Positions 1 to 64,000 of a stretch of 64,000 bases of DNA are shown here, in pieces. How positions within the stretch are numbered: position 1 is the first letter of the stretch; the number at the start of each line of letters is the position of its first letter. The notes under the pieces were generated by a model that was not told where the DNA came from, made no database searches, and was given only the letters and a program-made list of their open reading frames with translations. Made by a program: the position numbers and the translations under genes. The DNA is from Anaeroplasma bactoclasticum (lineage in GTDB: Bacteria > Bacillota_I > Bacilli_A > Acholeplasmatales > Anaeroplasmataceae): the NCBI RefSeq assembly GCF_003550015.1, contig NZ_QXEV01000001.1, positions 124,001-188,000 of the forward strand. The letters are read 5' to 3'.

Positions 1-1
1 G

Positions 2-1111
2 GTAAAAAAATTTATAAGTATAAATCCTAATGCGGATATTATACGTTTAGGAATAGGCGATGTTACATTGCCACTATCTAAGGTAGTTATAGATGCTTTA
101 GAGAAAGCTTCAGCTGAAATGGGTGTACAAAAAACCTTTAGAGGCTATCCACCTGAGTATGGATATGACTTTTTAAAGGAAGCGATAAAAAAATATTATA
201 GTAGATTAAATGTCACTTTGGATATGGATTCTATATTTTGTTCTGATGGAGCAAAGTCTGATTTAGGAAATATAGTGGATATATTTGGAGATAACTTGGT
301 ATATATACCAAATCCAGTATATCCTGTATATTTAGATTCTAATATCATGGCAGGAAGAAGAGTACGTTTTATGGAAGGAAATAAGGATAATAATTTCTTA
401 ATTCTTCCAAAAGGTGATTATGAATGTGGAATATATTATTTATGTTCTCCAAATAATCCTTGTGGTACTGCATATACATATGAAGAATTAAAAAAATGGG
501 TAGATTTTGCCAAAAGAACTGGTTCATTAATTATTTATGATTCTGCATATGAAGCATTTATAAAAGGAAATGAATTTGTTCATTCCATCTATGAAATAGA
601 AGGAGCTAAGGAATGTGCAATTGAGGTATGTTCTTTCTCCAAGCAAGCAGGGTTTACTGGCTTAAGATGTGGATTTACAATCATTCCATTAGAGCTTGAG
701 GCTATGGGACATTCTATAAATAAGCTTTGGTCAAGAAGACAAGCTACAAAGTTTAATGGTGTATCTTATCCAGTACAAAGAGCTGCTGAGGCAGCACTTA
801 GTCCTTTAGGCATTGCTGAATGCATGAAGAATATTGATTATTATATGGAAAATGCAAGGATGCTTAGTAAGCTTTTTGATGAAAAGGGTATTTATTATAC
901 AGGTGGTAAATCATCTCCATATCTTTGGATTTTATGTCCAAAGGGTATGAAATCATGGGATTTTTTTGATTATTTACTAGAGAATGCCAACGTAGTTGGA
1001 ACTCCAGGAGAAGGATTTGGAACTTGTGGAGAAGGTTATTTTAGAATAACATCTTTTAACACACATGAAAGAACAAAAGAAGCAATCGAGCGTTTAAGAA
1101 AGATATTGTAG
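2..1111 (+). CDS. dapL: LL-diaminopimelate aminotransferase, 5' end outside window
   Basis: PLP enzyme that converts tetrahydrodipicolinate to LL-2,6-diaminopimelate in one step with glutamate as amino donor, for lysine and cell-wall DAP. The frame is open from base 2, so the true start lies upstream. The first visible residues include NPNADIIRLGIGDVTLP, typical of the DapL N-terminus. SPNNPCGTAY is the class I/II aminotransferase substrate loop, and SFSKQAGFTGLRCG carries the PLP lysine (codon 641-643). It is followed 12 bases later by pyrG, and lysA lies in the same operon, which supports the DAP-pathway role. TTG at 68 is an internal codon, not the start. Seen: motifs and operon. Inferred: a DapL rather than a succinylase/acetylase DAP route in this organism. 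Confidence 0.93.
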   Translation, partial: VKKFISINPNADIIRLGIGDVTLPLSKVVIDALEKASAEMGVQKTFRGYPPEYGYDFLKEAIKKYYSRLNVTLDMDSIFCSDGAKSDLGNIVDIFGDNLVYIPNPVYPVYLDSNIMAGRRVRFMEGNKDNNFLILPKGDYECGIYYLCSPNNPCGTAYTYEELKKWVDFAKRTGSLIIYDSAYEAFIKGNEFVHSIYEIEGAKECAIEVCSFSKQAGFTGLRCGFTIIPLELEAMGHSINKLWSRRQATKFNGVSYPVQRAAEAALSPLGIAECMKNIDYYMENARMLSKLFDEKGIYYTGGKSSPYLWILCPKGMKSWDFFDYLLENANVVGTPGEGFGTCGEGYFRITSFNTHERTKEAIERLRKIL

Positions 1112-2737
<1,626 letters not shown>

Positions 2738-2747
2738 GGTGATCCAT

Positions 2748-5700
2748 ATGCAACAAGATTACCCAAATAAGCAAGGATTATATAATCCTGCTTATGAACA
2801 TGATTCCTGTGGTATTGGTGCAATTGCTCAAATTAATGGTATAAAAAGTCATAAAACAATTAAGGATGCCCTAGATATTTTAATTCATCTAGAGCATAGA
2901 GGGGGTACAGGTGCAGAGGATAACTCTGGTGATGGTGCTGGTATCTTATTTCAAATTCCTCATAAGTTTTTTGATAGTGAAATTTTAGGATTTGATTTAC
3001 CTAAAGAATTTGATTATGCAGTAGGACAATTATTCCTATCCCAAAATGAGGATTTAAGAAATAAAGAAATTGCTTTAATTGATGATGGACTTAAAAGCGA
3101 AGGATTAGAAATCCTAGGCTATAGAAAGGTACCTGTAGATGTAACAGATATTGGAAAAACTGCCTTAAAGGCTATGCCTTATATTGCTCAGGTTTTTGTA
3201 AAAAGACCTGAGGATATTGAGGTTGGCTTACCATTTGAAAGAAAGCTTTATGTTGCAAGAAAAAGAATTGAAACTTTAGCAATTAAAGAAAAATCAAGAT
3301 TATATTTTTGTTCTTTTTCTTCAAGAACTATTGTTTATAAGGGAATGCTTGTATCTACCCAAGTAAGAAATTTCTTCTTGGATTTATTAGATACTAAAGT
3401 AGAAAGTGCGATTGCACTTGTACATTCTAGATTCTCAACAAATACCTTCCCTTCTTGGGATAGAGCTCACCCAAATCGTTTCTTATGTCACAATGGTGAA
3501 ATTAACACTATTCGTGGTAATGTAAATATGGTTCGAGCTAGAGAGGGATTATTAAAATCCGAGGTATTTAAAGATGATTTATCTAAGGTTTTACCAATCA
3601 TTCCAAAGGAATCTTCCGATTCCGCAATGTTTGATAATTTCTTAGAATTTATGTATTTATCTGGTAGAACTCTAGAAGAAACTATAATGATGATGATTCC
3701 GGAACCATGGGATCATAATAAGGATATGGACCCAAGCCTAAGGGCATTTTACGAATTCCATTCGACCTTCCAAGAGCCTTGGGACGGTCCAGCATCCTTA
3801 ATATTTTCCGATGGTATTAAAGTTGGTGCGTCCTTAGACCGTAATGGCTTAAGACCATCAAGATATTATATTACAAAGGATAATTATTTAATATTATTCT
3901 CTGAAACAGGATCTTTAGCTATTGATGAGGCTTCTATTAAAGAAAAAAGAAGACTAGAACCAGGTAAAATCTTATTAGTAGATACAAGTAAGGGTATGGT
4001 TATATCTAATGATGATGTAAAGAAGTATTATTCATCTATTCATCCATATCAGGAATGGAATAAGAATATCATTCGTCTAGAGGATTTACCAAAGGAAGCT
4101 AAAGAAAAAAGAAAGTATGATATTAATTTCTTAGAACAAATGGTTGGATATACCTATGATGAACTAATGGATGGAATCCTACCATTAGCTGAAAAGGGTG
4201 TAGAAAAGGTTGTATCCATGGGAAATGATATGCCTTTAGCTGTACTATTAAAGAATGAATTTAATTTATTCCAATTCTTTAAGCAAAGATTTGCTCAAGT
4301 AACAAACCCACCTATTGATTCTATCAGGGAAGAAAATGTTATGGCAACATTCAATTATTTGGGTTGTGAGGGTAACTTATTAAATCCAAATAGTAAAAAT
4401 AGTGAACGAGTAAGAATTGATTATCCAATATTATCTAGTGAAGAATTCTATAAAATTAAGAATTTGTATTCTAAAGGAATAAAAACAGAAATTGTTTCTA
4501 TTTGTTATGATTACGAAAGAGAAACAATGGAAGAGGCATTAGAAAGAATTTTTAATGAATGTGATATTAAAATTGATTCTGGTGCATCTATTATTATTCT
4601 TTCTGATAGAAATCAAAATGGAATTCAAATTCCATCTTTACTTGTAGCAAGTGGAGTGCATCAGCATTTAACAAAAACATCAAGAAGAACACATGTTTCT
4701 TTAGTGTTAGAAGCTGCAGAGCCAAGAGATATTCATCATTATGCATGCTTAATTGGCTTTGGTGTAAATGCGATTTATCCTTATTTAGTATATGAAACTA
4801 TTGAATATTATTTAAATAGAGGATATTTAAAGATTTCTTTAGAAGAAGCATTAGCTAATTATAAGAATGGTGTAATGCATTCTATTACTAAAATTATCGC
4901 TAAAATGGGTATATCTACAATTCAATCCTATAATGGCTCTCAGATTTTTGAGTGTCTAGGATTAAATGATGATATTATCGAAAAGTATTTTACAAATACT
5001 CCATCCTCTATTGGTGGTATTGGTATTAAAGAAATTGAAGAAAACGCAATAAAGTTATATAAAAAGGCATTAAGCCATAAGGATGATACTCTAGATTCCT
5101 TAGGCTTACATGGCTATAGAAAAAAACAAATAGATCATATTTATGATCCGCTTACAATTATGCATTTACAAAGTGCATGTAGAAGTGGAGATTATAAAGA
5201 ATATAAGGAATTTACTAAGTTAATTGATTCTAAGGTTATCAATATTAGAAATATCCTAAAGCTTAATTATAGAAATTCAATTTCTATTGATGAGGTTGAA
5301 GGTGTAGATAGTATTGTTAAAAGATTTAAAACCGGCGCAATGTCTTATGGCTCTATTTCAAAGGAAGCCCATGAATGTATGGCTATTGCGATGAACCGTC
5401 TTCATGCTAAATCCAATACTGGTGAAGGTGGAGAGGAAAGAGAAAGATATCAAAAATTAGAAAATGGAGATTCCAAATGCTCTGCAATTAAGCAGGTTGC
5501 CAGTGGTAGATTTGGTGTTACAATTGAGTATTTGACAAACGCAATTGAAATTCAAATTAAGATGGCACAGGGTGCAAAGCCTGGTGAGGGTGGACAATTA
5601 CCTGGTGCAAAGGTATTCCCTTGGATTGCTAAGGCAAGACATTCAACTCCTGGTGTATCCTTAATATCACCACCACCACATCATGATATTTATTCTATTG

Positions 5701-7226
5701 AGGATTTAGCACAGCTAATTTTCGATTTAAAGAATGCGAATAGAACTGCAAGAATTTCTGTTAAGCTTGTTGCGGAATCTGGTGTTGGTACTATTGCTGC
5801 AGGTGTAGTAAAGGCTGGTGCGAATACAATCTTAATTTCTGGTTATGATGGTGGTACAGGTGCTGCACCTAGAACATCTATTTATAATGCAGGTATTCCT
5901 TGGGAGATTGGTATTTCTGAGGTTCATCAAACATTAGTTATGAATGGCTTAAGAGATAGAGTTAGACTTGAAACAGATGGTAAAATTCTAACTGGTAAGG
6001 ATTTAGCTTGTGCAATCTTACTTGGTGCTGAGGAATTTGGCTTTGCGACAGGACCATTAATTGCGATGGGCTGTATTATGATGAGAGTTTGTAATTTAAA
6101 TACATGCCCTGTAGGTGTTGCAACACAGGATGAAAGATTAAGAAAGAACTTTACTGGTAAGCCTGAATATGTCATGAATTTCATGAGATTTATCGCAAGT
6201 GAATTAAGAGAATATATGGCTCTACTTGGCTTTAGAACTATCGATGAAATGGTTGGTCATACAGAATTATTATCTTTAGAAGAGGAATATAAGAATAGAA
6301 TTGATTTATCTAAGCTATTATTCAATGCTGAGGTTGTAAATAAGGATAGTATATTTAAGGCATATAAGCCAATTGATTTAATCAATACTTTAGATTATAG
6401 AACATTATTGCCATTATGTAAGAATGCTATAGCTGGTGGCTTAAGCAAGAGATTAGATATTGAAGTATCCAATATTAACCGTTCCTTTGGTACCATGCTT
6501 TCTAATGAAATCACAAAGATTTATGGAGAAAAGGGCTTAAAGGAGGATTCTATTATTATCCATGCTTATGGTAATGCAGGTAACTCCTTTGGCTGCTTAT
6601 TAACTCATGGTGTAAATATTACAGTTCATGGAGATGCCAACGATTATTTTGGTAAATCCTTATGTGGTGGTAAGCTTTGTGTAATTCCAAGCCAAAAATC
6701 TAAGATTAAGCCAGAAGAAAATATTATTTGTGGTAATGTTGCACTATATGGCGCAACAGAGGGTAAATGCTTCTTAGAGGGAATCGTTGGCGAACGATTT
6801 GCTGTAAGAAACTCAGGAGCCTTAGTTGTAGCACTAGGCTGTGGACAGCATGGATGTGAATATATGACAGGTGGAACTGCTGTTGTACTTGGTAAAATTG
6901 GTAAGAATTTTGCTGCAGGTATGAGTGGTGGTACTGCATATATTTATGGTGTTGATAATAAAAAGAATATCAATGATGAGCTTGTATCTATATTAGAATT
7001 AAATGATGAAGATGAAGCTAAGCTAAAGGAAATTTTAGCTGAGCATATCCTTCATACAGATTCTTCTTATGTAAAGAGTATTTTGAAAAACTTTAAGAAG
7101 GAAGACTTCTTAAAGGTATTACCAAAGGATTATGCTAAGATTATTGAATTAATTAGTTATTATAAGAAGAATGGCTCTAATTCTCCAGAACTTGATGCGT
7201 TTAATAAATTTATGGAGGGAAAATAA
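2748..7226 (+). CDS. gltB: Glutamate synthase large (alpha) subunit
   Basis: Ferredoxin- or NADPH-type GOGAT large chain of about 1492 residues. The N-terminal class II amidotransferase domain has Cys21 within HDSCGIGAIAQ; in this family a short propeptide is removed to expose that cysteine. The central and FMN-binding domains follow (PGEGGQLPGAKV, TGAAPRTS), then the 3Fe-4S cysteines in MRVCNLNTCPVG, and a C-terminal GXGXG beta-helix domain. An in-frame GTG lies at 2739, but ATG 2748 is preferred because AAGGTGA sits at the right distance before it and the propeptide is then about 20 residues. The stop codon overlaps the start of gltD (TAATG), so the two subunits are translationally coupled. 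Confidence 0.96.
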   Translation: MQQDYPNKQGLYNPAYEHDSCGIGAIAQINGIKSHKTIKDALDILIHLEHRGGTGAEDNSGDGAGILFQIPHKFFDSEILGFDLPKEFDYAVGQLFLSQNEDLRNKEIALIDDGLKSEGLEILGYRKVPVDVTDIGKTALKAMPYIAQVFVKRPEDIEVGLPFERKLYVARKRIETLAIKEKSRLYFCSFSSRTIVYKGMLVSTQVRNFFLDLLDTKVESAIALVHSRFSTNTFPSWDRAHPNRFLCHNGEINTIRGNVNMVRAREGLLKSEVFKDDLSKVLPIIPKESSDSAMFDNFLEFMYLSGRTLEETIMMMIPEPWDHNKDMDPSLRAFYEFHSTFQEPWDGPASLIFSDGIKVGASLDRNGLRPSRYYITKDNYLILFSETGSLAIDEASIKEKRRLEPGKILLVDTSKGMVISNDDVKKYYSSIHPYQEWNKNIIRLEDLPKEAKEKRKYDINFLEQMVGYTYDELMDGILPLAEKGVEKVVSMGNDMPLAVLLKNEFNLFQFFKQRFAQVTNPPIDSIREENVMATFNYLGCEGNLLNPNSKNSERVRIDYPILSSEEFYKIKNLYSKGIKTEIVSICYDYERETMEEALERIFNECDIKIDSGASIIILSDRNQNGIQIPSLLVASGVHQHLTKTSRRTHVSLVLEAAEPRDIHHYACLIGFGVNAIYPYLVYETIEYYLNRGYLKISLEEALANYKNGVMHSITKIIAKMGISTIQSYNGSQIFECLGLNDDIIEKYFTNTPSSIGGIGIKEIEENAIKLYKKALSHKDDTLDSLGLHGYRKKQIDHIYDPLTIMHLQSACRSGDYKEYKEFTKLIDSKVINIRNILKLNYRNSISIDEVEGVDSIVKRFKTGAMSYGSISKEAHECMAIAMNRLHAKSNTGEGGEERERYQKLENGDSKCSAIKQVASGRFGVTIEYLTNAIEIQIKMAQGAKPGEGGQLPGAKVFPWIAKARHSTPGVSLISPPPHHDIYSIEDLAQLIFDLKNANRTARISVKLVAESGVGTIAAGVVKAGANTILISGYDGGTGAAPRTSIYNAGIPWEIGISEVHQTLVMNGLRDRVRLETDGKILTGKDLACAILLGAEEFGFATGPLIAMGCIMMRVCNLNTCPVGVATQDERLRKNFTGKPEYVMNFMRFIASELREYMALLGFRTIDEMVGHTELLSLEEEYKNRIDLSKLLFNAEVVNKDSIFKAYKPIDLINTLDYRTLLPLCKNAIAGGLSKRLDIEVSNINRSFGTMLSNEITKIYGEKGLKEDSIIIHAYGNAGNSFGCLLTHGVNITVHGDANDYFGKSLCGGKLCVIPSQKSKIKPEENIICGNVALYGATEGKCFLEGIVGERFAVRNSGALVVALGCGQHGCEYMTGGTAVVLGKIGKNFAAGMSGGTAYIYGVDNKKNINDELVSILELNDEDEAKLKEILAEHILHTDSSYVKSILKNFKKEDFLKVLPKDYAKIIELISYYKKNGSNSPELDAFNKFMEGK

Positions 7227-8656
7227 TGGGAAAGCCAACAGGATTTATTGAATTTAATCGATTAAATAAAGAAGAAATTTTAATATCAGAAAGAATCAAG
7301 AATTTTGATGATTTCCATATTCCATTTGATTTAAAAACACAACAAGAACAAGCATCAAGATGTATGAATTGTGGAGTCCCATTCTGTCAGTCTGCAATGA
7401 AGGTTAATGGAAGAAATGTTGGTTGTCCTTTATCGAATTTAATTCCTGAATGGAATCATTTAATCTATTTAGGCTTATATGAGGAAGCCTATAAAAGATT
7501 AGAAAAGACAGCTCCATTCCCAGAGTTTACTGGTAATGTATGCCCTGCACTTTGTGAGGCATGCTGCTCATGCTCTATTCATGGATTGTCTGTTGGTGTA
7601 AAAGCTAACGAGCTATTCTTAATTGAAGAAGCCTATAAAAATGGTTGGATTCATCCAAATAAAAAGATTAAAAGAAATGGACTTAAGGTGGCTATTATTG
7701 GTTCTGGTCCTGCAGGATTATCCTGTGCTAAAAAGCTAAATGATGAAGGCTTTTTAGTTACTATTTATGAAAAGAATGATCGCTTTGGTGGACTTTTAAT
7801 GTATGGTATTCCAAATATGAAGCTTGAAAAGGATGTCATTGAAAGAAGAATCAATCTTCTAAAGGAAGAAGGCATCATATTTGTAAAAAATACAAAGATT
7901 GGTTATGATCTACCAATGGAAAAGCTAATACAAGATTATGATCATATTGTATTTGCGTGTGGTACATCTATGCCAAGACCATTAATGGCTAAGGGTAGTG
8001 ATGCCAAAGGCATTTTATATGCTGTAGATTTCTTACATGAGACAACAAAGAATTTATTAGATAAAAAGCCATTTACATATAACCTAGAAGGTAAAAATGT
8101 AGTTGTAGTTGGTGGTGGTGATACTGCAAACGACTGCTTAGGCACTGCAGTAAGAGAAAATGCTAAATCTGTACTGGATTTAGAAATTATGCCAGAGCCA
8201 CCACTTGAAAATACACTTCCATGGCCAAATTATCCAAATAAAAAGAAAACAGATTATGGAGTATTAGAGTGTAATACAATTTATAATACCGAGGTTAGAA
8301 GATTCTCTACAACCATTGATGAAGTTATTAAAGATGAAAATGGAAATGTTAAGGCTCTTAAGATTAAGCAAGTAAAATTTGTAAATGGTAAATTTGAAGA
8401 TATTCCAAATACGAAAGAAGAAGTTTCTTGTGATACTTTAATCATTGCGATGGGCTTTTTAGGTACATTAGATTCTGATTTAGAACATTACAATTTAAAA
8501 TCTAATCGTAATAAAGTAATCTTAAATAATTTTACATATGATGATAAAATATCTGTTTGTGGAGATATGAAAAATGGTCAATCCTTAGTTGTTGTTGCAA
8601 TTGCGGATGGTAAGGATTGTGCTTTAGAAATTATTAATAAATATAGAAAGGAATAA
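7226..8656 (+). CDS. gltD: Glutamate synthase small (beta) subunit
   Basis: NADPH-oxidising flavoprotein partner of GltB, 476 residues. The N-terminal region has two cysteine clusters (CMNCGVPFC and CPALCEACC) that bind 4Fe-4S centres in the family. It is followed by an FAD-binding Rossmann motif (AIIGSGPAGLSCA) and a second NADPH-binding Rossmann motif (VVVVGGGDTANDC). It begins inside the gltB stop codon, giving a fixed pairing of subunits, and ends one base before lysA. Together with gltB it makes two glutamates from glutamine and 2-oxoglutarate, feeding the DapL transaminase of the same operon. Confidence 0.96.
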   Translation: MGKPTGFIEFNRLNKEEILISERIKNFDDFHIPFDLKTQQEQASRCMNCGVPFCQSAMKVNGRNVGCPLSNLIPEWNHLIYLGLYEEAYKRLEKTAPFPEFTGNVCPALCEACCSCSIHGLSVGVKANELFLIEEAYKNGWIHPNKKIKRNGLKVAIIGSGPAGLSCAKKLNDEGFLVTIYEKNDRFGGLLMYGIPNMKLEKDVIERRINLLKEEGIIFVKNTKIGYDLPMEKLIQDYDHIVFACGTSMPRPLMAKGSDAKGILYAVDFLHETTKNLLDKKPFTYNLEGKNVVVVGGGDTANDCLGTAVRENAKSVLDLEIMPEPPLENTLPWPNYPNKKKTDYGVLECNTIYNTEVRRFSTTIDEVIKDENGNVKALKIKQVKFVNGKFEDIPNTKEEVSCDTLIIAMGFLGTLDSDLEHYNLKSNRNKVILNNFTYDDKISVCGDMKNGQSLVVVAIADGKDCALEIINKYRKE

Positions 8657-8657
8657 A

Positions 8658-9914
8658 ATGGAAAAGAAGGCTTTTGTTACAAAAGAACAAATTGAAGAAA
8701 TTGTAAAAACATATCCTACCCCTTTCCATATTTATGATGAAAAGGGCATAAGAGAAAACGCAAGGAAATTAAAAAAAGCCTTTAGCTGGAATAAAGGCTT
8801 TAAGGAATATTTTGCAGTTAAAGCTACTCCTAATCCTTATATTTTACAAATATTAAAGGAAGAAGGCTGTGGAGTAGATTGCTCATCCTTAACAGAATTA
8901 ATGCTATCGGATATGGTTGGATTTAAAAAGGATGAAATTATGTTTTCATCTAATGTAACTCCAAAAGAGGATTTCCTCCTTGCTGCAAAGCTAGATGCTT
9001 ATATCAATTTTGATGATATTACATTAATTGATTTTTATAAGGATATTGCAGATTTTAAAGAAACCATGTGCTTAAGATATAATCCAGGTGGAGATTTCAC
9101 ATTAAATAATGAAATAATGGATACTCCTAAGGATGCAAAATATGGCTTAACAAAAGAACAAATGAAGGAAGCTATTTTAAAGCTTAAATCCTATGGTGTT
9201 AAGCATTTTGGTATTCATTCCTTCTTAGCTTCTAATACAAAGGATAATGGATATTATCCAAAGCTTGCAAGAATCTTATTTGAGCTTGCTGTAGAATTAC
9301 ATAAGGAATGTGATTGTCATATTGCTTTTATAAATCTATCTGGTGGAGTTGGTGTAGATTATAAGCCTACTGAACCTAAAAATGATATTGAAATCATTGG
9401 AGAGGGTGTAAGAAGGGCATATGAAGAAATCTTAACTAAAGAGGGTATGGATGATGTTAAAATCTTTACAGAGCTTGGTAGATTTATGCTTGCACCTTAT
9501 GGTCATTTAATTAGTAAGGTTATTCATGAAAAGCACATTTGGAAGGAATATATTGGTCTTGATGCTTGTGCTGTAAATCTAATGAGACCTGCAATGTATG
9601 GTGCATATCATCATATTACTGTTTTAGGCAAGGAAAATGAAGAGGCTAAATATAAGTATGATGTAACTGGTGGATTATGCGAAAATAATGATAAATTTGC
9701 AATTGATCGTATGCTACCTAAAATTGAAATTGGTGATTATTTAGCTATTCATGATACAGGTGCACATGGCTTTTCTATGGGATATAACTATAATGGAAAG
9801 CTTAAGAGTGCTGAATTATTATTAAAGGAAAATGGAGAGGTTAAATTAATAAGAAGAGCAGAAACTCCAAGTGATTATTTTGCTACATTAGATTTAACTC
9901 CATTTAAAAAATAG
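8658..9914 (+). CDS. lysA: Diaminopimelate decarboxylase
   Basis: PLP fold-III decarboxylase converting meso-DAP to lysine, 418 residues, the family size. The PLP lysine lies in YFAVKATPNPYIL near residue 53, and the C-terminal DTGAHGFSMGYNYNG segment is the conserved active-site loop (AYxxxMxxxYN in most LysA proteins, here slightly divergent). GVDCSSLTELML is also typical. It starts two bases after the gltD stop and is the last gene of the operon, with a strong terminator following. The presence of both dapL and lysA indicates complete late lysine synthesis. Confidence 0.93.
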   Translation: MEKKAFVTKEQIEEIVKTYPTPFHIYDEKGIRENARKLKKAFSWNKGFKEYFAVKATPNPYILQILKEEGCGVDCSSLTELMLSDMVGFKKDEIMFSSNVTPKEDFLLAAKLDAYINFDDITLIDFYKDIADFKETMCLRYNPGGDFTLNNEIMDTPKDAKYGLTKEQMKEAILKLKSYGVKHFGIHSFLASNTKDNGYYPKLARILFELAVELHKECDCHIAFINLSGGVGVDYKPTEPKNDIEIIGEGVRRAYEEILTKEGMDDVKIFTELGRFMLAPYGHLISKVIHEKHIWKEYIGLDACAVNLMRPAMYGAYHHITVLGKENEEAKYKYDVTGGLCENNDKFAIDRMLPKIEIGDYLAIHDTGAHGFSMGYNYNGKLKSAELLLKENGEVKLIRRAETPSDYFATLDLTPFKK

Positions 9915-9928
9915 AATTTACAATATTG

Positions 9929-9968
9929 GGATAGATTGTAACGCCTTACAGTCTATCCTTTTCTTTTT
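9929..9968 (+). terminator. Rho-independent terminator of the dapL-lysA operon
   Basis: 13-bp stem GGATAGATTGTAA / TTACAGTCTATCC (one G-U pair) with a CGCC loop, followed by TTTTCTTTTT. It lies 15 bases after the lysA stop. Confidence 0.9.
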
Positions 9969-10020
9969 ATGTCGCAATATGATAATATGATAGAAGAATA
10001 CGATAAAAGAGGATATTTAT

Positions 10021-10899
10021 ATGAAACAAAGTAAAGCATTAAGCTTACTCATTATTCTTGGAATATATATTCTTGCGGGAGTATTAGGATATTTTACTTA
10101 TATCTATATCCCACTAGAGTTTTATTTTAAGCTATTGTTTGCAGATATTGTAGGCACAGTAGTAGTATTTATTTTTAGTCTAATACTTAAAAATGCATCC
10201 TGCTATGATGCATATTGGAGTGTATTACCTATGGTAGTAGTACTATTTTATATGTTTACAAAGGAAATGAATGTAGTAAGGCTTTTAGCATCTATTGCAG
10301 TATTAGGCTGGGGTTTAAGATTAACTATAAATTGGATATATACATTCGATAATCTATCCTGGGAGGATTGGAGATATAGAATGCTAAAGGAAAAGACAAA
10401 AGCATTTTATCCAATTATTAATTTCTTAGGAATCCATTTATTCCCAACACTAGTAGTATATTTATGTATTTTACCTATCGCATTTATATTTAATTATGAT
10501 GTCTCTATGAATATAGGTGTTGTGATATTCTTCATTCTTGCAGTATTATCCTTTTCTATGCAAGGCCTTGCAGATTTAGAAATGCATAAATTTAGAAAGA
10601 ATAGAAATTCTGTATTTATTAGAAATGGCTTATGGAAATATTCTAGGCATCCGAATTACTTAGGAGAAATTTTAATGTGGTGGAATATTGCAGCTTTATC
10701 TATTTTCGCGCTTGGAAAAAATTATTGGCTAATGTTTGGTGCATTAGTAAATACATTAATGTTTACCTTTATATCTATTCCTATGGCAGAAAACCATCAA
10801 AGAGAAAGAAAAGAAGGCTTTGATGAATATAAAGCTGAAACAAGAATGCTACTTCCTATATATAAACGAAGCAAAAAAGAAACAAAAATTGAGGGCTAA
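10021..10899 (+). CDS. DUF1295-family integral membrane protein (steroid 5-alpha-reductase-like)
   Basis: 292-residue polytopic membrane protein with about seven hydrophobic segments. The C-terminal third contains LWKYSRHPNYLGEILMWW, the signature of the DUF1295/steroid 5-alpha-reductase and isoprenylcysteine methyltransferase superfamily, where the R-HPNY segment binds cofactor. The substrate cannot be read from the sequence. It sits alone between two terminators; the TAATAT box at 9983 with a TG before it may be its promoter. The start ATG at 10021 follows AGAGGAT. Confidence 0.8.
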   Translation: MKQSKALSLLIILGIYILAGVLGYFTYIYIPLEFYFKLLFADIVGTVVVFIFSLILKNASCYDAYWSVLPMVVVLFYMFTKEMNVVRLLASIAVLGWGLRLTINWIYTFDNLSWEDWRYRMLKEKTKAFYPIINFLGIHLFPTLVVYLCILPIAFIFNYDVSMNIGVVIFFILAVLSFSMQGLADLEMHKFRKNRNSVFIRNGLWKYSRHPNYLGEILMWWNIAALSIFALGKNYWLMFGALVNTLMFTFISIPMAENHQRERKEGFDEYKAETRMLLPIYKRSKKETKIEG

Positions 10900-10921
10900 A
10901 GATAGCCCTTTTAATTTTCTT
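10892..10921 (+). terminator. Terminator after the DUF1295 gene
   Basis: AGGGCTA / TAGCCCT stem with a short loop overlapping the stop codon, followed by TTTTAATTTTCTTTT. Confidence 0.8.
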
Positions 10922-10927
10922 TTTACT

Positions 10928-10941
10928 TGGAAACGTTTTCT
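10928..10941. promoter_or_regulatory. CcpA/LacI-family operator-like palindrome (cre-like)
   Basis: TGGAAACGTTTTCT closely matches the catabolite-responsive element consensus TGWAARCGYTWNCW, with one deviation at position 3. It lies about 230 bases upstream of the inferred amylase transcription start. The match is visible; which regulator binds is inference. Confidence 0.5.
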
Positions 10942-11138
10942 AAAATAACGATACTAGCGAAATGAATAAGTAAATTTTCGAAACGGAAGAATATAACCTT
11001 TTTATCATATGTTATTCAAAAAGAAATTAGACAAAAAGATTAAAAATGTTTATCTTCTCTAAAAAATTCTTTTATTACGAAAAAATTGAGAATTTTTCAT
11101 TTTTAAAATGAGGATTTTTTTCGAGTTTGTTTAGGTAT

Positions 11139-11167
11139 TTTGCGTTTTTTTTCGTTAATGATATACT
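11139..11167 (+). promoter_or_regulatory. Probable amylase promoter (extended -10)
   Basis: TGATATACT (extended -10, hexamer 11162-11167) with a weak -35 TTTGCG 17 bases upstream. The predicted start near 11173 gives a leader of about 47 bases before the ATG at 11220. Confidence 0.5.
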
Positions 11168-11219
11168 TAATAATGTAGTTATTCGGTTTTATATAAATAT
11201 AAATAAGGAGAGCAAAATC

Positions 11220-14200
11220 ATGTATAAAGCGAAGAGTTTTATTCTTAAAGTGATTATTGGTTTCATGAGCATTGCTATAATTGCAATTTGTGCAATTGCC
11301 TTTATCCCTGGAAGTTTAGAGAGTAAAGAGAAGACGACAGACGGGGATAGTGAATTATCTTCAACAACATCGGTAGATACATCAGTTTTTGCAGATAATG
11401 TACAAGATGGTCAAATATTGCAGTGCTTCTGTTGGAGCTATAATGAAATCATGGAGTATTTACCAAAAATTGCAGATCAAGGTTTTACAGCGATTCAAAC
11501 ATCACCTGTACAGGTATGTAAGGAAGCTACACTTGGCCAAACTGCGAAGGGTTCTTGGTGGGCATATTACCAACCAGCTGCCTTCACCATTGATGATACT
11601 GGTGATAATGCACTTGGTACGCCAGAAGAATTTAAAGCTATGTGTCAAATGGCACATTCCTATGGCGTTAAGGTATTAGTTGACGTTGTTGCAAACCACT
11701 TAGGTAACCAATGGGTTTCTGATTCCTTATGCGAGCGTGCATATTATTATGAATGGGAAATCGCAGGTATGTCTACAAGTGTAGAAGATGGTGGATATAT
11801 TCCATATACTGGTGAAGTATGGGCATATGGAGGAGGAACAACTACTCCTGGTGCTGCAAATGCTTCAACAACACCTGTAATTGATACATATTATTATAAA
11901 GATACATTAAAGTTCCATCCTTATTTAATTCAAGATAATGATGAGCCTGGTAATGTTACACAGGGTAATATTGGTATGATGGATCTTGATACATCAGATC
12001 CAGTAGTACAAGATGCTGTTGCGGATTATCTAGAGGAATTAATCAGTTATGGTGTTGATGGATTTAGATTTGATGCAGCTAAGCATATTGAAACACAGTG
12101 GGATTCTATATCGAGTGATTTTTGGCCTTATGTTATGGATAGAGCTGAAACAGCTGCTAGAAATGCAGGTAGAGAATTATATGCATACGGAGAGATTTTA
12201 AATAGACCAGGTATTGGTAGAAGCCTATCTTGGTATACAAATAATAATGTGGCTATTACAGATTCTGGAATGGGTCATAATATTGTTGAAAATGGTGGTT
12301 CTGGTCACTCTAGCTTTAATGGTGCCGATGGCAATAATTATGCTGATTACAAGGAGCATATGGTAACATGGGCTGAATCCCATGATAACTATATGGGTAC
12401 TCAGGATACTCATAATAAGAGTGTAGAGGTTATTAATAAATCTTATGCTATTTTAGCTTCTAGAAAGGATTTTGCAACATTATATTGTGCAAGATTTGAA
12501 GATTATGAAACTTCCGTTTTAGGTAGTGTTGCTTGCTTAAATGGTTGGTCATACCCTGAAATTGGGGCAGTAAATAAATTCCATAATTTCTATGCTAAGG
12601 CAGATGCTGATGAGGCTTGCTATGATGCAAATGGATATACAATTACTGAAAGATTTGTTGATTCTTATTCTCAGAATAATGGTATTGTAATTGTTGGTAA
12701 TGCTGGTGGATGCCAGGTACCTGCTTACCATTTGGCAGATGGTACATATACCGATTGTGTAACTGGTAATACATTTATCGTATCTAATGGCACAATTAAT
12801 GGTAATATTGGAGAATCTGGTGTTGCAGTAGTTTATAATCATTTTGAAAATAAGACACCATCCATTACTGCATCCTTAGCTTCTGGATATATTACTGAGG
12901 ATTATTTATCTGTAACTTATACATTTAAAAATGCAGTATCTTCAAGTGTAGTAGTTGGTACTGATAAGGTTCAATCAACTGCTGAATCTGCATATGTTTA
13001 TGTAAATGGAATTCAAGAAGGTCAAACAATTACTGTAGTTGTTACAGTAACTAGTGTTGATGGTGTGGATTGTACAAAGACTTATACCTATACAAGATTT
13101 AATCCAGTTGGCACGGTGACATTATATTTCACAAATACAATGAATTGGTCTACAGTTAATGCTTATGCATGGAAGGGTGGAAATAAGAATGCTAGCTGGC
13201 CTGGATTAGCATTAACAGATACTGTATTAGATAAGAATGGAAATACTTGTTACGTATATGAATTTGATATGGATTCCTATGATCATATCATCTTTAATGA
13301 TGGTAACAATCAAACAGAAGATATTTTAGTTGCTGCATCCAAGCAGTATACTCTATCTGAAAAGGGTATTAATTGCTATAAGGTTCTTGAGTCTGATTTT
13401 GAACCATATGATGGTGGAGAAATTGATCCAATAGACAATTCAAACGTAATTACAGTAGATTTTAAGAATGATTATAATTGGGATAGTGTTTATGTATATA
13501 CATGGCGTAATGGCTCAAATAAGGCAAACGCTAATTGGCCTGGTGTAAAGGTTGAAACTCTAAATAAAGATAAAGATGGCTTTATGGCTTGTTCTGTAGA
13601 TGTTGATTTAGATCAATTTGACATGATTATCTTTAATAATGGTGGAAATGCTAAGACAAATGATTTAATGCTAGATTCTGAAACCTTAGGCTTTACTTTT
13701 GATGGTTTATTCTATGATTTTGAACCATATGATGGTGGAGATGTAATTGATCCTATTGATGATTCAACTGTAATCACAGTATATTTTAAGAATGATTATA
13801 ATTGGGATAATGTTTATGCATATGTATGGAATAATACAACTGGAACTAATAATTCATGGCCAGGTACATTAGCTACATATGTTGGTAAGGATAAAGATGG
13901 TAATTTTGCATATTCCTTTGATGTAGATTATCAGGTATATGATCATATCATCTTTAATAATAACAATGGTGGCCAAACTTCAGATTTAGAATTAACAAGT
14001 GAAACTAAAGGATTTACTTTTGATGGTTCAGCATATACATATTCTCCATATGTAGATATAAATACAAGTGAAATTACTGTATATTTTAAGAATACAGATA
14101 ATTGGGATAGTGTGTATGTATATTTATGGAATAATGCATCAGGAAATAAGAATGCTGAATGGCCAGGAGTAAAATTAGAGTCTATTGGCACAGATGGTGG

Positions 14201-14351
14201 ATATCAAGTTTATTCAGTTACAGTTAATTTAACAGAATATGATATGATTATTTTCAATAATAATAGTGGTAAACAAACTTCAAATTTATCCTTATCTGTA
14301 ACAACAACAGGCTTTACAGCTAATGGTTCATCCTATAGCTATAATGGATAA
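11220..14351 (+). CDS. Secreted or membrane-anchored alpha-amylase (GH13, AmyE-like) with four starch-binding repeats
   Basis: Endo-acting alpha-1,4-glucanase for starch, 1043 residues. An N-terminal hydrophobic signal or anchor (residues 1-31) is followed by a GH13 barrel opening with GQILQCFCWSYNEIMEYLP and FTAIQTSPVQ, as in Bacillus AmyE (subfamily 28). Catalytic residues are the nucleophile Asp285 (GFRFDAAKH), acid/base Glu325 (YAYGEIL) and Asp389 (ESHDNY). After a beta domain come four repeats of about 105 residues starting near 633, 744, 852 and 952, each with YFxNxxNW and a downstream WPG, resembling CBM26 starch-binding modules. An upstream in-frame codon at 11127 exists, but ATG 11220 has the AAGGAG site. 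No LPXTG anchor is seen. It probably works with the pullulanase at 61738. Confidence 0.92.
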   Translation: MYKAKSFILKVIIGFMSIAIIAICAIAFIPGSLESKEKTTDGDSELSSTTSVDTSVFADNVQDGQILQCFCWSYNEIMEYLPKIADQGFTAIQTSPVQVCKEATLGQTAKGSWWAYYQPAAFTIDDTGDNALGTPEEFKAMCQMAHSYGVKVLVDVVANHLGNQWVSDSLCERAYYYEWEIAGMSTSVEDGGYIPYTGEVWAYGGGTTTPGAANASTTPVIDTYYYKDTLKFHPYLIQDNDEPGNVTQGNIGMMDLDTSDPVVQDAVADYLEELISYGVDGFRFDAAKHIETQWDSISSDFWPYVMDRAETAARNAGRELYAYGEILNRPGIGRSLSWYTNNNVAITDSGMGHNIVENGGSGHSSFNGADGNNYADYKEHMVTWAESHDNYMGTQDTHNKSVEVINKSYAILASRKDFATLYCARFEDYETSVLGSVACLNGWSYPEIGAVNKFHNFYAKADADEACYDANGYTITERFVDSYSQNNGIVIVGNAGGCQVPAYHLADGTYTDCVTGNTFIVSNGTINGNIGESGVAVVYNHFENKTPSITASLASGYITEDYLSVTYTFKNAVSSSVVVGTDKVQSTAESAYVYVNGIQEGQTITVVVTVTSVDGVDCTKTYTYTRFNPVGTVTLYFTNTMNWSTVNAYAWKGGNKNASWPGLALTDTVLDKNGNTCYVYEFDMDSYDHIIFNDGNNQTEDILVAASKQYTLSEKGINCYKVLESDFEPYDGGEIDPIDNSNVITVDFKNDYNWDSVYVYTWRNGSNKANANWPGVKVETLNKDKDGFMACSVDVDLDQFDMIIFNNGGNAKTNDLMLDSETLGFTFDGLFYDFEPYDGGDVIDPIDDSTVITVYFKNDYNWDNVYAYVWNNTTGTNNSWPGTLATYVGKDKDGNFAYSFDVDYQVYDHIIFNNNNGGQTSDLELTSETKGFTFDGSAYTYSPYVDINTSEITVYFKNTDNWDSVYVYLWNNASGNKNAEWPGVKLESIGTDGGYQVYSVTVNLTEYDMIIFNNNSGKQTSNLSLSVTTTGFTANGSSYSYNG
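13116..14348 (+). repeat. Four tandem CBM26-like module repeats
   Basis: DNA encoding four copies of a starch-binding module, starting at about 13116, 13449, 13773 and 14073. The linkers between copies 1-2 and 2-3 share FEPYDGG and DPID segments. Copies 2-4 are closest to each other (ITVYFKN), suggesting recent duplication. Confidence 0.8.
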
Positions 14352-14361
14352 TAATGTAATA

Positions 14362-14390
14362 GGCAAGCAAAAAAGCTTGCCTTTTCTTTT
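14362..14390 (+). terminator. Terminator after the amylase gene
   Basis: GGCAAGC / GCTTGCC stem with an A-rich loop, then TTTTCTTTT. Confidence 0.88.
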
Positions 14391-14490
14391 GACAAGAAAT
14401 CTATATAATATAACTTGTGAGCAATTTTTTTAAAATTTCTTTTAAAAATTGATTAGTTACTCGTTAATATTAATGTGGAGGAAACGAAAG

Positions 14491-14988
14491 ATGAATTTAG
14501 AAAAGCTCGTTGTAGATTATAAAGCGGGGAATGAAAAGAGCTTTGATAAGATTTATAAAGAAACTTTACCATTAGTTAAATCAGCAATTTTAAATTATAT
14601 TACGGATAAAGATACTGTCTTAGATTTAATTCAGGATACCTATTTAACATTTGTAGAGAAAAAGGAATCTTATAATTCTCATTCATTTTCTGCATGGATA
14701 TATACTGTAGCTAAAAATAAAGCATTAGATTATTTGAAAAAGAAAAAAGAAGTTCTAATGGATACAACAGATATAATTCCAGATAATTCTATAAGTCCAT
14801 GCCTAACTTACGTGATCAATAAGTTAGAGCCAAATTTAAGAGAAGTTTTTCTATTAAAGGTTTTAGTAGGATATTCATCAAAGAAAGTTTCCACCTCATT
14901 AGGCATCGATGTAAGTTTAGTTAATAAGTATTATTATGAAGCAAAAGAGATTTTAAGAAAGGAGCTTAAGGATTATGAAGTTAAATGA
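14491..14988 (+). CDS. ECF-type RNA polymerase sigma factor
   Basis: 165-residue sigma-70 family protein containing only regions 2 and 4. Region 2 includes DLIQDTYLTFVEK and FSAWIYTVAKNKALDYLKKKK (core binding and -10 recognition); region 4 contains LREVFLLKVLVGYSSKKVSTSLGI with its helix-turn-helix. ATG 14491 follows GGAGG at 14477, so the upstream in-frame ATG at 14449 is not used. It overlaps the next gene by 14 bases, the usual arrangement of an ECF factor with its anti-sigma. It resembles SigV/SigW-type regulators, but the stimulus is unknown. Confidence 0.85.
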   Translation: MNLEKLVVDYKAGNEKSFDKIYKETLPLVKSAILNYITDKDTVLDLIQDTYLTFVEKKESYNSHSFSAWIYTVAKNKALDYLKKKKEVLMDTTDIIPDNSISPCLTYVINKLEPNLREVFLLKVLVGYSSKKVSTSLGIDVSLVNKYYYEAKEILRKELKDYEVK

Positions 14989-16681
14989 ATTTAATAAAAA
15001 ATTAAAAAAGGAATTTAATGAAAATTATAATAGTGATGATTCTTTGGTAGTAAAATCCAAAAGAAAAAGAATGGCTATACGCTTAATACCAGTATATGCT
15101 TTATCCCTTGCTTGTATAGCAATAGCTATAGTCTTTGGTATTCGCTATGGAGTATCTAAACCAGTTTCTTATGAAAAGCAAGATATAGCACAAGATGAAA
15201 ATTATAGAGAACTATCATCTATATCATTTAGTGATTTAAAGGGCTATATTAGTTATGAAAGAAGTACACAAATATCAGCAACTGTTCCTATTGATGTAGA
15301 AACTACTGCAGTTGCTCCGGGGTCTAAAGATCTTGCAACCTCATATGAAACAAATAATCAAGAAGAAGGCGTTATCGAAGCTGATATTGCGAAATTTGAT
15401 GGCAAATATTGTTATTATTTATATGCAGGATATTTATATATTTATGATTTATCAGGTAATCAATTAGTGAATAAAGTAGTATTCACTAAGGGAGCTCATA
15501 TCTATGAGAAAATGCAAATATATAACAATCGAGTAATTATATATAATTATAATGATTTATATATTTATACCTTTGATGGAGAATTAAAAGAAGAAATTCA
15601 TAAGCATTATCATCTTGTTGAATCAAGAATCATTGATAATACCTTATATGTAATAGCGAGACAATTTATAGATGTATATAATGATGAGATAGAATCAGAT
15701 AAAATATATTATGATAAATTGACAAGCATTTCATTTATTTATTCCTTAGAGAAAATCAATTTAGATACACTAGAAGAAAAAGAAGTAGAATTTGCATCAG
15801 GATATGATGGAATAATATATATGAATCAAAATTATATGGTTCTTTCTAATCAGGCATATTCAAATTCTTTATGTAAGACAGTAACATTAAATTCTGTATT
15901 CAATATAGATTTAGAGCCTATTGGAGTATTTGTTGTTGAAGGTACTATTTTAGATCAATATTCTATAGATATCTATCAAGATACATTAAGAGTAGTATCT
16001 ACATTAAATGATTCGAGTATAGAAGGATATGTCAGAAATGAATTAACTATTTTTGATTTAAAGGAATTATCTACATTGTCTTGTCTAAAAGAAGGAATTG
16101 GACTTGTAGGTGAAAGAGTAAAATCTGTAACATTTAAGGATTTATATTGCTTTATCGTAACATTTAGAACAACAGATCCTTTATATGAAATAGATTTAAC
16201 AGACTCTAAAAATCCTATTATTGTGGATGCATTACATGTAGAAGGATATTCTTCTTATTTAAAAGCATTTATGATAAATGATACAGAGTATCTATTTGGT
16301 GCAGGCTATATTAGTAATCAAATTAAGTATTCTATTTACTTAAATGATAAAGAAAACACTCAAGTAGGTAGCGACTATTTACTTTTGGATGGAGAACAAG
16401 TAAATTATAGGTATTATGATGGTTCCAATTGGGTATATAGCGGTATTTGTGATTATGCCGTAAATCCACACGCAATGTTCTTTTATCTAGATAATGAGTA
16501 TTTCTATGTTGGTGCACCAATGAATAGAACCCTATATAAAATATTTATTGTAGATGTAAATTCTAGTACAGTTATAGAGGAATATAAGAGTATCGAAACA
16601 GAAGGCGAAACAAGATTATTCTTATATCAGGGTAAGGTTTATTTACCACAAAAGGATAAATTGATTATAGAAGACTTTTAA
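14975..16681 (+). CDS. Membrane-anchored beta-propeller protein, probable anti-sigma factor
   Basis: 568 residues: a short basic cytoplasmic tail (1-30), one transmembrane helix near 31-52 (RLIPVYALSLACIAIAIVFG), then a large extracellular beta-propeller. The segment EEGVIEADIAKFDGKYCYYL is the hallmark of the Beta_propel family (PF09826), whose members usually carry EGVDEADIVKTDG. It is translationally coupled to the ECF sigma gene. The family is often next to sigma factors; acting as the anti-sigma by holding it through the short N-terminal tail is inferred. No zinc-binding anti-sigma motif is visible, so the contact mode would be unusual. The ligand of the propeller is unknown. Confidence 0.75.
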   Translation: MKLNEFNKKLKKEFNENYNSDDSLVVKSKRKRMAIRLIPVYALSLACIAIAIVFGIRYGVSKPVSYEKQDIAQDENYRELSSISFSDLKGYISYERSTQISATVPIDVETTAVAPGSKDLATSYETNNQEEGVIEADIAKFDGKYCYYLYAGYLYIYDLSGNQLVNKVVFTKGAHIYEKMQIYNNRVIIYNYNDLYIYTFDGELKEEIHKHYHLVESRIIDNTLYVIARQFIDVYNDEIESDKIYYDKLTSISFIYSLEKINLDTLEEKEVEFASGYDGIIYMNQNYMVLSNQAYSNSLCKTVTLNSVFNIDLEPIGVFVVEGTILDQYSIDIYQDTLRVVSTLNDSSIEGYVRNELTIFDLKELSTLSCLKEGIGLVGERVKSVTFKDLYCFIVTFRTTDPLYEIDLTDSKNPIIVDALHVEGYSSYLKAFMINDTEYLFGAGYISNQIKYSIYLNDKENTQVGSDYLLLDGEQVNYRYYDGSNWVYSGICDYAVNPHAMFFYLDNEYFYVGAPMNRTLYKIFIVDVNSSTVIEEYKSIETEGETRLFLYQGKVYLPQKDKLIIEDF

Positions 16682-16689
16682 TAGGAATG

Positions 16690-16717
16690 GAGCCGGATTT
16701 ACCGGCTCTTTTCATTT
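16690..16717 (+). terminator. Terminator of the sigma/anti-sigma operon
   Basis: GAGCCGG / CCGGCTC stem with an ATTTA loop, followed by TTTTCATTT. Confidence 0.88.
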
Positions 16718-16742
16718 ATAGGCCATATATTACAAAAATAAC

Positions 16743-16771
16743 TTTAAATCGAACAATATCTATGTTATAAT
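16743..16771 (+). promoter_or_regulatory. Promoter with extended -10 (TGTTATAAT)
   Basis: -35 TTTAAA at 16743-16748, 17-base spacer, TATAAT at 16766-16771 preceded by TG. A second TATAAT at 16877-16882 closer to the gene could be an alternative promoter. Confidence 0.55.
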
Positions 16772-16778
16772 ACAAAAT

Positions 16779-16794
16779 ACCCTAGAATTAGGGT
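16779..16794 (+). promoter_or_regulatory. 16-bp perfect palindrome at the transcription start
   Basis: ACCCTA-GAAT-TAGGGT begins about eight bases after the -10 box, where a repressor operator or a 5' mRNA hairpin would sit. The next gene starts about 130 bases later. Confidence 0.4.
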
Positions 16795-16922
16795 GGTATT
16801 GTAAAAAATGTAACTCTTTTTACGAAAATTTTTAGGAAAACCATAAAAAATCTTTATTTTTTATTAAAAAAAGAGTTATAATATTAATGAAGATATACGT
16901 TTTGTGAAGAAGGTGATTACAT

Positions 16923-17318
16923 ATGGGACTTTTTGATAGATTTAAAAAGAAAAAGGAAGATGTCCAAGAAGAAGCACCAGTAATTGAAACATATAATTAT
17001 GTAGAAGGATGCGAAACTTATGTAACCGACCAGGGCTTTTTAGTTTTAATACCTGAGGTAAAACCACCTTTCCAGGTACTAATTGTAGATAATGGAGAGC
17101 ATAAGCAGATTCTGGTTGAGAACATGAATAACCATAAGAATATAGATTTTGGTGACATTAAGACATCATATAGTAAAATTGAAGATGGAGTTTATACATT
17201 TGGTTTGTTACCTGAAGAGGCAAGAAGACAAAAAATGGAATTCAATCGTCGTATTACAGATAGAGAACATCCGCCTATTGCAGGCACATATGATGTATCT
17301 AAACAATTAGAGGGATAA
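16923..17318 (+). CDS. Hypothetical 131-residue protein
   Basis: Not recognised. It begins with a basic amphipathic stretch (MGLFDRFKKKKE), followed by a beta-rich domain with many valine/isoleucine strands (YVTDQGFLVLIPEV, FQVLIVDNG) and a short helical tail (PEEARRQKMEFNRR). There is no signal peptide or membrane segment. ATG 16923 follows AAGGTG with good spacing. The unusually long leader of about 145 bases with a palindrome suggests regulated expression. It stands alone, with a terminator following. Confidence 0.75.
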   Translation: MGLFDRFKKKKEDVQEEAPVIETYNYVEGCETYVTDQGFLVLIPEVKPPFQVLIVDNGEHKQILVENMNNHKNIDFGDIKTSYSKIEDGVYTFGLLPEEARRQKMEFNRRITDREHPPIAGTYDVSKQLEG

Positions 17319-17341
17319 GCTAGGTTTCTAGCTTTTTCTTT
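17317..17341 (+). terminator. Terminator after the 131-residue protein
   Basis: AAGCTAG / CTAGCTT stem with a GTTT loop overlapping the stop codon, then TTTCTTTT. Confidence 0.75.
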
Positions 17342-17408
17342 TATTGTTTTATATTTCAAAAAAATATGGTAAAATAAATGTATTCAAAAGACGACTGGAT
17401 GTGATGTT

Positions 17409-18473
17409 ATGGCAAAGAACGAATTAGTCTTAAAGGAAGATAAAGAAAATAAAAAGGAAATTGGAAAATTAACATTAGAAGAATATCAAAAGAAGTATTC
17501 AAAACCAGTAAATGAGAAGGTTGCAAAAACATTCTTATTTATATTTGCGGCAGCAATTGGTATTATTATATTTTTCTGTTTATTCTCCTTTGTAATTAAG
17601 GTTTATGAAACATTTGATAAGAATAATATAGCATTATATATTTCAATTCCTATTGCATTATTAATCTTTATTTGTGTATATGTTATTCCACTATATAAGA
17701 TTCATGAGGCTAAGCCTTTTATTACAAATGTAGATTCAAGGAACGCAAGAGAAGCAAAGAAATATAATAAAGCATTAAGAGAATCTATTGCTGATAAAAT
17801 GATTGATTTAAAGGCAAAAACTACTGGTGTAACTTGGTATAGTGAGGCAAATGTTGGTAAGCTTGCGATTGCACGTCAAACACATGATGATGAAGAATTA
17901 AAGAAGGCTTTAACAGAAACCTATGATACTGATGTTAAAGCAGCCGCAAACAAAATGATTAGAGATCATGCATTTAAGGTTGGTGTTACAACTGCATTAT
18001 CTCAATCCGAAAAAATTGATACATTATTTGTTGTTACATATGATTTAAATTTAATTAAAGATTTAATTTATCTATATGGCTTCCGTCCATCCGATACTCA
18101 ATTAATGAAGTGCTACCAAAGTGTTATTGCAGATGCATTAATTGCATATGGCTTAGGTAACGCAACAAGTGCTATCGCTACAGGCGTAGTAAAGAAGATG
18201 GGCAATGTTGTAGATAAGGTTCCTGTTTTAGGTTCTATGGTTTCTACTGTAATTGATTCAGTTACTCAGGGTTTAGTGAATGCTTCATTAACTGTAATTA
18301 TTGGATTCCAAACAAAGAAGTATTTAATGAAGGAATATCATTTACAGGATATATTAGATACTGTTGAGCTTCCTACAGAAGAGGAAGAGGCAGAGGAAGC
18401 TTCCGAGCTAATGGATTCTTTAAAGAAGGATATTACTCTTACAGCTAAAAAGGGTAAGGTACAAACAGCTTAA
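17409..18473 (+). CDS. DUF697/YcjF-like membrane protein
   Basis: 354 residues. A charged N-terminal region precedes two transmembrane helices (near 40-65 and 75-100). A soluble central part follows, then a C-terminal hydrophobic glycine/alanine-rich region (IADALIAYGLGNATSAIATG, VPVLGSMVSTVIDSVTQG) resembling DUF697 proteins such as YcjF. The last 40 residues are acidic. DUF697 proteins often accompany GTPases, but no GTPase is adjacent here. ATG 17409 has only a weak ribosome site; an extended -10 box (TGGTAAAAT) lies at 17367. The family assignment is moderate and the function unknown. Confidence 0.6.
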   Translation: MAKNELVLKEDKENKKEIGKLTLEEYQKKYSKPVNEKVAKTFLFIFAAAIGIIIFFCLFSFVIKVYETFDKNNIALYISIPIALLIFICVYVIPLYKIHEAKPFITNVDSRNAREAKKYNKALRESIADKMIDLKAKTTGVTWYSEANVGKLAIARQTHDDEELKKALTETYDTDVKAAANKMIRDHAFKVGVTTALSQSEKIDTLFVVTYDLNLIKDLIYLYGFRPSDTQLMKCYQSVIADALIAYGLGNATSAIATGVVKKMGNVVDKVPVLGSMVSTVIDSVTQGLVNASLTVIIGFQTKKYLMKEYHLQDILDTVELPTEEEEAEEASELMDSLKKDITLTAKKGKVQTA

Positions 18474-18498
18474 AAACAGGAATAATTCCTGTTTTTTT
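18472..18498 (+). terminator. Terminator with 11-bp stem
   Basis: AAAAACAGGAA / TTCCTGTTTTT with a three-base loop and a T-run. The next gene starts only 23 bases later with no clear promoter of its own, so some read-through is likely. Confidence 0.8.
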
Positions 18499-18520
18499 GT
18501 TTAAAGGAAGGAGGTTTTTT

Positions 18521-20335
18521 ATGAAGGATTTAAAAGAATCATTTCGCTTAATAAAGAGGAATATTTATGAATATGCCAAATTAAATGATTTATTATTTCA
18601 ATCCCTAGATTTTGATGATTGGAATTTAATGCTAAAGGAAAGAAGCGAAAAAATAAGAAAAATCTATATAGAAAATGAACAAGAAATAGCCTTCATTAAA
18701 GCCTCTTTAGATGATTCTTTAGATGAAGATACTGCATCATCTTTATTTGAGGCTTTAAAGGAATTTAAATATGAAGAAATTCATGATGCAGGCTTTACTA
18801 TTCCAATAATGGAAAAGCTAATTTCTTATTATGAAAATAAGAATAATAAAGCTAAATTATTATTTTTATATTTAAATTATGGATATGAAATAATGGAATA
18901 TTATTTAAGAATGGGTAATGTTTCATTTATGGATAAGGCAAAGGCATCCTTCTTAAAGGTTATTGCTTTAAAGGATTATTATAAAGAATTTAAGCCAGAA
19001 ATAAGAGCTCGTATATTTATTGGATATTATAATTTAACAAGTGCCCTACCAGATTTAATAGAAGAAGATAAAAAATTTCCTTGTATATATTATAAAGAGA
19101 TGTTAGATTTCTATTTCTCTAAAGATATTATGGAATTTGATAAAGATAATATGACTTCAAAAGATGAGGTTATTTATGTTGTAGAGGCATTCTGTTATGG
19201 CTTTGCAAAATATATAGATGAGGATTCTTTATATAGAGATGAATTCTTTTCTTTAGTTGAAAGAAGCTTGAAGTCATTTGATGATTTATCTAGTGATGTT
19301 GTAAGAGTGGTAAGTATTATTTTAGGATATTATCATAAAGAATATGATATCAATGAACTATTTTCTTTATTAGAGGAAATGAATAAAGAATACTTAGAAA
19401 TGAATTTAACATTTTTAGGTACAGAAGATTCTATATTAGATTTTTGTAATTGGATGGATGTAGCATCCGCTTTAGTTGAAATTACAAAAAGAAGAAATAT
19501 TCCAATAGAAAAACAAAAGGAATATATTATTTCTATAGAAACTCCTATATTAAATTACATTTCCAATGTAAATTATAAGGATTATACATCCTATTTTGAT
19601 GATGTATCTTCGGATATCTTTAAAGCTTTCTTGCCATGTGTATCTACACTAGATGAAAAGCTTGATTTAATTCAAAGATTAATCATAAGAAGACAGCCTA
19701 TTACCTATATTCATTCTCTTATGGTAAAAAGAATTAGTGAAGAAATAACATTTGCAATATTAAGAATGAATAAAGCTATTTTAAATCCATTGTTTGATTT
19801 AGGAATGGGTGGAGCGGATATATTAGATTATATGGGTATAGGCGCAATGATTCATGATTTAGGTAAATGCTTAACAGTTGGAGTAATTAATGCCCAAAGT
19901 AGGCATCTTACAGATGATGAATTTGATTGTATAAGATTACATCCAAAAAGAGCTTTAGATTTCTTAGGCGAAGATAAGGATTTTATACCATTTTATGATA
20001 TCATGCTTGGGCATCATAAATGGTATGATGGAAAAAAGGGGTATCCTATAGATTTCGATAATACAAAATCCAAATATAAGATTGCGATAGATATTATATC
20101 TATTGCAGACTCTATTGATGCTGCAACAGATATCTTAGGTAGAAATTATACTATAGGAAAAGATTTTGATTCCCTGCTTACTGAATTAATAGTTGGTGCA
20201 TCTACAAGATATAATCCAGATATTGTAAGATTAATAGAAAAGGATGAGGTATTAAAGAGTAAGCTTAAATATTTAACTACATATGGTAGAGAAAGAGTAT
20301 ATTATGAAGCATATAAGGAGATTGCAAAGAAATAA
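18521..20335 (+). CDS. HD-GYP-like phosphohydrolase with helical N-terminal domain (paralogue A)
   Basis: 604 residues. The first about 390 residues are helical and TPR-like, without motifs I recognise. The C-terminal part is an HD domain: TYIHSLMVKRIS supplies the first histidine, His445-Asp446 lies in MIHDLGK, and HHKWYDGKKGYP parallels the HD-GYP HHExxDGxGYP signature, followed by ADSIDAATD. HD-GYP domains hydrolyse cyclic dinucleotides in characterised cases; this substrate is not established. ATG 18521 follows AAGGAGG, whereas an in-frame ATG at 18497 has no ribosome site. The gene at 23938 is a clear paralogue with the same order of domains. Confidence 0.8.
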   Translation: MKDLKESFRLIKRNIYEYAKLNDLLFQSLDFDDWNLMLKERSEKIRKIYIENEQEIAFIKASLDDSLDEDTASSLFEALKEFKYEEIHDAGFTIPIMEKLISYYENKNNKAKLLFLYLNYGYEIMEYYLRMGNVSFMDKAKASFLKVIALKDYYKEFKPEIRARIFIGYYNLTSALPDLIEEDKKFPCIYYKEMLDFYFSKDIMEFDKDNMTSKDEVIYVVEAFCYGFAKYIDEDSLYRDEFFSLVERSLKSFDDLSSDVVRVVSIILGYYHKEYDINELFSLLEEMNKEYLEMNLTFLGTEDSILDFCNWMDVASALVEITKRRNIPIEKQKEYIISIETPILNYISNVNYKDYTSYFDDVSSDIFKAFLPCVSTLDEKLDLIQRLIIRRQPITYIHSLMVKRISEEITFAILRMNKAILNPLFDLGMGGADILDYMGIGAMIHDLGKCLTVGVINAQSRHLTDDEFDCIRLHPKRALDFLGEDKDFIPFYDIMLGHHKWYDGKKGYPIDFDNTKSKYKIAIDIISIADSIDAATDILGRNYTIGKDFDSLLTELIVGASTRYNPDIVRLIEKDEVLKSKLKYLTTYGRERVYYEAYKEIAKK

Positions 20336-20352
20336 GCAATCTCCTTATTTCT
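20315..20352 (+). terminator. Terminator after HD paralogue A
   Basis: AAGGAGATTGC / GCAATCTCCTT 11-bp stem overlapping the stop codon, followed by ATTTCTT. Confidence 0.75.
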
Positions 20353-20380
20353 TGATTATTTGTTCTTTTTCAAATAAAAT
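20352..20380 (+). promoter_or_regulatory. Promoter TTGATT-17-TAAAAT
   Basis: -35 TTGATT at 20352-20357 and -10 TAAAAT at 20375-20380, 33 bases before the ATG at 20413. Confidence 0.45.
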
Positions 20381-20412
20381 AAGAATAAGGGATACGATTG
20401 GAGGATTAAAAT

Positions 20413-20670
20413 ATGTGGCCATTTAAAAAGAAAGCACCGAAGAAGGTTATTGAATCTATTTTTAAAAAGGGTGATTTTGTAAGATTCATGTTTCATGGGG
20501 AAATGACCTATGGCTATATTTATGAAATAAAAGAAGCAGCGGATGGATCTGTTTTATATGATATCCAAGTTGGTGCCCAGTGTCCTTGGGTTGCGCCAGA
20601 CATTCCAGAAGCTGGTGTAAAGCTTCATAAGATTCATCAATATACAACATTTGATGATGAAGAGAATTAA
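20413..20670 (+). CDS. Small hypothetical protein, 85 residues
   Basis: Not recognised by name. A basic N-terminus (MWPFKKKAPKK) precedes a compact beta-rich region FKKGDFVRFMFHGEMTYGYI with later YDIQVGAQCPW, reminiscent of a small SH3/Tudor-like barrel. No membrane or signal segment. ATG 20413 follows TTGGAGG. It has its own promoter-like boxes and a terminator, so it is likely a real monocistronic gene. Confidence 0.7.
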   Translation: MWPFKKKAPKKVIESIFKKGDFVRFMFHGEMTYGYIYEIKEAADGSVLYDIQVGAQCPWVAPDIPEAGVKLHKIHQYTTFDDEEN

Positions 20671-20677
20671 TGCTCTG

Positions 20678-20705
20678 AAAACGGATTACTTCCGTTTTTC
20701 TCTTT
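20678..20705 (+). terminator. Terminator after the 85-residue protein
   Basis: AAAACGGA / TCCGTTTT stem with a five-base loop, then TCTCTTT. Confidence 0.75.
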
Positions 20706-20731
20706 ATCCTATAATCGATAGACAATAATTA

Positions 20732-20740
20732 TGTTATAAT
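20732..20740 (+). promoter_or_regulatory. Extended -10 promoter (TGTTATAAT)
   Basis: TG at 20732-20733 and TATAAT at 20735-20740; the -35 is poor. The predicted start near 20747 leaves a very short leader before ATG 20761, which favours the downstream GTG at 20779 as a possible start. Confidence 0.5.
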
Positions 20741-20760
20741 ACAACGTAAGGTTGATTTAT

Positions 20761-23700
20761 ATGAAAAGGGTGATTAATGTGAAAAAAAGAATACATCTAC
20801 TTTTATTCATAGTTTTAATTGGATTAGCTTCATTTTTTTCTTATGATGCTTATGCAGATAGTGTATCTTCAGATAAAAGTGAAATCTTAGTAGATTTAGA
20901 GGTATCTGGTGCGGAGGCATTATGTCAAACCGATGATGGTTTTATTTGGATTGGACAATATTCTGGTTTAACTAGGTATGATTCTAAGGAATTTCAAGTT
21001 TATAAGTCATTTGAAGAAGATGGAAAAAACTATGAAATTATTAATGTTAGAGATTTAGCAAGTATTGATAATACCTTATATATTCTTACATATACAAGCT
21101 TATATTCTTATTCAAATAATCATTTCCATGTAATTTCTACTGAATTGGGTTCTTTATATGATTTAGAAATTGATAAGGTAAATAAAAAATTATATGTTGC
21201 TTCTGAAACAAAGGGTGTAGCAATTTATGATATTGAAAGTGATACCGTTACTACGCCAGAGGCTCAATTGGGGATGTCTGTTATAAGGATTGATGCAGAC
21301 AAAAATAGAGATACATATTATTATCAAACTAGTGCAGGGCTTTATGATTCTTTAAATAATCAGATTTGTAATTTTGAAAATGTAATGGATACTTATATTT
21401 ATGAGGATATCCTATATATCGCAAGAGCGGATGGTGAAATCTGCCAATATGATTTAGTTAATCATGTAATGCTTACAGAATCATTTAAAATAGATGATCA
21501 AATTAATAAATTACTTTATGATTCTAATGAAAAATTATTATATATAGCTTGTGAAGCAGATGGTATTTATTATTTAAATTTAAATACAAAGGAAATGAAA
21601 TTAATTGGTGATTTGGAAAACAAAAAACAAATCATTGATTTGATGATTGACTATGAGGGTAACCTTTGGTTAGCCTCTCATTATATTGGAACATCTGGTG
21701 TTTCATATATTACTAAGAACGCATTAGTTGAATTATTTTATGATGATCCAATTTGGCAAAATCTAGCATCTACATTACAAAAAAACGAAAGAAATGTATA
21801 TGCTGTAGAAAAGATTGATGATATTTTATATGTATGTTCTACATCCGGTGTATTCTTTTATGATACAAAAACAAATAAAATATTAGATTCAAATCCAGTA
21901 ATGGATAAGGTAAAAGAATATGTAGAAGCAAATGGTATAACTTATTTTGATTTTAGAGATGTAGAAGAGTTTAATAATAAGATTTATTTTGCTTCATATT
22001 ATATTGGGCTTATTGAATATGATCCTATAACTAAAAATGTTAAGATTTATGATGTGGATTATATCGATAATCATAATGGTGGAAATCTTTATAATGGTGT
22101 AGTTATTAGTCAATTAAATATGATGAGATGCTTAAGAAGCTTTGATAACTATTTAGCTATTGGATATAATAAGGGAATTGCAAAATTTGATGGAGAAAAT
22201 TTTAGTGCCCATTATATTGGTAATGTACTTTATATTAATAAAGCAAATGATGGCTCTATCTTATTTAATACAACAAAGAATATCTTTACTATAACTGAAG
22301 ATTTTAAAGAATATTCTATCATTCCTACTATGACAGAGGTCGAAGGAAATAGACTTAAATTCTTAGTAGATGGAGATTATATTTACTATAATTTAAATGA
22401 TCGTCTATTTAGAACAAAAAAAGAAGGATCAGAATATATCCATGAAGAAATAGAAATTCCATATGTAAAGGGATCTATTGTAGAATTATCTAAGGTTCGC
22501 TTACAGGATAGATATGGTAATGAATATTATAAATATGTAATTGGAAGTCAAACTCAGGTATATATTGTAGATTCCTTAGATACAAATAAGATTACAGATT
22601 ATGAATTCTATGATAAAACGAATGGACTTCAGCCTATTATTGCAAATACGAGTGGATATTTTGATGAAGCAAGCCAAAAGTATTATTTCCAAACTGCTGC
22701 AGGTGTATTTGAATATAGCTTTATTCAAACACAGGATGTATCTATTCCAATAAGAATGGCAGTGAATTCTGTAGAGTTAGATGATAAAAGTTATTATGGT
22801 AATGAGATTCATGTAGATAAAAATACATATCGTATTTCCTTTAATTTATCTGTATTTGGCTTTAGACCAAATAAAGGATATACTATCTATTACAAGCTTG
22901 AGGGTGTAGATAATGATTATAATATTGCGAAAGAGGATAGCTTATCTATTTTCTATACAAACCTAAATGGTGGATCTTATGATTTTTCTGTATATGTTGT
23001 AGATGAGTTTGGTCAAACATCCAATTTGGTTCATATTCATTTAGTTAAAGATAAATTTGTTTATGAACAGGCATGGTTTTGGGTAATTATCGCAGTTATT
23101 GCGGTTGCCTTAATTGTTGCTTTAAACATTTTATTAATTAAATTAAAAACAAGAAATTCCATAAGAAGACAATTACAATTAAAGAATATTACTCTAGAAG
23201 CAATTCAAGCTATCGCAAGAACAATCGATGCTAAGGATGAATATACTAATGGTCACTCGATTCGTGTTGGTTATTATTCTAAGATTATAGCTGAGCACTT
23301 GCATCTATCTAATGATGAGGTGGATAATATTTATTATATTGCCTTACTTCATGATATTGGTAAAATTGCAATTCCGGATAGTATTTTAAATAAACCAGGA
23401 AGATTAACGGATGAGGAATTTGCAATAATGAAGTCTCATACCGTAAGAGGAGCTAAGATATTAAATGGTATTTCAACGATTCCTCAAATTATTGAAGGAG
23501 CTAAATCCCATCATGAAAAATATGATGGTTCAGGATATCCTGAGGGCTTAAGAGGAGAGTTTATACCTTATGTAGCCAGAATTATTTGTTGTGCGGACTG
23601 TTTTGATGCGATGGCATCTAAAAGAGTTTATAAAGAGCCATTCGCACTGGAAAAGATTATAGGTGAATTTGAGCGCTGTAGTGGTACACAATTTGATCCA

Positions 23701-23835
23701 CAGATTGCTAAGGTAGTAGTCGATTTGATTAAATCTGGCAAATTAAAGCCATATACTGCAGAAAACACTTATTTAGGTAGTGATGGTAAGACGCACCGAA
23801 TGAAAAAGGAAGAAGTAGAAGCTAAAGAAGAATAA
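20761..23835 (+). CDS. Extracellular propeller sensor with cytoplasmic HD-GYP domain
   Basis: About 1024 residues. A signal peptide/anchor (KKRIHLLLFIVLIGLASFF) is followed by a long region of two-component-regulator-type propeller repeats, a Y_Y_Y-like Ig domain (YTIYYKLEGVDNDYN), a transmembrane helix (WFWVIIAVIAVALIVALNI) and a C-terminal HD-GYP domain: HDIGK (His864) and HHEKYDGSGYPEGL, all canonical. It should sense an outside ligand and control a cyclic-di-nucleotide phosphodiesterase inside; c-di-GMP as substrate is a family-based inference. ATG 20761 or GTG 20779 (ribosome site AAGGGTGA) could be the start. No GGDEF cyclase is encoded in the window. Confidence 0.85.
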   Translation: MKRVINVKKRIHLLLFIVLIGLASFFSYDAYADSVSSDKSEILVDLEVSGAEALCQTDDGFIWIGQYSGLTRYDSKEFQVYKSFEEDGKNYEIINVRDLASIDNTLYILTYTSLYSYSNNHFHVISTELGSLYDLEIDKVNKKLYVASETKGVAIYDIESDTVTTPEAQLGMSVIRIDADKNRDTYYYQTSAGLYDSLNNQICNFENVMDTYIYEDILYIARADGEICQYDLVNHVMLTESFKIDDQINKLLYDSNEKLLYIACEADGIYYLNLNTKEMKLIGDLENKKQIIDLMIDYEGNLWLASHYIGTSGVSYITKNALVELFYDDPIWQNLASTLQKNERNVYAVEKIDDILYVCSTSGVFFYDTKTNKILDSNPVMDKVKEYVEANGITYFDFRDVEEFNNKIYFASYYIGLIEYDPITKNVKIYDVDYIDNHNGGNLYNGVVISQLNMMRCLRSFDNYLAIGYNKGIAKFDGENFSAHYIGNVLYINKANDGSILFNTTKNIFTITEDFKEYSIIPTMTEVEGNRLKFLVDGDYIYYNLNDRLFRTKKEGSEYIHEEIEIPYVKGSIVELSKVRLQDRYGNEYYKYVIGSQTQVYIVDSLDTNKITDYEFYDKTNGLQPIIANTSGYFDEASQKYYFQTAAGVFEYSFIQTQDVSIPIRMAVNSVELDDKSYYGNEIHVDKNTYRISFNLSVFGFRPNKGYTIYYKLEGVDNDYNIAKEDSLSIFYTNLNGGSYDFSVYVVDEFGQTSNLVHIHLVKDKFVYEQAWFWVIIAVIAVALIVALNILLIKLKTRNSIRRQLQLKNITLEAIQAIARTIDAKDEYTNGHSIRVGYYSKIIAEHLHLSNDEVDNIYYIALLHDIGKIAIPDSILNKPGRLTDEEFAIMKSHTVRGAKILNGISTIPQIIEGAKSHHEKYDGSGYPEGLRGEFIPYVARIICCADCFDAMASKRVYKEPFALEKIIGEFERCSGTQFDPQIAKVVVDLIKSGKLKPYTAENTYLGSDGKTHRMKKEEVEAKEE

Positions 23836-23860
23836 AAATTGAATGTTATGTATAGCATAA

Positions 23861-23889
23861 TTGTATTTTTAAAAAAACTATGGTAAATT
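23861..23889 (+). promoter_or_regulatory. Promoter TTGTAT-17-TAAATT with TG
   Basis: -35 TTGTAT at 23861-23866, 17 bases, TAAATT at 23884-23889 preceded by TGG. A weak hairpin at 23842-23860 just before it may terminate the previous gene. Confidence 0.45.
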
Positions 23890-23937
23890 GAAATAAGCAG
23901 TTTTTCTATATTAAATTTTATAAACGGAGGTGTTAAT

Positions 23938-25704
23938 ATGAACATCCCTGAAGCGATAAAAGAGTATAAAGAAGCTATTATTGAAGCAGAAAGGCTAAAT
24001 GAAGACCTATTTACAAAAATGGATATGGATTCATGGATAAAAACCTTACATAAAAGAGCGGAAAGATTAAGCACTTTATATGAAAAAAGTAATGGGCTTC
24101 TAGATTTAATTACCAAAGAAATTAATAATGTTATGGGAAAAGATATGGATGATGCATTCGAAGCCCTATATGATTTATATTTAGATGGATTTGATGATGC
24201 TCCATTAATGATTCCAATTTTAAAAAGAATGGAAGAATATTATGGAGAGACTAAAAATTATGAAAGAATGATTGTCTCTTATTCTATTCATGCATATGAA
24301 TCCCATGAATATATTTCTAGGCTTGATCCAACAATTCCAATCAATATGGAGCAATATAAAGCCATATTAAATCTTAAGGATCATTATAAGGAAGTAGAGC
24401 GTCCAAGAGTAAGATGGAATTATTTTGTTGCTTATTATAATATTATTGTCGCAAGTGAATATTTAGTGGGCGTTAGTCCATCTGAGGTATATGATTATTT
24501 GGTTGAGGCAGAAGAATTATGGCAAAGAGAAGATGTACAAGCCTTAGATGGAGATAATGAAGAGGTTAAAGAAACTGTAGATGAAATTAAACGAGGATTT
24601 TTAATTTATAGTGAAAGATATCCAGATTTAACTCCATTTTTAAAGGAAGAAATCTATCAAAGAGCCTTAGTATATTTGGATAAAGAGGATATAAATAAAA
24701 CTCCAGTTGTACCATTTTTAGCTTATTCTAGATGTATGTTTGAAAGAGGAGAAATTACAAAAGAGGAGCTATTAGCTTCCATAGAATCCTTCTTTAAGCC
24801 AAGGATGGAGCATTTCTTTGATACAGAGCTTGATGATCAAAGAATTACAGAAGCCTTTGAAATTATTGGTACAATAATGAAATGTCTATCCTTAAAGGGA
24901 GATGCCAATGTAGGCTATTATTATGGAGAAATCAAAAACTTTGTAAGAAAGATTGAGGCTAAAACAAAGGTAAAAAGAATGACTCCATATATCAATACGG
25001 TTATTGCCGGTTTTGTAGTATCTTCACTACCTTTTGAGGATAATAAGGAAGAAATAGAACAAAGCCTATTTGATAATTTAATTAGAAGACAGGCTCCAAC
25101 TTATATTCATTCTGTAATGGTTATGAAGATTGCAGAAACCATTTATGAATATATGGATAAATCCTTATTACCAAAAATGGAGAATCCTTTAGAATTTATT
25201 CAAAATGGTGCATTATTACATGATATTGGTAAATCTATGATTACGGATATCATTAATATGCAAAGAAGAAAGCTATCCGATGAGGAATTTAAGGGTATAA
25301 GAAATCACCCTACCTTTGGTAAAGATATCATAAGAGAAAATCCACTCTTAGAAGAATACCATGATATCATTTTAGGACATCATAAATGGTATAATGGTTT
25401 AGGTGGATATCCAGCTGATTTTGATAATACAAAGAGTAAATATAAAATCATTATTGATTTAATTACTATTGCAGATTGTCTAGATGCTGCAACAGATAAA
25501 TTTGGTAGAAATTATAAAAGACCAAAATCTGTTAAGGATGTATTAGCTGAATTTGAAAAGGGTAGTGGTACTATTTATAGTCCATATTTTACAAATTTAA
25601 TTAAAGAAAATAAGGAATTAGAATATAAGCTTGAGCAATTAACAGAATATAAAAGACCTGAATATATGTATAGAGCATATATCAAAGGTAAAATTGGAGA
25701 ATAA
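23938..25704 (+). CDS. HD-GYP-like phosphohydrolase with helical N-terminal domain (paralogue B)
   Basis: 588 residues, paralogous over its full length to the protein at 18521. Shared features are an N-terminal segment around WIKTLHKRAERL / WNLMLKERSEKI, RRQAPTYIHSVMVMKIAE, HDIGK (His428), HHKWYNGLGGYPADFDNTKS and ADCLDAATDKFGRNY. The N-terminal 370 residues are helical and may bind a partner or signal. The GYP triplet is retained (GGYP), so hydrolase activity is plausible. A strong GGAGGTG ribosome site precedes ATG 23938. The propeller HD-GYP gene lies between the two paralogues, suggesting a common signalling locus. Confidence 0.8.
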   Translation: MNIPEAIKEYKEAIIEAERLNEDLFTKMDMDSWIKTLHKRAERLSTLYEKSNGLLDLITKEINNVMGKDMDDAFEALYDLYLDGFDDAPLMIPILKRMEEYYGETKNYERMIVSYSIHAYESHEYISRLDPTIPINMEQYKAILNLKDHYKEVERPRVRWNYFVAYYNIIVASEYLVGVSPSEVYDYLVEAEELWQREDVQALDGDNEEVKETVDEIKRGFLIYSERYPDLTPFLKEEIYQRALVYLDKEDINKTPVVPFLAYSRCMFERGEITKEELLASIESFFKPRMEHFFDTELDDQRITEAFEIIGTIMKCLSLKGDANVGYYYGEIKNFVRKIEAKTKVKRMTPYINTVIAGFVVSSLPFEDNKEEIEQSLFDNLIRRQAPTYIHSVMVMKIAETIYEYMDKSLLPKMENPLEFIQNGALLHDIGKSMITDIINMQRRKLSDEEFKGIRNHPTFGKDIIRENPLLEEYHDIILGHHKWYNGLGGYPADFDNTKSKYKIIIDLITIADCLDAATDKFGRNYKRPKSVKDVLAEFEKGSGTIYSPYFTNLIKENKELEYKLEQLTEYKRPEYMYRAYIKGKIGE

Positions 25705-25730
25705 GGGTGCATATGCATCCTTTTCTTTTA
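25703..25730 (+). terminator. Terminator after HD paralogue B
   Basis: AAGGGTGC / GCATCCTT stem with an ATAT loop (one G-U pair), followed by TTCTTTTA. Confidence 0.75.
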
Positions 25731-25755
25731 TAAAAGAAAGGAATTAATTGTTTTC

Positions 25756-25784
25756 TTTAAAAATCTTTATTTTAATGCTATAAT
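25756..25784 (+). promoter_or_regulatory. Promoter TTTAAA-17-TATAAT with extended -10
   Basis: -35 at 25756-25761, TATAAT at 25779-25784 preceded by TG (TGCTATAAT). It lies before the operon 25819-33327. Confidence 0.55.
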
Positions 25785-25818
25785 CTATAACAAAGTTATG
25801 TATGAGGAGGGATTTTTA

Positions 25819-26508
25819 ATGTCTAGATTTAATTTGACAGAAAAAGAAAAGGAATTATTAAAATACGCATACATAGACAATGATAGAATTGATGAAGGAA
25901 ATCTATTTGATTATCAAGAGGCTGCATTACATATGATTCGTAAATCTAGCGTGTATTTAGAGGTAAGATATCCGAATCATGATTTAGAAATGATATCCTT
26001 CTTACCACAAACAAAAAAGACTCCATATTCTGAGATTCATTTTGTAGAATCTGGTAGTGATGTTACTTATACCTTAAGATGTCAAATGAAAAATGGAGAA
26101 GATACATTTAGTGATAATTTTTATGATGTTCCTTTCGAAAAGGAATATGATAAAAGAGTAGAAAGGCTCTTAAAGGCAAGAAAGATTTCTTCTAGAGTTT
26201 ATACTGTATTTCCTTTTTTAATATCTAATAGAATTGATAGCCTAGAGGATTTATTAAATATGGAAAGGCTATCTAGGAATACAGAGGTATTTATTGGTAT
26301 AGATGAATTTCCTTCTGAGGAGGAAATGCAAAATACATGTTCAAAGATTGAAGATATATTTAAGCAAAATAAGCTATATGGTAGCTGTGTTGTTTATTTT
26401 ATGTTAGATATAGAGGATATGAATAGGGACATATCCTATTTTGATGAATATGTTAAGGATAGAAAGAATCAAAAAAATATAGTTTCTATTGCATTCTATA
26501 CGAAGTAA
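25819..26508 (+). CDS. Hypothetical protein, 229 residues
   Basis: Not recognised. A soluble, acidic protein with mixed alpha/beta character and no signal or membrane segment; the C-terminal half contains FIGIDEFPSEEEMQ and YFMLDIEDMNRDI. ATG 25819 is chosen because GAGGAGGGA precedes it; an in-frame ATG at 25798 lacks a ribosome site. It is the first gene of a probable four-gene operon and ends ten bases before the DUF2974-ligase fusion, so it may work with that protein. Confidence 0.7.
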   Translation: MSRFNLTEKEKELLKYAYIDNDRIDEGNLFDYQEAALHMIRKSSVYLEVRYPNHDLEMISFLPQTKKTPYSEIHFVESGSDVTYTLRCQMKNGEDTFSDNFYDVPFEKEYDKRVERLLKARKISSRVYTVFPFLISNRIDSLEDLLNMERLSRNTEVFIGIDEFPSEEEMQNTCSKIEDIFKQNKLYGSCVVYFMLDIEDMNRDISYFDEYVKDRKNQKNIVSIAFYTK

Positions 26509-26518
26509 GAGGTGTATT

Positions 26519-28975
26519 ATGGCTTTATTTAAAATTGATGAGTTATTGTTAATTGAAAATTTGACCTATTTTGAGGAAACCTTTCCTTTTACAGGAATTA
26601 TTAATTCAAAGGGTTTAACCGTGAAAGAATTTTTAGCTAAGGTTGATATGGATAAAATCGATATGGAATTTGAATATGCAACCTATATGACTGGATTTGA
26701 TTTTAAGAATTTAATCTTAGCTACAAAAAGACATCATAATATTATGGATTGTTATATTGCGGAAACTCATATGGACACTGCCTATGGCGGAGGAAAGGGA
26801 GTATCTGCAGTATTCATTAATGAAAAGTCAAAAGAGGCTGTAGTTGCCTTCCGTGGAACTGCATTAAATGAATGGGTGGATGACTTTGTCGCATCCAATC
26901 AAATTGATTCTTTGCAACAAATTAACGCATTAGAGTGGTATAAACAAATATATGACAAGCTAGAGCTTGAAAAATATACTGTTACAGTTATTGGTCATTC
27001 TAAGGGTGGTAATAAGGCAAAATATATTACAATTTTAAATGATACAGTGAATAGATGTGTATCCTTTGATGGTCAAGGCTTTAGTGATGTATTTATTGAG
27101 CATTATAGGGATAGAATTTTAAAAAGACAGGAATTAATTGAAAACCATAATGTAGATTATGATTATGTAAATATTCTATTAAATGATATTGGTAATAGAA
27201 CATATTATCATGGATATGATTATGGTAAAGGTGGATTTGCAGAAGCACACTGCCCAAATACCTTCTTTGATTTTGAAGAGGATGGAAAGTATAATATCCG
27301 TATTAATTCTGCAGGTCAAGCTCCTGAGATGCAGATATTAGACCAATTTATTAATTCTATGTCTAGAAGTGATTTTTCTGATAAAGAAAGAAATGAAACA
27401 GCTCAGCTTGTTGGTGTTTTAGTTGAGAAGGCATTTTCTATTGGCGCAAGTGAGGAAAATACAGTAACAGATTATATTTCCTTTGTTTGTGATTTAGTTA
27501 AGGATGAAAAATATTCAAATAATACTGCATTCCTATTAGCCTTTGTTATTAAATTCTCTGCCGAAAACAAAGCGTTCCTACCAGCTTTAAAGGATATTAT
27601 GAGACACTTTGGTATGGATGATTTTTCTAATATGATTGATATGATGGGAGAAATTGTCTTATCTAAGAAGCTAGATACTATTGTAAATCTTTCAAATTTC
27701 TTAGCCTTACATGTATCTGGTGTTGTAACAAAGATTATTCAATCTGTTGCGAAAAAGAAATATGGTGTTGAATTAACAAAGGAGCAGGTTAAGGGCATAT
27801 TATTAATTGTTTCTATGACAAAGGAAACCCTAAAGACATTAAAATTGAATTTAGATGGTTCAGATATAGTCTTAGAAAAGGAAATCGAAGAGGAAGCAGA
27901 ATATACACTACCTACAGATTTAAATATTGTTGTTTTATGTGGAGGATTATCCACTCAAAGAAATGTTTCTATTAAAAGTGGTATTTTAGTTTCTGATGCA
28001 TTAAAATTCCATGATTATAATGTAATCTTACTTGATTCATTTATGGGATATGGAGAGGAAGAGGAGATTATTGATGATCCTTTTGATGATCCAGATAAGT
28101 ATTCCTTAAAGATTGATGAATTTACAAATGAAATACCAGATTTATGGGCAGTTAAAAAAAGAAGAAAGGATCAAAGTGGATCTTATTTTGGTCCAAATGT
28201 ACTTCAAATTTGTAAAAAGGCTGATGTGGTTTTCCTAGCTTTACTTGGTGGAGATGCAGAAAATGGTAAGCTTCAAGCTACCTTTGATTTATTAGATATT
28301 GATTATACTGGATGTGATTATTTCTCAAGCGCAATATCTACAAATAAATATGTAGCTAAAGAGATTTTAAGAAGTAATGGTATTCCAGTACCTAAGGGTT
28401 ATTTAATTAAAAAAGGTGAAAATATTATAGAACCAGAAGAAAAGAATATGAATTATCCTGTTGTTGTTAAGCCATGTAATGGTGGAATTGGACTTGGTGT
28501 TAGTGTTGTAATGAATAAGGCTTCCTTCCAAAAAGCGATTAAGGATGCTTACCGCTGGGCACAGGAGATATTAGTTGAGGAATATGTTTCTGGTAGACAG
28601 TTTAGTGTTTCAACAATTAATGGTAAGGCACTTCCTATTTACGAAAGTGCTGCATTAAATACATTAGACGATAAAACAGATTTAGCACTAGATGGTAAAA
28701 TTGTTGAAAACTTTAATAAAAAGTATTCCAATAGATTTGTTAAGGAATTATCTAATCAAGCCGAAAAGGCTGCATATTGTTTAGGCATGAGGGATTATTC
28801 TATGGCAGATTTTATCATAAGAAGTGATGGTACATATGTATGTCTTGAGGTGGATTCCTTACCAGAAATCACAGATGATTCTAGGTTTGCATCATCCGCT
28901 AAGGAAACAGGCATGTCCTTTGATATGCTTTGTGTTAAAATATTAGAGCTTGCCTTATCGAATAAGGGCAAGTAA
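26519..28975 (+). CDS. Fusion of a DUF2974 (Mbeg1-like) alpha/beta hydrolase and a D-alanine-D-alanine-ligase-like ATP-grasp domain
   Basis: 818 residues. Residues 1 to about 300 match the DUF2974/Mbeg1-like lipase fold: AVVAFRGTALNEWVDDF and the nucleophile elbow VIGHSKGGNKAKY with Ser161. A helical linker follows. Residues about 467-818 are a full-length Ddl-like ATP-grasp unit: VVLCGGLSTQRNVSIKSG (Ddl GGxSxERxVSLxSG), then LLGGDAENGKLQATFDLL and IDYTGCD, ATP-binding YPVVVKPCNGGIGLGVSVV and FIIRSDGTYVCLEVDSLP. Ddl joins two D-alanines for peptidoglycan, but substrate choice here is open. ATG 26519 follows AAGAGGTG; the in-frame ATG at 26489 lies inside the previous gene. The fusion is in frame with no stop or frameshift. 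Confidence 0.85.
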   Translation: MALFKIDELLLIENLTYFEETFPFTGIINSKGLTVKEFLAKVDMDKIDMEFEYATYMTGFDFKNLILATKRHHNIMDCYIAETHMDTAYGGGKGVSAVFINEKSKEAVVAFRGTALNEWVDDFVASNQIDSLQQINALEWYKQIYDKLELEKYTVTVIGHSKGGNKAKYITILNDTVNRCVSFDGQGFSDVFIEHYRDRILKRQELIENHNVDYDYVNILLNDIGNRTYYHGYDYGKGGFAEAHCPNTFFDFEEDGKYNIRINSAGQAPEMQILDQFINSMSRSDFSDKERNETAQLVGVLVEKAFSIGASEENTVTDYISFVCDLVKDEKYSNNTAFLLAFVIKFSAENKAFLPALKDIMRHFGMDDFSNMIDMMGEIVLSKKLDTIVNLSNFLALHVSGVVTKIIQSVAKKKYGVELTKEQVKGILLIVSMTKETLKTLKLNLDGSDIVLEKEIEEEAEYTLPTDLNIVVLCGGLSTQRNVSIKSGILVSDALKFHDYNVILLDSFMGYGEEEEIIDDPFDDPDKYSLKIDEFTNEIPDLWAVKKRRKDQSGSYFGPNVLQICKKADVVFLALLGGDAENGKLQATFDLLDIDYTGCDYFSSAISTNKYVAKEILRSNGIPVPKGYLIKKGENIIEPEEKNMNYPVVVKPCNGGIGLGVSVVMNKASFQKAIKDAYRWAQEILVEEYVSGRQFSVSTINGKALPIYESAALNTLDDKTDLALDGKIVENFNKKYSNRFVKELSNQAEKAAYCLGMRDYSMADFIIRSDGTYVCLEVDSLPEITDDSRFASSAKETGMSFDMLCVKILELALSNKGK

Positions 28976-28992
28976 AAAGGAAGGCGAAGGCT

Positions 28993-31758
28993 ATGGAAGA
29001 GAAAAAGTTATTTGAATGTTTGAATAAAGAAGAAGTATTAAATACTTTATCAACAAATATTGAAAATGGTCTATCAGAAGAAGAGGCTAAAAAAAGATTA
29101 GAAAAATATGGTGAAAATGCCTTAAAGGAAAAGAAAAAGGATGGTCCTTTTAAGATTTTTATATCTCAATTAATGGACCCTATGATTTATGTATTATTTG
29201 CAGCAATTGCTGTTACGATTGGTGTATCTATATATGAAACAGTTAAGGTATTAAAGGCAGGAGAGGCATTCAATTTCTTTGAAACAGGAGATTGGCCAGA
29301 TGTTATTATTATCCTATTAGTAATATTAATGAATGCCATTATTGGTACTATTCAAGAGATTAAAGCAGAAACATCTTTAGAGGCATTAAAGAAGATGTCT
29401 AGTCCGGAATCTACTGTCATTAGAGGTGGCAAAAGATTTAAGATTAAATCCTCTTTATTAGTTCCAGGGGACGTTGTAGTCATTGAAGAAGGAGATACCA
29501 TTGGTGCAGATTTAAGATTAATTGAGGCAGTAAACCTTAAGGTAAATGAATCCTCTTTAACTGGTGAATCTGTTCCTGCAGAAAAAGATGCAGATGTTGT
29601 ATTTACTGATTCTGTACCTCTAGGCGATAAAGCAAACCTTTGTTTTATGTCAACAACAGTAGCCTATGGTAGAGGAATTGGTGTTGTTGCATCAACAGGT
29701 ATGGCAACTGAAATTGGTAAGATTGCAGAAGGCTTAACTGAAAAGAAGGAGGAGATGACTCCTTTACAGAAGGTTTTAGCAAATCTTTCTAAGATTTTAG
29801 GCTTAATTACACTAGCTGTAGTTGCCCTTGTATTAATTGTTGAAATTATTTGGATTTTTATTGATGGATCTGGTTCTGAGATTGAGGCATATATTGAAGC
29901 AGTATTATCTGCAATTTCTTTAGCAGTAGCTGCAATCCCAGAAGGACTTGCTGCAGTAGTTACAATTGTATTATCCTTAGGTGTTCAAAGAATGGTTAAG
30001 GCAAATACTATTGTAAGAAAACTGCCTTCTGTTGAAACATTAGGTTCTGTAAGTGTTGTATGTAGTGATAAGACTGGTACATTAACACAAAATAAGATGA
30101 CTGTATTAGAAGCATATGTTCCTGGTATTCTTTATAAAAGAGAAGATTTTAAGGAAGGACATACAGATAAGAATTTAGTATTACTTGCTAAAGGAATGTC
30201 TTTATGCTCTAACGCAACTGTAGATGAGGGCTTATATGGAGACCCTACCGAAATTGCGCTTGTAGTATTTGCGAACGATTTTAATTTACATAAATCCAAG
30301 CTTGAGGCTGATTATCCTAGAGTAGAGGAATTACCATTCGATTCTGTAAGAAAGCTAATGTCTACACGTCATGAATATGAAGGTAAATCCATTGTGTTTA
30401 CAAAGGGAGCATTAGATTCTATTACAAAGCGTGCAACAAAGATTTTAGATAATGGTAAGGAAAGAGATATTAATGATTCTGATATAAAGGCTATTTATGA
30501 AAAGAATCAATATTTTGCAGATAAGGCATTAAGAGTATTAGCCTTAGCTTATCGCTATAAGGATGATATAGAAGAAGATCAATTATGCTATGTTGGTATG
30601 GTTGCAATGATTGACCCAGCTCGTCCTGAGGCAAAGGATGCAGTAGCTAAGTTTAAAACTGCAGGCATTACTACAGTAATGATTACAGGAGATCATAAGG
30701 ATACTGCATTTGCAATCGCAAAAGAATTAGGTATTGCAGAAGACATTAGCCAGTGCTATACTGGCGAGGATGTTGATAATATGAGCGAAGAGGAGCTAAA
30801 GAAATGCGTTGAAACTGCAAGAGTCTTCGCTAGAGTATCACCAGAAAATAAAGTTTCTATTGTTAAAGCATTTAAGGCCAATGGTCATATTGCTGCAATG
30901 ACAGGTGATGGTGTTAATGATGCTCCATCACTAAAAGCTGCAGACATTGGTATTGCAATGGGTATTACTGGTACTGATGTTGCTAAGGGTGCAGCAGATA
31001 TGGTATTAACGGATGATAACTTTGCATCTATTGAAAAGGCAGTTGAAGAGGGTAGATGTATTTATTCGAATATTAGAAAGACAGTATTATTCTTATTATC
31101 TTCAAATATTGCAGAAGTTATTATGATGTTTGTATTAATTTTAGTTGGTATGCCTGCTCCTTTAATTGCAATCCATTTACTATGGGTTAACCTAGTAACA
31201 GATTCCCTTCCTGCAGTTGCACTTGGTATGCAGCCAAAGGAAGATGGATTAATGAATGAAAAGCCAAGAAACCCACACGAAGGAATCTTCGCTAATGGTG
31301 GTATGCTTACAACATTACTATATGGTGCAATATTGTCCATTTCTGTTATTATTGCATATTTCATGCCTGCATTAATGAATCAGGATTTATTACAGGCATA
31401 TGGTGGAAATGTAAAAGCTCTATATAGTGCTAAGGAAAATGCTGGCATTTTGGCTCAGGCTAGAACTATGGCATTCATCACTTTAGCATTCTCTGAATTA
31501 ATGCATATGATTGGTATGTCTGATGTTAAGCATTCCTTCATCCATGTATTTAAGGATAAGAACTGGATGATGGCACTTGCCTTTATAGTAGGTATTTCAC
31601 TTCAGATTTTTGTTGTTATGGTTCCTGGTGTTAATCAGGTATTTAAAACAAGCCAATTATCTATTTCTGAGTGGTTAATTGCATTAGGATTATGCTTAAT
31701 ACCACTTGCTATACATGAATTCTTAGTTCTTGTATGGCATAGAAATGTCAAAAAGTAG
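28993..31758 (+). CDS. Calcium-type cation-transporting P-type ATPase
   Basis: 921 residues, a complete P2-type ATPase with an N-terminal cation-ATPase domain and ten predicted membrane helices. The phosphorylation site Asp359 lies in CSDKTGTLTQNKMTV; the actuator motif LTGES and hinge TGDGVNDAPSLK are intact. Helix 4 carries AIPEGLAAVV and helix 6 LLWVNLVTDSLPAVALG, the residue pattern of SERCA/PMR1-type Ca2+ pumps. It probably exports Ca2+ (possibly Mn2+). AAGGAAGG precedes ATG 28993. It is 17 bases after the fusion gene, within the same operon. Confidence 0.9.
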   Translation: MEEKKLFECLNKEEVLNTLSTNIENGLSEEEAKKRLEKYGENALKEKKKDGPFKIFISQLMDPMIYVLFAAIAVTIGVSIYETVKVLKAGEAFNFFETGDWPDVIIILLVILMNAIIGTIQEIKAETSLEALKKMSSPESTVIRGGKRFKIKSSLLVPGDVVVIEEGDTIGADLRLIEAVNLKVNESSLTGESVPAEKDADVVFTDSVPLGDKANLCFMSTTVAYGRGIGVVASTGMATEIGKIAEGLTEKKEEMTPLQKVLANLSKILGLITLAVVALVLIVEIIWIFIDGSGSEIEAYIEAVLSAISLAVAAIPEGLAAVVTIVLSLGVQRMVKANTIVRKLPSVETLGSVSVVCSDKTGTLTQNKMTVLEAYVPGILYKREDFKEGHTDKNLVLLAKGMSLCSNATVDEGLYGDPTEIALVVFANDFNLHKSKLEADYPRVEELPFDSVRKLMSTRHEYEGKSIVFTKGALDSITKRATKILDNGKERDINDSDIKAIYEKNQYFADKALRVLALAYRYKDDIEEDQLCYVGMVAMIDPARPEAKDAVAKFKTAGITTVMITGDHKDTAFAIAKELGIAEDISQCYTGEDVDNMSEEELKKCVETARVFARVSPENKVSIVKAFKANGHIAAMTGDGVNDAPSLKAADIGIAMGITGTDVAKGAADMVLTDDNFASIEKAVEEGRCIYSNIRKTVLFLLSSNIAEVIMMFVLILVGMPAPLIAIHLLWVNLVTDSLPAVALGMQPKEDGLMNEKPRNPHEGIFANGGMLTTLLYGAILSISVIIAYFMPALMNQDLLQAYGGNVKALYSAKENAGILAQARTMAFITLAFSELMHMIGMSDVKHSFIHVFKDKNWMMALAFIVGISLQIFVVMVPGVNQVFKTSQLSISEWLIALGLCLIPLAIHEFLVLVWHRNVKK

Positions 31759-31782
31759 TTTTAAAATTGGGAGAGAGAACTT

Positions 31783-33327
31783 ATGACAAACGATGTAATT
31801 TTAAAATATTTGAAAGATGAAAACTATGATAAATTAATGAAGGAATTAAATGATGCTTTACAATTTGATACATTTAATCCTGCATATCATTATTATTTGT
31901 TTTTAGCTAAAAATAAGGGATATTTAAATGTGGATTATAATAATCCAATCGATCCGGATTTATTAGATAAAGCATTAGATTTGGATTTGACAGATGTCAT
32001 TGATAGGGAGCATTATTTCTTTTCGATGCTACCATTAAAGGAAAGAATTATCTTTGCTTATGCAAATTATATGGATGAGGATGCAATAAATAAAGTTATT
32101 TCATCTAGTGCAATTAAGAATTCTAAGCTTTTCTATAATAGTAAAGAAATTAGAACATTATATGATTATGCAATGGATATAAAGCTTGAAAAGCAAATGC
32201 TTCTTACAGGTAAGGTTATTTTAAGCTTTATAGAAAATAGAGTCTATGAAACTCCTGAAGAATTAAAATTTAAAGCTTCCTTACAAGAAATTGTTGAGCA
32301 TTTTGAAAATCATCTATTTACAAAAATTACAAATGAGAAATCTAGATTGGCTAAAGATGATGATGTAGCACCTTTAGTTAGTGAAGTAAAAATAGATGAG
32401 GTTACTATAGCGCCAAATATTGAAAGTGTTAAAGTAGAAGAACCTAAAGATGATACTATAGTTATAGAATCTAAAGAAGAAATCAAGGTAGAAGAACCAA
32501 AAGTAATATTTAAAGAAGAACCAAAGGAAGACTCAAAGGAAAAGTCTTTAAATATGGATGATTATTATAGGGCAAAAAGAGAATCATTTGTGTCTAATTA
32601 TGACTATTTGAATGAGGATAAGAAAAAGGTTGTATTACCTAAAAATCAAAAAAAGGAAGAGTTTATGCCCAAAAATAGAACATTCTTTGGACTTTTCTTC
32701 CCATTTGTATTTGTAGGATTTTGGGTATTTATTGTAATATTCATTATTAACTCAAATAAGAATGGAAATCCAGTAGTTGCAACTGTATTTCTAATTGCTT
32801 ATTCTATAATTGGAGTATTCTCTTTATTCTTTGCAAGAAAAAAGATTTTAAAGGGTCTTGCTGCAATTTATATGTCTATAGAAGTAGTAATCCTTGTTTT
32901 AGGAATTACTTTTTCACAATTAAATCAAATTGGCTATACCTATCCAATTGATAATGGACACTATTCTGAACAATCTCGTAATCCTAAAACAGTACCAACA
33001 ATTATTTGTAAAACAAAAGCTTCAAGATTATATCCTGGTGGAGATAATCATTTGCTTTATTTAGATCTTTATTTAGATTCATCTTATGAAGGAACTTCTA
33101 TAAATCAAGTTAAAGGAACTTTTGCTATTGTAGATAGTCAAGGAAATATATTTGAAAGTACAGCTTATATTTCTACTCAAAATATAACTACGGTATCCTT
33201 TTATATAGATACTATATATATACAAAAAGCATATTTTACGATGAATGGAATTATATATTCAGATTACATGGTTGTAAGTGGTTTATCTATAAAAGGAGAA
33301 ATAGAAATATATTATAATTGTGAATAA
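31783..33327 (+). CDS. Membrane protein with helical N-terminus and charged linker
   Basis: 514 residues, not recognised. An N-terminal about 190-residue helical/TPR-like cytoplasmic part is followed by a lysine/glutamate-rich linker (about 200-270) with repeated KVEEPK units. Three transmembrane helices (FFGLFFPFVFVGFWVFIVIF; PVVATVFLIAYSIIGVFSLF; YMSIEVVILVLGITF) precede a beta-rich outside domain of about 125 residues. It starts 24 bases after the ATPase and ends the operon. The topology suggests a sensor or scaffold at the membrane. Confidence 0.7.
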   Translation: MTNDVILKYLKDENYDKLMKELNDALQFDTFNPAYHYYLFLAKNKGYLNVDYNNPIDPDLLDKALDLDLTDVIDREHYFFSMLPLKERIIFAYANYMDEDAINKVISSSAIKNSKLFYNSKEIRTLYDYAMDIKLEKQMLLTGKVILSFIENRVYETPEELKFKASLQEIVEHFENHLFTKITNEKSRLAKDDDVAPLVSEVKIDEVTIAPNIESVKVEEPKDDTIVIESKEEIKVEEPKVIFKEEPKEDSKEKSLNMDDYYRAKRESFVSNYDYLNEDKKKVVLPKNQKKEEFMPKNRTFFGLFFPFVFVGFWVFIVIFIINSNKNGNPVVATVFLIAYSIIGVFSLFFARKKILKGLAAIYMSIEVVILVLGITFSQLNQIGYTYPIDNGHYSEQSRNPKTVPTIICKTKASRLYPGGDNHLLYLDLYLDSSYEGTSINQVKGTFAIVDSQGNIFESTAYISTQNITTVSFYIDTIYIQKAYFTMNGIIYSDYMVVSGLSIKGEIEIYYNCE

Positions 33328-33338
33328 ATGACACTTCT

Positions 33339-33366
33339 AAAAGCCGATTCATCGGCTTTTTCTTTG
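33339..33366 (+). terminator. Terminator of the 25819-33327 operon
   Basis: AAAAGCCGA / TCGGCTTTT stem with a TTCA loop, then TCTTT. Confidence 0.88.
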
Positions 33367-33391
33367 CCATAAAATTTAACTATGGTATAAT
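33364..33391 (+). promoter_or_regulatory. Promoter TTGCCA-16-TATAAT with extended -10
   Basis: -35 TTGCCA at 33364-33369, TATAAT at 33386-33391 preceded by TGG; 31 bases before ATG 33422. Confidence 0.6.
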
Positions 33392-33421
33392 ATTTATTAG
33401 ATTTAAGAAACAGGTGTAATA

Positions 33422-36280
33422 ATGAAATTCTTTAATAAAGACAAAAAAGTGGAAGAGAATAAAATAAAAACCTATAACGAAGATGGCTATGATAGTGAAG
33501 GCTATGATATAAGTGGATATGATATCTTTGGTTATGATAGGCTAGGCTGGAATAAGGAAGGCTATAACAAAGAAGGCTATGACCATGATGGCTATAACAA
33601 AAATGGTTATAACAGGGATGGCTTTGATAGAGATGGCTTAGATATGTATGGAATGAATATCGATGGTTATGATAAGCTAGGCTATGATAGATTTGGTTAT
33701 AACAAGGAAGGCTATAATAAAAATGGCTATGATAAATATGGCTATAATAAAGAAGGATATAATTCACAAGGCTATGACAAGGAAGGCTTTAATAAGGAAG
33801 GTCTTAATAAAGATGGATTAAGACGCGAGGATATAAAAATTAAAGCTTATGATGAATTTGGTTATGACCAGGATGGGTATGATAAATATGGCTATAACAA
33901 AGAAGGCTATAATAAGCGTGGCTATAATAAGGAAGGCTATGATAAAGAAGGTTATAACTCTTTAGGCTTTAATAAGGATAATATTCACAAGAATGGTACA
34001 TTGTATGATGAGGATGGCTATAATAGAGAAGGCTTTAATAAAAATGGCTATAACCGCTTGGGCTATGATAAGAATGGAATCCATGAATCTTTAGCCCCAA
34101 GGATTAAAGAATTTAAGCTAGAAGCGAAAAAAAGCTTAGGTAAATTAATTTACCATGAAAAATATGGTGAAGGGAAAATTACTTCTATTACACCTAAATC
34201 CGATTTTAAAAGTGGTTATGCAAAGGTTGAATTTGCTCACGGAATAAAAAAAGAATTCATTTGGCCAGATGCTATTGGTAATTTCTTAACCTTAGATAGT
34301 CTTATTAAAAAGGATGATTCTTTATTAACTTATAGCGAAAAAGAATTTAAAAAAGAAAAAAAATACCTATCTAAGGTATTAGATTATTGTAATTCAAATC
34401 AAGAAAAAGAATATAAAGCTCCAATATTAGTTAGAGATAATTCTTGGAATAATCCATATGATGATGATTATGATTTCCAAGATACAGAAAACCATTTTTA
34501 TAATATTTCTATGAAGGATTATTGGAATAAGGTATCCTTATCTCCATTCTTTGGAAGCTTTATCGATAAGAATGGTTTAAAATATATTGGAAAAGAAGAA
34601 ATACCAGGGCTTGTATATGACTGGAGAAGTAAGGATGCATCTACATATTATGTATATAGATCCTTATTAAATTCTGATTTAGAAATATCTTTAGTTAGAA
34701 ATCATACCATTGAATATAAAAGATATAAATCCTTCATTGATTTATTTAATAAAGAATATCCAAATAGTATTACTTTAGCTACAGAGGATGAGTATTTATC
34801 TAGAATCTTAATAGATTCAAGATTAACAAAGGAAACTCATGATATTATCAATTCTATTCAAAATAAGCAATTTGAAATTATTTCTAATTTAAATAATGAA
34901 AATATCTTAGTAAATGGCTGTGCTGGTTCTGGTAAAACTATGGTTTTATTCCATAAGATTGCATATATGGCTTTTAATCTAGAAAAGTTTAATCCTAGCG
35001 AAGTATTAGTAATATCTTCTAATATTTTACTTAAAAGAGAAGGAGATTTACTTGCTAAAGAATTAAAACTAGATAAGATTAGAAATTATAGCCTAGAGGA
35101 ATTTTATGATTCTTGTATAGATTCTATAATAAAACCTAAAAATATCACTATAGATTATTCCTTTAAAGAAAACAATGAGAAGGCTATAAATCTTTATAAT
35201 GATAAAGCCTTAAAGCCTATTATTTTGGCATTTAAAGAGTTTTTAAATGATTGGGGTAATATTACTCAAGAATACCAAAAATCTTTAAAAAGAAAAGAAG
35301 AAATATTTAAGGATTCTAATTATTTAGATGAGGTATTAAATCTATTTAAAGATATTCCTTTCATGAATTTATTAACGGAATTTAATACCTTAGAAATCAA
35401 AAGAATAAAGGATTTATTTAAGGATTCTATAGAATATAATGATAATGGTTCTATAAAAAAGAAATATAAGAATTCTATAGAATTTAAGGAATTATTAGAG
35501 AAAGATTCTACTATATTAAATAAAGCCTATGCATATATGAATTATAAGAATGAAATTAAGAATTATAATTTATATAAAGAAGGAAAATTAAATGAATTTA
35601 TAGTTCCTTTAGCTTCTTATTTCTTAAATAAAGAAATTAAATATAGCTATAATCCACTAGATTATAAATTCTTAATTCTTTATTTAATTAAAGATTATAT
35701 TAAGGATTATCCATTCACAAATAGAATATTTATTGATGAATATCAAAATTATTCTTTAGTTGAATTTAATTTATTAAAAGAATTATATCCATATGCCACA
35801 TTTAATTTCTTTGGTGATATCAAACAAAGAATAGATGCATCTGGTATTAAATCTAGCTTAGAATTACCATTTATTTGTAAATCTTATGAGCTTAATGTAA
35901 ATTATAGATCTGCAAAAGAGATATGCTGGTATTTAAATAAGAATTATGATACCAATATGGTACCTATTGGTATAAGTGGTATTGCAGAAGAAAAGGACTT
36001 ATCTGAAAAATTATATATTGATGAAGAAAATGATAGATGTGCTTTAATTGTTAAAAGCTTAGAATATACAAAGGAATTAAAGGCTAAGGATAAATGTAAA
36101 TTCATCAATATATTAAATAAAGATAAGATGGATAAGAAATTTATTAACATTTTATTAGTAGATGATGTAAAAGGTCTTGAATTTGAAAAGGTTTATGTTT
36201 ATCCTAAAGGTATGAGCAAAGAAGAGGAATACTTAGCTTCCTCTCGTGCTTTAAGGCATTTAGTAATGTTAAAGGGGTGA
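33422..36280 (+). CDS. UvrD/Rep-type SF1 helicase with an N-terminal array of GYN/GYD pentapeptide repeats
   Basis: 952 residues. After a 20-residue basic start come about 37 repeats of five residues with consensus (D/E/N)G(Y/F)(D/N)(K/R), residues 21-135 and 146-222 with one ten-residue break and one seven-residue insertion. Residues about 240-290 (LGKLIYHEKYGEGKI... AKVEFAHGIKKEFIWPDAI) resemble the Tudor-like DNA/RNA-polymerase-binding tail of UvrD/PcrA, here moved in front of the motor. The motor has Walker A NGCAGSGKT (Lys505), Walker B IFIDEYQN (Asp772-Glu773), motif III FFGDIKQRID, NYRSAKEI, and KGLEFEKVYVYP with SSRALRHL near the end. All core ATPase motifs are present. What the repeat array binds is unknown. 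It is followed directly by the gene at 36285. Confidence 0.85.
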   Translation: MKFFNKDKKVEENKIKTYNEDGYDSEGYDISGYDIFGYDRLGWNKEGYNKEGYDHDGYNKNGYNRDGFDRDGLDMYGMNIDGYDKLGYDRFGYNKEGYNKNGYDKYGYNKEGYNSQGYDKEGFNKEGLNKDGLRREDIKIKAYDEFGYDQDGYDKYGYNKEGYNKRGYNKEGYDKEGYNSLGFNKDNIHKNGTLYDEDGYNREGFNKNGYNRLGYDKNGIHESLAPRIKEFKLEAKKSLGKLIYHEKYGEGKITSITPKSDFKSGYAKVEFAHGIKKEFIWPDAIGNFLTLDSLIKKDDSLLTYSEKEFKKEKKYLSKVLDYCNSNQEKEYKAPILVRDNSWNNPYDDDYDFQDTENHFYNISMKDYWNKVSLSPFFGSFIDKNGLKYIGKEEIPGLVYDWRSKDASTYYVYRSLLNSDLEISLVRNHTIEYKRYKSFIDLFNKEYPNSITLATEDEYLSRILIDSRLTKETHDIINSIQNKQFEIISNLNNENILVNGCAGSGKTMVLFHKIAYMAFNLEKFNPSEVLVISSNILLKREGDLLAKELKLDKIRNYSLEEFYDSCIDSIIKPKNITIDYSFKENNEKAINLYNDKALKPIILAFKEFLNDWGNITQEYQKSLKRKEEIFKDSNYLDEVLNLFKDIPFMNLLTEFNTLEIKRIKDLFKDSIEYNDNGSIKKKYKNSIEFKELLEKDSTILNKAYAYMNYKNEIKNYNLYKEGKLNEFIVPLASYFLNKEIKYSYNPLDYKFLILYLIKDYIKDYPFTNRIFIDEYQNYSLVEFNLLKELYPYATFNFFGDIKQRIDASGIKSSLELPFICKSYELNVNYRSAKEICWYLNKNYDTNMVPIGISGIAEEKDLSEKLYIDEENDRCALIVKSLEYTKELKAKDKCKFINILNKDKMDKKFINILLVDDVKGLEFEKVYVYPKGMSKEEEYLASSRALRHLVMLKG
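33482..34087 (+). repeat. 15-bp-period coding repeat array (GYN/GYD)
   Basis: About 37 units of 15 bases encoding GY(N/D)xx-type pentapeptides, in blocks 33482-33826 and 33857-34087. Many units share GGCTATAA. The array is in frame throughout, so it is a protein repeat, not a CRISPR or satellite. Confidence 0.9.
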
Positions 36281-36284
36281 TATC

Positions 36285-37151
36285 TTGGCTGCCCATATTG
36301 AAAGTTTAAAAGATTTAGAAGGGATTTATAAATACAATGATTGTGATTTATATAAGCTTGGAAAAGAATTTCCAAATCTAGATGATGATATAAGAAATTT
36401 AAATGTGTCTGATAACACATTTAAAAGATGGAATGAAGAATATGTATCTAAGCATATTGAATTATTTAATCCTAAAAATGAAAAAGCAATTGCTTATTTA
36501 AAAAGAGATATCTTCTTAAATGTAGATTATTCCTATACCATTTTACTTTTTGATTGCTTTAAAAGAATTTTAGATATAGATGCTATAGAAGCTTCTGAAA
36601 AGCTTGAATACCTATTAGATATTCATTTTAGCTTATATCCTGGTAAGCAAGAGCCATTTACTGGCTTTATGGGTCTTGCAGTATATAATAAGGATTATGA
36701 TAGATTAAATGAAATGAGAGATATCTATATCGACTTATTATTAAAAGCAAAACCAAAGGATGGTATAGATTCTTATAAGATATTCATTATATTCTCTTTA
36801 GCATATGATTTAGATTATCATCTTGATGATGTAAATAAAAAATATGCCTTAAGAGCTTCTAAGGCATTTGAGGAAGATTTAGATGATGGAGAATCCTTAT
36901 GGCCTATGGTATGCTATTTAACTGGTATAGCAGTAGAAGAAAACTTTAAAAATGCGTATAGAGCATTAAAACTTACTTACGATAAATACCATGAAATCAG
37001 CGATGATTTCTTAAATTATTTAGCATTTATTAACTATATAGCAAAAAGAAATTATACCGTAGATGATGTATTAAAACTAGAATCATTATCTAAGGCAGAA
37101 CCAATGCCAGAATTATCAGAAAAAATTGGCTTATATCCAGGTGAAATGTAA
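36285..37151 (+). CDS. Hypothetical helical protein, TTG start
   Basis: 288 residues, not recognised; predicted mostly helical and tetratricopeptide-like (e.g. KKYALRASKAFEEDL, AYRALKLTYDKYHEI). No signal or membrane segment. The start is TTG 36285, supported by AAAGGGGTGA five bases upstream and the absence of a nearby ATG. It begins four bases after the repeat-helicase stop, so the two are probably translated together and may act as partners. A strong terminator follows. Confidence 0.75.
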   Translation: MAAHIESLKDLEGIYKYNDCDLYKLGKEFPNLDDDIRNLNVSDNTFKRWNEEYVSKHIELFNPKNEKAIAYLKRDIFLNVDYSYTILLFDCFKRILDIDAIEASEKLEYLLDIHFSLYPGKQEPFTGFMGLAVYNKDYDRLNEMRDIYIDLLLKAKPKDGIDSYKIFIIFSLAYDLDYHLDDVNKKYALRASKAFEEDLDDGESLWPMVCYLTGIAVEENFKNAYRALKLTYDKYHEISDDFLNYLAFINYIAKRNYTVDDVLKLESLSKAEPMPELSEKIGLYPGEM

Positions 37152-37154
37152 AAT

Positions 37155-37182
37155 AGCTCCCAATCGGGAGCTTTTACTTTTA
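37155..37182. terminator. Terminator between convergent genes
   Basis: AGCTCCC / GGGAGCT stem with an AATC loop, then TTTTACTTTT. It lies between convergent genes and may serve both strands. Confidence 0.85.
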
Positions 37183-37184
37183 TA

Positions 37185-38624
37185 TTACTTATATTTGTCT
37201 ATTATATAGCTTGCAGAATGAGCTAAGTCTGGTAGCATTGTAGAATCATTAATGCCTACATTCGCAAGCTCTTTAAAGATACCAGCTTTATTTTTAATAA
37301 TGATACGAGGTAAACCTGTTAATGTTCTTGAAGAGAAAATCGGATCATATAAATCTCTTTCATTGTTTAAATAATTACTATCTAATCCAAAAAGAATAAA
37401 TCCACCAGACTGCATACGAACTCTATCATTAATGAATCCAACCTTAACAATTCTAGGTATCATTAGGTTTGAAAAATAGAAGCTATTATAATTATTTTTT
37501 TCAGCAGATACTAAACTAATTAATCGTGCGCAGGATTCTATTTCTGATTCTTTTATTGAGCTAAAAGGGAATCGTTGATTTAAAGTTTTATAAGTTTTAT
37601 TAATTCCCATTCTATATTCTAAAGGACTTATATTGGGTATTATTTCCTTGTTGAATATATCTTCAATATTTTCATTATTAATCTTCTTTAGCACATTCAT
37701 AATTGCATTCTTATCTTCATTTCTTATTTTGGCTAGATTAGCTAAATAAGATACACTAACCATATCGCTATCGTATATACAATTTTTGTGTGAGAAATAA
37801 ACTATTATTTCTCCATACTCTTTTTGTTGATTATCCCCAGTATATATTTTATTTGTTGCCATATATAAGGCTACTAAAGGATTAGTAGTTATATCTAATA
37901 GTCTTGTTTTTAATTCAAAATGCTGCATATCGGTTAATTGTTCAATTGCAGAGTGTCCATTAAAATGATTTGGATGTCTTTGAATCATTTCCTTAACCAT
38001 TTTATCTTCATTTTCACCATTTTTAATTCTAAAAACTGCAGCTTGTTCAGGATATATTGGTGTACTTACCCCACGAAAGAAGACGTCTGTAGGATTATTC
38101 TCATAAGACTCGATGATACTTAAATATTTGTCTTTTCTTTTGTCCCCAGACTCATTTATAATAGTTTTAATTTCAGTGATTGCCTTTTGATATTTTGAAT
38201 CTCCAGATAGGATCTTTTTTCTATACTCTATAGATTCCAAATTCTTAAGTGTATCGCTGAATTTATCTTGTATTAATTTGTATATTTCGGATGTTAAAGT
38301 AAGATCTACATACATTAATTTTATAAAGGTATCTAAGTATCTATAAAAATTTGTCACATTAATATATTGTGATAAGTTTGATACTTCGAATGTTAAACTT
38401 TGTACAGGACCATCATCTGTTATATTTATATATTCAGCAGATTTCAAGAATTCATCTCGTTTTACCTCTTTAACGAATATTTTTTCATTATTAAATCTTA
38501 CAGAACCATCCTTAAGAAAGGATAATTCCCTGTATGAATAATGTTTATTTTCAAATTCTGGTTTTAGCTCAAAATCTGTTATTTCAGCTTCTTTGTTGCT
38601 GCTATTAGTGTAATAAAAACCCAT
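37185..38624 (-). CDS. FRG-domain protein
   Basis: 479 residues. The first 170 residues are unassigned. An FRG domain (PF08867) begins at VFFRGVST (Arg near residue 184) and continues through HPNHF, LTDMQHFELKTRLLDITTNPLVALYMA and a C-terminal ESEIESCARL segment. FRG proteins are of unknown biochemistry and are scattered in mobile and defence loci. The start at 38624 follows GGGGGAA on the minus strand. It is monocistronic and opposite to its neighbours. Confidence 0.8.
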   Translation of the reverse strand: MGFYYTNSSNKEAEITDFELKPEFENKHYSYRELSFLKDGSVRFNNEKIFVKEVKRDEFLKSAEYINITDDGPVQSLTFEVSNLSQYINVTNFYRYLDTFIKLMYVDLTLTSEIYKLIQDKFSDTLKNLESIEYRKKILSGDSKYQKAITEIKTIINESGDKRKDKYLSIIESYENNPTDVFFRGVSTPIYPEQAAVFRIKNGENEDKMVKEMIQRHPNHFNGHSAIEQLTDMQHFELKTRLLDITTNPLVALYMATNKIYTGDNQQKEYGEIIVYFSHKNCIYDSDMVSVSYLANLAKIRNEDKNAIMNVLKKINNENIEDIFNKEIIPNISPLEYRMGINKTYKTLNQRFPFSSIKESEIESCARLISLVSAEKNNYNSFYFSNLMIPRIVKVGFINDRVRMQSGGFILFGLDSNYLNNERDLYDPIFSSRTLTGLPRIIIKNKAGIFKELANVGINDSTMLPDLAHSASYIIDKYK

Positions 38625-38755
38625 ATTTAATTTTCCCCCAATTCATTCAATCATTATAATTATAGTCTATTAATAAAAAAACAAAAAGAATTTAAAACAT
38701 ATTTCTAAAAAAAGTTTTATTTCATATATTTGTATTCAAGTTTTTATGGTTAATA

Positions 38756-38785
38756 TTGAATATATTCTAGATTTTGTGGTATTAT
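38756..38785 (+). promoter_or_regulatory. Promoter TTGAAT-18-TATTAT with TG
   Basis: -35 TTGAAT at 38756-38761 and -10 TATTAT at 38780-38785 preceded by TGG; 34 bases before ATG 38819. Confidence 0.5.
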
Positions 38786-38818
38786 ATATGCGGTTTCTTA
38801 AAAATGGGAGGGATTAAT

Positions 38819-39556
38819 ATGAAAAAGAAATTATTTGGTATTTTTGCATTATCTGGAGTTTTAGCTTTAGCAAGCTGTGGAAGCAAGGCTAGCGATAGAG
38901 ATACTTTTGTAACTGTATGTGAAAAAGTAGTAGATACAATGCAAATTAAAGAAACTAAGCTTACAAGCTTAGAAACTTCATTAGATGAATTTAAAGTGTT
39001 AGATGATTATCAAGAATTAACAATCGCAAAGACAATGATTCATTTTGTTGAATTGTTATATAAGAATGAAAGTTATCCTGTAACAGATAAACCTGTATAT
39101 ATAACTGGTAATTATGTTAAGGAAGGTAAAACATTACAATATAACGAAGAATATATCAAATCTAGCTTTAATAAAGAAAAGAATAATGTTGAAATTGAAT
39201 TTTTAGGATTTTCATCATATACAGATGCAAACTTTAAAAATACAAAACCAGCATATTTCCGTTTATCTGTAGATTATGATTTTGAAAAGAATGATGTTAA
39301 TACATATAGCTTTTATCTAGGTCAAGTAGAAGCTGAGGAAGCATTAGAGCTAATTATTTATGAAGTATATAATGGAACAGATATTTATAGCTTAAAGGAT
39401 TATAGCACTATAAAAGGAGAAATTACATCAAACTATATGGATGGATTTAAAACTTTAGGTCAAGAAACTATTGGTATAGAATTATCTGGAGATTATTCAG
39501 CTGAATACATTAAAGCTACTGACGATATGTTAGGCGATAATTATTTTGGGGAATAG
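38819..39556 (+). CDS. Small lipoprotein of unknown function
   Basis: 245 residues. A signal peptide ends with the lipobox LASC (Cys near residue 21), so the mature protein is lipid-anchored outside the membrane. The remainder is mixed alpha/beta without a family I recognise (SFYLGQVEAEEALELIIYEV). ATG 38819 is chosen because GGGAGG precedes it; an in-frame start at 38774 lies within the promoter. Confidence 0.75.
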   Translation: MKKKLFGIFALSGVLALASCGSKASDRDTFVTVCEKVVDTMQIKETKLTSLETSLDEFKVLDDYQELTIAKTMIHFVELLYKNESYPVTDKPVYITGNYVKEGKTLQYNEEYIKSSFNKEKNNVEIEFLGFSSYTDANFKNTKPAYFRLSVDYDFEKNDVNTYSFYLGQVEAEEALELIIYEVYNGTDIYSLKDYSTIKGEITSNYMDGFKTLGQETIGIELSGDYSAEYIKATDDMLGDNYFGE

Positions 39557-39569
39557 TAAATTGGGAATG

Positions 39570-39603
39570 GGCGTGATTCATATATGAATTCACGCCTTTA
39601 ATA
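39570..39603 (+). terminator. Terminator after the lipoprotein gene
   Basis: GGCGTGATTCAT / ATGAATTCACGCC long stem with one bulged base, then TTTAATAT. Confidence 0.7.
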
Positions 39604-39607
39604 TAAG

Positions 39608-39640
39608 AAAAAAGGAACTGTTGAAGTTCCTTTTCGTCTT
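39608..39640 (-). terminator. Terminator of the desulfoferrodoxin gene
   Basis: AAAAGGAACT / AGTTCCTTTT stem with a five-base loop. Read on the minus strand it ends in a run of six T, directly after the stop at 39641. Confidence 0.75.
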
Positions 39641-40015
39641 TTAAGCCTTCCATAGACCATGTAAGTTACAATATGCGTATACAGCCTCTACCTCATCGCC
39701 ATCACAAATAGAGAAGCAAACAAAAGGTTCGTCTCCTGGCTTTAAAGCTTTTCTTTGGTTACCATACTTTGTTTTTAGGCTTACCCATTCAATATAGTGT
39801 TCAGGAATCATTGGGTGATCAATAGAACCAATTCTTACCTTAACCTTACCATCTTTAACTTCAAAGGATGGTACATGCTTTTCAAGTGAAGCATCAACAG
39901 AACATGGAATAATTTCTTCCATAGCTTCACCACAACACATCACTGGGACACCAGTCTTTTTAACGATTGCGACAATTTGTCCACAATGCTTACAACGATA
40001 AAATTTCATTTCCAT
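39641..40015 (-). CDS. dfx: Desulfoferrodoxin (superoxide reductase)
   Basis: 124 residues, full length. It reduces superoxide to hydrogen peroxide without releasing oxygen, a trait of anaerobes. The N-terminal desulforedoxin iron centre has Cys8, Cys11, Cys27 and Cys28 (YRCKHCG, VMCCGE). The catalytic centre ligands are His47 (EKHVP), His67 (SIDHPMIPEH), His73, and Cys116 and His119 (CNLHGLW). The start at 40015 follows AGGAGG on the minus strand, with TGTTATAAT upstream. The rubredoxin or electron donor is not in the window. Confidence 0.95.
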   Translation of the reverse strand: MEMKFYRCKHCGQIVAIVKKTGVPVMCCGEAMEEIIPCSVDASLEKHVPSFEVKDGKVKVRIGSIDHPMIPEHYIEWVSLKTKYGNQRKALKPGDEPFVCFSICDGDEVEAVYAYCNLHGLWKA

Positions 40016-40037
40016 AGCAATAGCCTCCTGTAGATTT

Positions 40038-40046
40038 ATTATAACA
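40038..40046 (-). promoter_or_regulatory. Extended -10 promoter of dfx
   Basis: Reads TGTTATAAT on the minus strand; the -35 region is weak. Confidence 0.5.
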
Positions 40047-40320
40047 TTATTATTTTAAAAAAGTCTATTATATAATCAAACTGGATAGATAAAAAATAGA
40101 ACAAATGACTTTATTATAGTATGAAAATTAAATATTATGGAAGAATAACAACTAAGTCTTATATTAACAGTGAAATTGTTAAAAAAATTTTAAGAAAGTG
40201 TTATCTTACTCTTTTCTTTTTGAAAGACTTAAATTATAATACTTTGGAAGAATCCTTCAATTCATTACTCTCTCTCCCATTAGAATTGAAGGATTTTTTC
40301 TTTATAGGGGGAATTTTGTT
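40047..40320. other. Intergenic region before DUF3781
   Basis: About 270 bases. It holds a TATAAT at 40235-40240 and the long hairpin at 40251-40299. A 77-residue open frame from 40121 lacks a ribosome site and runs through the hairpin, so it is not called. Confidence 0.5.
40251..40299 (+). terminator. Terminator-like leader hairpin upstream of DUF3781
   Basis: Perfect 13-bp stem AATCCTTCAATTC / GAATTGAAGGATT with a 19-base pyrimidine-rich loop, followed by TTTT. It begins within a few bases of the transcription start predicted from TATAAT at 40235 and lies just before the ribosome site AGGGGGA at 40306. It could be an attenuator or the end of an upstream transcript. Confidence 0.6.
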
Positions 40321-40566
40321 ATGGAAACAACAAATTTATTATTACAAAATATAGATAAAATACATACAACAACAATGGGTATAGATAGAATTAAAAAGAA
40401 TCTAAATTTAGATGTGTTGGATGTTGTAGATTATATAAAAAATATAATATTGGATAAGGATTGTATTATTTATAAGAATGGAAAGAATTATTATTGTGAA
40501 ATAAATAATATACGCATAACTATTAATTCATATAGCTATACAATTATTACTGCACACAAGATGTGA
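40321..40566 (+). CDS. DUF3781 protein
   Basis: 81 residues. KIHTTTMGIDRIKKNL and the C-terminal SYTIITAHK are hallmarks of the DUF3781 family (PF12636), small proteins of unknown function found singly in gut bacteria. ATG 40321 follows AGGGGGA at 8 bases. Its upstream hairpin suggests regulated expression. No partner gene is evident. Confidence 0.8.
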   Translation: METTNLLLQNIDKIHTTTMGIDRIKKNLNLDVLDVVDYIKNIILDKDCIIYKNGKNYYCEINNIRITINSYSYTIITAHKM

Positions 40567-40658
40567 GTTTTTAATATAGGATGAATTATCTTTCAATATC
40601 TTTATTAAATAGCTTTATTATGTGAGATTTTTAATCTAATCTTTTTATCTGTGATAGC

Positions 40659-40692
40659 AAATTCCCAAGTAGAAGGACAACTTGGGGATTTT
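40659..40692 (+). terminator. Terminator-like hairpin
   Basis: AAATTCCCAAGT / ACTTGGGGATTTT stem (one G-U pair) with a nine-base loop. It lies about 95 bases after DUF3781 and directly before the promoter at 40674-40702, whose -35 falls within its loop. Confidence 0.6.
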
Positions 40693-40702
40693 ATGCTATA
40701 CT
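40674..40702 (+). promoter_or_regulatory. Promoter AGGACA-17-TATACT with extended -10
   Basis: -35 AGGACA at 40674-40679, -10 TATACT at 40697-40702 preceded by TG. The start would lie about 20 bases before the ATG at 40730. Confidence 0.5.
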
Positions 40703-40729
40703 TAGAATAGTTAATTGATGGGTGATATG

Positions 40730-42235
40730 ATGAAATATGGTTATGTTAGAGAATTGAATGCAATATTACTAGATAAGTATAATGAGAATGAATATGGATT
40801 GACTTTCGTTGATTATTATATGTTTCAAATAACATCTTTTGGGTTATCTCTATTTAGAGAACTTAACCTAGATAATCAACGCATTAGCTTATCACAGGCA
40901 TTTGATGTTAGATGTATAATTGAAGCACTTGCAGTTTTAAGAATGTATGACAAAGAAGAAATGCCAGAGTATGCTTCTGATCTATTAAGAAGTAATCAAT
41001 TCATATGTGAATATAGAACCTATAAAAAATATCCAAAACTACATGGTATTACCTTTGATTTAGAAGAAATGGAAAGGAATTATAATGATGCGGTTTCCTA
41101 TTATCGTGAGAAAATAGGTACGGATATTTCATCGAAAGATTTTAAAAAAATAATAAAAGGAAAATTGCCACATTTAATGGAGGATTATTCGTACTATTCC
41201 TTAATAAGTATGTATTGTCCTGAATTCGTAGATACATATCAACACTTGAGCGTTATATTACATCCATCTGAAATTGTTACCAATTTCTGCTATTTGGAAA
41301 TAGAATCTGTTATTGATATATTAGGCAAAATATTTGATGCAATTACTGAATTAATTGAAAAATACTATCCCAACATTATCCCTTCTTATGAGCATAACTG
41401 GGAATATGAATGTGAATATTGCTTTGGTGATGGAACTAACTATAGTCCTTTAGTTATTGCAGGTAAACCTCAATTAATGCTTATAAAAGAACTTACATTA
41501 AAAATACATGAAGATTTAAAACTGCCTGATGGCGAAGTGTGCTTACCTGAAGTTTTCTTTGGAAGAGTATATGAAGAACTTGAAAGTATTTTATATGATA
41601 AAGCTTTTGGCTTTTCAGAAATAATAAAATCAAAAGTAAAACCAATCTTTGAATTGTTTGCCACATTCCATTATTCTTTAAAACAAGGTGAAGGAAGTCT
41701 AATTTTAGATTTAATGCAATATTATACAATAATAAATTATTTAAAAGTTAAGAATGAACCTTTTGAGGACGAATTAAACAAATCATATGAAATTTACAAA
41801 AAACAATTCAATAGTGAAATCACTTTGGATAAATATACTGACTTAATAACTAAAAATTTTATGCCTGTATATTTGGGCTATGAAGACATTAAAGGATTTG
41901 TTTTTGAAATGATAGATGATTTAGTTATAGATATACTTCATCAAAAGGATTCGTGTAAAATGCTTTATGAGGAAAGTCAATGTCTTTCACATGGTAATGG
42001 TTATGTTCTTTCATCAAATGTTGGAGCATTCCTTGACTCTGATTCGGCATGTAAGTCAATTGATGTATTGTTATTGGCATTATTTAAAGAATATGCTGAA
42101 ATAGTTAAAAAAAATAATCTGCCTAAGAAGTTGAAATATGACATAAAATCATTGTTAAAAAAATATGAGATTATTCATACTACTATATTATATGAAGAAC
42201 TGACATTGAAACCTCTCATAAAAAAATTAGGATAG
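40730..42235 (+). CDS. Hypothetical helical protein, 501 residues
   Basis: Not recognised with certainty. It looks all-helical and soluble. The segments FDVRCIIEALAVLRMY and YQHLSVILHPSEI loosely recall DUF5677-type proteins, but this is weak. A cysteine pair in ECEYCFGDG near residue 225 may bind metal. The in-frame codons TTG 40715, ATG 40718 and ATG 40727 precede ATG 40730, which is favoured because GGGTGA is five bases upstream. It lies in the accessory stretch before the exonuclease module and ends with a strong terminator. Confidence 0.65.
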   Translation: MKYGYVRELNAILLDKYNENEYGLTFVDYYMFQITSFGLSLFRELNLDNQRISLSQAFDVRCIIEALAVLRMYDKEEMPEYASDLLRSNQFICEYRTYKKYPKLHGITFDLEEMERNYNDAVSYYREKIGTDISSKDFKKIIKGKLPHLMEDYSYYSLISMYCPEFVDTYQHLSVILHPSEIVTNFCYLEIESVIDILGKIFDAITELIEKYYPNIIPSYEHNWEYECEYCFGDGTNYSPLVIAGKPQLMLIKELTLKIHEDLKLPDGEVCLPEVFFGRVYEELESILYDKAFGFSEIIKSKVKPIFELFATFHYSLKQGEGSLILDLMQYYTIINYLKVKNEPFEDELNKSYEIYKKQFNSEITLDKYTDLITKNFMPVYLGYEDIKGFVFEMIDDLVIDILHQKDSCKMLYEESQCLSHGNGYVLSSNVGAFLDSDSACKSIDVLLLALFKEYAEIVKKNNLPKKLKYDIKSLLKKYEIIHTTILYEELTLKPLIKKLG

Positions 42236-42265
42236 CATCATGTGTAAAAGCATGATGCTTTTTTT
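42234..42265 (+). terminator. Terminator before the exonuclease gene
   Basis: AGCATCATG / CATGATGCT stem with an eight-base loop, followed by a run of T that abuts the operator at 42265. Confidence 0.88.
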
Positions 42266-42279
42266 GAACCACTGGTTCA
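42265..42279. promoter_or_regulatory. 15-bp operator site 1 (TGAAC-N5-GTTCA)
   Basis: TGAACCACTGGTTCA is a perfect inverted repeat with a one-base centre. It ends exactly 23 bases before the TATAAT at 42303. The same site type with the same spacing occurs at 44041. The likely ligand is the XRE protein at 43797. Confidence 0.65.
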
Positions 42280-42302
42280 TATTTTTTTTGTTTATCTAAA
42301 TA

Positions 42303-42308
42303 TATAAT
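42303..42308 (+). promoter_or_regulatory. -10 box of the exonuclease promoter
   Basis: TATAAT without a TG extension. The -35 position (42280-42285, TATTTT) is poor, which fits a promoter needing an activator bound just upstream. Confidence 0.5.
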
Positions 42309-42337
42309 TAAGATGAAATTACGAGGAGGATAAAAGT

Positions 42338-43522
42338 ATGAATTTATTGTTTTTCGATTTAGAATATGCAACATCTCGTGGTGGTAAACCTAAAATATGT
42401 GAATTTGGTTATGTAGTTACTGATGAAGGTTTTAATGTCGTTAAAAGAGGTAATTTTATTATTAATCCTAATATTGAAAAAAGTGAATGGGATTGGAGAG
42501 TCGTAAGAAAGATACTTACAAGAAAAGTATATGAATATGAGAAACAAGCTGATTTTTATTTTTTTTATAAAGAGATTAATAATCTTATAACTAATGCTGA
42601 TATAGTATTAGGTCATTCTTTAAATGGTGATGCTAAAGCATTAAATTTTGAATGCAAGAGATATGGACTGGATAGTTTAGATTTTACATTTTATGATGTT
42701 AAAAATTTCTATAAAGAATATAATAATACAACAAAGGATACTTCGGTAACTAATATTTTAAAATCCTTTAACTTAGTGGGAGAAGAAAAAGAACATGATG
42801 CTGAATCAGATGCATTTAATACAATGCTTGAGTTGAAGGCTATGCTAGAATCATTAAATTTATCAATCACTGAATTGATAGAACTTTGTCCTTCAGCAAA
42901 AGATAAAAATGAAAATTATGTTGTTGAATCAATTGAAGCATCTAGGCTAAAGAAGAGAGCAAAATTTGAATCAATATTAAAAGATAATACATTTGTGAAA
43001 CATAGTTCAAAGGGAAGGTTATTATTACAGTTTTTAGATAATGTTCAACCTATGGATGTTTGTCAACAAACATTAGCAGGATTAAGCTTTTCAATATCAA
43101 TTAATTATGAAGAGAACCATTATAGACAGTTACTTAATATAATTCAAATTTTATCTAATTTAGGTGCAAAGTATGTTTTAAAAGCTTCCACAACAGATGT
43201 CTTTGTGACTTATGATACATTTAATGAGGATGGAAGCATAAAGCCATGTTCTAAAGCTAGATATGTAAAAGAAGCAATAGATGCAGGGAAGAGTATCAAA
43301 GTAATATCTTTTGACGAGTTCTTAGAAATGATCGGTCTTTCTGAAAGTCAATTGGATGATCTCCCAATGGTATCATTCGATTGTTTATATCGAGAAAATG
43401 CCATTATAAAAGATAGAAAGATTACAAACTTATTAAATAAAAAAGAAGATAATAAAAAAAGTATTAACCATTTTAGCACTACTATAGGAGATTTATTTGG
43501 CGATATTCTAGTTGGATGCTAA
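42338..43522 (+). CDS. DEDDh exonuclease with C-terminal BRCT domain
   Basis: 394 residues. The N-terminal about 180 residues form an RNase T/DnaQ-like 3'-5' exonuclease: motif I LFFDLEYAT (Asp and Glu), motif II GHSLNGDAKAL, motif III HDAESDAF with the His-Asp pair, i.e. DEDDh type. Residues about 235-340 (GLSFSISINYEENHYRQLL, LGAKYVLKASTTDVFVTYD, AGKSIKVISFDEFLEMIGL) look like a BRCT domain. It probably processes DNA or RNA ends, with BRCT as the partner-binding part. ATG 42338 follows GAGGAGGA. It heads a likely operon with the 54-residue ORF and the XRE gene. It uses TCA/TCT for serine more than flanking genes, by eye. Confidence 0.82.
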   Translation: MNLLFFDLEYATSRGGKPKICEFGYVVTDEGFNVVKRGNFIINPNIEKSEWDWRVVRKILTRKVYEYEKQADFYFFYKEINNLITNADIVLGHSLNGDAKALNFECKRYGLDSLDFTFYDVKNFYKEYNNTTKDTSVTNILKSFNLVGEEKEHDAESDAFNTMLELKAMLESLNLSITELIELCPSAKDKNENYVVESIEASRLKKRAKFESILKDNTFVKHSSKGRLLLQFLDNVQPMDVCQQTLAGLSFSISINYEENHYRQLLNIIQILSNLGAKYVLKASTTDVFVTYDTFNEDGSIKPCSKARYVKEAIDAGKSIKVISFDEFLEMIGLSESQLDDLPMVSFDCLYRENAIIKDRKITNLLNKKEDNKKSINHFSTTIGDLFGDILVGC

Positions 43523-43557
43523 AGGATAATTTTATAAAGTAAATAGGAGTATTGATT

Positions 43558-43722
43558 ATGAAATATGTATATTCAGAAGAATATGTGTTGATGAGATTAA
43601 AAAAATTGAAAGAAAAAAGTCATGATGAGATAAATACAACATCATTTGATTTAAACTATTTGGTTGAATTATGTAACAAGTATAACTTGTCGTTGGATTT
43701 CTTTGTTATTGTGGAAAAATAA
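43558..43722 (+). CDS. Small protein, 54 residues
   Basis: A short ORF (MKYVYSEEYVLMRLKKLKEK...) with TAGGAG eight bases before its ATG. It is a charged helical peptide with no known family. It lies 35 bases after the exonuclease stop and before the XRE gene with no terminator between, so it is probably co-transcribed and may be an antitoxin-like, adaptor or regulatory peptide. The coding call rests on the ribosome site and placement only. Confidence 0.55.
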   Translation: MKYVYSEEYVLMRLKKLKEKSHDEINTTSFDLNYLVELCNKYNLSLDFFVIVEK

Positions 43723-43796
43723 TTTTCATGATAAAATAAATTTGTTAGTCATAAGTAGTGGGTCGGTCTGTGCAATGTCATAAGGAGGACATGAAC

Positions 43797-44027
43797 ATGA
43801 CTAATGAAAACACAAAAACTCTATCTGTTGAAAATATCGGTGGTAATCTACTTAGATTGCGTAAAGAACATAAGTTATCTAGAGAGAAATTCGCAGAGCT
43901 TATTGACGTAAGTTCTAGAATTGTCTATGACTATGAAGATGGTTTTAAAACCCCTTCACTAGATACTCTTGTCCGTATTGCCAACCTATATGGAGTAACT
44001 TTGGATGACATCTTACGTTCTGCGTAA
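43797..44027 (+). CDS. XRE-family transcription regulator
   Basis: 76 residues, almost entirely a Cro/C1-type helix-turn-helix: NLLRLRKEHKLSREKFAELI with recognition region SSRIVYDYEDGFKTPSLDTLVRIANLYGVTLDDIL. The start ATG 43797 is eight bases after AAGGAGG; ATG 43791 is too close and the GTG at 43758 has no site. The protein has no sensory domain, like controller proteins of restriction-modification loci. Its operon promoter and the next gene's promoter carry identical TGAAC-N5-GTTCA sites, so autoregulation and control of the helicase are inferred. Confidence 0.85.
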   Translation: MTNENTKTLSVENIGGNLLRLRKEHKLSREKFAELIDVSSRIVYDYEDGFKTPSLDTLVRIANLYGVTLDDILRSA

Positions 44028-44040
44028 GATGTTATTTTTT
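44008..44040 (+). terminator. Terminator after the XRE gene
   Basis: ACATCTTACG / CGTAAGATGT 10-bp stem overlapping the 3' coding end, with TATTTTTTT following and abutting operator site 2. Confidence 0.85.
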
Positions 44041-44055
44041 TGAACTAAAGGTTCA
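44041..44055. promoter_or_regulatory. 15-bp operator site 2 (TGAAC-N5-GTTCA)
   Basis: TGAACTAAAGGTTCA has the same outer half-sites as site 1 with a less symmetrical centre. It ends exactly 23 bases before TATAAT at 44079-44084. Confidence 0.65.
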
Positions 44056-44078
44056 TTTTAATTGAATAAAATGTCTAT

Positions 44079-44084
44079 TATAAT
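44079..44084 (+). promoter_or_regulatory. -10 box of the helicase promoter
   Basis: TATAAT without TG extension; -35 position 44056-44061 is TTTTAA. The geometry is the same as at 42303. The leader to ATG 44181 is about 90 bases. Confidence 0.5.
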
Positions 44085-44180
44085 TTAGTTGTAATTCAAA
44101 AGTACTAGTTTTGTCTTTGGATTAACATATAGATATGTTAAAATTAAATTAACAGGTTTCGATTATTGGAGGTATAAAAT

Positions 44181-47100
44181 ATGGCTCTTAGAGTGGATTT
44201 TGGTGGTAGTTATAACGAAAGTCAACAAAGAAAAGCTAATGAAATATATGTTAAGATTCAAAATACATTTTCGAAATTTGAAATGTCTGATAAGGATTTT
44301 TTTGAATTAATGAAAACAAATATTGATGGCTACTATTTTTCATCAGCTAATTTTGATAGAACTGCTGAAAATAGAAATAATGGTGATAAGTTAATAAGAA
44401 ATATATTTTTGAGACCACGTATTGATTCTGAATTTTCTCAAATGTTGGAAGGCAATGGGTTTATTTTAATTGGGGATGTTTTTATTAATCCTCGAGAAGA
44501 AAGATCATATTTTTCTGTAAATGACTTTTATTTATGTGAGAATAGTTCTCAAATGGAATATGAAGTATTTGCAAATGCTCCAATTAATTTGAGAACTTTA
44601 TACGATGAATGGGATTTAAGACAAACTAATACTGTTCTTAATCTTGATTTGATATCTGAATTACCATACATTGTATCACCTATTAAATTTAAACGTTTCA
44701 TAAAAAAGTGGGAAAGCTACTTAGAATTTGAATATGAATTAACAAAAATGGGAATAAAGTATAAAACAATTAAGAATCTAAGATTTGATGTTTTATATGA
44801 AGTAAATGCAAATGAAATCAATAGGGATACATATAAGAATGATATTCTTGTTGAATTTGAAAAAAAACTGTATGTTAAAGAGAATTCACAGTATTTGACA
44901 GGTGAAGAAAATCAATATGTATTTGCATCTATTGAATTGGATAAGAGTAGTGATTTAAAGTCATTCTTTAATCAATCATTATCGCTTGTTGCGAAAAGAA
45001 GAAAAGGATTACTAGATAAACTTATTAATGGTGAAGATGTTGAGGATATTGTTCAAGTACCTCTTGGAGAATTTTTAATGTCTAAAGACACAGAATTTAA
45101 AACAACCATTGCGTATTTTTATGTACCAGATGCAATTGATGATGAAGGTAATGCTGATCTAGCAAGCTTTAGAGAAGCGAATAAACATACATTAGATGAT
45201 GATCCAGTATTAGCTAGTACAGCAACTGGAGATATAGCATTGTATAAGCGCGGTAAAGCCGCAATCGATAATATGAAAAAAGGAAAGGTTAAAAATCCTT
45301 TCTTAGTAGGACTATTAATTGATCCGGCTCATTTTGAATCTCATGTAGAATTGTATAATGAAGATAATGTTGAATTTGCACTTGAAAAGAAACTTAATTC
45401 AAGCCAAAAAGCAGCGATTATCAAAGCTTTAAACAGTAATAGTATATTTGCACTTCAAGGTCCTCCTGGAACTGGTAAAACACAAACAATAACAGAACTT
45501 GTATATCAATATAATAAAATGGGGAAGAAGGTTTTAATTTCTTCACAGACACATATCGCTATTGATAATGTTATTGAACGTTTACCACATGAAATGAATA
45601 TATTGCCTATTAGATTAGTTAAAGATACAAAACGAGCAAATGTCAAGTATTTACCAGATAAATTATTAGATAATCTTTATGAGTCTGCATATGATAAGTT
45701 TTCAGAGAAGATAGAAAATTACAATAATTTCTCTAAAGAAATAGATGCAATTCAAGCTCATTTTGAGAGTAATAAAGAGTTATATTCTAATATTAAGAGT
45801 AGACAACAGAAATGTGATAAATTAAATGATGAAATATCTGGCCTTAGAAAAGAATCACAAATATATGCAGACCAATTACTTGAATTAGAACGTGAAGAAA
45901 AGAAAGCTCAAGCAAATAAAAAATTCTTGCTTGAATATTATAATAACGAGCTTGATTTTAATAAAATTACTGATGATATTTATAATGAAAAATATTATGA
46001 AATGCTCGAAAGTTTGTTTAAAGAATTAGGCTTTGATGAAGAAGAATCAATCACAGATCATATTCTAATGCTTAAGAGAAGAATTGGAACAACTAGAATA
46101 GAACTTTTAAATGAATTATCAAATGGAAAAACAGGGAAATCTAAAGAATATATTGATATAGAAAAACAAATAGAAGACCAGAAAAATGCAATTAAGGCAT
46201 TAGAAGCTATGAATAATCCATCTTTAGCATCTGCAATCGAAACAACAAGAAGTAACATTAATTCTCTTTTAAGAAAATTAAAGGATCTTGATGAAGACGG
46301 TGGAGAAAAGATTGTTGATCTTTCAAATACAACTTTCTATTTTGTTAAAGATAAATCAAATCCTGAAATGGCTATTTCAGAGGAAATCAAGCATATAAAT
46401 AATGCAAATGAATTGTATAAAAAACATGTTAGGAATTTAATGAACAGCAAATTTATTAAATCGTTAGAAGAAAATGATGTTTCTAAAGAAAAAGAAAAAG
46501 TAGATGAAGAATATAGACGAGTTGATGTAAAAATTAAGGGTCTTGAACAGGAACTTAAAGAATATTTAGAACCTATTAAAACCCAAAGAGAACATTTAAC
46601 TGAGTATTTTAATTCATTCTTTTCTGAAAAATTAAATAATAATTCATTGCCTGAATCTGATGAAGAAAAGTTTAATAGAATTCAAGAATATATTAATGAA
46701 CAGCAAGAACAATTTGAAGAATTCAAAGAAAATTACGATTTATATCGCCAAATTTATGAAGATAGTGTTCAATTGCTAAAAGATAGAAAGAATATTTTAG
46801 GCAGACAAAGAATTAAATTTACAAAAGATTTGTTTATAAATAATGCAAATGTGTATGGAATTACTTGTACATCATCGGCAACTTTCTATTCTGATAGAAA
46901 CGATTATCTTAAAGCCCTTAATATTGGTGATGTTGATGTTTCTAAACAAGACTTTGATGTCGTAATTATTGATGAGGTTTCCAAAGCAAATCCTATTGAA
47001 ATTATGATTCCGCTTTTATATGGAAAGAGTGTCGTTTTAGTTGGAGACCAAAGACAATTACCACCAATATTTAAATATAGAGATTCAATGTTTAAAGATT

Positions 47101-48809
47101 TCACTGATAGTCAAATGAGTAAACTTTTTAAGAATTACACATTAGACCAAATAAAAGAACAAGTTGAAAGCAGCTTGTTTGAAGAAATTTATAACTTATT
47201 AAAATACAATAAAGCAATGCTTACTCAACAATATCGTTTTAATAGTCAGATTATGAAATGCGTTAATGTATTTTATAATGATAAACTTGAAGCTGGGTGG
47301 GGAAGTGCTCAGGATAATAAGAAGCAACATTACTTGAAAGTTGATTATAAGCATAAAGGTAAGGATGTTGTAATTTTTGATCCTAAGTATTCTACATATT
47401 GGTTTAATACTAATAAATATGCAGATGATGTTGTAGCGTATGAGAAGTCTAAAGAAGGGAAAACCTCTCTATATAATGAATTAGAAGGGAAAGTAACCTA
47501 TGAACTATTAAAGCTTTTAGACTTAGGATATGGAGATTTAAAAAAGAATACACCTGCAACATATGAAAAGGCAATCGAGACAACAGAAAATAAAAAACCA
47601 AGTGTGGCAGTAGTTTCTATGTATGGTGCTCAAATTGGGTATATAAAGAATTTAATCAAAAATGACAAATATAAGTTTGCTAATATAGATGTAGATATTT
47701 CCACTGTTGATAATTATCAAGGCAAAGAAAAAGACATCATCATAGTAAATTTTGTTAGAAATAACAAAAGAGGAGATGCAGGAGAATTCATTAAGAAATT
47801 CAACCGTATTAACGTAGCTATATCAAGAGCTAGAAATATGTTAATTGTTGTTGGAAGCAAAGTAGCATATTTATCAAATGATGAATATGAATCTTATTTA
47901 AATGGTAAAACAATAAAAAACAAAGAAGTTCCAGCACATTATGATAAAGATGGTAACCTCTTAGATGTATCATGCATGAAATCAACAGCCTTTTTCACAG
48001 AAAGTCGGCAATATTTAAATGATTATGAGACTGCCCTTATAGGATTTGATTTGATGAAGCCAATAATGAAGAATAGGATGATTCAGTTTATTGAAGATTC
48101 CTCAGTGTCTTCAAAAGTATCTCAAAACTCTAAGTTTAATTTTTTTATATCAAGTAGGTATAAAGATATACTTGGTAGAGTAGAAAAATATTACTATAAA
48201 GAAAAAAATAATTTTGCTTTTAATAAAAAACTAAATAGTATGTTAGGTTTTGTCACAGAATACTGTGCCAAAATAAAACTAGATTATTCTTTGCCAAATG
48301 TTGTTGATAAAGAATTTAATATGTTTGGTAATGGAAAAAGAGCGAAAGACTCTAAGATGATTAGAAAAGCCATACTATTATATAAAAATCAAATGAAAAG
48401 TGTTTTTAGTTCAGAAATATCAAAAAGAATCCCTACACTTACAGTATGGAAACTATTAGATGCTGCATATGATTCTTTTGTTTCTACGGTTGATAAATTA
48501 TCTAATAGAGCAGTGGAATTGATAAAGAGTTTTTCTATTGAAAAAGAAAAATACATGGAATATGCTGATTTATCTGTTAGGCATATTAGAGGTTTAGCAG
48601 ATTTTATTGATGACAAAAATATATTAGATTTAAAGTGTACAGCTTGTATTAATGAAATATATATCAAACAAGTATTAGCATATTATTATTTATCACAAAA
48701 AAGAGGCTTATCTATTGAAAATGTAATTGTATATGATGCCGTATCAAATAGATATATAAAAATAAATATGAATACTACTGAAATTATTACTAATTATGAA
48801 TTAAAATGA
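44181..48809 (+). CDS. Large SF1 (Upf1/DNA2-like) helicase
   Basis: 1542 residues. Residues 1-400 are an unassigned N-terminal domain. The helicase core has Walker A QGPPGTGKTQT (Lys433), SSQTHIAIDNVIERL, then a coiled-coil insertion of about 360 residues (about 510-870, rich in Glu/Lys). Next come Walker B VIIDEVSKANP (Asp931-Glu932), VLVGDQRQLPP, VDNYQGKEKDIIIVNFVR and NVAISRARNMLIVVG. This is the SF1B order. The C-terminal 300 residues are unassigned and end with LKCTACINEIYIKQVLAYYY. It may unwind DNA, RNA or hybrids. ATG 44181 follows TTGGAGG. A long coiled-coil insertion recalls defence- or repair-associated helicases, but no known system was matched. Confidence 0.85.
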   Translation: MALRVDFGGSYNESQQRKANEIYVKIQNTFSKFEMSDKDFFELMKTNIDGYYFSSANFDRTAENRNNGDKLIRNIFLRPRIDSEFSQMLEGNGFILIGDVFINPREERSYFSVNDFYLCENSSQMEYEVFANAPINLRTLYDEWDLRQTNTVLNLDLISELPYIVSPIKFKRFIKKWESYLEFEYELTKMGIKYKTIKNLRFDVLYEVNANEINRDTYKNDILVEFEKKLYVKENSQYLTGEENQYVFASIELDKSSDLKSFFNQSLSLVAKRRKGLLDKLINGEDVEDIVQVPLGEFLMSKDTEFKTTIAYFYVPDAIDDEGNADLASFREANKHTLDDDPVLASTATGDIALYKRGKAAIDNMKKGKVKNPFLVGLLIDPAHFESHVELYNEDNVEFALEKKLNSSQKAAIIKALNSNSIFALQGPPGTGKTQTITELVYQYNKMGKKVLISSQTHIAIDNVIERLPHEMNILPIRLVKDTKRANVKYLPDKLLDNLYESAYDKFSEKIENYNNFSKEIDAIQAHFESNKELYSNIKSRQQKCDKLNDEISGLRKESQIYADQLLELEREEKKAQANKKFLLEYYNNELDFNKITDDIYNEKYYEMLESLFKELGFDEEESITDHILMLKRRIGTTRIELLNELSNGKTGKSKEYIDIEKQIEDQKNAIKALEAMNNPSLASAIETTRSNINSLLRKLKDLDEDGGEKIVDLSNTTFYFVKDKSNPEMAISEEIKHINNANELYKKHVRNLMNSKFIKSLEENDVSKEKEKVDEEYRRVDVKIKGLEQELKEYLEPIKTQREHLTEYFNSFFSEKLNNNSLPESDEEKFNRIQEYINEQQEQFEEFKENYDLYRQIYEDSVQLLKDRKNILGRQRIKFTKDLFINNANVYGITCTSSATFYSDRNDYLKALNIGDVDVSKQDFDVVIIDEVSKANPIEIMIPLLYGKSVVLVGDQRQLPPIFKYRDSMFKDFTDSQMSKLFKNYTLDQIKEQVESSLFEEIYNLLKYNKAMLTQQYRFNSQIMKCVNVFYNDKLEAGWGSAQDNKKQHYLKVDYKHKGKDVVIFDPKYSTYWFNTNKYADDVVAYEKSKEGKTSLYNELEGKVTYELLKLLDLGYGDLKKNTPATYEKAIETTENKKPSVAVVSMYGAQIGYIKNLIKNDKYKFANIDVDISTVDNYQGKEKDIIIVNFVRNNKRGDAGEFIKKFNRINVAISRARNMLIVVGSKVAYLSNDEYESYLNGKTIKNKEVPAHYDKDGNLLDVSCMKSTAFFTESRQYLNDYETALIGFDLMKPIMKNRMIQFIEDSSVSSKVSQNSKFNFFISSRYKDILGRVEKYYYKEKNNFAFNKKLNSMLGFVTEYCAKIKLDYSLPNVVDKEFNMFGNGKRAKDSKMIRKAILLYKNQMKSVFSSEISKRIPTLTVWKLLDAAYDSFVSTVDKLSNRAVELIKSFSIEKEKYMEYADLSVRHIRGLADFIDDKNILDLKCTACINEIYIKQVLAYYYLSQKRGLSIENVIVYDAVSNRYIKINMNTTEIITNYELK

Positions 48810-48819
48810 AATAAATTTT

Positions 48820-48862
48820 ATCCCGAGAGTAGAAAATACTTTCGGGATTTTTTTCTTTTTCT
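48820..48862 (+). terminator. Terminator after the helicase gene
   Basis: ATCCCGAGAGTA / TACTTTCGGGAT 12-bp stem (one G-U pair) with a GAAAA loop, followed by TTTTTTCTTTTT. Confidence 0.9.
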
Positions 48863-48905
48863 GTAAATTTTTTTACGTTATTTTATAATATGCTAACTTT
48901 TATCC

Positions 48906-48935
48906 CTGGTGGTTCATTGAAACCACTAGTTTTTT
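48906..48935 (+). terminator. Second terminator-like hairpin
   Basis: CTGGTGGTT / AACCACTAG stem with a six-base loop and a run of six T. A TATAAT at 48884-48889 just upstream could give a very short transcript ending here. Confidence 0.6.
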
Positions 48936-48983
48936 GTTTTGATAGAATTAGGTATTACTAAGGCTGTTTTTCTATTTGTTTAA

Positions 48984-48992
48984 TGATATAAT
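48984..48992 (+). promoter_or_regulatory. Extended -10 promoter (TGATATAAT)
   Basis: TG at 48984-48985, TATAAT at 48987-48992, 40 bases before the DUF2130 gene; the -35 is weak. Confidence 0.5.
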
Positions 48993-49031
48993 TATTACGA
49001 TAATTAATTACGATTAAGAGGGGTTTCTAAG

Positions 49032-50375
49032 ATGAAAAAAGTTAAATTTGCTGTAAAAGATCAAAGATCATTAGAATTACAAGAAGATGCATCTAAGGGT
49101 GATATTATTGATTTAACAGATGAAATATCTATTGATACATCTAGTATTGAAGTTAAAATTAAAAATGAAATAGATGCATTAAAGGATAATGAGTACAATA
49201 ATAGATTAAAAAAGGAAAGAGAAGATTTAGCTATAAAAGCTAAATTAGAAATGGAGAATTCCTTACAAAAACAAAAGAGTGAATATGAACAAAGAATTGC
49301 TAAACTAGAAGAAAGTATTCATAAGGCTGAATTAGATAAGGATTTAGCTTTAAAGGAAAAGGAAATAAAAGAAAAAGAAGAAATTAATAGATTAGATTCT
49401 AAGCTTAAGGAAGCTGAAAATGAAAAGAAGCTTGCTGTAGCAGAAGCTTTAAATAAAAAAGAATTAGAAATTAAACAAAAGGAAGCTAAAATCTTAGGCT
49501 TAGAAGCTGATATAAAATTAAAAGAACAACAAGCAGAGCTTGAAAAGAAGAGTATTGAAGATAAATATAAAGAAAGATTAGAGATGAAAAATGCTGAAGT
49601 AGAATATTATAAGGATTTAAAAAAGAAGCTATCTACAAAGATGGTTGGTGAAACCTTAGAACAGCATTGCTTAATTGAATTTAATAGAGTTAGATCTTAT
49701 GCATTCCCTAATGCTTATTTTGAAAAGGATAATGATGTAGTAGAAGGTACAAAGGGAGACTTTGTCTATAGAGAGGATTTAGATGGAGTTGAATTATTAT
49801 CCATTATGTTTGAAATGAAAAATGAAATGGACACTACTCAAACAAAGCATAAGAATGAAGACTTCTTAGATAAGCTAGATAAGGATAGAAAAAAGAAGCA
49901 TTGTGAATATGCTGTATTAGTTACATTGCTTGAAGCTGATAATGAATTATATGATAATATTGTAGATGTATCTTATAAATATCCAAAGATGTATATTATA
50001 CGTCCTCAGTTTTTCTTATCTTTAATTGGATTACTTAGAAATTCTGCACTTAATTCTATTAAGTATAAAAAAGAATTAGAATTAGTAAAGAATCAAGATA
50101 TTGATGTATCTGATTTTGAAGCTAAGATGCTAGATTTCCAAGATAAGTTTGGAAGAAATTATCGTATTGCATCTGAAAAATTCCAAACAGCAATTGATGA
50201 AATAGATAAATCTATTGCTCATTTAAATAAGATTAAGGATGCTTTAATTTCTTCAGAGAATAATTTAAGACTTGCAAATGATAAGGCACAGGATTTATCT
50301 ATTAAGAAATTAACTAGAGGAAATCCAACAATGCAAAAGAAATTTGAAGATGTAAAAAAGGGTATTGAAGAATAA
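49032..50375 (+). CDS. DUF2130 protein with long coiled coil
   Basis: 447 residues. Residues about 50-205 are a lysine/glutamate-rich coiled coil; the C-terminal half is the DUF2130 domain (GETLEQHCLIEFNRVRSYAF, EMKNEMDTTQTKHKNEDFL, EYAVLVTLLEADNELY, YIIRPQFFLSLIGLLR). The spacing of D (KGDFVYR), E-K (FEMKNE) is compatible with a PD-(D/E)XK nuclease-like fold, which is an inference. Function is unknown. ATG 49032 follows AGAGGGG. A promoter inside its 3' end (50365) drives the next genes. Confidence 0.82.
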   Translation: MKKVKFAVKDQRSLELQEDASKGDIIDLTDEISIDTSSIEVKIKNEIDALKDNEYNNRLKKEREDLAIKAKLEMENSLQKQKSEYEQRIAKLEESIHKAELDKDLALKEKEIKEKEEINRLDSKLKEAENEKKLAVAEALNKKELEIKQKEAKILGLEADIKLKEQQAELEKKSIEDKYKERLEMKNAEVEYYKDLKKKLSTKMVGETLEQHCLIEFNRVRSYAFPNAYFEKDNDVVEGTKGDFVYREDLDGVELLSIMFEMKNEMDTTQTKHKNEDFLDKLDKDRKKKHCEYAVLVTLLEADNELYDNIVDVSYKYPKMYIIRPQFFLSLIGLLRNSALNSIKYKKELELVKNQDIDVSDFEAKMLDFQDKFGRNYRIASEKFQTAIDEIDKSIAHLNKIKDALISSENNLRLANDKAQDLSIKKLTRGNPTMQKKFEDVKKGIEE

Positions 50376-50391
50376 ATAAAAATGATATAAT
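50365..50391 (+). promoter_or_regulatory. Extended -10 promoter TTGAAG-15-TATAAT
   Basis: -35 TTGAAG at 50365-50370 and TGATATAAT with hexamer 50386-50391, 25 bases before ATG 50416. Confidence 0.5.
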
Positions 50392-50415
50392 ACGTTTAAA
50401 AGTGGAGGTTATATT

Positions 50416-50925
50416 ATGGGACAGGTATTGACAAAAACAATTAAATTTGAAGGAAAAATCAACTTTGTTGAATTAATGGACAAGGTAGTGAATATGCCAA
50501 ATGTATTTGATATTAGAAGAAAAGAGTATTTAGAAAAGAATAAGTTTGTACTTAATTTTGCATATAAGGATATGGTAGTAGAAAATACTGGCTTATTCCG
50601 TACTACATCTTTTGCAAGATTTCAAACAGTATTCACTCAAGTTGAACCTAATTTAGTTCAGCTTGCAACAGAATATGGTTTTATTGGTAGTGCATCCAAT
50701 ATGGCCTTAGCTGATAAGATGAATGACATTATTGCAAAGTATTTAAATGAATCTAGAAGTAACGTAGTAGATGCAGAATATAATGATGTACCTACACCAG
50801 ATAGTGATTTCATTTCATCTGCAGATAAGCTTTTAAAGGCTAAGGAATTATATGATAGGGGAGCAATATCTTTTGATGAATATGAAAGATTAAAGAATAA
50901 ATTTATGGAAGATGCTTTAAGGTAA
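50416..50925 (+). CDS. SHOCT-domain protein
   Basis: 169 residues. The first 120 residues are an unassigned alpha/beta domain; the last 30 (LLKAKELYDRGAISFDEYERLKNKFM) are a SHOCT domain, a short C-terminal oligomerisation or contact module. ATG 50416 follows GGAGG. It forms a small cluster with the next two genes (gaps 5 and 13 bases). Confidence 0.8.
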   Translation: MGQVLTKTIKFEGKINFVELMDKVVNMPNVFDIRRKEYLEKNKFVLNFAYKDMVVENTGLFRTTSFARFQTVFTQVEPNLVQLATEYGFIGSASNMALADKMNDIIAKYLNESRSNVVDAEYNDVPTPDSDFISSADKLLKAKELYDRGAISFDEYERLKNKFMEDALR

Positions 50926-50930
50926 TTGTT

Positions 50931-51389
50931 ATGCAAAATATACCAGGAGCTACATTTAATGCATATTTTTACAATTTAATCAGTAAGCTATTCATGATGG
51001 GACAAATTCCAGATAATATTATGGATAATGATGATACTGCTAAGGTATTTATTGAAAGAACAATAGATGCCATTGGCTTTGTATCTAAAATGCCAACTCC
51101 AGAAGGATATAAGAATTTATTCATTAAAAGCTATAAGGATGAAAAAGGATCCTTCTTATATATTGAATTACCTGATGCATCTAAGGATTCTGATTCTAAG
51201 GTTTTATTATTAATGAATGTATTAGGCACTAAGAAGTTTTATACTGTAGAAAAGTTTGGAGATAAGTTCTATACTTGTGAGTATACTAACTCATCTAAAT
51301 CAACTTCATCCTTTATGATTAGTGAATATAATGATGCAATGGAGCTATATTTTTCATTAACAGGAACTGTTAGTGAATTTATTAGTTAA
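50931..51389 (+). CDS. Hypothetical protein, 152 residues
   Basis: Not recognised. Soluble, alpha/beta, no signal peptide; contains LLLMNVLGTKKFYTVEKFG. It begins five bases after the SHOCT gene stop with only a weak ribosome site, so translation probably depends on coupling. It ends 13 bases before the YccF gene. Confidence 0.65.
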   Translation: MQNIPGATFNAYFYNLISKLFMMGQIPDNIMDNDDTAKVFIERTIDAIGFVSKMPTPEGYKNLFIKSYKDEKGSFLYIELPDASKDSDSKVLLLMNVLGTKKFYTVEKFGDKFYTCEYTNSSKSTSSFMISEYNDAMELYFSLTGTVSEFIS

Positions 51390-51402
51390 GGGAGGATTTA
51401 TT

Positions 51403-51765
51403 ATGAAGGTATTAGGAAATATTCTTTGGATTATCTTTGGTGGATTATTCTGGGCAATTAGCTCATTTATCGCAGGAGCCCTATGGTGTGTAACGATTAT
51501 TGGTATTCCTGTTGGACTTCAATTATTTAAGGTTGGTAAATTTGTAATATGGCCATTTGGTAAGACAGTTACACCACAAAAGGTTACAGGCTTTAAGATT
51601 TTCTTAAACATTTTATGGATAATATTTGGTGGTATTGAAAGTGCAATTGGTTATTTCTTAACAGGAGTTTTATTCTGTATTACCATTATTGGTATTCCAT
51701 TTGGTAAGCAATATTTCAAGATGGCAAGATTCGTTCTTACTCCACTTGGATATGGATTTGAATAG
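51403..51765 (+). CDS. YccF-family membrane protein
   Basis: 120 residues, an internal duplication of two similar halves each with ILWIIFGG, an IIGIP turn and membrane segments (WCVTIIGIPVGLQ and FCITIIGIPFGKQ), the signature of YccF/DUF307 proteins. The role is unknown. ATG 51403 follows GGGAGGA; an in-frame ATG at 51373 lies inside the previous gene. Confidence 0.88.
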   Translation: MKVLGNILWIIFGGLFWAISSFIAGALWCVTIIGIPVGLQLFKVGKFVIWPFGKTVTPQKVTGFKIFLNILWIIFGGIESAIGYFLTGVLFCITIIGIPFGKQYFKMARFVLTPLGYGFE

Positions 51766-51770
51766 TTTTT

Positions 51771-51799
51771 AAGCTGGCTACATTGTAGCTGGCTTTTTT
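51771..51799 (+). terminator. Terminator after the YccF gene
   Basis: AAGCTGGCTAC / GTAGCTGGCTT stem with two G-U pairs and a three-base loop, then TTTTA. Confidence 0.75.
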
Positions 51800-51837
51800 A
51801 ATCACTATAAAATATATAGAAAACCTTATAATAATTG

Positions 51838-51846
51838 TGTTATAAT
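51838..51846 (+). promoter_or_regulatory. Extended -10 promoter (TGTTATAAT)
   Basis: TG at 51838-51839 and TATAAT at 51841-51846, 30 bases before ATG 51876. Confidence 0.5.
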
Positions 51847-51875
51847 TATTTTAATAATTACGTTGGAGGATTCTT

Positions 51876-52670
51876 ATGGATAATGTTTTTGTTAAAATAA
51901 TTGAAGGCTCAAACCTAACAGATAAGGAAGCTTGTGAGCTATTTAAATGTAATGAGAGTGAGCTTAAGCAAATAAAAAAAGGCACACAAAAGCCAACAAC
52001 AGAAGGCATTTATGCCATCACTAAGCGCTTTGGGTGCTCTATGGATTATGTTATGACAGGTAAGCCTACTCAAATTGCAGATAGAAGATTAGAATTCTTA
52101 TATGAAAAGAAAAAGGCAAAGGATAATCAAGAGATTGCCTTAATTGAATATGAGGAATATCTACTTGAAAATGATATTAGACCAACAAAGGCAATGATTA
52201 ATGCCTTTGATAAGGGTAAAAAGGTTTTAAATACATATCAGGTATTAGCAATTAATAATTTCAATTATATTGAAGTATTATCTAAATCAAGCTATATGCC
52301 ACTTGGTGGATATAAGGCATCTCCATTTAAAGAGGCCAATGAAAATTTAATTACTAATTGGGATAATTTAAAAAAGGCTTGTGGAAAGCTTTATGTAAAT
52401 GATATCTTAACAGATGATGGATTTGCAGAATATGCACTTTTAGAGGATGCACCTGTAAATGCGAGAAAGATATTATCAGAAATATCTAATGGTAGTAGAA
52501 AGTGGAATCCAGAATTGATTTTAAAATTAATTGCGAAGGGTGCTTGTGTACAAAAGGCAGCTAGAATTGATTCTAATAATAATCTTGTATTCCAAGATGA
52601 CTTTGTATCTACAAAGCTACTTGAAAAGCTTTGTAAGGAAGAAGTAGAAAATCAAAAGAAGAAGAAATAA
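51876..52670 (+). CDS. XRE-type helix-turn-helix protein with unknown C-terminal domain
   Basis: 264 residues. The first about 65 residues form a Cro/C1 helix-turn-helix (LTDKEACELFKCNESELKQI, GIYAITKRFGCSMDYVMTG). The remaining 200 residues are unassigned, with SYMPLGGYKASPF and a C-terminal lysine-rich tail. It could be a transcription regulator with a ligand-binding or oligomerisation domain; no target site was identified. ATG 51876 follows TTGGAGGA. It is monocistronic. Confidence 0.75.
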   Translation: MDNVFVKIIEGSNLTDKEACELFKCNESELKQIKKGTQKPTTEGIYAITKRFGCSMDYVMTGKPTQIADRRLEFLYEKKKAKDNQEIALIEYEEYLLENDIRPTKAMINAFDKGKKVLNTYQVLAINNFNYIEVLSKSSYMPLGGYKASPFKEANENLITNWDNLKKACGKLYVNDILTDDGFAEYALLEDAPVNARKILSEISNGSRKWNPELILKLIAKGACVQKAARIDSNNNLVFQDDFVSTKLLEKLCKEEVENQKKKK

Positions 52671-52675
52671 CAAAT

Positions 52676-52704
52676 AAGGTGGAGCTTTTGGCTCCACCTT
52701 TATT
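52676..52704. terminator. Bidirectional terminator
   Basis: AAGGTGGAGC / GCTCCACCTT 10-bp stem with a TTTTG loop between convergent genes; it reaches the stop codon of the MATE gene. Confidence 0.8.
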
Positions 52705-54070
52705 ACGCTAGTATGATTTCTTTTTTGGGTTTTGTTACAAAAATATAGAAGATTATTGCAAGAAGCATGGATAATCCCCAACCAATTGGCCAACTAATCC
52801 ATATACCATTAGAGCCCATATGGAATGCATATGGGAATAGGAATGCTAAACCTACTCTTAATCCTAAATCTAAGAAGGTATCAATCATAAAGAATCCCAT
52901 TTTTGCATATCCTCTTATTACACCATCTGCAATTAATTTCGTAGCAACCAAGAAATAAAATGGTGCAATAATATGTAAGAAATTATTCGCAACGGAAATG
53001 GCTTCTTCTGATGTATTCTTCTCTAAGAAGATTTGTACTATATATCCTCCTAAGAAGAAATATAGAATGGAAAAAGGAATAATTAATACTAATGTCAATT
53101 TAAATCCGGCTAGGAATCCTGGTCGGATTCTTTCTTTTTTACCAGCTCCAAGGTTTTGGGCTGTGTAATTTGATATACCATTACTTAGGGTAGTTAAGCC
53201 AGTAATTACTAGGTTTTGTAGTTTAATTACAGCAGAGTAACCTGCCATAGTGGCTTCCCCGAAGGAATTAATTACGCTTTGTATTGCAATATTACCAATA
53301 GAAACAAAGGATTGCTGCAAAATAGATGGTATTGCAATAACAAGCATTACCTTAAGCATTCTAAAATCATATGGCTTAACCTTATCTATATCATTATCGA
53401 AAGGCTTAAGCCTTTTTAATCTTATGATAACTATAATAAAGGATAGTATTGCAGATACTCCTTGGCAAATAAATGTTGCCCAAGCAACTCCTTCAATACC
53501 CATATGAAATGCTTTAACAAATAATATATCCATTCCTACATTACATATAGAAGATATAGCTAAGAAGATAAATGGTGTTTTAGAATCACCAAATGCGGCA
53601 AATATACCTGTACATAGGTTATATATAAATACAAATAATAAACCATAGGTATATATATCTAGATATAACTTAGAATCTTGGATTAAGCTTTCAGGAGTTT
53701 TTATTAATTTTAATATAGCCTCACCTAAGGTTAATCCTATAATCATTAATATTACGCAGGTTATTGTTGTAGTAATTAAAGCAGTATAAATAGAGGTTTT
53801 CGCTTTATTAATTGCTTTTTGTCCAAAGAATCTAGATACAATGACAGAACAGCCCATATTACATCCGAATGCGAATGCTAAATAGACTAGGGTAATCTCA
53901 TAAGAGTTTCCAATGGCAGCTAGTGCAGACTCTCCATCCTCTAACATTCTTCCTGCAACTAAGGAATCTGCAATGCTATATAATTGTTGAAATATTACAG
54001 AAGCAAATAAGGGAAGACAAAACATCCATATAACCTTACTTGGCTTTCCTAAAGTTAAATCCTTTGTCAC
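52703..54070 (-). CDS. MATE-family multidrug/metabolite exporter
   Basis: About 455 residues with twelve predicted membrane helices. The N-terminus (LGKPSKVIWMFCLPLFASVIF, QQLYSIADSLVAG) and the repeated second half (IPSILQQSFVSIGNIAIQS) are typical of NorM/DinF-like MATE proteins using Na+ or H+ gradients. The substrate is unknown. GTG 54070 is preferred because AGGTGA lies five bases upstream; the GTG at 54079 is inside that ribosome site. It diverges from the CDF gene, with a shared 170-base regulatory region. Confidence 0.88.
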   Translation of the reverse strand: MTKDLTLGKPSKVIWMFCLPLFASVIFQQLYSIADSLVAGRMLEDGESALAAIGNSYEITLVYLAFAFGCNMGCSVIVSRFFGQKAINKAKTSIYTALITTTITCVILMIIGLTLGEAILKLIKTPESLIQDSKLYLDIYTYGLLFVFIYNLCTGIFAAFGDSKTPFIFLAISSICNVGMDILFVKAFHMGIEGVAWATFICQGVSAILSFIIVIIRLKRLKPFDNDIDKVKPYDFRMLKVMLVIAIPSILQQSFVSIGNIAIQSVINSFGEATMAGYSAVIKLQNLVITGLTTLSNGISNYTAQNLGAGKKERIRPGFLAGFKLTLVLIIPFSILYFFLGGYIVQIFLEKNTSEEAISVANNFLHIIAPFYFLVATKLIADGVIRGYAKMGFFMIDTFLDLGLRVGLAFLFPYAFHMGSNGIWISWPIGWGLSMLLAIIFYIFVTKPKKEIILA

Positions 54071-54130
54071 AATTATCACCTAAAATGAGTATAACACGCT
54101 TTTTTATAATCTGTAATTTATTATAGAAAA

Positions 54131-54142
54131 CAAAACGTTTTC
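54131..54142. promoter_or_regulatory. Weak LacI-family-like palindrome
   Basis: CAAAACGTTTTC in the divergent region between the MATE and CDF genes. It resembles the sites at 10928 and 61686 but is short and A/T-rich, so a chance match is possible. Confidence 0.3.
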
Positions 54143-54191
54143 TTTTTGTTACATTTATATTTCATATTGTTTTTGTTCTAAAATATAGATG

Positions 54192-54200
54192 TGATATAAT
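54192..54200 (+). promoter_or_regulatory. Extended -10 promoter of the CDF gene
   Basis: TGATATAAT, hexamer 54195-54200, 39 bases before ATG 54240. Confidence 0.5.
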
Positions 54201-54239
54201 TCTTATATATTATATAAAATGTGCGTTTTGGAGGTTTCT

Positions 54240-55346
54240 ATGAGAGAAGTATCTATAAGAGAAAAAAAGATTACAGAAACAGGTATTATTGGAATACTTG
54301 CGAATGTATTACTTGCAGTAGGTAAAGCAATTGTTGGTTTAATTGCTGGTGCAGTATCTGTAATTTTTGATGCAATTAATAGTTTAAGTGATGCCATATC
54401 TTCAATTATTACAATTATTGGAGTGAAGCTATCTAAGAAAAAACCAACAAAGAAGCACCCTTATGGCTTTGGTAGAATTGAATACTTTTCTACCATTATT
54501 ATTGCAGCGATTATTCTAGCTACAGGAGCAACTGCCTGCTATGAGGCAATCCAAAAGATTATTCACCCAGAGGATGTTGAATTTACATGGGTTACTGCAG
54601 TAGTTGTAGGATCTGCAATTGTAGTTAAAATTGCTTTAGGATTATTTACACGCGCTCGTGGTAAAAAATATAATTCTGAATCCTTAGTTGCATCCGGTAC
54701 AGATGCATTAATGGATTCTATTATTTCTATTGCCACATTAGTTTCTATTGGAGTATTCCTTATTTGGAATGTCAATATTGATGGTTGGATTGGTGTATTA
54801 ATTTCTATCTTTATTATTAAAGCAGGCCTTGAAGCACTATTTGAAGGAATTTCTCATGTTATGGGAAAAAGACCAGATGCAGCTATTACTGTAGCAATTA
54901 AAAAGAGTGTAAATGAGATTCCTGGTGTATTAGGTACTTATGATTTATTATTACATAATTACGGCCCAGAAAATGCAATTGGTTCTTTGCATGTTGAAAT
55001 TGATTCTAATTTAACTGCAGAAGAGATTCATAAGCTAACGATGCAAATTCAAATAAAATTGATGGAAGAATTCCATATTATGATGACTGTAGGTATTTAT
55101 GCAGTAAATAAAAAGGATAAAGAAAAATATGAAAAGATAAGAGAAATCATAAAATCCTATCCTGGTACATTAGGATTTCATGGATTATTTGCTGATGATG
55201 ACATGAAAAATATGTCCTTTGATATATTAGTGGATTTTACAATTAAAGATAAGAAATCTTTTATAGATGAAGTAACAAGTAAGGTTAAAGAGGAATATCC
55301 AGATTATAATGTTTATATTAATTTGGATATGAATTATAGTGATTAG
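54240..55346 (+). CDS. Cation diffusion facilitator, probably Mn2+ or Zn2+/Fe2+ export
   Basis: 368 residues with six membrane helices and a C-terminal cytoplasmic domain. Metal-site residues: Asn47 and Asp51 in helix 2 (FDAINSLSDAISS) and a DxxxD in helix 5 (SGTDALMDSII). A pattern with aspartate rather than histidine in helix 5 is associated with manganese exporters such as MntE, so Mn2+ is the favoured, but inferred, substrate. A basic KKKPTKKHPYGFGR loop is conserved in the family. ATG 54240 follows TTGGAGG; the upstream ATG at 54219 lacks a site. Confidence 0.85.
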   Translation: MREVSIREKKITETGIIGILANVLLAVGKAIVGLIAGAVSVIFDAINSLSDAISSIITIIGVKLSKKKPTKKHPYGFGRIEYFSTIIIAAIILATGATACYEAIQKIIHPEDVEFTWVTAVVVGSAIVVKIALGLFTRARGKKYNSESLVASGTDALMDSIISIATLVSIGVFLIWNVNIDGWIGVLISIFIIKAGLEALFEGISHVMGKRPDAAITVAIKKSVNEIPGVLGTYDLLLHNYGPENAIGSLHVEIDSNLTAEEIHKLTMQIQIKLMEEFHIMMTVGIYAVNKKDKEKYEKIREIIKSYPGTLGFHGLFADDDMKNMSFDILVDFTIKDKKSFIDEVTSKVKEEYPDYNVYINLDMNYSD

Positions 55347-55354
55347 GAGTATTT

Positions 55355-56497
55355 ATGAAAATACGTAAGGGAGATATTAAATATATATCAGACTATTTAG
55401 ATATTTATGACTCTGCAATGAAGTTCATGGCAGAATCTGGGAATAAAAACCAGTGGACTATCGATCACCATCCAACAAAAGAGATGATATTAAATCATAT
55501 ATCTAATGGTAATTTTTATGATATATGGGATAATGATTTAAATAGTGTTGTTGCATGCTTCGCTTTAATTTTCGGTATTGATGATACCTATAATGAAATT
55601 GAAGGTGCATGGTTAAATGATGAAGATTATGTAACTATTCATATGGTTGCAAAGAAGAAATCCGCTAAAGGTATATTCCATGCAATATCTAATTTTGCAA
55701 AGGCAAGATGCAAAAATGTAAGAATAGATACCCATAAGGATAATATCATTATGCAAAATGCAATATTAAATCGAGGATTTAAATATTGTGGTATTATTCA
55801 TTTAAATGATAAGAATCATTCTGAAAGATTAGCTTATCAATATGTAGAAAAAGATATTCCTTTTCAAGATTACAAATTATTTATTGTAGATTATGATGGT
55901 ACTATTATTTCTTCTATGGAAATGTGGGCACATACTTGTAGTAGTTTTTTAAAAGAAAAGGGCTGTAAGGTATGTGAGGATATAGATTCTAAAGTAATTA
56001 CAATGACCAATAGAGATGCAGCAAGCTATATTCAAGCAAACTATTTACCAAATTTAACCTTGTTTCAGGTTATAGGTGAAATGAATACATATGTAAAAAA
56101 GTCTTATGTAAATCAAAGATTAAAGCCTAATGCATTATCATTATTAGAAAAGCTTAAGAGTATAGGCAAGGTAATATTATATTCTGCAACATCTATGGCA
56201 CTACTTGAAGCGTCTTTAGATGCTTTAGGTATTAAAGATTATTTTGATAATATATATTCTGGGTCTGAATTATGCTTGAGTAAGCAAGATGGTACAGGCT
56301 TTATATCTCTTATTTCTAAAGAAGGCTTTAAAGTGGAAGATGTATTAGTAATTGAAGATTCTACTCATGCAATTTTAGGGGCTAAAGGCCAAGGTATAAA
56401 GGTTTTAGGAGTAGAGGATACATCCAATTTAAGACATCTATTTTTAGATTATGAGCTTTGTGATTATTTTTTACCTTTAAATTATGCTTTAAAGTAA
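55355..56497 (+). CDS. GNAT acetyltransferase fused to a HAD hydrolase
   Basis: 380 residues. Residues 1-165 are GNAT-like, with DTHKDNIIMQNAILNRGFKY matching the acetyl-CoA-binding end of the fold. Residues about 170-380 are a HAD hydrolase of the beta-phosphoglucomutase type: FIVDYDGTI (nucleophile and second Asp), ILYSATS and VIEDSTHAILGAKGQGIKVLG. The two activities in one chain suggest consecutive steps on one small metabolite, unknown here. It is nine bases after the CDF gene and 13 before the ABC exporter, likely in one operon. Confidence 0.8.
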   Translation: MKIRKGDIKYISDYLDIYDSAMKFMAESGNKNQWTIDHHPTKEMILNHISNGNFYDIWDNDLNSVVACFALIFGIDDTYNEIEGAWLNDEDYVTIHMVAKKKSAKGIFHAISNFAKARCKNVRIDTHKDNIIMQNAILNRGFKYCGIIHLNDKNHSERLAYQYVEKDIPFQDYKLFIVDYDGTIISSMEMWAHTCSSFLKEKGCKVCEDIDSKVITMTNRDAASYIQANYLPNLTLFQVIGEMNTYVKKSYVNQRLKPNALSLLEKLKSIGKVILYSATSMALLEASLDALGIKDYFDNIYSGSELCLSKQDGTGFISLISKEGFKVEDVLVIEDSTHAILGAKGQGIKVLGVEDTSNLRHLFLDYELCDYFLPLNYALK

Positions 56498-56510
56498 GGG
56501 AGAATTTCTT

Positions 56511-58262
56511 ATGTTTAGATTATTAAGATACATGAAGAAATACTGGTATATCGCAATACTTGCTCCTATATTTATGATTATAGAAGTTGGCATGGATATG
56601 TTTTTAACGAAATATATGCAATTAATGGTAGATGATGGCATTTCTATAGGATCTATGGATAATATTATTCATTATGGCTTAATTATGATTGGTATATTAG
56701 TTTTAGGCGTAGCTGGTGGTATGCTTTCCAATATATTTACAAATATAAGCTGTTATAAATTTGGTAATGATTTAAGAAAAGCTGTATTTACTAAGATTAT
56801 GGATTTATCCATACATCAAGCAGATAAATTTAAAACAGGCTCATTAGTTACTAGAGTAACCAATGATATTACTCAAATACAAAATATGATTGCTATGTGC
56901 TTAAGAGGATTAATAAGAAGTGCTTCCTTCTTTGTATTGGGTATTATTTTTACTTTAAGCATATCCAAAAACTTTGGAGGAGTTCTTTTAGTAGTTCTTC
57001 CTTTAGAAATAGTTTTAATGATTATATTTATGGCAATTTTATTCCCTGTATTTAAAAAGATTCAGGATAAGCTAGATAAGGTAAATACTGTAGTATTAGA
57101 AAATGTACAGGGCTCTAGAGTTGTTAAGGCATTTTCTAAGGAGCAATATGAATATAATCGTTTTGTTGGTGTAAATTATGATTATACAGAAAAAGTATTA
57201 TTTGTATCTAAAATTACAGCATTCCTATCTCCATTATTAAACTTAATAGTATATGGTGGACAAATCATTATTTATTATATGGGTGGAACAGTAATTGTAG
57301 ATGCATTTAAAAATGGTATTACTCCAACATTAATGGTTGGACAAATTACTCAAGCAATCACCTATATTACAATGATTTGTATGTCCTTATTAATGCTTGG
57401 TATGACATTTACTATGATTGCAAGAGCTTATGCATCTGCATCTCGTATTAATGAGGTATTAGATGAAAAGCTAGAGCTTATAGATGGTAATTTAGATATA
57501 GCATTAATTGAAGATAAGGATAAGGGAACAATTTCTTTTGAACATGTATCCTTTGGATATCCTGGTGCTAAGGAGGATATATTAAAGGATTTAAATTTCA
57601 AAGTAAAAAAGGGAGAAACTATTGCGGTAGTAGGATCTACTGGCTGTGGTAAATCTACCTTAGTAAATCTAATGGTTCGACTATTTGATACAAAATCAGG
57701 TACTGTTTATATTAATGGTCATGATGTAAAAGAATATAAAAAGGAAGATTTACACAAAATTGTAGCAATCTGCTTACAAAAGGCAGAGCTCTTTGCTGGA
57801 ACTATTGAAGATAACATAGCCTTCGGTAAACCGGATGCTACATTAGATGAAATTAAATGGGCTGCAAGAGTAGCTCAGGCAGAAGAATTCATTTTAGGTA
57901 AGGATGAGGGCTACCAAGAGGTAGTAACAGAAAAGGGAACCTCGCTTTCTGGTGGACAAAAACAAAGAATGTCTATCGCAAGAGCTATTTTACGTAAGCC
58001 AGAGATTTTAATTTTTGATGATTCTACAAGTGCACTGGATTTAGTAACCGAAGCTAAGCTTTATCAGGCTATGAAGGCAGATTTATCTTATGTTACAAAA
58101 ATTATTGTTGCTCAAAGAATTGCAACTGCAAAGAATGCAGATAGAATATTAGTGCTTGATAAAGGAGTAATTGAATCCTTTGGTACACATGATGAATTAA
58201 TGGAAAATTCATTAGTGTATAAGGATATCTATTTATCACAGCTAAAGAGGGAGGAAGAGTAA
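56511..58262 (+). CDS. ABC exporter half-transporter, subunit with degenerate ATP site
   Basis: 583 residues: a six-helix exporter membrane domain, then an ATPase domain with Walker A GSTGCGKST (Lys381), signature LSGGQKQRMS and Walker B ILIFDDSTSALD. Asp504 replaces the catalytic glutamate, the mark of the degenerate subunit in heterodimeric exporters (TM287/288, BmrCD type). The following gene is its partner, one base later. The substrate may be a drug, lipid or peptide. Confidence 0.9.
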   Translation: MFRLLRYMKKYWYIAILAPIFMIIEVGMDMFLTKYMQLMVDDGISIGSMDNIIHYGLIMIGILVLGVAGGMLSNIFTNISCYKFGNDLRKAVFTKIMDLSIHQADKFKTGSLVTRVTNDITQIQNMIAMCLRGLIRSASFFVLGIIFTLSISKNFGGVLLVVLPLEIVLMIIFMAILFPVFKKIQDKLDKVNTVVLENVQGSRVVKAFSKEQYEYNRFVGVNYDYTEKVLFVSKITAFLSPLLNLIVYGGQIIIYYMGGTVIVDAFKNGITPTLMVGQITQAITYITMICMSLLMLGMTFTMIARAYASASRINEVLDEKLELIDGNLDIALIEDKDKGTISFEHVSFGYPGAKEDILKDLNFKVKKGETIAVVGSTGCGKSTLVNLMVRLFDTKSGTVYINGHDVKEYKKEDLHKIVAICLQKAELFAGTIEDNIAFGKPDATLDEIKWAARVAQAEEFILGKDEGYQEVVTEKGTSLSGGQKQRMSIARAILRKPEILIFDDSTSALDLVTEAKLYQAMKADLSYVTKIIVAQRIATAKNADRILVLDKGVIESFGTHDELMENSLVYKDIYLSQLKREEE

Positions 58263-58263
58263 T

Positions 58264-60165
58264 ATGAGTGAAGCAAATAACTCCCGTGAAAAAGTAAAAA
58301 GTGCAATGAAGGGTAATGGCGCCCCAATGAGAGGGCCTGGTGCTAGATTTACAAGAGCAAAAGAAAAGCCAAAGAATACAAAGGTAACAATTAAAAGATT
58401 ATTTGGCTATTTAATGCATTCTAAGGTATTAGTTATAGCATTACTAATTGTTGCTCTTATATATACTGCTGCAGGAATATATTCTAGTGTATTAATTAAA
58501 GATGTTGCAGGAGCATTAGGTACATATAATAGTGAGGCAAAAGCCTGGGTGAGGGAGCCTAACGAGGCATCGTTTTATTATTCCTTATGGTCATTATTAA
58601 TTACTTATGTTGTATATTGTGTATTCTTATATTTATCATCCTTATTTGGAGCATTTTTAGCTGCTAAAACAGTTAGAAAAATGAGAAATGATTTATTTGA
58701 AAAGATCGTATATTTACCTATATCTTATCTAGATTCTCATTTCCATGGAGATTTATTATCTAGAATGACAAATGATGTAGATAATATTTCTAATGTAATA
58801 TCTTCATCCATTACTTCATTAATTAGTGGTGTATTAACTATTTTGGGATGCTTAGGTGTAATGCTTTGGCATTCTCCACTATTAACTTTAATTTCCTTTG
58901 TTGTATTAATTCTTACATTAATCTACACAAAGCTAATGAGTAAATATGCAAGACCTCTATTTGTAAAACAGCAAGGAGTACTTGGAGCATTAAATACTCA
59001 AACGGAAGAAATGGTTACAGGCTATAAAACGGTAATAACAAATAATCATGAGGCTATAGCTATAGAAGAATTCTCTAAATATAGTGATGATTTTACGCAT
59101 ACAGCGATTAAAGCTCAGGTATTAGGCTCATCTATGGGACCTATCATGAACTTTATTGGAAATATAGGATATTTCTTGGTTTGTATTTGTGGAGCATTAT
59201 TTATTGTTCATGGTATTGGTGGAACAATCTATGGTGAGCCATTAACTATCGCAATAGTTATTATGTTTTTAACTACTACAAAGCAGTTCACAAGACCTAT
59301 TAATGAGGTTGCAATGCTTTATTCATCCATTGTTACAGCACTTGCAGGTGCAGAGAGAGTATTTAGTGTAATGGATGAGGAAGTAGAAAACTTCAATGGT
59401 ACACTAGAATTTAAATATGATGATGTTAAAGGTGAGATTGATTTTTTACATATCGATTTTGGATATGAAGAAAACGAGCTTGTATTAAAGGATTTCTCTA
59501 TGCATGTAGATAGTGGCCACAAGGTTGCACTTGTAGGTGCAACAGGTAGTGGTAAAACCACTATCGTAAATCTACTATTAAGATATTATGATCCAAATAG
59601 TGGTAAAATCCTAATCGATGGGAAAGACACCTTAGATATTTCTAAAAAGGATTTAAGAGATGCAATTTCTATTGTTTTACAAGATCCTGTATTATTTGGT
59701 GATACCATTGAGAATAATGTAAAATATGGCAAAAAGGATGCAACTGATGAAGAGGTTGATTTTGCACTAACATTCGCGAATTGTGATTCTTTCATCAACA
59801 ATTTACCAGATGGAAAGAAAACAATCTTAACCGAAGGTGCAACCAACATAAGCCAAGGTCAGCGGCAGCTACTTACTATAGCTAGAGCAGTTTTAGCTGA
59901 TCCTAGAATTTTAATTTTAGATGAAGCAACCTCATCTGTAGATACAAGAACAGAAAAGAAGGTTCAGGATGCCATGGTTAAGCTTATGGCAAATAGAACA
60001 TCCATTATCATTGCCCATAGATTATCTACAATCCAAGATGCCAATAGAATTATAGTACTTGATAAGGGACATGTAGTAGAAGAAGGTACACATAAAGAGC
60101 TTTTAGCTATAAATGGTGTATATAGAAAGCTATATGAAACTCAGTTTAAGGGACTAGATACATAA
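58264..60165 (+). CDS. ABC exporter half-transporter, catalytically canonical subunit
   Basis: 633 residues. An extra N-terminal cytoplasmic tail (about 45 residues, GAPMRGPGARFTRAKEK) is typical of this branch. The membrane domain is followed by an ATPase with Walker A GATGSGKTT, signature ISQGQRQLL (deviating from LSGGQ) and Walker B LILDEATSSVD with Glu554 intact. Since each signature faces the partner's Walker A, the odd ISQGQ and the partner's Asp504 fall in the same composite site. It starts one base after the first subunit. Last clear gene of the operon. Confidence 0.9.
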   Translation: MSEANNSREKVKSAMKGNGAPMRGPGARFTRAKEKPKNTKVTIKRLFGYLMHSKVLVIALLIVALIYTAAGIYSSVLIKDVAGALGTYNSEAKAWVREPNEASFYYSLWSLLITYVVYCVFLYLSSLFGAFLAAKTVRKMRNDLFEKIVYLPISYLDSHFHGDLLSRMTNDVDNISNVISSSITSLISGVLTILGCLGVMLWHSPLLTLISFVVLILTLIYTKLMSKYARPLFVKQQGVLGALNTQTEEMVTGYKTVITNNHEAIAIEEFSKYSDDFTHTAIKAQVLGSSMGPIMNFIGNIGYFLVCICGALFIVHGIGGTIYGEPLTIAIVIMFLTTTKQFTRPINEVAMLYSSIVTALAGAERVFSVMDEEVENFNGTLEFKYDDVKGEIDFLHIDFGYEENELVLKDFSMHVDSGHKVALVGATGSGKTTIVNLLLRYYDPNSGKILIDGKDTLDISKKDLRDAISIVLQDPVLFGDTIENNVKYGKKDATDEEVDFALTFANCDSFINNLPDGKKTILTEGATNISQGQRQLLTIARAVLADPRILILDEATSSVDTRTEKKVQDAMVKLMANRTSIIIAHRLSTIQDANRIIVLDKGHVVEEGTHKELLAINGVYRKLYETQFKGLDT

Positions 60166-60346
60166 AAAGAAATTAAAGAATAAGCTATTTAAGGTAGTAG
60201 ATAGAGAGCTTGTAAATGATAAGCTAATTCTAAAGCTTACAGGGACAAAGAATATGATTAAAAGCAAAGAAGCATATAAGGAATCTATTACTTTAGCTAT
60301 AGAAAATAAAGATATTTTTGAAGGACAATTTGTCTTTGTAAAATAA
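60158..60346 (+). pseudogene. Stop-free 62-codon frame without a start codon; possible gene remnant
   Basis: From ATA 60158 to TAA 60344 an open frame encodes a coding-like peptide (KLFKVVDRELVNDKLILKL... FEGQFVFVK) but contains no ATG, GTG or TTG before ATG 60254, which has only a weak AGGG site. It may be a decayed gene, a gene with a non-standard start, or chance. Confidence 0.35.
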
Positions 60347-60364
60347 AAATATATGATATGGACT

Positions 60365-60395
60365 ACAGATATGGACAATACCCATATCTGTTTTT
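60365..60395 (+). terminator. Terminator after the ABC exporter operon
   Basis: ACAGATATGG / CCATATCTGT stem with a seven-base loop, then TTTTC. Confidence 0.8.
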
Positions 60396-60433
60396 CATAG
60401 TCGTACACCTGTTTTTATGTAAAGGATTTCATA

Positions 60434-60462
60434 TTGAAATGGTATAGTAAAACTGATATACT
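60434..60462 (+). promoter_or_regulatory. Promoter of hom: TTGAAA-17-TATACT with extended -10
   Basis: -35 TTGAAA at 60434-60439, 17 bases, TATACT at 60457-60462 preceded by TG. One of the strongest promoters in the window. Confidence 0.7.
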
Positions 60463-60494
60463 AAAGGCAAGTTTTAATTGAGGTGGTATGTCTT

Positions 60495-61583
60495 ATGAAA
60501 TTAGGATTATTTGGATATGGTACTATTGGTAGGGGAGTATATACATTAGTAGAAGGATTAGATAAATCTTATAATGTTTCCATCCCAAAGGTATTTGATT
60601 TACCTATAAAAAAAGAACAGCTTGGAGATAAGCTAGTTACAGATATTTATGATATTATTAACGATAAGGATATTGATTGTGTTGTTGAGGTATTAGGTGG
60701 ACATGATGTACCTTATGAAGTAATTATTGGATGCTTAAAAAATGGTAAAAGTGTAATTACAGCCAATAAAGAGGTAGTATCGAATCATTTAGAGGAATTC
60801 ATTAATTTAGCACACGAAAATAATTGTTCCTTTTGCTTTGAAGCATCTGCAGGTGGAGGAATTCCTGTTATTCGTACTCTAATCGATAATTTAAAGGTAA
60901 ATGATGTTAATGATATTTTTGCAATATTAAATGGTACAACAAACTATATCCTAACAAGAATGGATGAGGATAACCTATCTTTTGAGGATGCTTTATTCTT
61001 AGCAAAGAAAAATGGCTTTGCAGAAGCTAATCCTACTGCCGATTTAGAGGGATTAGATATTGTAAGAAAGATTAATATTTTATCCTCACTAGCATTTAAG
61101 GGTAATATTTCTAATGATGATATTTACCACTATGGTATTACAGGAGTTAATAAAGAAATCCTAGATATTATTAAGAAGGAAGGCTATGCCTTAAAATTTG
61201 TAGCATCCTCTATGAAAAACGAAGAGAATGAGGTATTGATTCGTGTTGAGCCTACAATGGTTCCACTAAATCACCCATTTGCCTCTGTAAAGAATGAATT
61301 TAATGCAGTATTATTTACTGGTTCTACAAATAGTGACTTGATGTTTTATGGTAAGGGCGCAGGCTCTATCCCTACCGCAACTGCGATTGTTTCTGATTTA
61401 GTTTCTATTTTAGAGAATAGAGCTTATATCAATTATAAGAACTTAAATCAGCTTAAAGTTAACCATGATTTAAAGAATCTATATAAGTATTTTATCTTCC
61501 AAGAAGATGGAAAATATGAGATAAAAGAAGAGGTTAGCGACAAAGAACTTATGGCTTCTAAGTTCTATGCTAGAGTGATTTAA
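60495..61583 (+). CDS. hom: Homoserine dehydrogenase
   Basis: 362 residues. NAD(P)H-dependent reduction of aspartate semialdehyde to homoserine, for threonine and methionine. N-terminal Rossmann motif LGLFGYGTIGRGVY, then VEVLGG, VITANKE, and the catalytic-domain signature GGGIPVIRTL, LNGTTNYILT and GFAEANPTADLEGLD with the catalytic lysine near DIVRK. It lacks the C-terminal ACT domain that gives threonine feedback in longer enzymes. ATG 60495 is eight bases after GAGGTGG; GTG 60483 lies within that site. Monocistronic, with its own promoter and terminator. Confidence 0.93.
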   Translation: MKLGLFGYGTIGRGVYTLVEGLDKSYNVSIPKVFDLPIKKEQLGDKLVTDIYDIINDKDIDCVVEVLGGHDVPYEVIIGCLKNGKSVITANKEVVSNHLEEFINLAHENNCSFCFEASAGGGIPVIRTLIDNLKVNDVNDIFAILNGTTNYILTRMDEDNLSFEDALFLAKKNGFAEANPTADLEGLDIVRKINILSSLAFKGNISNDDIYHYGITGVNKEILDIIKKEGYALKFVASSMKNEENEVLIRVEPTMVPLNHPFASVKNEFNAVLFTGSTNSDLMFYGKGAGSIPTATAIVSDLVSILENRAYINYKNLNQLKVNHDLKNLYKYFIFQEDGKYEIKEEVSDKELMASKFYARVI

Positions 61584-61610
61584 AAAGACATAATTTAATT
61601 ATTTTCGTAA

Positions 61611-61644
61611 AAATGATATCTTTTTTTAGATATCGTTTTTTTTC
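61611..61644 (+). terminator. Terminator after hom
   Basis: AAATGATATCT / AGATATCGTTT 11-bp stem (one G-U pair) with a T loop and a T-run. Confidence 0.8.
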
Positions 61645-61665
61645 TTTAAATGAAATGTCATAGTG

Positions 61666-61674
61666 TGATATAAT
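61666..61674 (+). promoter_or_regulatory. Extended -10 promoter of the pullulanase gene
   Basis: TGATATAAT with hexamer 61669-61674; the -35 is poor (TTTAAA at 61645-61650, 18-base spacer). Start near 61681. Confidence 0.6.
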
Positions 61675-61681
61675 TTAAATA

Positions 61682-61699
61682 TGCAGTAAACGTTTGCAT
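61682..61699. promoter_or_regulatory. LacI-family (MalR/CcpA-like) operator at the pullulanase start site
   Basis: TGCAGTAAACGTTTGCAT contains the inner palindrome GTAAACGTTTGC (61686-61697), very close to the GCAAACGTTTGC type used by MalR and other LacI-family repressors. It overlaps the predicted transcription start, a position for repression. Confidence 0.6.
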
Positions 61700-61737
61700 A
61701 AAAACGGTAAAACCGATTCAAAAACAAGGAGGAAAAG

Positions 61738-64000
61738 ATGAAAAAGCTAGTTAAATATATGATTGCAGCAATCATGGGTTGTTTTGCATTCATAGGAATT
61801 ATCTCTGCATTTGATATCATCAAGGTAAGCGCTGCAGGATATAGTGATGTAGAGAATAAGTTAGTATTCCACTACGACGGCGATAAAACCGCATTTAACC
61901 ATATGTGGATTTGGCCAAAGAGTGGAAACGGTAATTGGTATGCATGGGAAGGAACCGATGATAAAGGATTCGCCTATACAACTTTTGATTACACAACATC
62001 TGCAACTAAGGAATTTGGCTTTCTAGTTGTTAAGGGCGAATGGGCAGCCAAGGATACAGATGCAGATAGATATGTTAATTTAGATGAATTAACATTAGAT
62101 GCAAAGAGTAACTATCATGTTTATTTGGTACAAGGAGATAGCGAAGTGTATACAAAACCAGGAGTAGTACAACCAAAATTCTATTCTTTACAGATTACAA
62201 AGGATAATACAGGTAATTATGTATTGTATTGTAAGACAAATACAGAATGGAAGGATTTAACATTATATAAGGGAGAGACTCCAATTTTAACATCTCTTAC
62301 ATTAGATACAGATCCAAACGTATCTGTAAGCGGCATGGAATTATCTTATAATCTAGGAACAGAATTCCCAGATTTAGCTATGCCTTATAAGATGGAAATG
62401 ACATTTGATGTTGAACAGGAAGATTCTTCTGTTATTGAAGTTTCTGTTGATGCAATCGCAAACACATCAACTTTATACAGCGAAAAAGAATTTGCAGATA
62501 ATTATACTTATACAGGAGAACTTGGTGCAATTTACACTAAGGCTTCTACAACATTTAAGGTATGGACTCCAATTTCTTCATCTGTTAAATTAAGAATTTA
62601 TGAAAATGGTACTCCAACAGATGTATCTGATTCATTAGGTGATGATACTTATACTGAGTATGATATGACACTTGGTGAAAAGGGTGTATTCTCTACAACT
62701 GTTGAAGGCGATTTAGATGGCAAGTATTATACATATGTTGTTACAAATCCATCTTTCAAAAATAGAGAAATTGTTGATCCATATGCTAAGTCTACTGGTG
62801 TTAATGGTAGAAGAGGTATGATTGTTAACTTTGATAAGATTAATGAAGAATTAAATTGGGATTCTGTAAGCATTAATGAATATAAATCAACTAATCTTAC
62901 TGTATATGAAACTCATATTGCAGATTTAACATCATCTACAACTTGGGGTGGACCTGAAGAGTTATCAAAGACTTATAAGGGATTCTATTTAGAAGGAACA
63001 ACTTATACAGAAAAGGATACTACAGTTAAGACAGGTTTCGATCATATTAAAGAATTAGGTGTTAACGCTGTACAAATTATTCCTATCTTTGATTCTGATA
63101 ATGATGAAATTAATCGTTCATTTAACTGGGGTTATAATCCATTAAACTATAATTCATTAGATGGTTCATATTCTACTAATCCATATGATGGATATGAGAA
63201 GATTCGTGAATTCAAAGAGTTAGTTAAGGCTTATAATGAAGCTGGTATTAACATTATTATGGACGTTGTATACAACCATGTAATGGCAGCTTCTGGATCA
63301 AACTTTGATGTATTAATGCCTGGATATTACTATAGATATAATGCAGATGGCAGCTTATCTAATGGTTCTGGTTGCGGTAATGAAACTGCATCGAATATGC
63401 CAATGTTCCGTAAGTTTATGATTGATTCTACTGAGTTCTGGGCTAAGGAATATAAACTTGGTGGTTTCCGTTTTGACTTAATGGGATTACATGACGTCGA
63501 AACAATGAATGAGCTAAGTGAGAACTTACATGATAATGTTAATGAATATATTACAGTATACGGTGAGCCTTGGGCTGGTGGAACACCTGCGTATGATACA
63601 AGCAAACTTGCATATCAGGATAATATTTTAAAGTATACAGAATATGGTTGCTTTAATGATAAGATTAGAGACTCTTTAATTAAGGGTGGTTTATCTAGTG
63701 ATGGTGCTAAGGGTTGGATTACAGCTGGCACAAAGTATGTAGCAAATAGTGCCGTAAGAAGCCAAGATGCATTTGAAAAGGTAATTGCAAAGATTAAGTT
63801 ATATACTAGAGATGGTCTAAATTATAATGAAGTTAAGTTAGAAGATGGTTATCAGGCTGGTACAGTTTACTATCAATTACAGAGTGAGGGTGCATCTAAG
63901 GCTGATATGACAGAACTTCAAAATGGTATTGCTGGTTTCGTACAGGATTACCCAAGATATCTTGCAGCAACAGTAACTGCAGATAATTTTGCAGAAAAAG
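61738..64000 (+). CDS. pulA: Secreted type I pullulanase (GH13), 3' end outside window
   Basis: 754 codons visible, still open at the window end. A signal peptide (KLVKYMIAAIMGCFAFIGII, cleaved near SAA) is followed by a CBM41-like pullulan-binding domain (VFHYDGDKTAF, WIWPKSGNGNWYAW) and an alpha-glucan N-domain (FKVWTPISSSVKLRIY). The catalytic domain has FNWGYNPLNYN (position 462, the type I pullulanase YNWGYDP signature), MDVVYNHV, nucleophile Asp580 (GFRFDLMG) and Glu610 (VYGEPWAGG). The third catalytic Asp lies beyond the window. It cleaves alpha-1,6 branches and so complements the amylase at 11220. AAGGAGG precedes ATG 61738. Confidence 0.92.
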   Translation, partial: MKKLVKYMIAAIMGCFAFIGIISAFDIIKVSAAGYSDVENKLVFHYDGDKTAFNHMWIWPKSGNGNWYAWEGTDDKGFAYTTFDYTTSATKEFGFLVVKGEWAAKDTDADRYVNLDELTLDAKSNYHVYLVQGDSEVYTKPGVVQPKFYSLQITKDNTGNYVLYCKTNTEWKDLTLYKGETPILTSLTLDTDPNVSVSGMELSYNLGTEFPDLAMPYKMEMTFDVEQEDSSVIEVSVDAIANTSTLYSEKEFADNYTYTGELGAIYTKASTTFKVWTPISSSVKLRIYENGTPTDVSDSLGDDTYTEYDMTLGEKGVFSTTVEGDLDGKYYTYVVTNPSFKNREIVDPYAKSTGVNGRRGMIVNFDKINEELNWDSVSINEYKSTNLTVYETHIADLTSSTTWGGPEELSKTYKGFYLEGTTYTEKDTTVKTGFDHIKELGVNAVQIIPIFDSDNDEINRSFNWGYNPLNYNSLDGSYSTNPYDGYEKIREFKELVKAYNEAGINIIMDVVYNHVMAASGSNFDVLMPGYYYRYNADGSLSNGSGCGNETASNMPMFRKFMIDSTEFWAKEYKLGGFRFDLMGLHDVETMNELSENLHDNVNEYITVYGEPWAGGTPAYDTSKLAYQDNILKYTEYGCFNDKIRDSLIKGGLSSDGAKGWITAGTKYVANSAVRSQDAFEKVIAKIKLYTRDGLNYNEVKLEDGYQAGTVYYQLQSEGASKADMTELQNGIAGFVQDYPRYLAATVTADNFAEK

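Follow-up and report, generated by a model that had tools for sequence, protein, structure and literature searches.

The ATP-driven motor HelD removes RNA polymerase that has stalled on DNA, and it affects rifampicin tolerance. The Tudor domains of PcrA/UvrD, CarD and Mfd dock on the beta subunit of RNA polymerase. The classical pentapeptide-repeat proteins of family PF00805 fold into a right-handed quadrilateral beta-helix. HelD carries an absolutely conserved DWR motif and was reported to be without helicase activity (PMC8655204). PcrA depends on H681, W684, K712 and L714 to bind RNA polymerase (PMC5397179), and its Tudor domain recognises the motif [VIL]DxxTGE[VIL][VILT] (PMC8318588).

We analyzed a window of 64,000 nucleotides from Anaeroplasma bactoclasticum (contig NZ_QXEV01000001.1, positions 124,001 to 188,000 of the forward strand). 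The host is a rumen bacterium of the Anaeroplasma type. One gene of the window encodes a protein in which a pentapeptide array, a Tudor-like segment and a superfamily 1 (SF1) motor follow each other in this order, and a second gene lies directly downstream. The features of this locus, in window coordinates, are as follows:

33340..33363, plus strand: intrinsic-terminator-like hairpin with a T run, closing the upstream gene (recognized by eye; unlisted by the pattern scan)
33364..33391, plus strand: extended -10 promoter-like site (TTGCCA-16-TATAAT, including TG) lying 30 bases ahead of the start codon (consensus match only, 11/12)
33422..36280, plus strand: open reading frame of 952 aa, GYD repeat, Tudor domain and HelD-like motor
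33473..34090, plus strand: pentapeptide array, residues 18-223, 36 G(Y/F)(D/N)xx units in three blocks (unit scan, AF2)
34094..34135, plus strand: linker helix, residues 225-238 (AF2)
34136..34291, plus strand: predicted Tudor/SH3-like barrel, residues 239-290 (AF2, Foldseek, VIA)
34331..34546, plus strand: presumed secondary-channel arm (pike), residues 304-375, shortened (alignment with HelD proteins)
34619..34627, plus strand: DWR motif, residues 400-402 (HelD-diagnostic, PMC8655204)
34916..34939, plus strand: Walker A GCAGSGKT, residues 499-506
35132..35701, plus strand: presumed clamp-arm (bumper) insert, residues ~571-760 (boundaries inferred)
35726..35749, plus strand: Walker B IFIDEYQN, residues 769-776
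35813..35911, plus strand: motif III GDIKQR (798-803) to motif IV NYRS (827-830)
36167..36250, plus strand: motif V VKGLEF (916-921) to motif VI YLASSRA (937-943)
36285..37151, plus strand: 288-aa protein, second gene of the two-gene unit
37155..37172: bidirectional terminator closing the two-gene unit

Taken together, these features indicate that the protein is probably an RNA-polymerase-recycling ATPase, HelD-like but divergent, to which a targeting module has been added at the N-terminus. The preliminary description had called the motor a UvrD-like helicase, and the alternative that follows from this name is a DNA helicase of the UvrD/PcrA type with a rearranged Tudor domain. This alternative draws on the generic UvrD-helicase domain matches in Pfam (E 3.8e-9) and on the PcrA/UvrD-like fold predicted for the Tudor segment; however, the HelD profiles and PDB chains are matched better. 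The best NCBIfam profile is HelD_BACSU (E 1.8e-19), and the best PDB sequence match is B. subtilis HelD (6wvk, 1e-13, compared with 0.015 for UvrD). The motor scores 18.6 bits on the PcrA model TIGR01073, on which the PcrA encoded elsewhere by the host scores 734. The protein has the DWR motif, which precedes Walker A by 99 residues, compared with 97 in 20 HelD-like proteins of its class, and is followed by SK instead of the usual (A/S)P. In two trees, the motor and its orthologue were placed among the HelD proteins and were split 100/100 from the host PcrA and E. coli helicase IV. The ATPase motifs noticed earlier are all there: motifs I, II, III, IV, V and VI are intact and span residues 499-943, motif VI ending 9 residues before the C-terminus. 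Motifs IV and V are separated by only 88 residues, which is too short for the 2B domain of UvrD/PcrA, and the protein therefore lacks this domain. Thus, judged by its sequence, the motor is divergent HelD-like and not of the UvrD/PcrA type, and a UvrD/PcrA helicase is very unlikely here. The word "helicase" itself is probably wrong for this motor, because HelD shows no helicase activity (PMC8655204).

The score of the motor on the HelD_BACSU equivalog model NF041464 is far below the cut-off (69.2 bits versus 419), and for this reason we call it HelD-like rather than HelD. The branch leading to it is very long, 3.7-4.7 changes per column; the very low equivalog score and the very long branch suggest that the motor may have changed its partner or function. 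Comparison with the class I HelD of B. subtilis (PDB 6WVK, 6ZCA) revealed several shared features: (i) an SF1 ATPase core without 2B, (ii) the DWR Trp-cage motif, (iii) an N-terminal arm region, (iv) a large insert that separates Walker A from Walker B, and (v) RNA polymerase as the expected target. The Anaeroplasma protein differs by its extra 300-residue N-terminus, shortened arm, DWRSK in place of DWR(A/S)P, and strong divergence. The secondary-channel arm and the segment ahead of DWR are both shortened; the arm region measures 63 residues between two invariant positions versus 57-81 in HelD relatives, and Walker A and Walker B lie 267 residues apart versus 229-287, so that these spacings fall inside or close to the range of HelD proteins. 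In the middle of the arm, a conserved acidic stretch, NNPYD(D/E)DYD, parallels the arm tip of B. subtilis HelD with its acidic residues D56, D57 and E60 (PMC7749165), a likeness that is suggestive only. In a full-length AF2 model built with a three-row alignment, the motor had pLDDT values under 50.

The Tudor-like segment that the preliminary description had placed ahead of the motor was recovered at residues 239-290, where AF2 (run on residues 1-296 with three natural sequences; mean pLDDT 82.9) predicts a barrel at residues 242-281. The top three Foldseek matches are the PcrA/UvrD Tudor domains 5dma, 6yi2 and 7egs, with probability 1.00 but E 0.08-0.18. VIA gave Z 7.1 over 55 residues to 7egs_B, the UvrD Tudor domain in complex with the RNA polymerase lobe, and CarD scored nearly as high. 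Although a Z of 7 is generally modest, Tudor domains that bind RNA polymerase make up many of the top rows. The Pfam model PF21196 matched the orthologue at E 0.19 and 12.1 bits, compared with a gathering score of 23.9, and the A. bactoclasticum sequence matched CarD_TRCF_RID instead (E 0.22). By the predicted barrel and its structural matches, the Tudor assignment is supported, the fold itself being a predicted one. Of the PcrA contact residues, H681 and W684 correspond to H245 and Y248 (F at 248 in the orthologue), K712 corresponds to K276 or K277 (an ambiguous assignment, K276 being E in the orthologue), and L714 probably to F279. The host RpoB sequence FDDETGELL is one residue off the helicase-interaction motif.

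The predicted five-strand barrel, the histidine and aromatic contact positions and the expected contact with the RNA polymerase beta subunit are thus shared with the Tudor domains of PcrA/UvrD (PDB 5DMA, 7EGS) and the interaction domains of CarD and Mfd, whereas the position ahead of a HelD-like motor, the shifted or ambiguous contact lysine and the sequence profile score below cut-off are not. The idea that this domain was displaced from the C-terminus of the host PcrA has to be dropped: PcrA is a separate protein that retains its own C-terminal Tudor domain.

The open reading frame lies at the coordinates given before. Its N-terminal array consists of 36 units of the form G(Y/F/W/L/M/I)(D/N)xx at residues 22-219, compared with the approximately 37 GYN/GYD repeats of the preliminary description. 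The exact spacing of 5 residues is interrupted twice, by segments of 15 and 17 residues (at about 133-147 and 183-199), the second of which reads GFNKDNIHKNGTLYDEDGY. The longest unbroken run contains 23 units; the maximum in 2000 composition-preserving shuffles was 2. The 205 residues of the array include 32 Tyr, 37 Gly, 53 Asp/Asn and 31 Lys/Arg. A three- or four-unit superperiod was sought in the arrays, and lag-3 z values of 1.2-2.2 were obtained in a few of them, none strong.

The glycine codons of the array (33473-34090) are biased towards GGC, which accounts for 23/37 (62%) of them versus 140/979 (14%) in the other genes of the window. The same bias is seen in the array of the orthologue (26/36 Gly codons), and the agreement between the two in GGC positions is no better than composition predicts.

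The gene is present in 2/55 genomes of the family and 2/160 of the order, and the sole orthologue among these comes from an uncultured Anaeroplasma sp. genome. Identity between the two proteins is 65%, and no gaps fall within the aligned array, the sole gap of the N-terminal region being one residue upstream of the first unit. The unit glycine is kept at 35/36 positions, and most replacements at the second and third unit positions exchange Y for F or D for N. Since Ks is near 1, the Ka/Ks ratios are approximate; they were 0.25/1.15 for the array (dN/dS about 0.22), 0.35/1.11 for the Tudor domain, 0.10/0.76 for 1A, 0.20/1.25 for 2A and 0.46/0.65 for the clamp-arm region, which is the fastest-evolving part (dN/dS 0.71). 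As far as such approximate ratios indicate, the array is under purifying selection on a fixed pattern.

The preliminary description had allowed for a decaying, unconserved low-complexity expansion, and the repeat could also be read as a neutral simple-sequence expansion without function, since a tandem repeat is visible in the DNA. The array is not decaying low-complexity sequence, because the orthologue keeps the register at 65% protein identity and with dN/dS of about 0.22. At the DNA level the units have diverged, also at silent sites (mean unit-to-unit identity 64%; 1/595 pairs identical), and so the array is old and not a fresh product of slippage. With these observations, a neutral expansion retains almost no probability.

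The shape of the array was approached by comparison with known repeats and by modelling. The PF00805 proteins (Qnr, MfpA) share with it a five-residue period, long unbroken arrays and an aromatic or hydrophobic centre, but their published consensus, (A/C/S/V/T/L/I)(..)(L/F)(..)(..), has a small residue two positions before the hydrophobic one (PMC8145042), whereas in the array the i-2 position is not a small residue and i-1 is Gly. Its units, G(Y/F)(D/N)(K/R)x, deviate from this consensus and a PF00805 search of the array gave no match at E up to 10; by its sequence, the array is thus not a classical pentapeptide repeat. No family matching the array was found in Pfam, NCBIfam or PHROGs, and no literal repeat strings were found in the text of papers. 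The PDB and viral-structure matches listed for the N-terminal model are taken up by the Tudor domain and not by the array.

The solenoid suggested in the preliminary description is favored by prediction: in the AF2 model of residues 1-296, pLDDT is mostly 87-94 across the array (about 90). AF2 is prone to over-confidence on perfect repeats, and its DSSP assignment of the array consists of isolated bridges with almost no regular or long strands. The array may form an ordered rod or solenoid; taken alone, its role as a rod or docking surface is a tentative proposal, to which we give somewhat less than an even chance. The array could instead be intrinsically disordered, a sticker-and-spacer region by which the motor would be concentrated on nucleic acids or in condensates, as its 36 mostly aromatic stickers and charged spacers, the swaps of Y/F and D/N between the orthologues and the scarcity of regular strands in the model would suggest. 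Disordered stickers need neither an exact period nor a fixed number of units, whereas the array keeps a strict 5-residue register across species and phyla and is modelled with high pLDDT; a sticker region is therefore rather doubtful. The contribution of the array, be it a rod or docking surface or a disordered sticker region, is the weakest step of the functional reading.

In a motor protein such a repeat is unusual, as noted before, but it is not specific to helicases: it occurs in many unrelated bacterial proteins, many of them secreted, in about eight phyla. Related arrays were found in contigs labelled Firmicutes, Clostridia, Thiohalocapsa, Cetobacterium, Thermotogae, Endomicrobiellum, Kurthia, Ignavibacteria and Nocardia, and also in Fusobacterium, Gordonia and Euzebya. 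The G(Y/F)(D/N)(K/R)x proteins (a Fusobacteriaceae PelG fusion, Endomicrobiellum lipoproteins, and proteins of Clostridia, Gordonia plasmids and Thermotogae) share with the Anaeroplasma protein both the repeat and a similar break motif, G(I/L)HK..GT.YD..G(Y/F), and differ from it in having no HelD motor. Several of the relatives are lipoprotein-like or secreted, and because it occurs in secreted proteins the array is not specific for RNA polymerase. In the Clostridia protein L052, the array is directly followed by a Tudor-like domain; the combination of array and Tudor domain is thus not unique to Anaeroplasma.

The search for the repeat in fusion with other enzymes, which the preliminary description had proposed, yielded one fusion with kinase and FGE-sulfatase domains and two PelG fusions. 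The former is a 1065-aa protein from a Thermotogae-labelled contig (L055:10001-13195), in which GYD repeats are combined with kinase-like and FGE-sulfatase domains. A second array protein, encoded elsewhere in the genome of the HelD-like protein (L002:811-1740), has ISISASGVKK-type repeats followed by a GYD array, and no enzyme domain. In the PelG fusions (L084 and L087, from Cetobacterium and Fusobacterium), the exopolysaccharide transporter ORF is followed by a lipobox-like segment and a GYD-type repeat tail. A Candidatus Endomicrobiellum contig (L056) carries a cluster of three lipoprotein-like GYD repeat proteins, with 12 repeat matches in the genome. Scans of viral contigs gave no relatives of the array, one HelD-like protein (L060) and some weak UvrD-like stretches; the phage collection gave no repeat matches and weak motor matches only.

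The analysis shows the architecture of the protein, its conservation, the family of the motor, a predicted Tudor fold and the linkage to the second gene, whereas binding and recycling of RNA polymerase and the role of the array are inferred. Most likely, the protein uses ATP to remove or remodel RNA polymerase, to which its Tudor domain would tether it. In the proposed mechanism, (i) the Tudor domain would dock on the RNA polymerase beta subunit, as in PcrA/UvrD, CarD and Mfd, (ii) docking would deliver the HelD core, the short acidic arm entering the secondary channel, (iii) the clamp arm would open the main channel, and (iv) ATP binding and hydrolysis would drive release of the trapped nucleic acid and of the motor. 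The array, as an ordered or rigid rod or solenoid, would serve as a spacer or as a surface on which another partner docks, perhaps the 288-aa protein encoded with it. A more far-reaching version of this reading, in which the G(Y/F)(D/N)xx array is an undescribed family of folded solenoids in about eight phyla and has been taken up in Anaeroplasma by a Tudor-tethered HelD motor as a module for recognition or spacing that determines which of the stalled RNA polymerases are removed, is a conjecture that we hold to be unlikely in full. The joining of a HelD-like motor and a remodeller-type Tudor domain would bring two recruitment logics together in one protein, and the architecture suggests that a motor for clearing polymerase is attached to its target in an unusual way. 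The pentapeptide array is widespread and unnamed, strongly predicted to be ordered, and not represented by any family model of the libraries searched; a name and a solved structure for it would explain a class of bacterial proteins that extends from lipoproteins to motors.

The second gene of the unit starts 4 bases past the stop codon of the motor gene. Its 288-aa product is 71% identical at the orthologous locus, the two genes occur in the same 2/55 genomes of the family, and no family match was found for the protein in Pfam, NCBIfam or PADLOC. The host also encodes an acidic-tailed delta subunit, and in B. subtilis the delta subunit cooperates with HelD (PMC7749165).

Two further genes of the window matched models of defence genes. 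The next gene, at 37185-38624 on the minus strand, encodes an FRG-domain protein matching PDC-S15 (PADLOC E 3.7e-56; Pfam FRG 5e-12), and the gene at 44181-48809 on the plus strand encodes a 1542-aa protein with strong matches to PADLOC MkoA models (E 2.9e-97). Gabija GajB was considered for the motor and rejected, since its matches (E 1.3e-10) are confined to the SF1 motifs and the neighbouring protein has no PADLOC model match.

The two-gene unit might accordingly be viewed as an accessory defence system whose motor acts on invading nucleic acid or on phage-modified transcription. Its patchy distribution among the genomes of the family and order, the FRG gene of the PDC-S15 defence candidates next to it, the MkoA-like gene and the weak GajB-type helicase matches are in line with this possibility. 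At the orthologous locus, however, the FRG gene does not adjoin the pair; the GajB matches are limited to shared helicase motifs and no GajA-like nuclease is adjacent, and the similarity to HelD is stronger. A defence system is thus quite improbable, and recycling of RNA polymerase by a Tudor-tethered HelD-like motor remains the preferred reading. Upstream of the unit, the gene at 26489-28975 on the plus strand encodes an 828-aa protein that combines an Mbeg1-like hydrolase region with a complete D-Ala-D-Ala ligase.

Follow-up and report, generated by a model that had tools for sequence, protein, structure and literature searches.

A small XRE regulator and its operators, set at a fixed distance from the -10 element, as a putative on-switch for defence-type operons in Anaeroplasma bactoclasticum

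Introduction

How bacteria silence and turn on costly immune operons is the broader matter on which the locus described here bears. In the window, i.e. the whole 64-kb stretch of Anaeroplasma bactoclasticum DNA that was analysed, the genes of an exonuclease and of a very long helicase flank that of a 76-residue XRE protein, here XRE-B, and an inverted repeat of identical geometry precedes each of the two transcription units. The question that arises is whether the small regulator binds both repeats and whether, in doing so, it turns the two units on or off. The first-pass annotation of this DNA favoured activator control with feedback, as by the controller (C) proteins of restriction-modification (R-M) systems, and gave repression as the alternative.

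Results

The perfect 15-mer TGAAC-N5-GTTCA occurs only twice in the window (Table 1), and this is not chance, since 0.05 copies are expected (mean of 100 dinucleotide shuffles); for the operator followed after 23 bases by TAnnnT, the mean of such shuffles is 0.00. The sequence confirmed what had been read at the two sites: the 15-mers themselves, a TATAAT beginning exactly 23 bases past each of them, a T-run directly before, and promoters that lack both a usable -35 (the best candidates, at spacers of 16-18, match 1/6 and 3/6 positions) and a TG extension. The T-run of the first site belongs to the terminator of the upstream gene; that of the second, which reaches 44040, comes after a stem-loop recognised by eye at 44008-44032 (ACATCTTACG-TTCTG-CGTAAGATGT, then TATTTTTT). 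The assignment of the XRE gene to the first unit was right in part: the first promoter does lie upstream of the gene, which has, in addition, an extended -10 promoter of its own, without operator.

Table 1. Regulatory elements and genes of the XRE-B locus, in window positions
Feature	Position	Strand	Basis
Intrinsic terminator of upstream gene	42234..42264	+	10-pair stem 42234-42259 and T-run; directly before operator 1
Operator 1, TGAAC-N5-GTTCA, TGAACCACTGGTTCA	42265..42279	+	motif match; conserved beside homologues
-10 element TATAAT, exonuclease promoter	42303..42308	+	gap 23, without -35, without TG
DEDDh exonuclease, 394 aa	42338..43522	+	RNase_T 2.7e-10
53-aa ORF, probable HTH-A remnant	43561..43722	+	59% identical to the C5-island HTH-A over 22 residues; gene order alike
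Extended -10 promoter of XRE gene, TGATAAAAT	43729..43737	+	TGN-10, equivalent place in 8/8 loci
Leader RNA helix, 5' strand (predicted transcript start)	43741..43752	+	comparative pairing
Leader RNA helix, 3' strand, contains XRE start codon	43797..43808	+	comparative pairing
XRE-B regulator, 76 aa	43797..44027	+	HTH_3 7.8e-13; paralogue and homologues elsewhere
Terminator-like stem-loop and T-run	44008..44040	+	overlaps XRE-B 3' end; directly before operator 2
Operator 2, TGAAC-N5-GTTCA, TGAACTAAAGGTTCA	44041..44055	+	motif match
-10 element TATAAT, helicase promoter	44079..44084	+	gap 23, without -35, without TG
SF1 (Upf1/DNA2-like) helicase, 1542 aa	44181..48809	+	AAA_11/AAA_12; behind second promoter

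The helicase match to the IGHMBP2 family (TIGR00376) falls below the cut-off; the model of its C-terminus is unusable (pLDDT 36.5), and we claim no nuclease domain there. Near the cassette, on the minus strand, 37185-38624 encodes an FRG-domain protein assigned by PADLOC to the candidate defence family PDC-S15 (3.7e-56). Also, 33422-36280 encodes a protein of 952 aa in which a long series of GYNKEGYD-type repeats is joined to a region resembling an NTPase/helicase. Family resemblance, taken with the island context, suggests that the effector genes may have an anti-phage role.

The claim had been tied beforehand to conservation of the motif beside homologues, and it came through that search. 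Operators of 5-N5-5 form stand beside XRE homologues in genomes G632 (locus L021), G558 (L029), G561 (L030), G647 (L053), G702 (L057) and G761 (L059), and beside a paralogue on contig C5 of the own genome (L006). Where the contig extends far enough, both the cassette and the operon that follows it have such an operator in front, with half-sites TGAAC, TGAAG or TGAAA, an N5 spacer and no -35. In L021, from an Erysipelotrichaceae MAG with a 55% identical XRE-B homologue, TGAAC-N5-GTTCA stands upstream of the first HTH gene, with a gap of 22 to the -10, and again upstream of the operon that comes next, with a gap of 23. Of two further operators in this locus, that at 4424 lacks a clear -10, while TGAACCGCTGGTGCA, at 14035, has gap 23. 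G558 carries TGAAG-N5-CTTCA twice and G561 carries TGAAACGACACTTCA and TGAAACGTCACTTCA, all four with gap 23, the second -10 of G561 (TATACC) being weak. TGAAACGACAGTTCA in G647 has gap 23, and TGAACCGCTGGTACA occurs twice each in G702, G761 and G912 with gaps of 23-24. A more distant XRE-B (32% identity; L032, G268) has no recognisable operator.

Under a strict rule for the -10, gap 23 is found at 12 of the 17 sites, other offsets at 0-3 each; 4/17 sites have gap 22 or 24. With the two sites of the window and those of the near-identical pair G702/G761 left out, gap 23 still holds for 8/11 (binomial p about 2e-10). The best -35 match at the operators is 2.72/6 versus 2.57 in shuffled sequence, and a TG extension is present at 1/18 operator promoters versus 8/8 of the promoters of XRE-B itself. 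A site adjoining the -35 position, a fixed -10 distance and a -35 match at shuffled level are the layout of class II activators. Judged by this comparison, the recurrence of operator, spacing and cassette is not a local coincidence. We also considered the operator as a feature of the exonuclease, which was ruled out: six loci with exonuclease homologues and without XRE-B contain no operator, so that, by the same comparison, the operator belongs to the regulator.

With the -10 placed at -12 to -7, the window operators would cover -50 to -36 and have their centre at -43, next to where a -35 hexamer would stand, and transcripts are predicted to start near 42315 and 44091. XRE-B bound there could also be a repressor which blocks RNA polymerase at both promoters until infection de-represses them. 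Small XRE proteins beside mobile genes are mostly repressors, many XRE autorepressors and the RptR/BrxR-type defence regulators offer models (RptR, itself small, represses a defence island; PMC12255303), and several of the -10 elements come close to consensus and could perhaps function where the DNA upstream is A/T-rich. However, the site lies upstream of the -35 position and never over the -10 or the start, the spacing of 23 holds among divergent sequences although repression needs no fixed gap, and -35 and TG are missing at the operator promoters while TG is present at the operator-free one. We regard repression as unlikely, and activation by XRE-B as the preferred reading.

The whole-genome scan proposed by the first-pass annotation was made over the own genome (2.2 Mb, 58 contigs). 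It gave 9 perfect operators versus 2 for a reversed-pattern control, and 5 sites versus 1 for the operator followed by N23 and TAnnnT, all five of them within two islands. The second is a defence-like island on contig C5, with four more perfect copies (58521, 73674, 73751 and 77227, all on the minus strand) whose -10 elements stand at gap 23 (TATACT, TAAAAT, TATAAT) or 22 (TAGAAT). It encodes a TIR protein with zinc ribbon, VWA, PP2C phosphatase, protein kinase and SF1 helicase proteins, a McrB-like AAA protein with a DUF2357 protein, and an ADP-ribosylglycohydrolase-like gene, as well as the XRE-B paralogue, which is 55% identical and the only other copy in this genome. Since the paralogue has an identical operator sequence, the window and C5 islands probably cross-talk. 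Perfect 15-mers at C2:702, C13:44811 and C29:16324 were set down to chance, the -10 being missing at the right gap. Within the C5 island, the operator at 58521 precedes a unit (L005:2872-4522) which includes the ADP-ribosylglycohydrolase-like protein and is possibly a further unit of the regulon, and two complete operator promoters (C5 73751, then 73674) lie in tandem, 77 bases apart, at L006:7675-7766.

In every complete cassette another small HTH gene (HTH-A) precedes XRE-B. In the window its place is taken by a 53-codon ORF which is probably an HTH-A remnant, with the DNA-binding helices deleted and the C-terminal part kept. HTH-A sequences are 21-36% identical and their recognition helices are unlike, while the operators and the recognition regions of XRE-B are conserved. 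Furthermore, the operator letters covary with that region of XRE-B, DYEDGFK going with TGAAC and WENG-x-S with TGAAG/TGAAA. XRE-B is the likely operator binder, because the window HTH-A is deleted, HTH-A recognition regions vary and the operators persist, and because of this covariation. That HTH-A, or an HTH-A/XRE-B heterodimer, binds the operator instead would agree with its position immediately ahead of XRE-B in nearly all cassettes, and the window sites could be bound in trans by the C5 HTH-A; yet the window copy lacks its HTH and it is XRE-B, not HTH-A, whose recognition region is conserved and covaries with the operators, so we give this possibility somewhat less credence than repression. 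That the dyads are RNA hairpins or parts of terminators is very improbable: the first dyad is a stem-loop in its own right, with a T-run after it (a terminator scan lists 42265-42279 with its T tail) and many dyads come after T-runs, but most other sites have no T-run behind them, the loop is a free N5, the half-site letters covary with the recognition region of the regulator, and a fixed -10 distance makes sense for DNA only.

A conserved 130-145-aa protein with a KCGHVG/KFGHVG motif is encoded near the cassette in five loci (L006:7187-7615 in the own genome, contig C5, where it follows the tandem promoters; L021:6235-6636; L032:10029-10427; L057; L059), and in several cassettes its gene is the first behind the operator. 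It has no Pfam, PADLOC or NCBIfam match, and its AlphaFold model (pLDDT 73.6) gave no significant fold match, the best being ribosomal LX/eL20-like (E 0.16). At L021:6205-15680 and L091:3473-13302 a conserved operon behind the cassette encodes the KCGHVG protein, an AAA ATPase (IetA-like), an SF1 helicase, two unknown proteins of ~450-500 aa and a radical SAM protein; that of L091 adjoins a serine recombinase.

Behind the extended -10 of XRE-B there is a leader of 57-75 nt in 8/8 loci. In the window, where this transcript is predicted to start near 43743, its predicted 5' end (GUUAGUCAU) pairs with the start-codon region (AUGACUAAU). In an alignment made independently of structure (8 sequences, of which two are almost alike), 88.5% of the cells of this 10-pair helix are paired, versus 22-56% in slid controls, with changes on both sides in 5/10 pairs; 1/500 shuffles reached covariation as high. 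The duplex between 5' end and start region has p<=0.026 in 7/8 loci, is weak in L030, and in several loci also pairs the Shine-Dalgarno sequence. A covariance model built from these leaders matches nothing else in the genomes searched, and the leaders contain no Rfam family. The unusual stability that we expected of the window leader alone failed to appear, its fold being no better than shuffles (z -0.34), so the case for a leader hairpin that may sequester the start codon rests on comparison between loci.

The family relatives searched have no XRE-B but, at best, generic XRE proteins of 33-42% identity, mostly parts of larger proteins; for this reason, cassette and operators were probably gained together, horizontally. 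Plasmid and phage searches with XRE-B returned generic XRE proteins only (<60% identity), and the viral contigs searched none. Many matches in the G632 family (E 1e-14 to 1e-17) were left out, most of them being ordinary XRE proteins of larger size, and those at L031 and L033 (G413, G495) are not cassette members.

Discussion

We consider it probable that the locus as a whole is best explained as a self-contained regulatory cassette which switches on defence-type operons. Read from the position of the sites, activation with feedback in the manner of C proteins is the best reading, and operators before both cassette and effector operon fit activation of the regulator's own gene and of an effector gene. 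The fixed spacing, the lack of -35 and TG at the operators and the TG at the operator-free promoter agree with class II activation combined with a weak starter promoter. In this sense, the operator-free promoter would yield a trickle of XRE-B mRNA with its start codon held in the hairpin. Once made, an XRE-B dimer would bind each operator near -43, adjoining the place of sigma region 4, and recruit RNA polymerase, in the way of lambda CI bound to its middle operator. The upstream unit would then be turned on, giving exonuclease and, by readthrough into XRE-B, positive feedback, together with the downstream helicase unit. HTH-A, which elsewhere is encoded between operator 1 and XRE-B, probably tunes XRE-B through protein contact; the window copy would have lost its DNA-binding helices and kept the likely dimerisation end. 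That the hairpin is released by a changed transcript start or by an infection signal is a guess.

A wider reading, which we put forward tentatively, is that of a mobile two-HTH cassette, combining leader RNA and fixed-distance activation, placed before unrelated defence operons, with separate islands of one genome that fire together through a common operator. It has the appearance of an on-switch for immunity genes that can be transferred, judging by its occurrence beside phage-defence-like operons in distant bacteria. The signature TGAAn-N5-nTTCA, 23 bases, TATAAT would make co-regulated defence operons findable by DNA pattern alone, and such a search would reach genes of unknown function such as that of the KCGHVG protein. 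Additionally, the leader hairpin may be the place where an infection signal enters. Our literature search, of partial coverage, found no description of this cassette.

Among known systems, the helicases of the window, C5 and L021 match the helicase part of the PADLOC model of Mokosh MkoA (2.9e-97, 4.3e-79 and 4.4e-74; profile positions 453-1076 of 1112 for the window protein). Mokosh proper has a full MkoA, of kinase and helicase, together with MkoB, or else MkoC. Unlike in Mokosh, the partner gene in the window is an exonuclease; Pfam finds no kinase domain in the window protein, and no MkoB-type neighbour was found. XRE-B resembles lambda CI, an XRE-fold protein that performs class II activation at PRM, a promoter that is poor without the dimer, as the operator promoters here would be. 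In both, the centre of the dimer site, putative here, lies about 42-43 bases upstream of the start and the site touches the -35 region; here, unlike in lambda, there is a single site, no repressor array and no peptidase-like C-terminal domain, and the sigma contact is putative. RptR (PMC12255303), CapK/CapS (PMC13373217), the BrxR WYL family (PMC9122601) and CapH are likewise small regulators beside, and common to, different defence systems, the match of XRE-B to CapH (7e-6) being that of a generic HTH. RptR and CapS are described as repressors with other folds or sites than XRE-B (PMC12255303; PMC13373217), and the conserved activator cassette proposed here stands against them among recent defence-island regulators.

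The closest likeness is to the C proteins of type II R-M systems (C.Csp231I, C.PvuII, C.BclI), which, as is proposed for XRE-B, are small single-domain XRE activators with inverted-repeat promoter operators and positive autoregulation. XRE-B is a small stand-alone protein of XRE fold, matches the PADLOC Control_protein model (1.6e-7) and has C.BclI among its solved relatives (1e-7), and the C.Csp231I operator, CTAAG-N5-CTTAG, has the same 5-N5-5 geometry (PMC4824078). However, the island genes scanned include no methyltransferase, and the cassette has no type II endonuclease. Nor is there a tandem of activating OL and repressing OR: the window and nearly all loci have a single site per promoter, and C5 73751 and 73674 are two complete promoters. 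Also unlike in C-protein systems, the cassette has a second HTH gene and a leader hairpin on the regulator mRNA, and its effectors are helicase, exonuclease, TIR, kinase or AAA operons. Because of the missing methyltransferase and OL/OR pair and the unrelated effector operons, the system resembles that of a C protein but is not one. In PvuII, a weak C-independent promoter starts the loop (PMC3695507), and the extended -10 promoter of the window could play this part for XRE-B.
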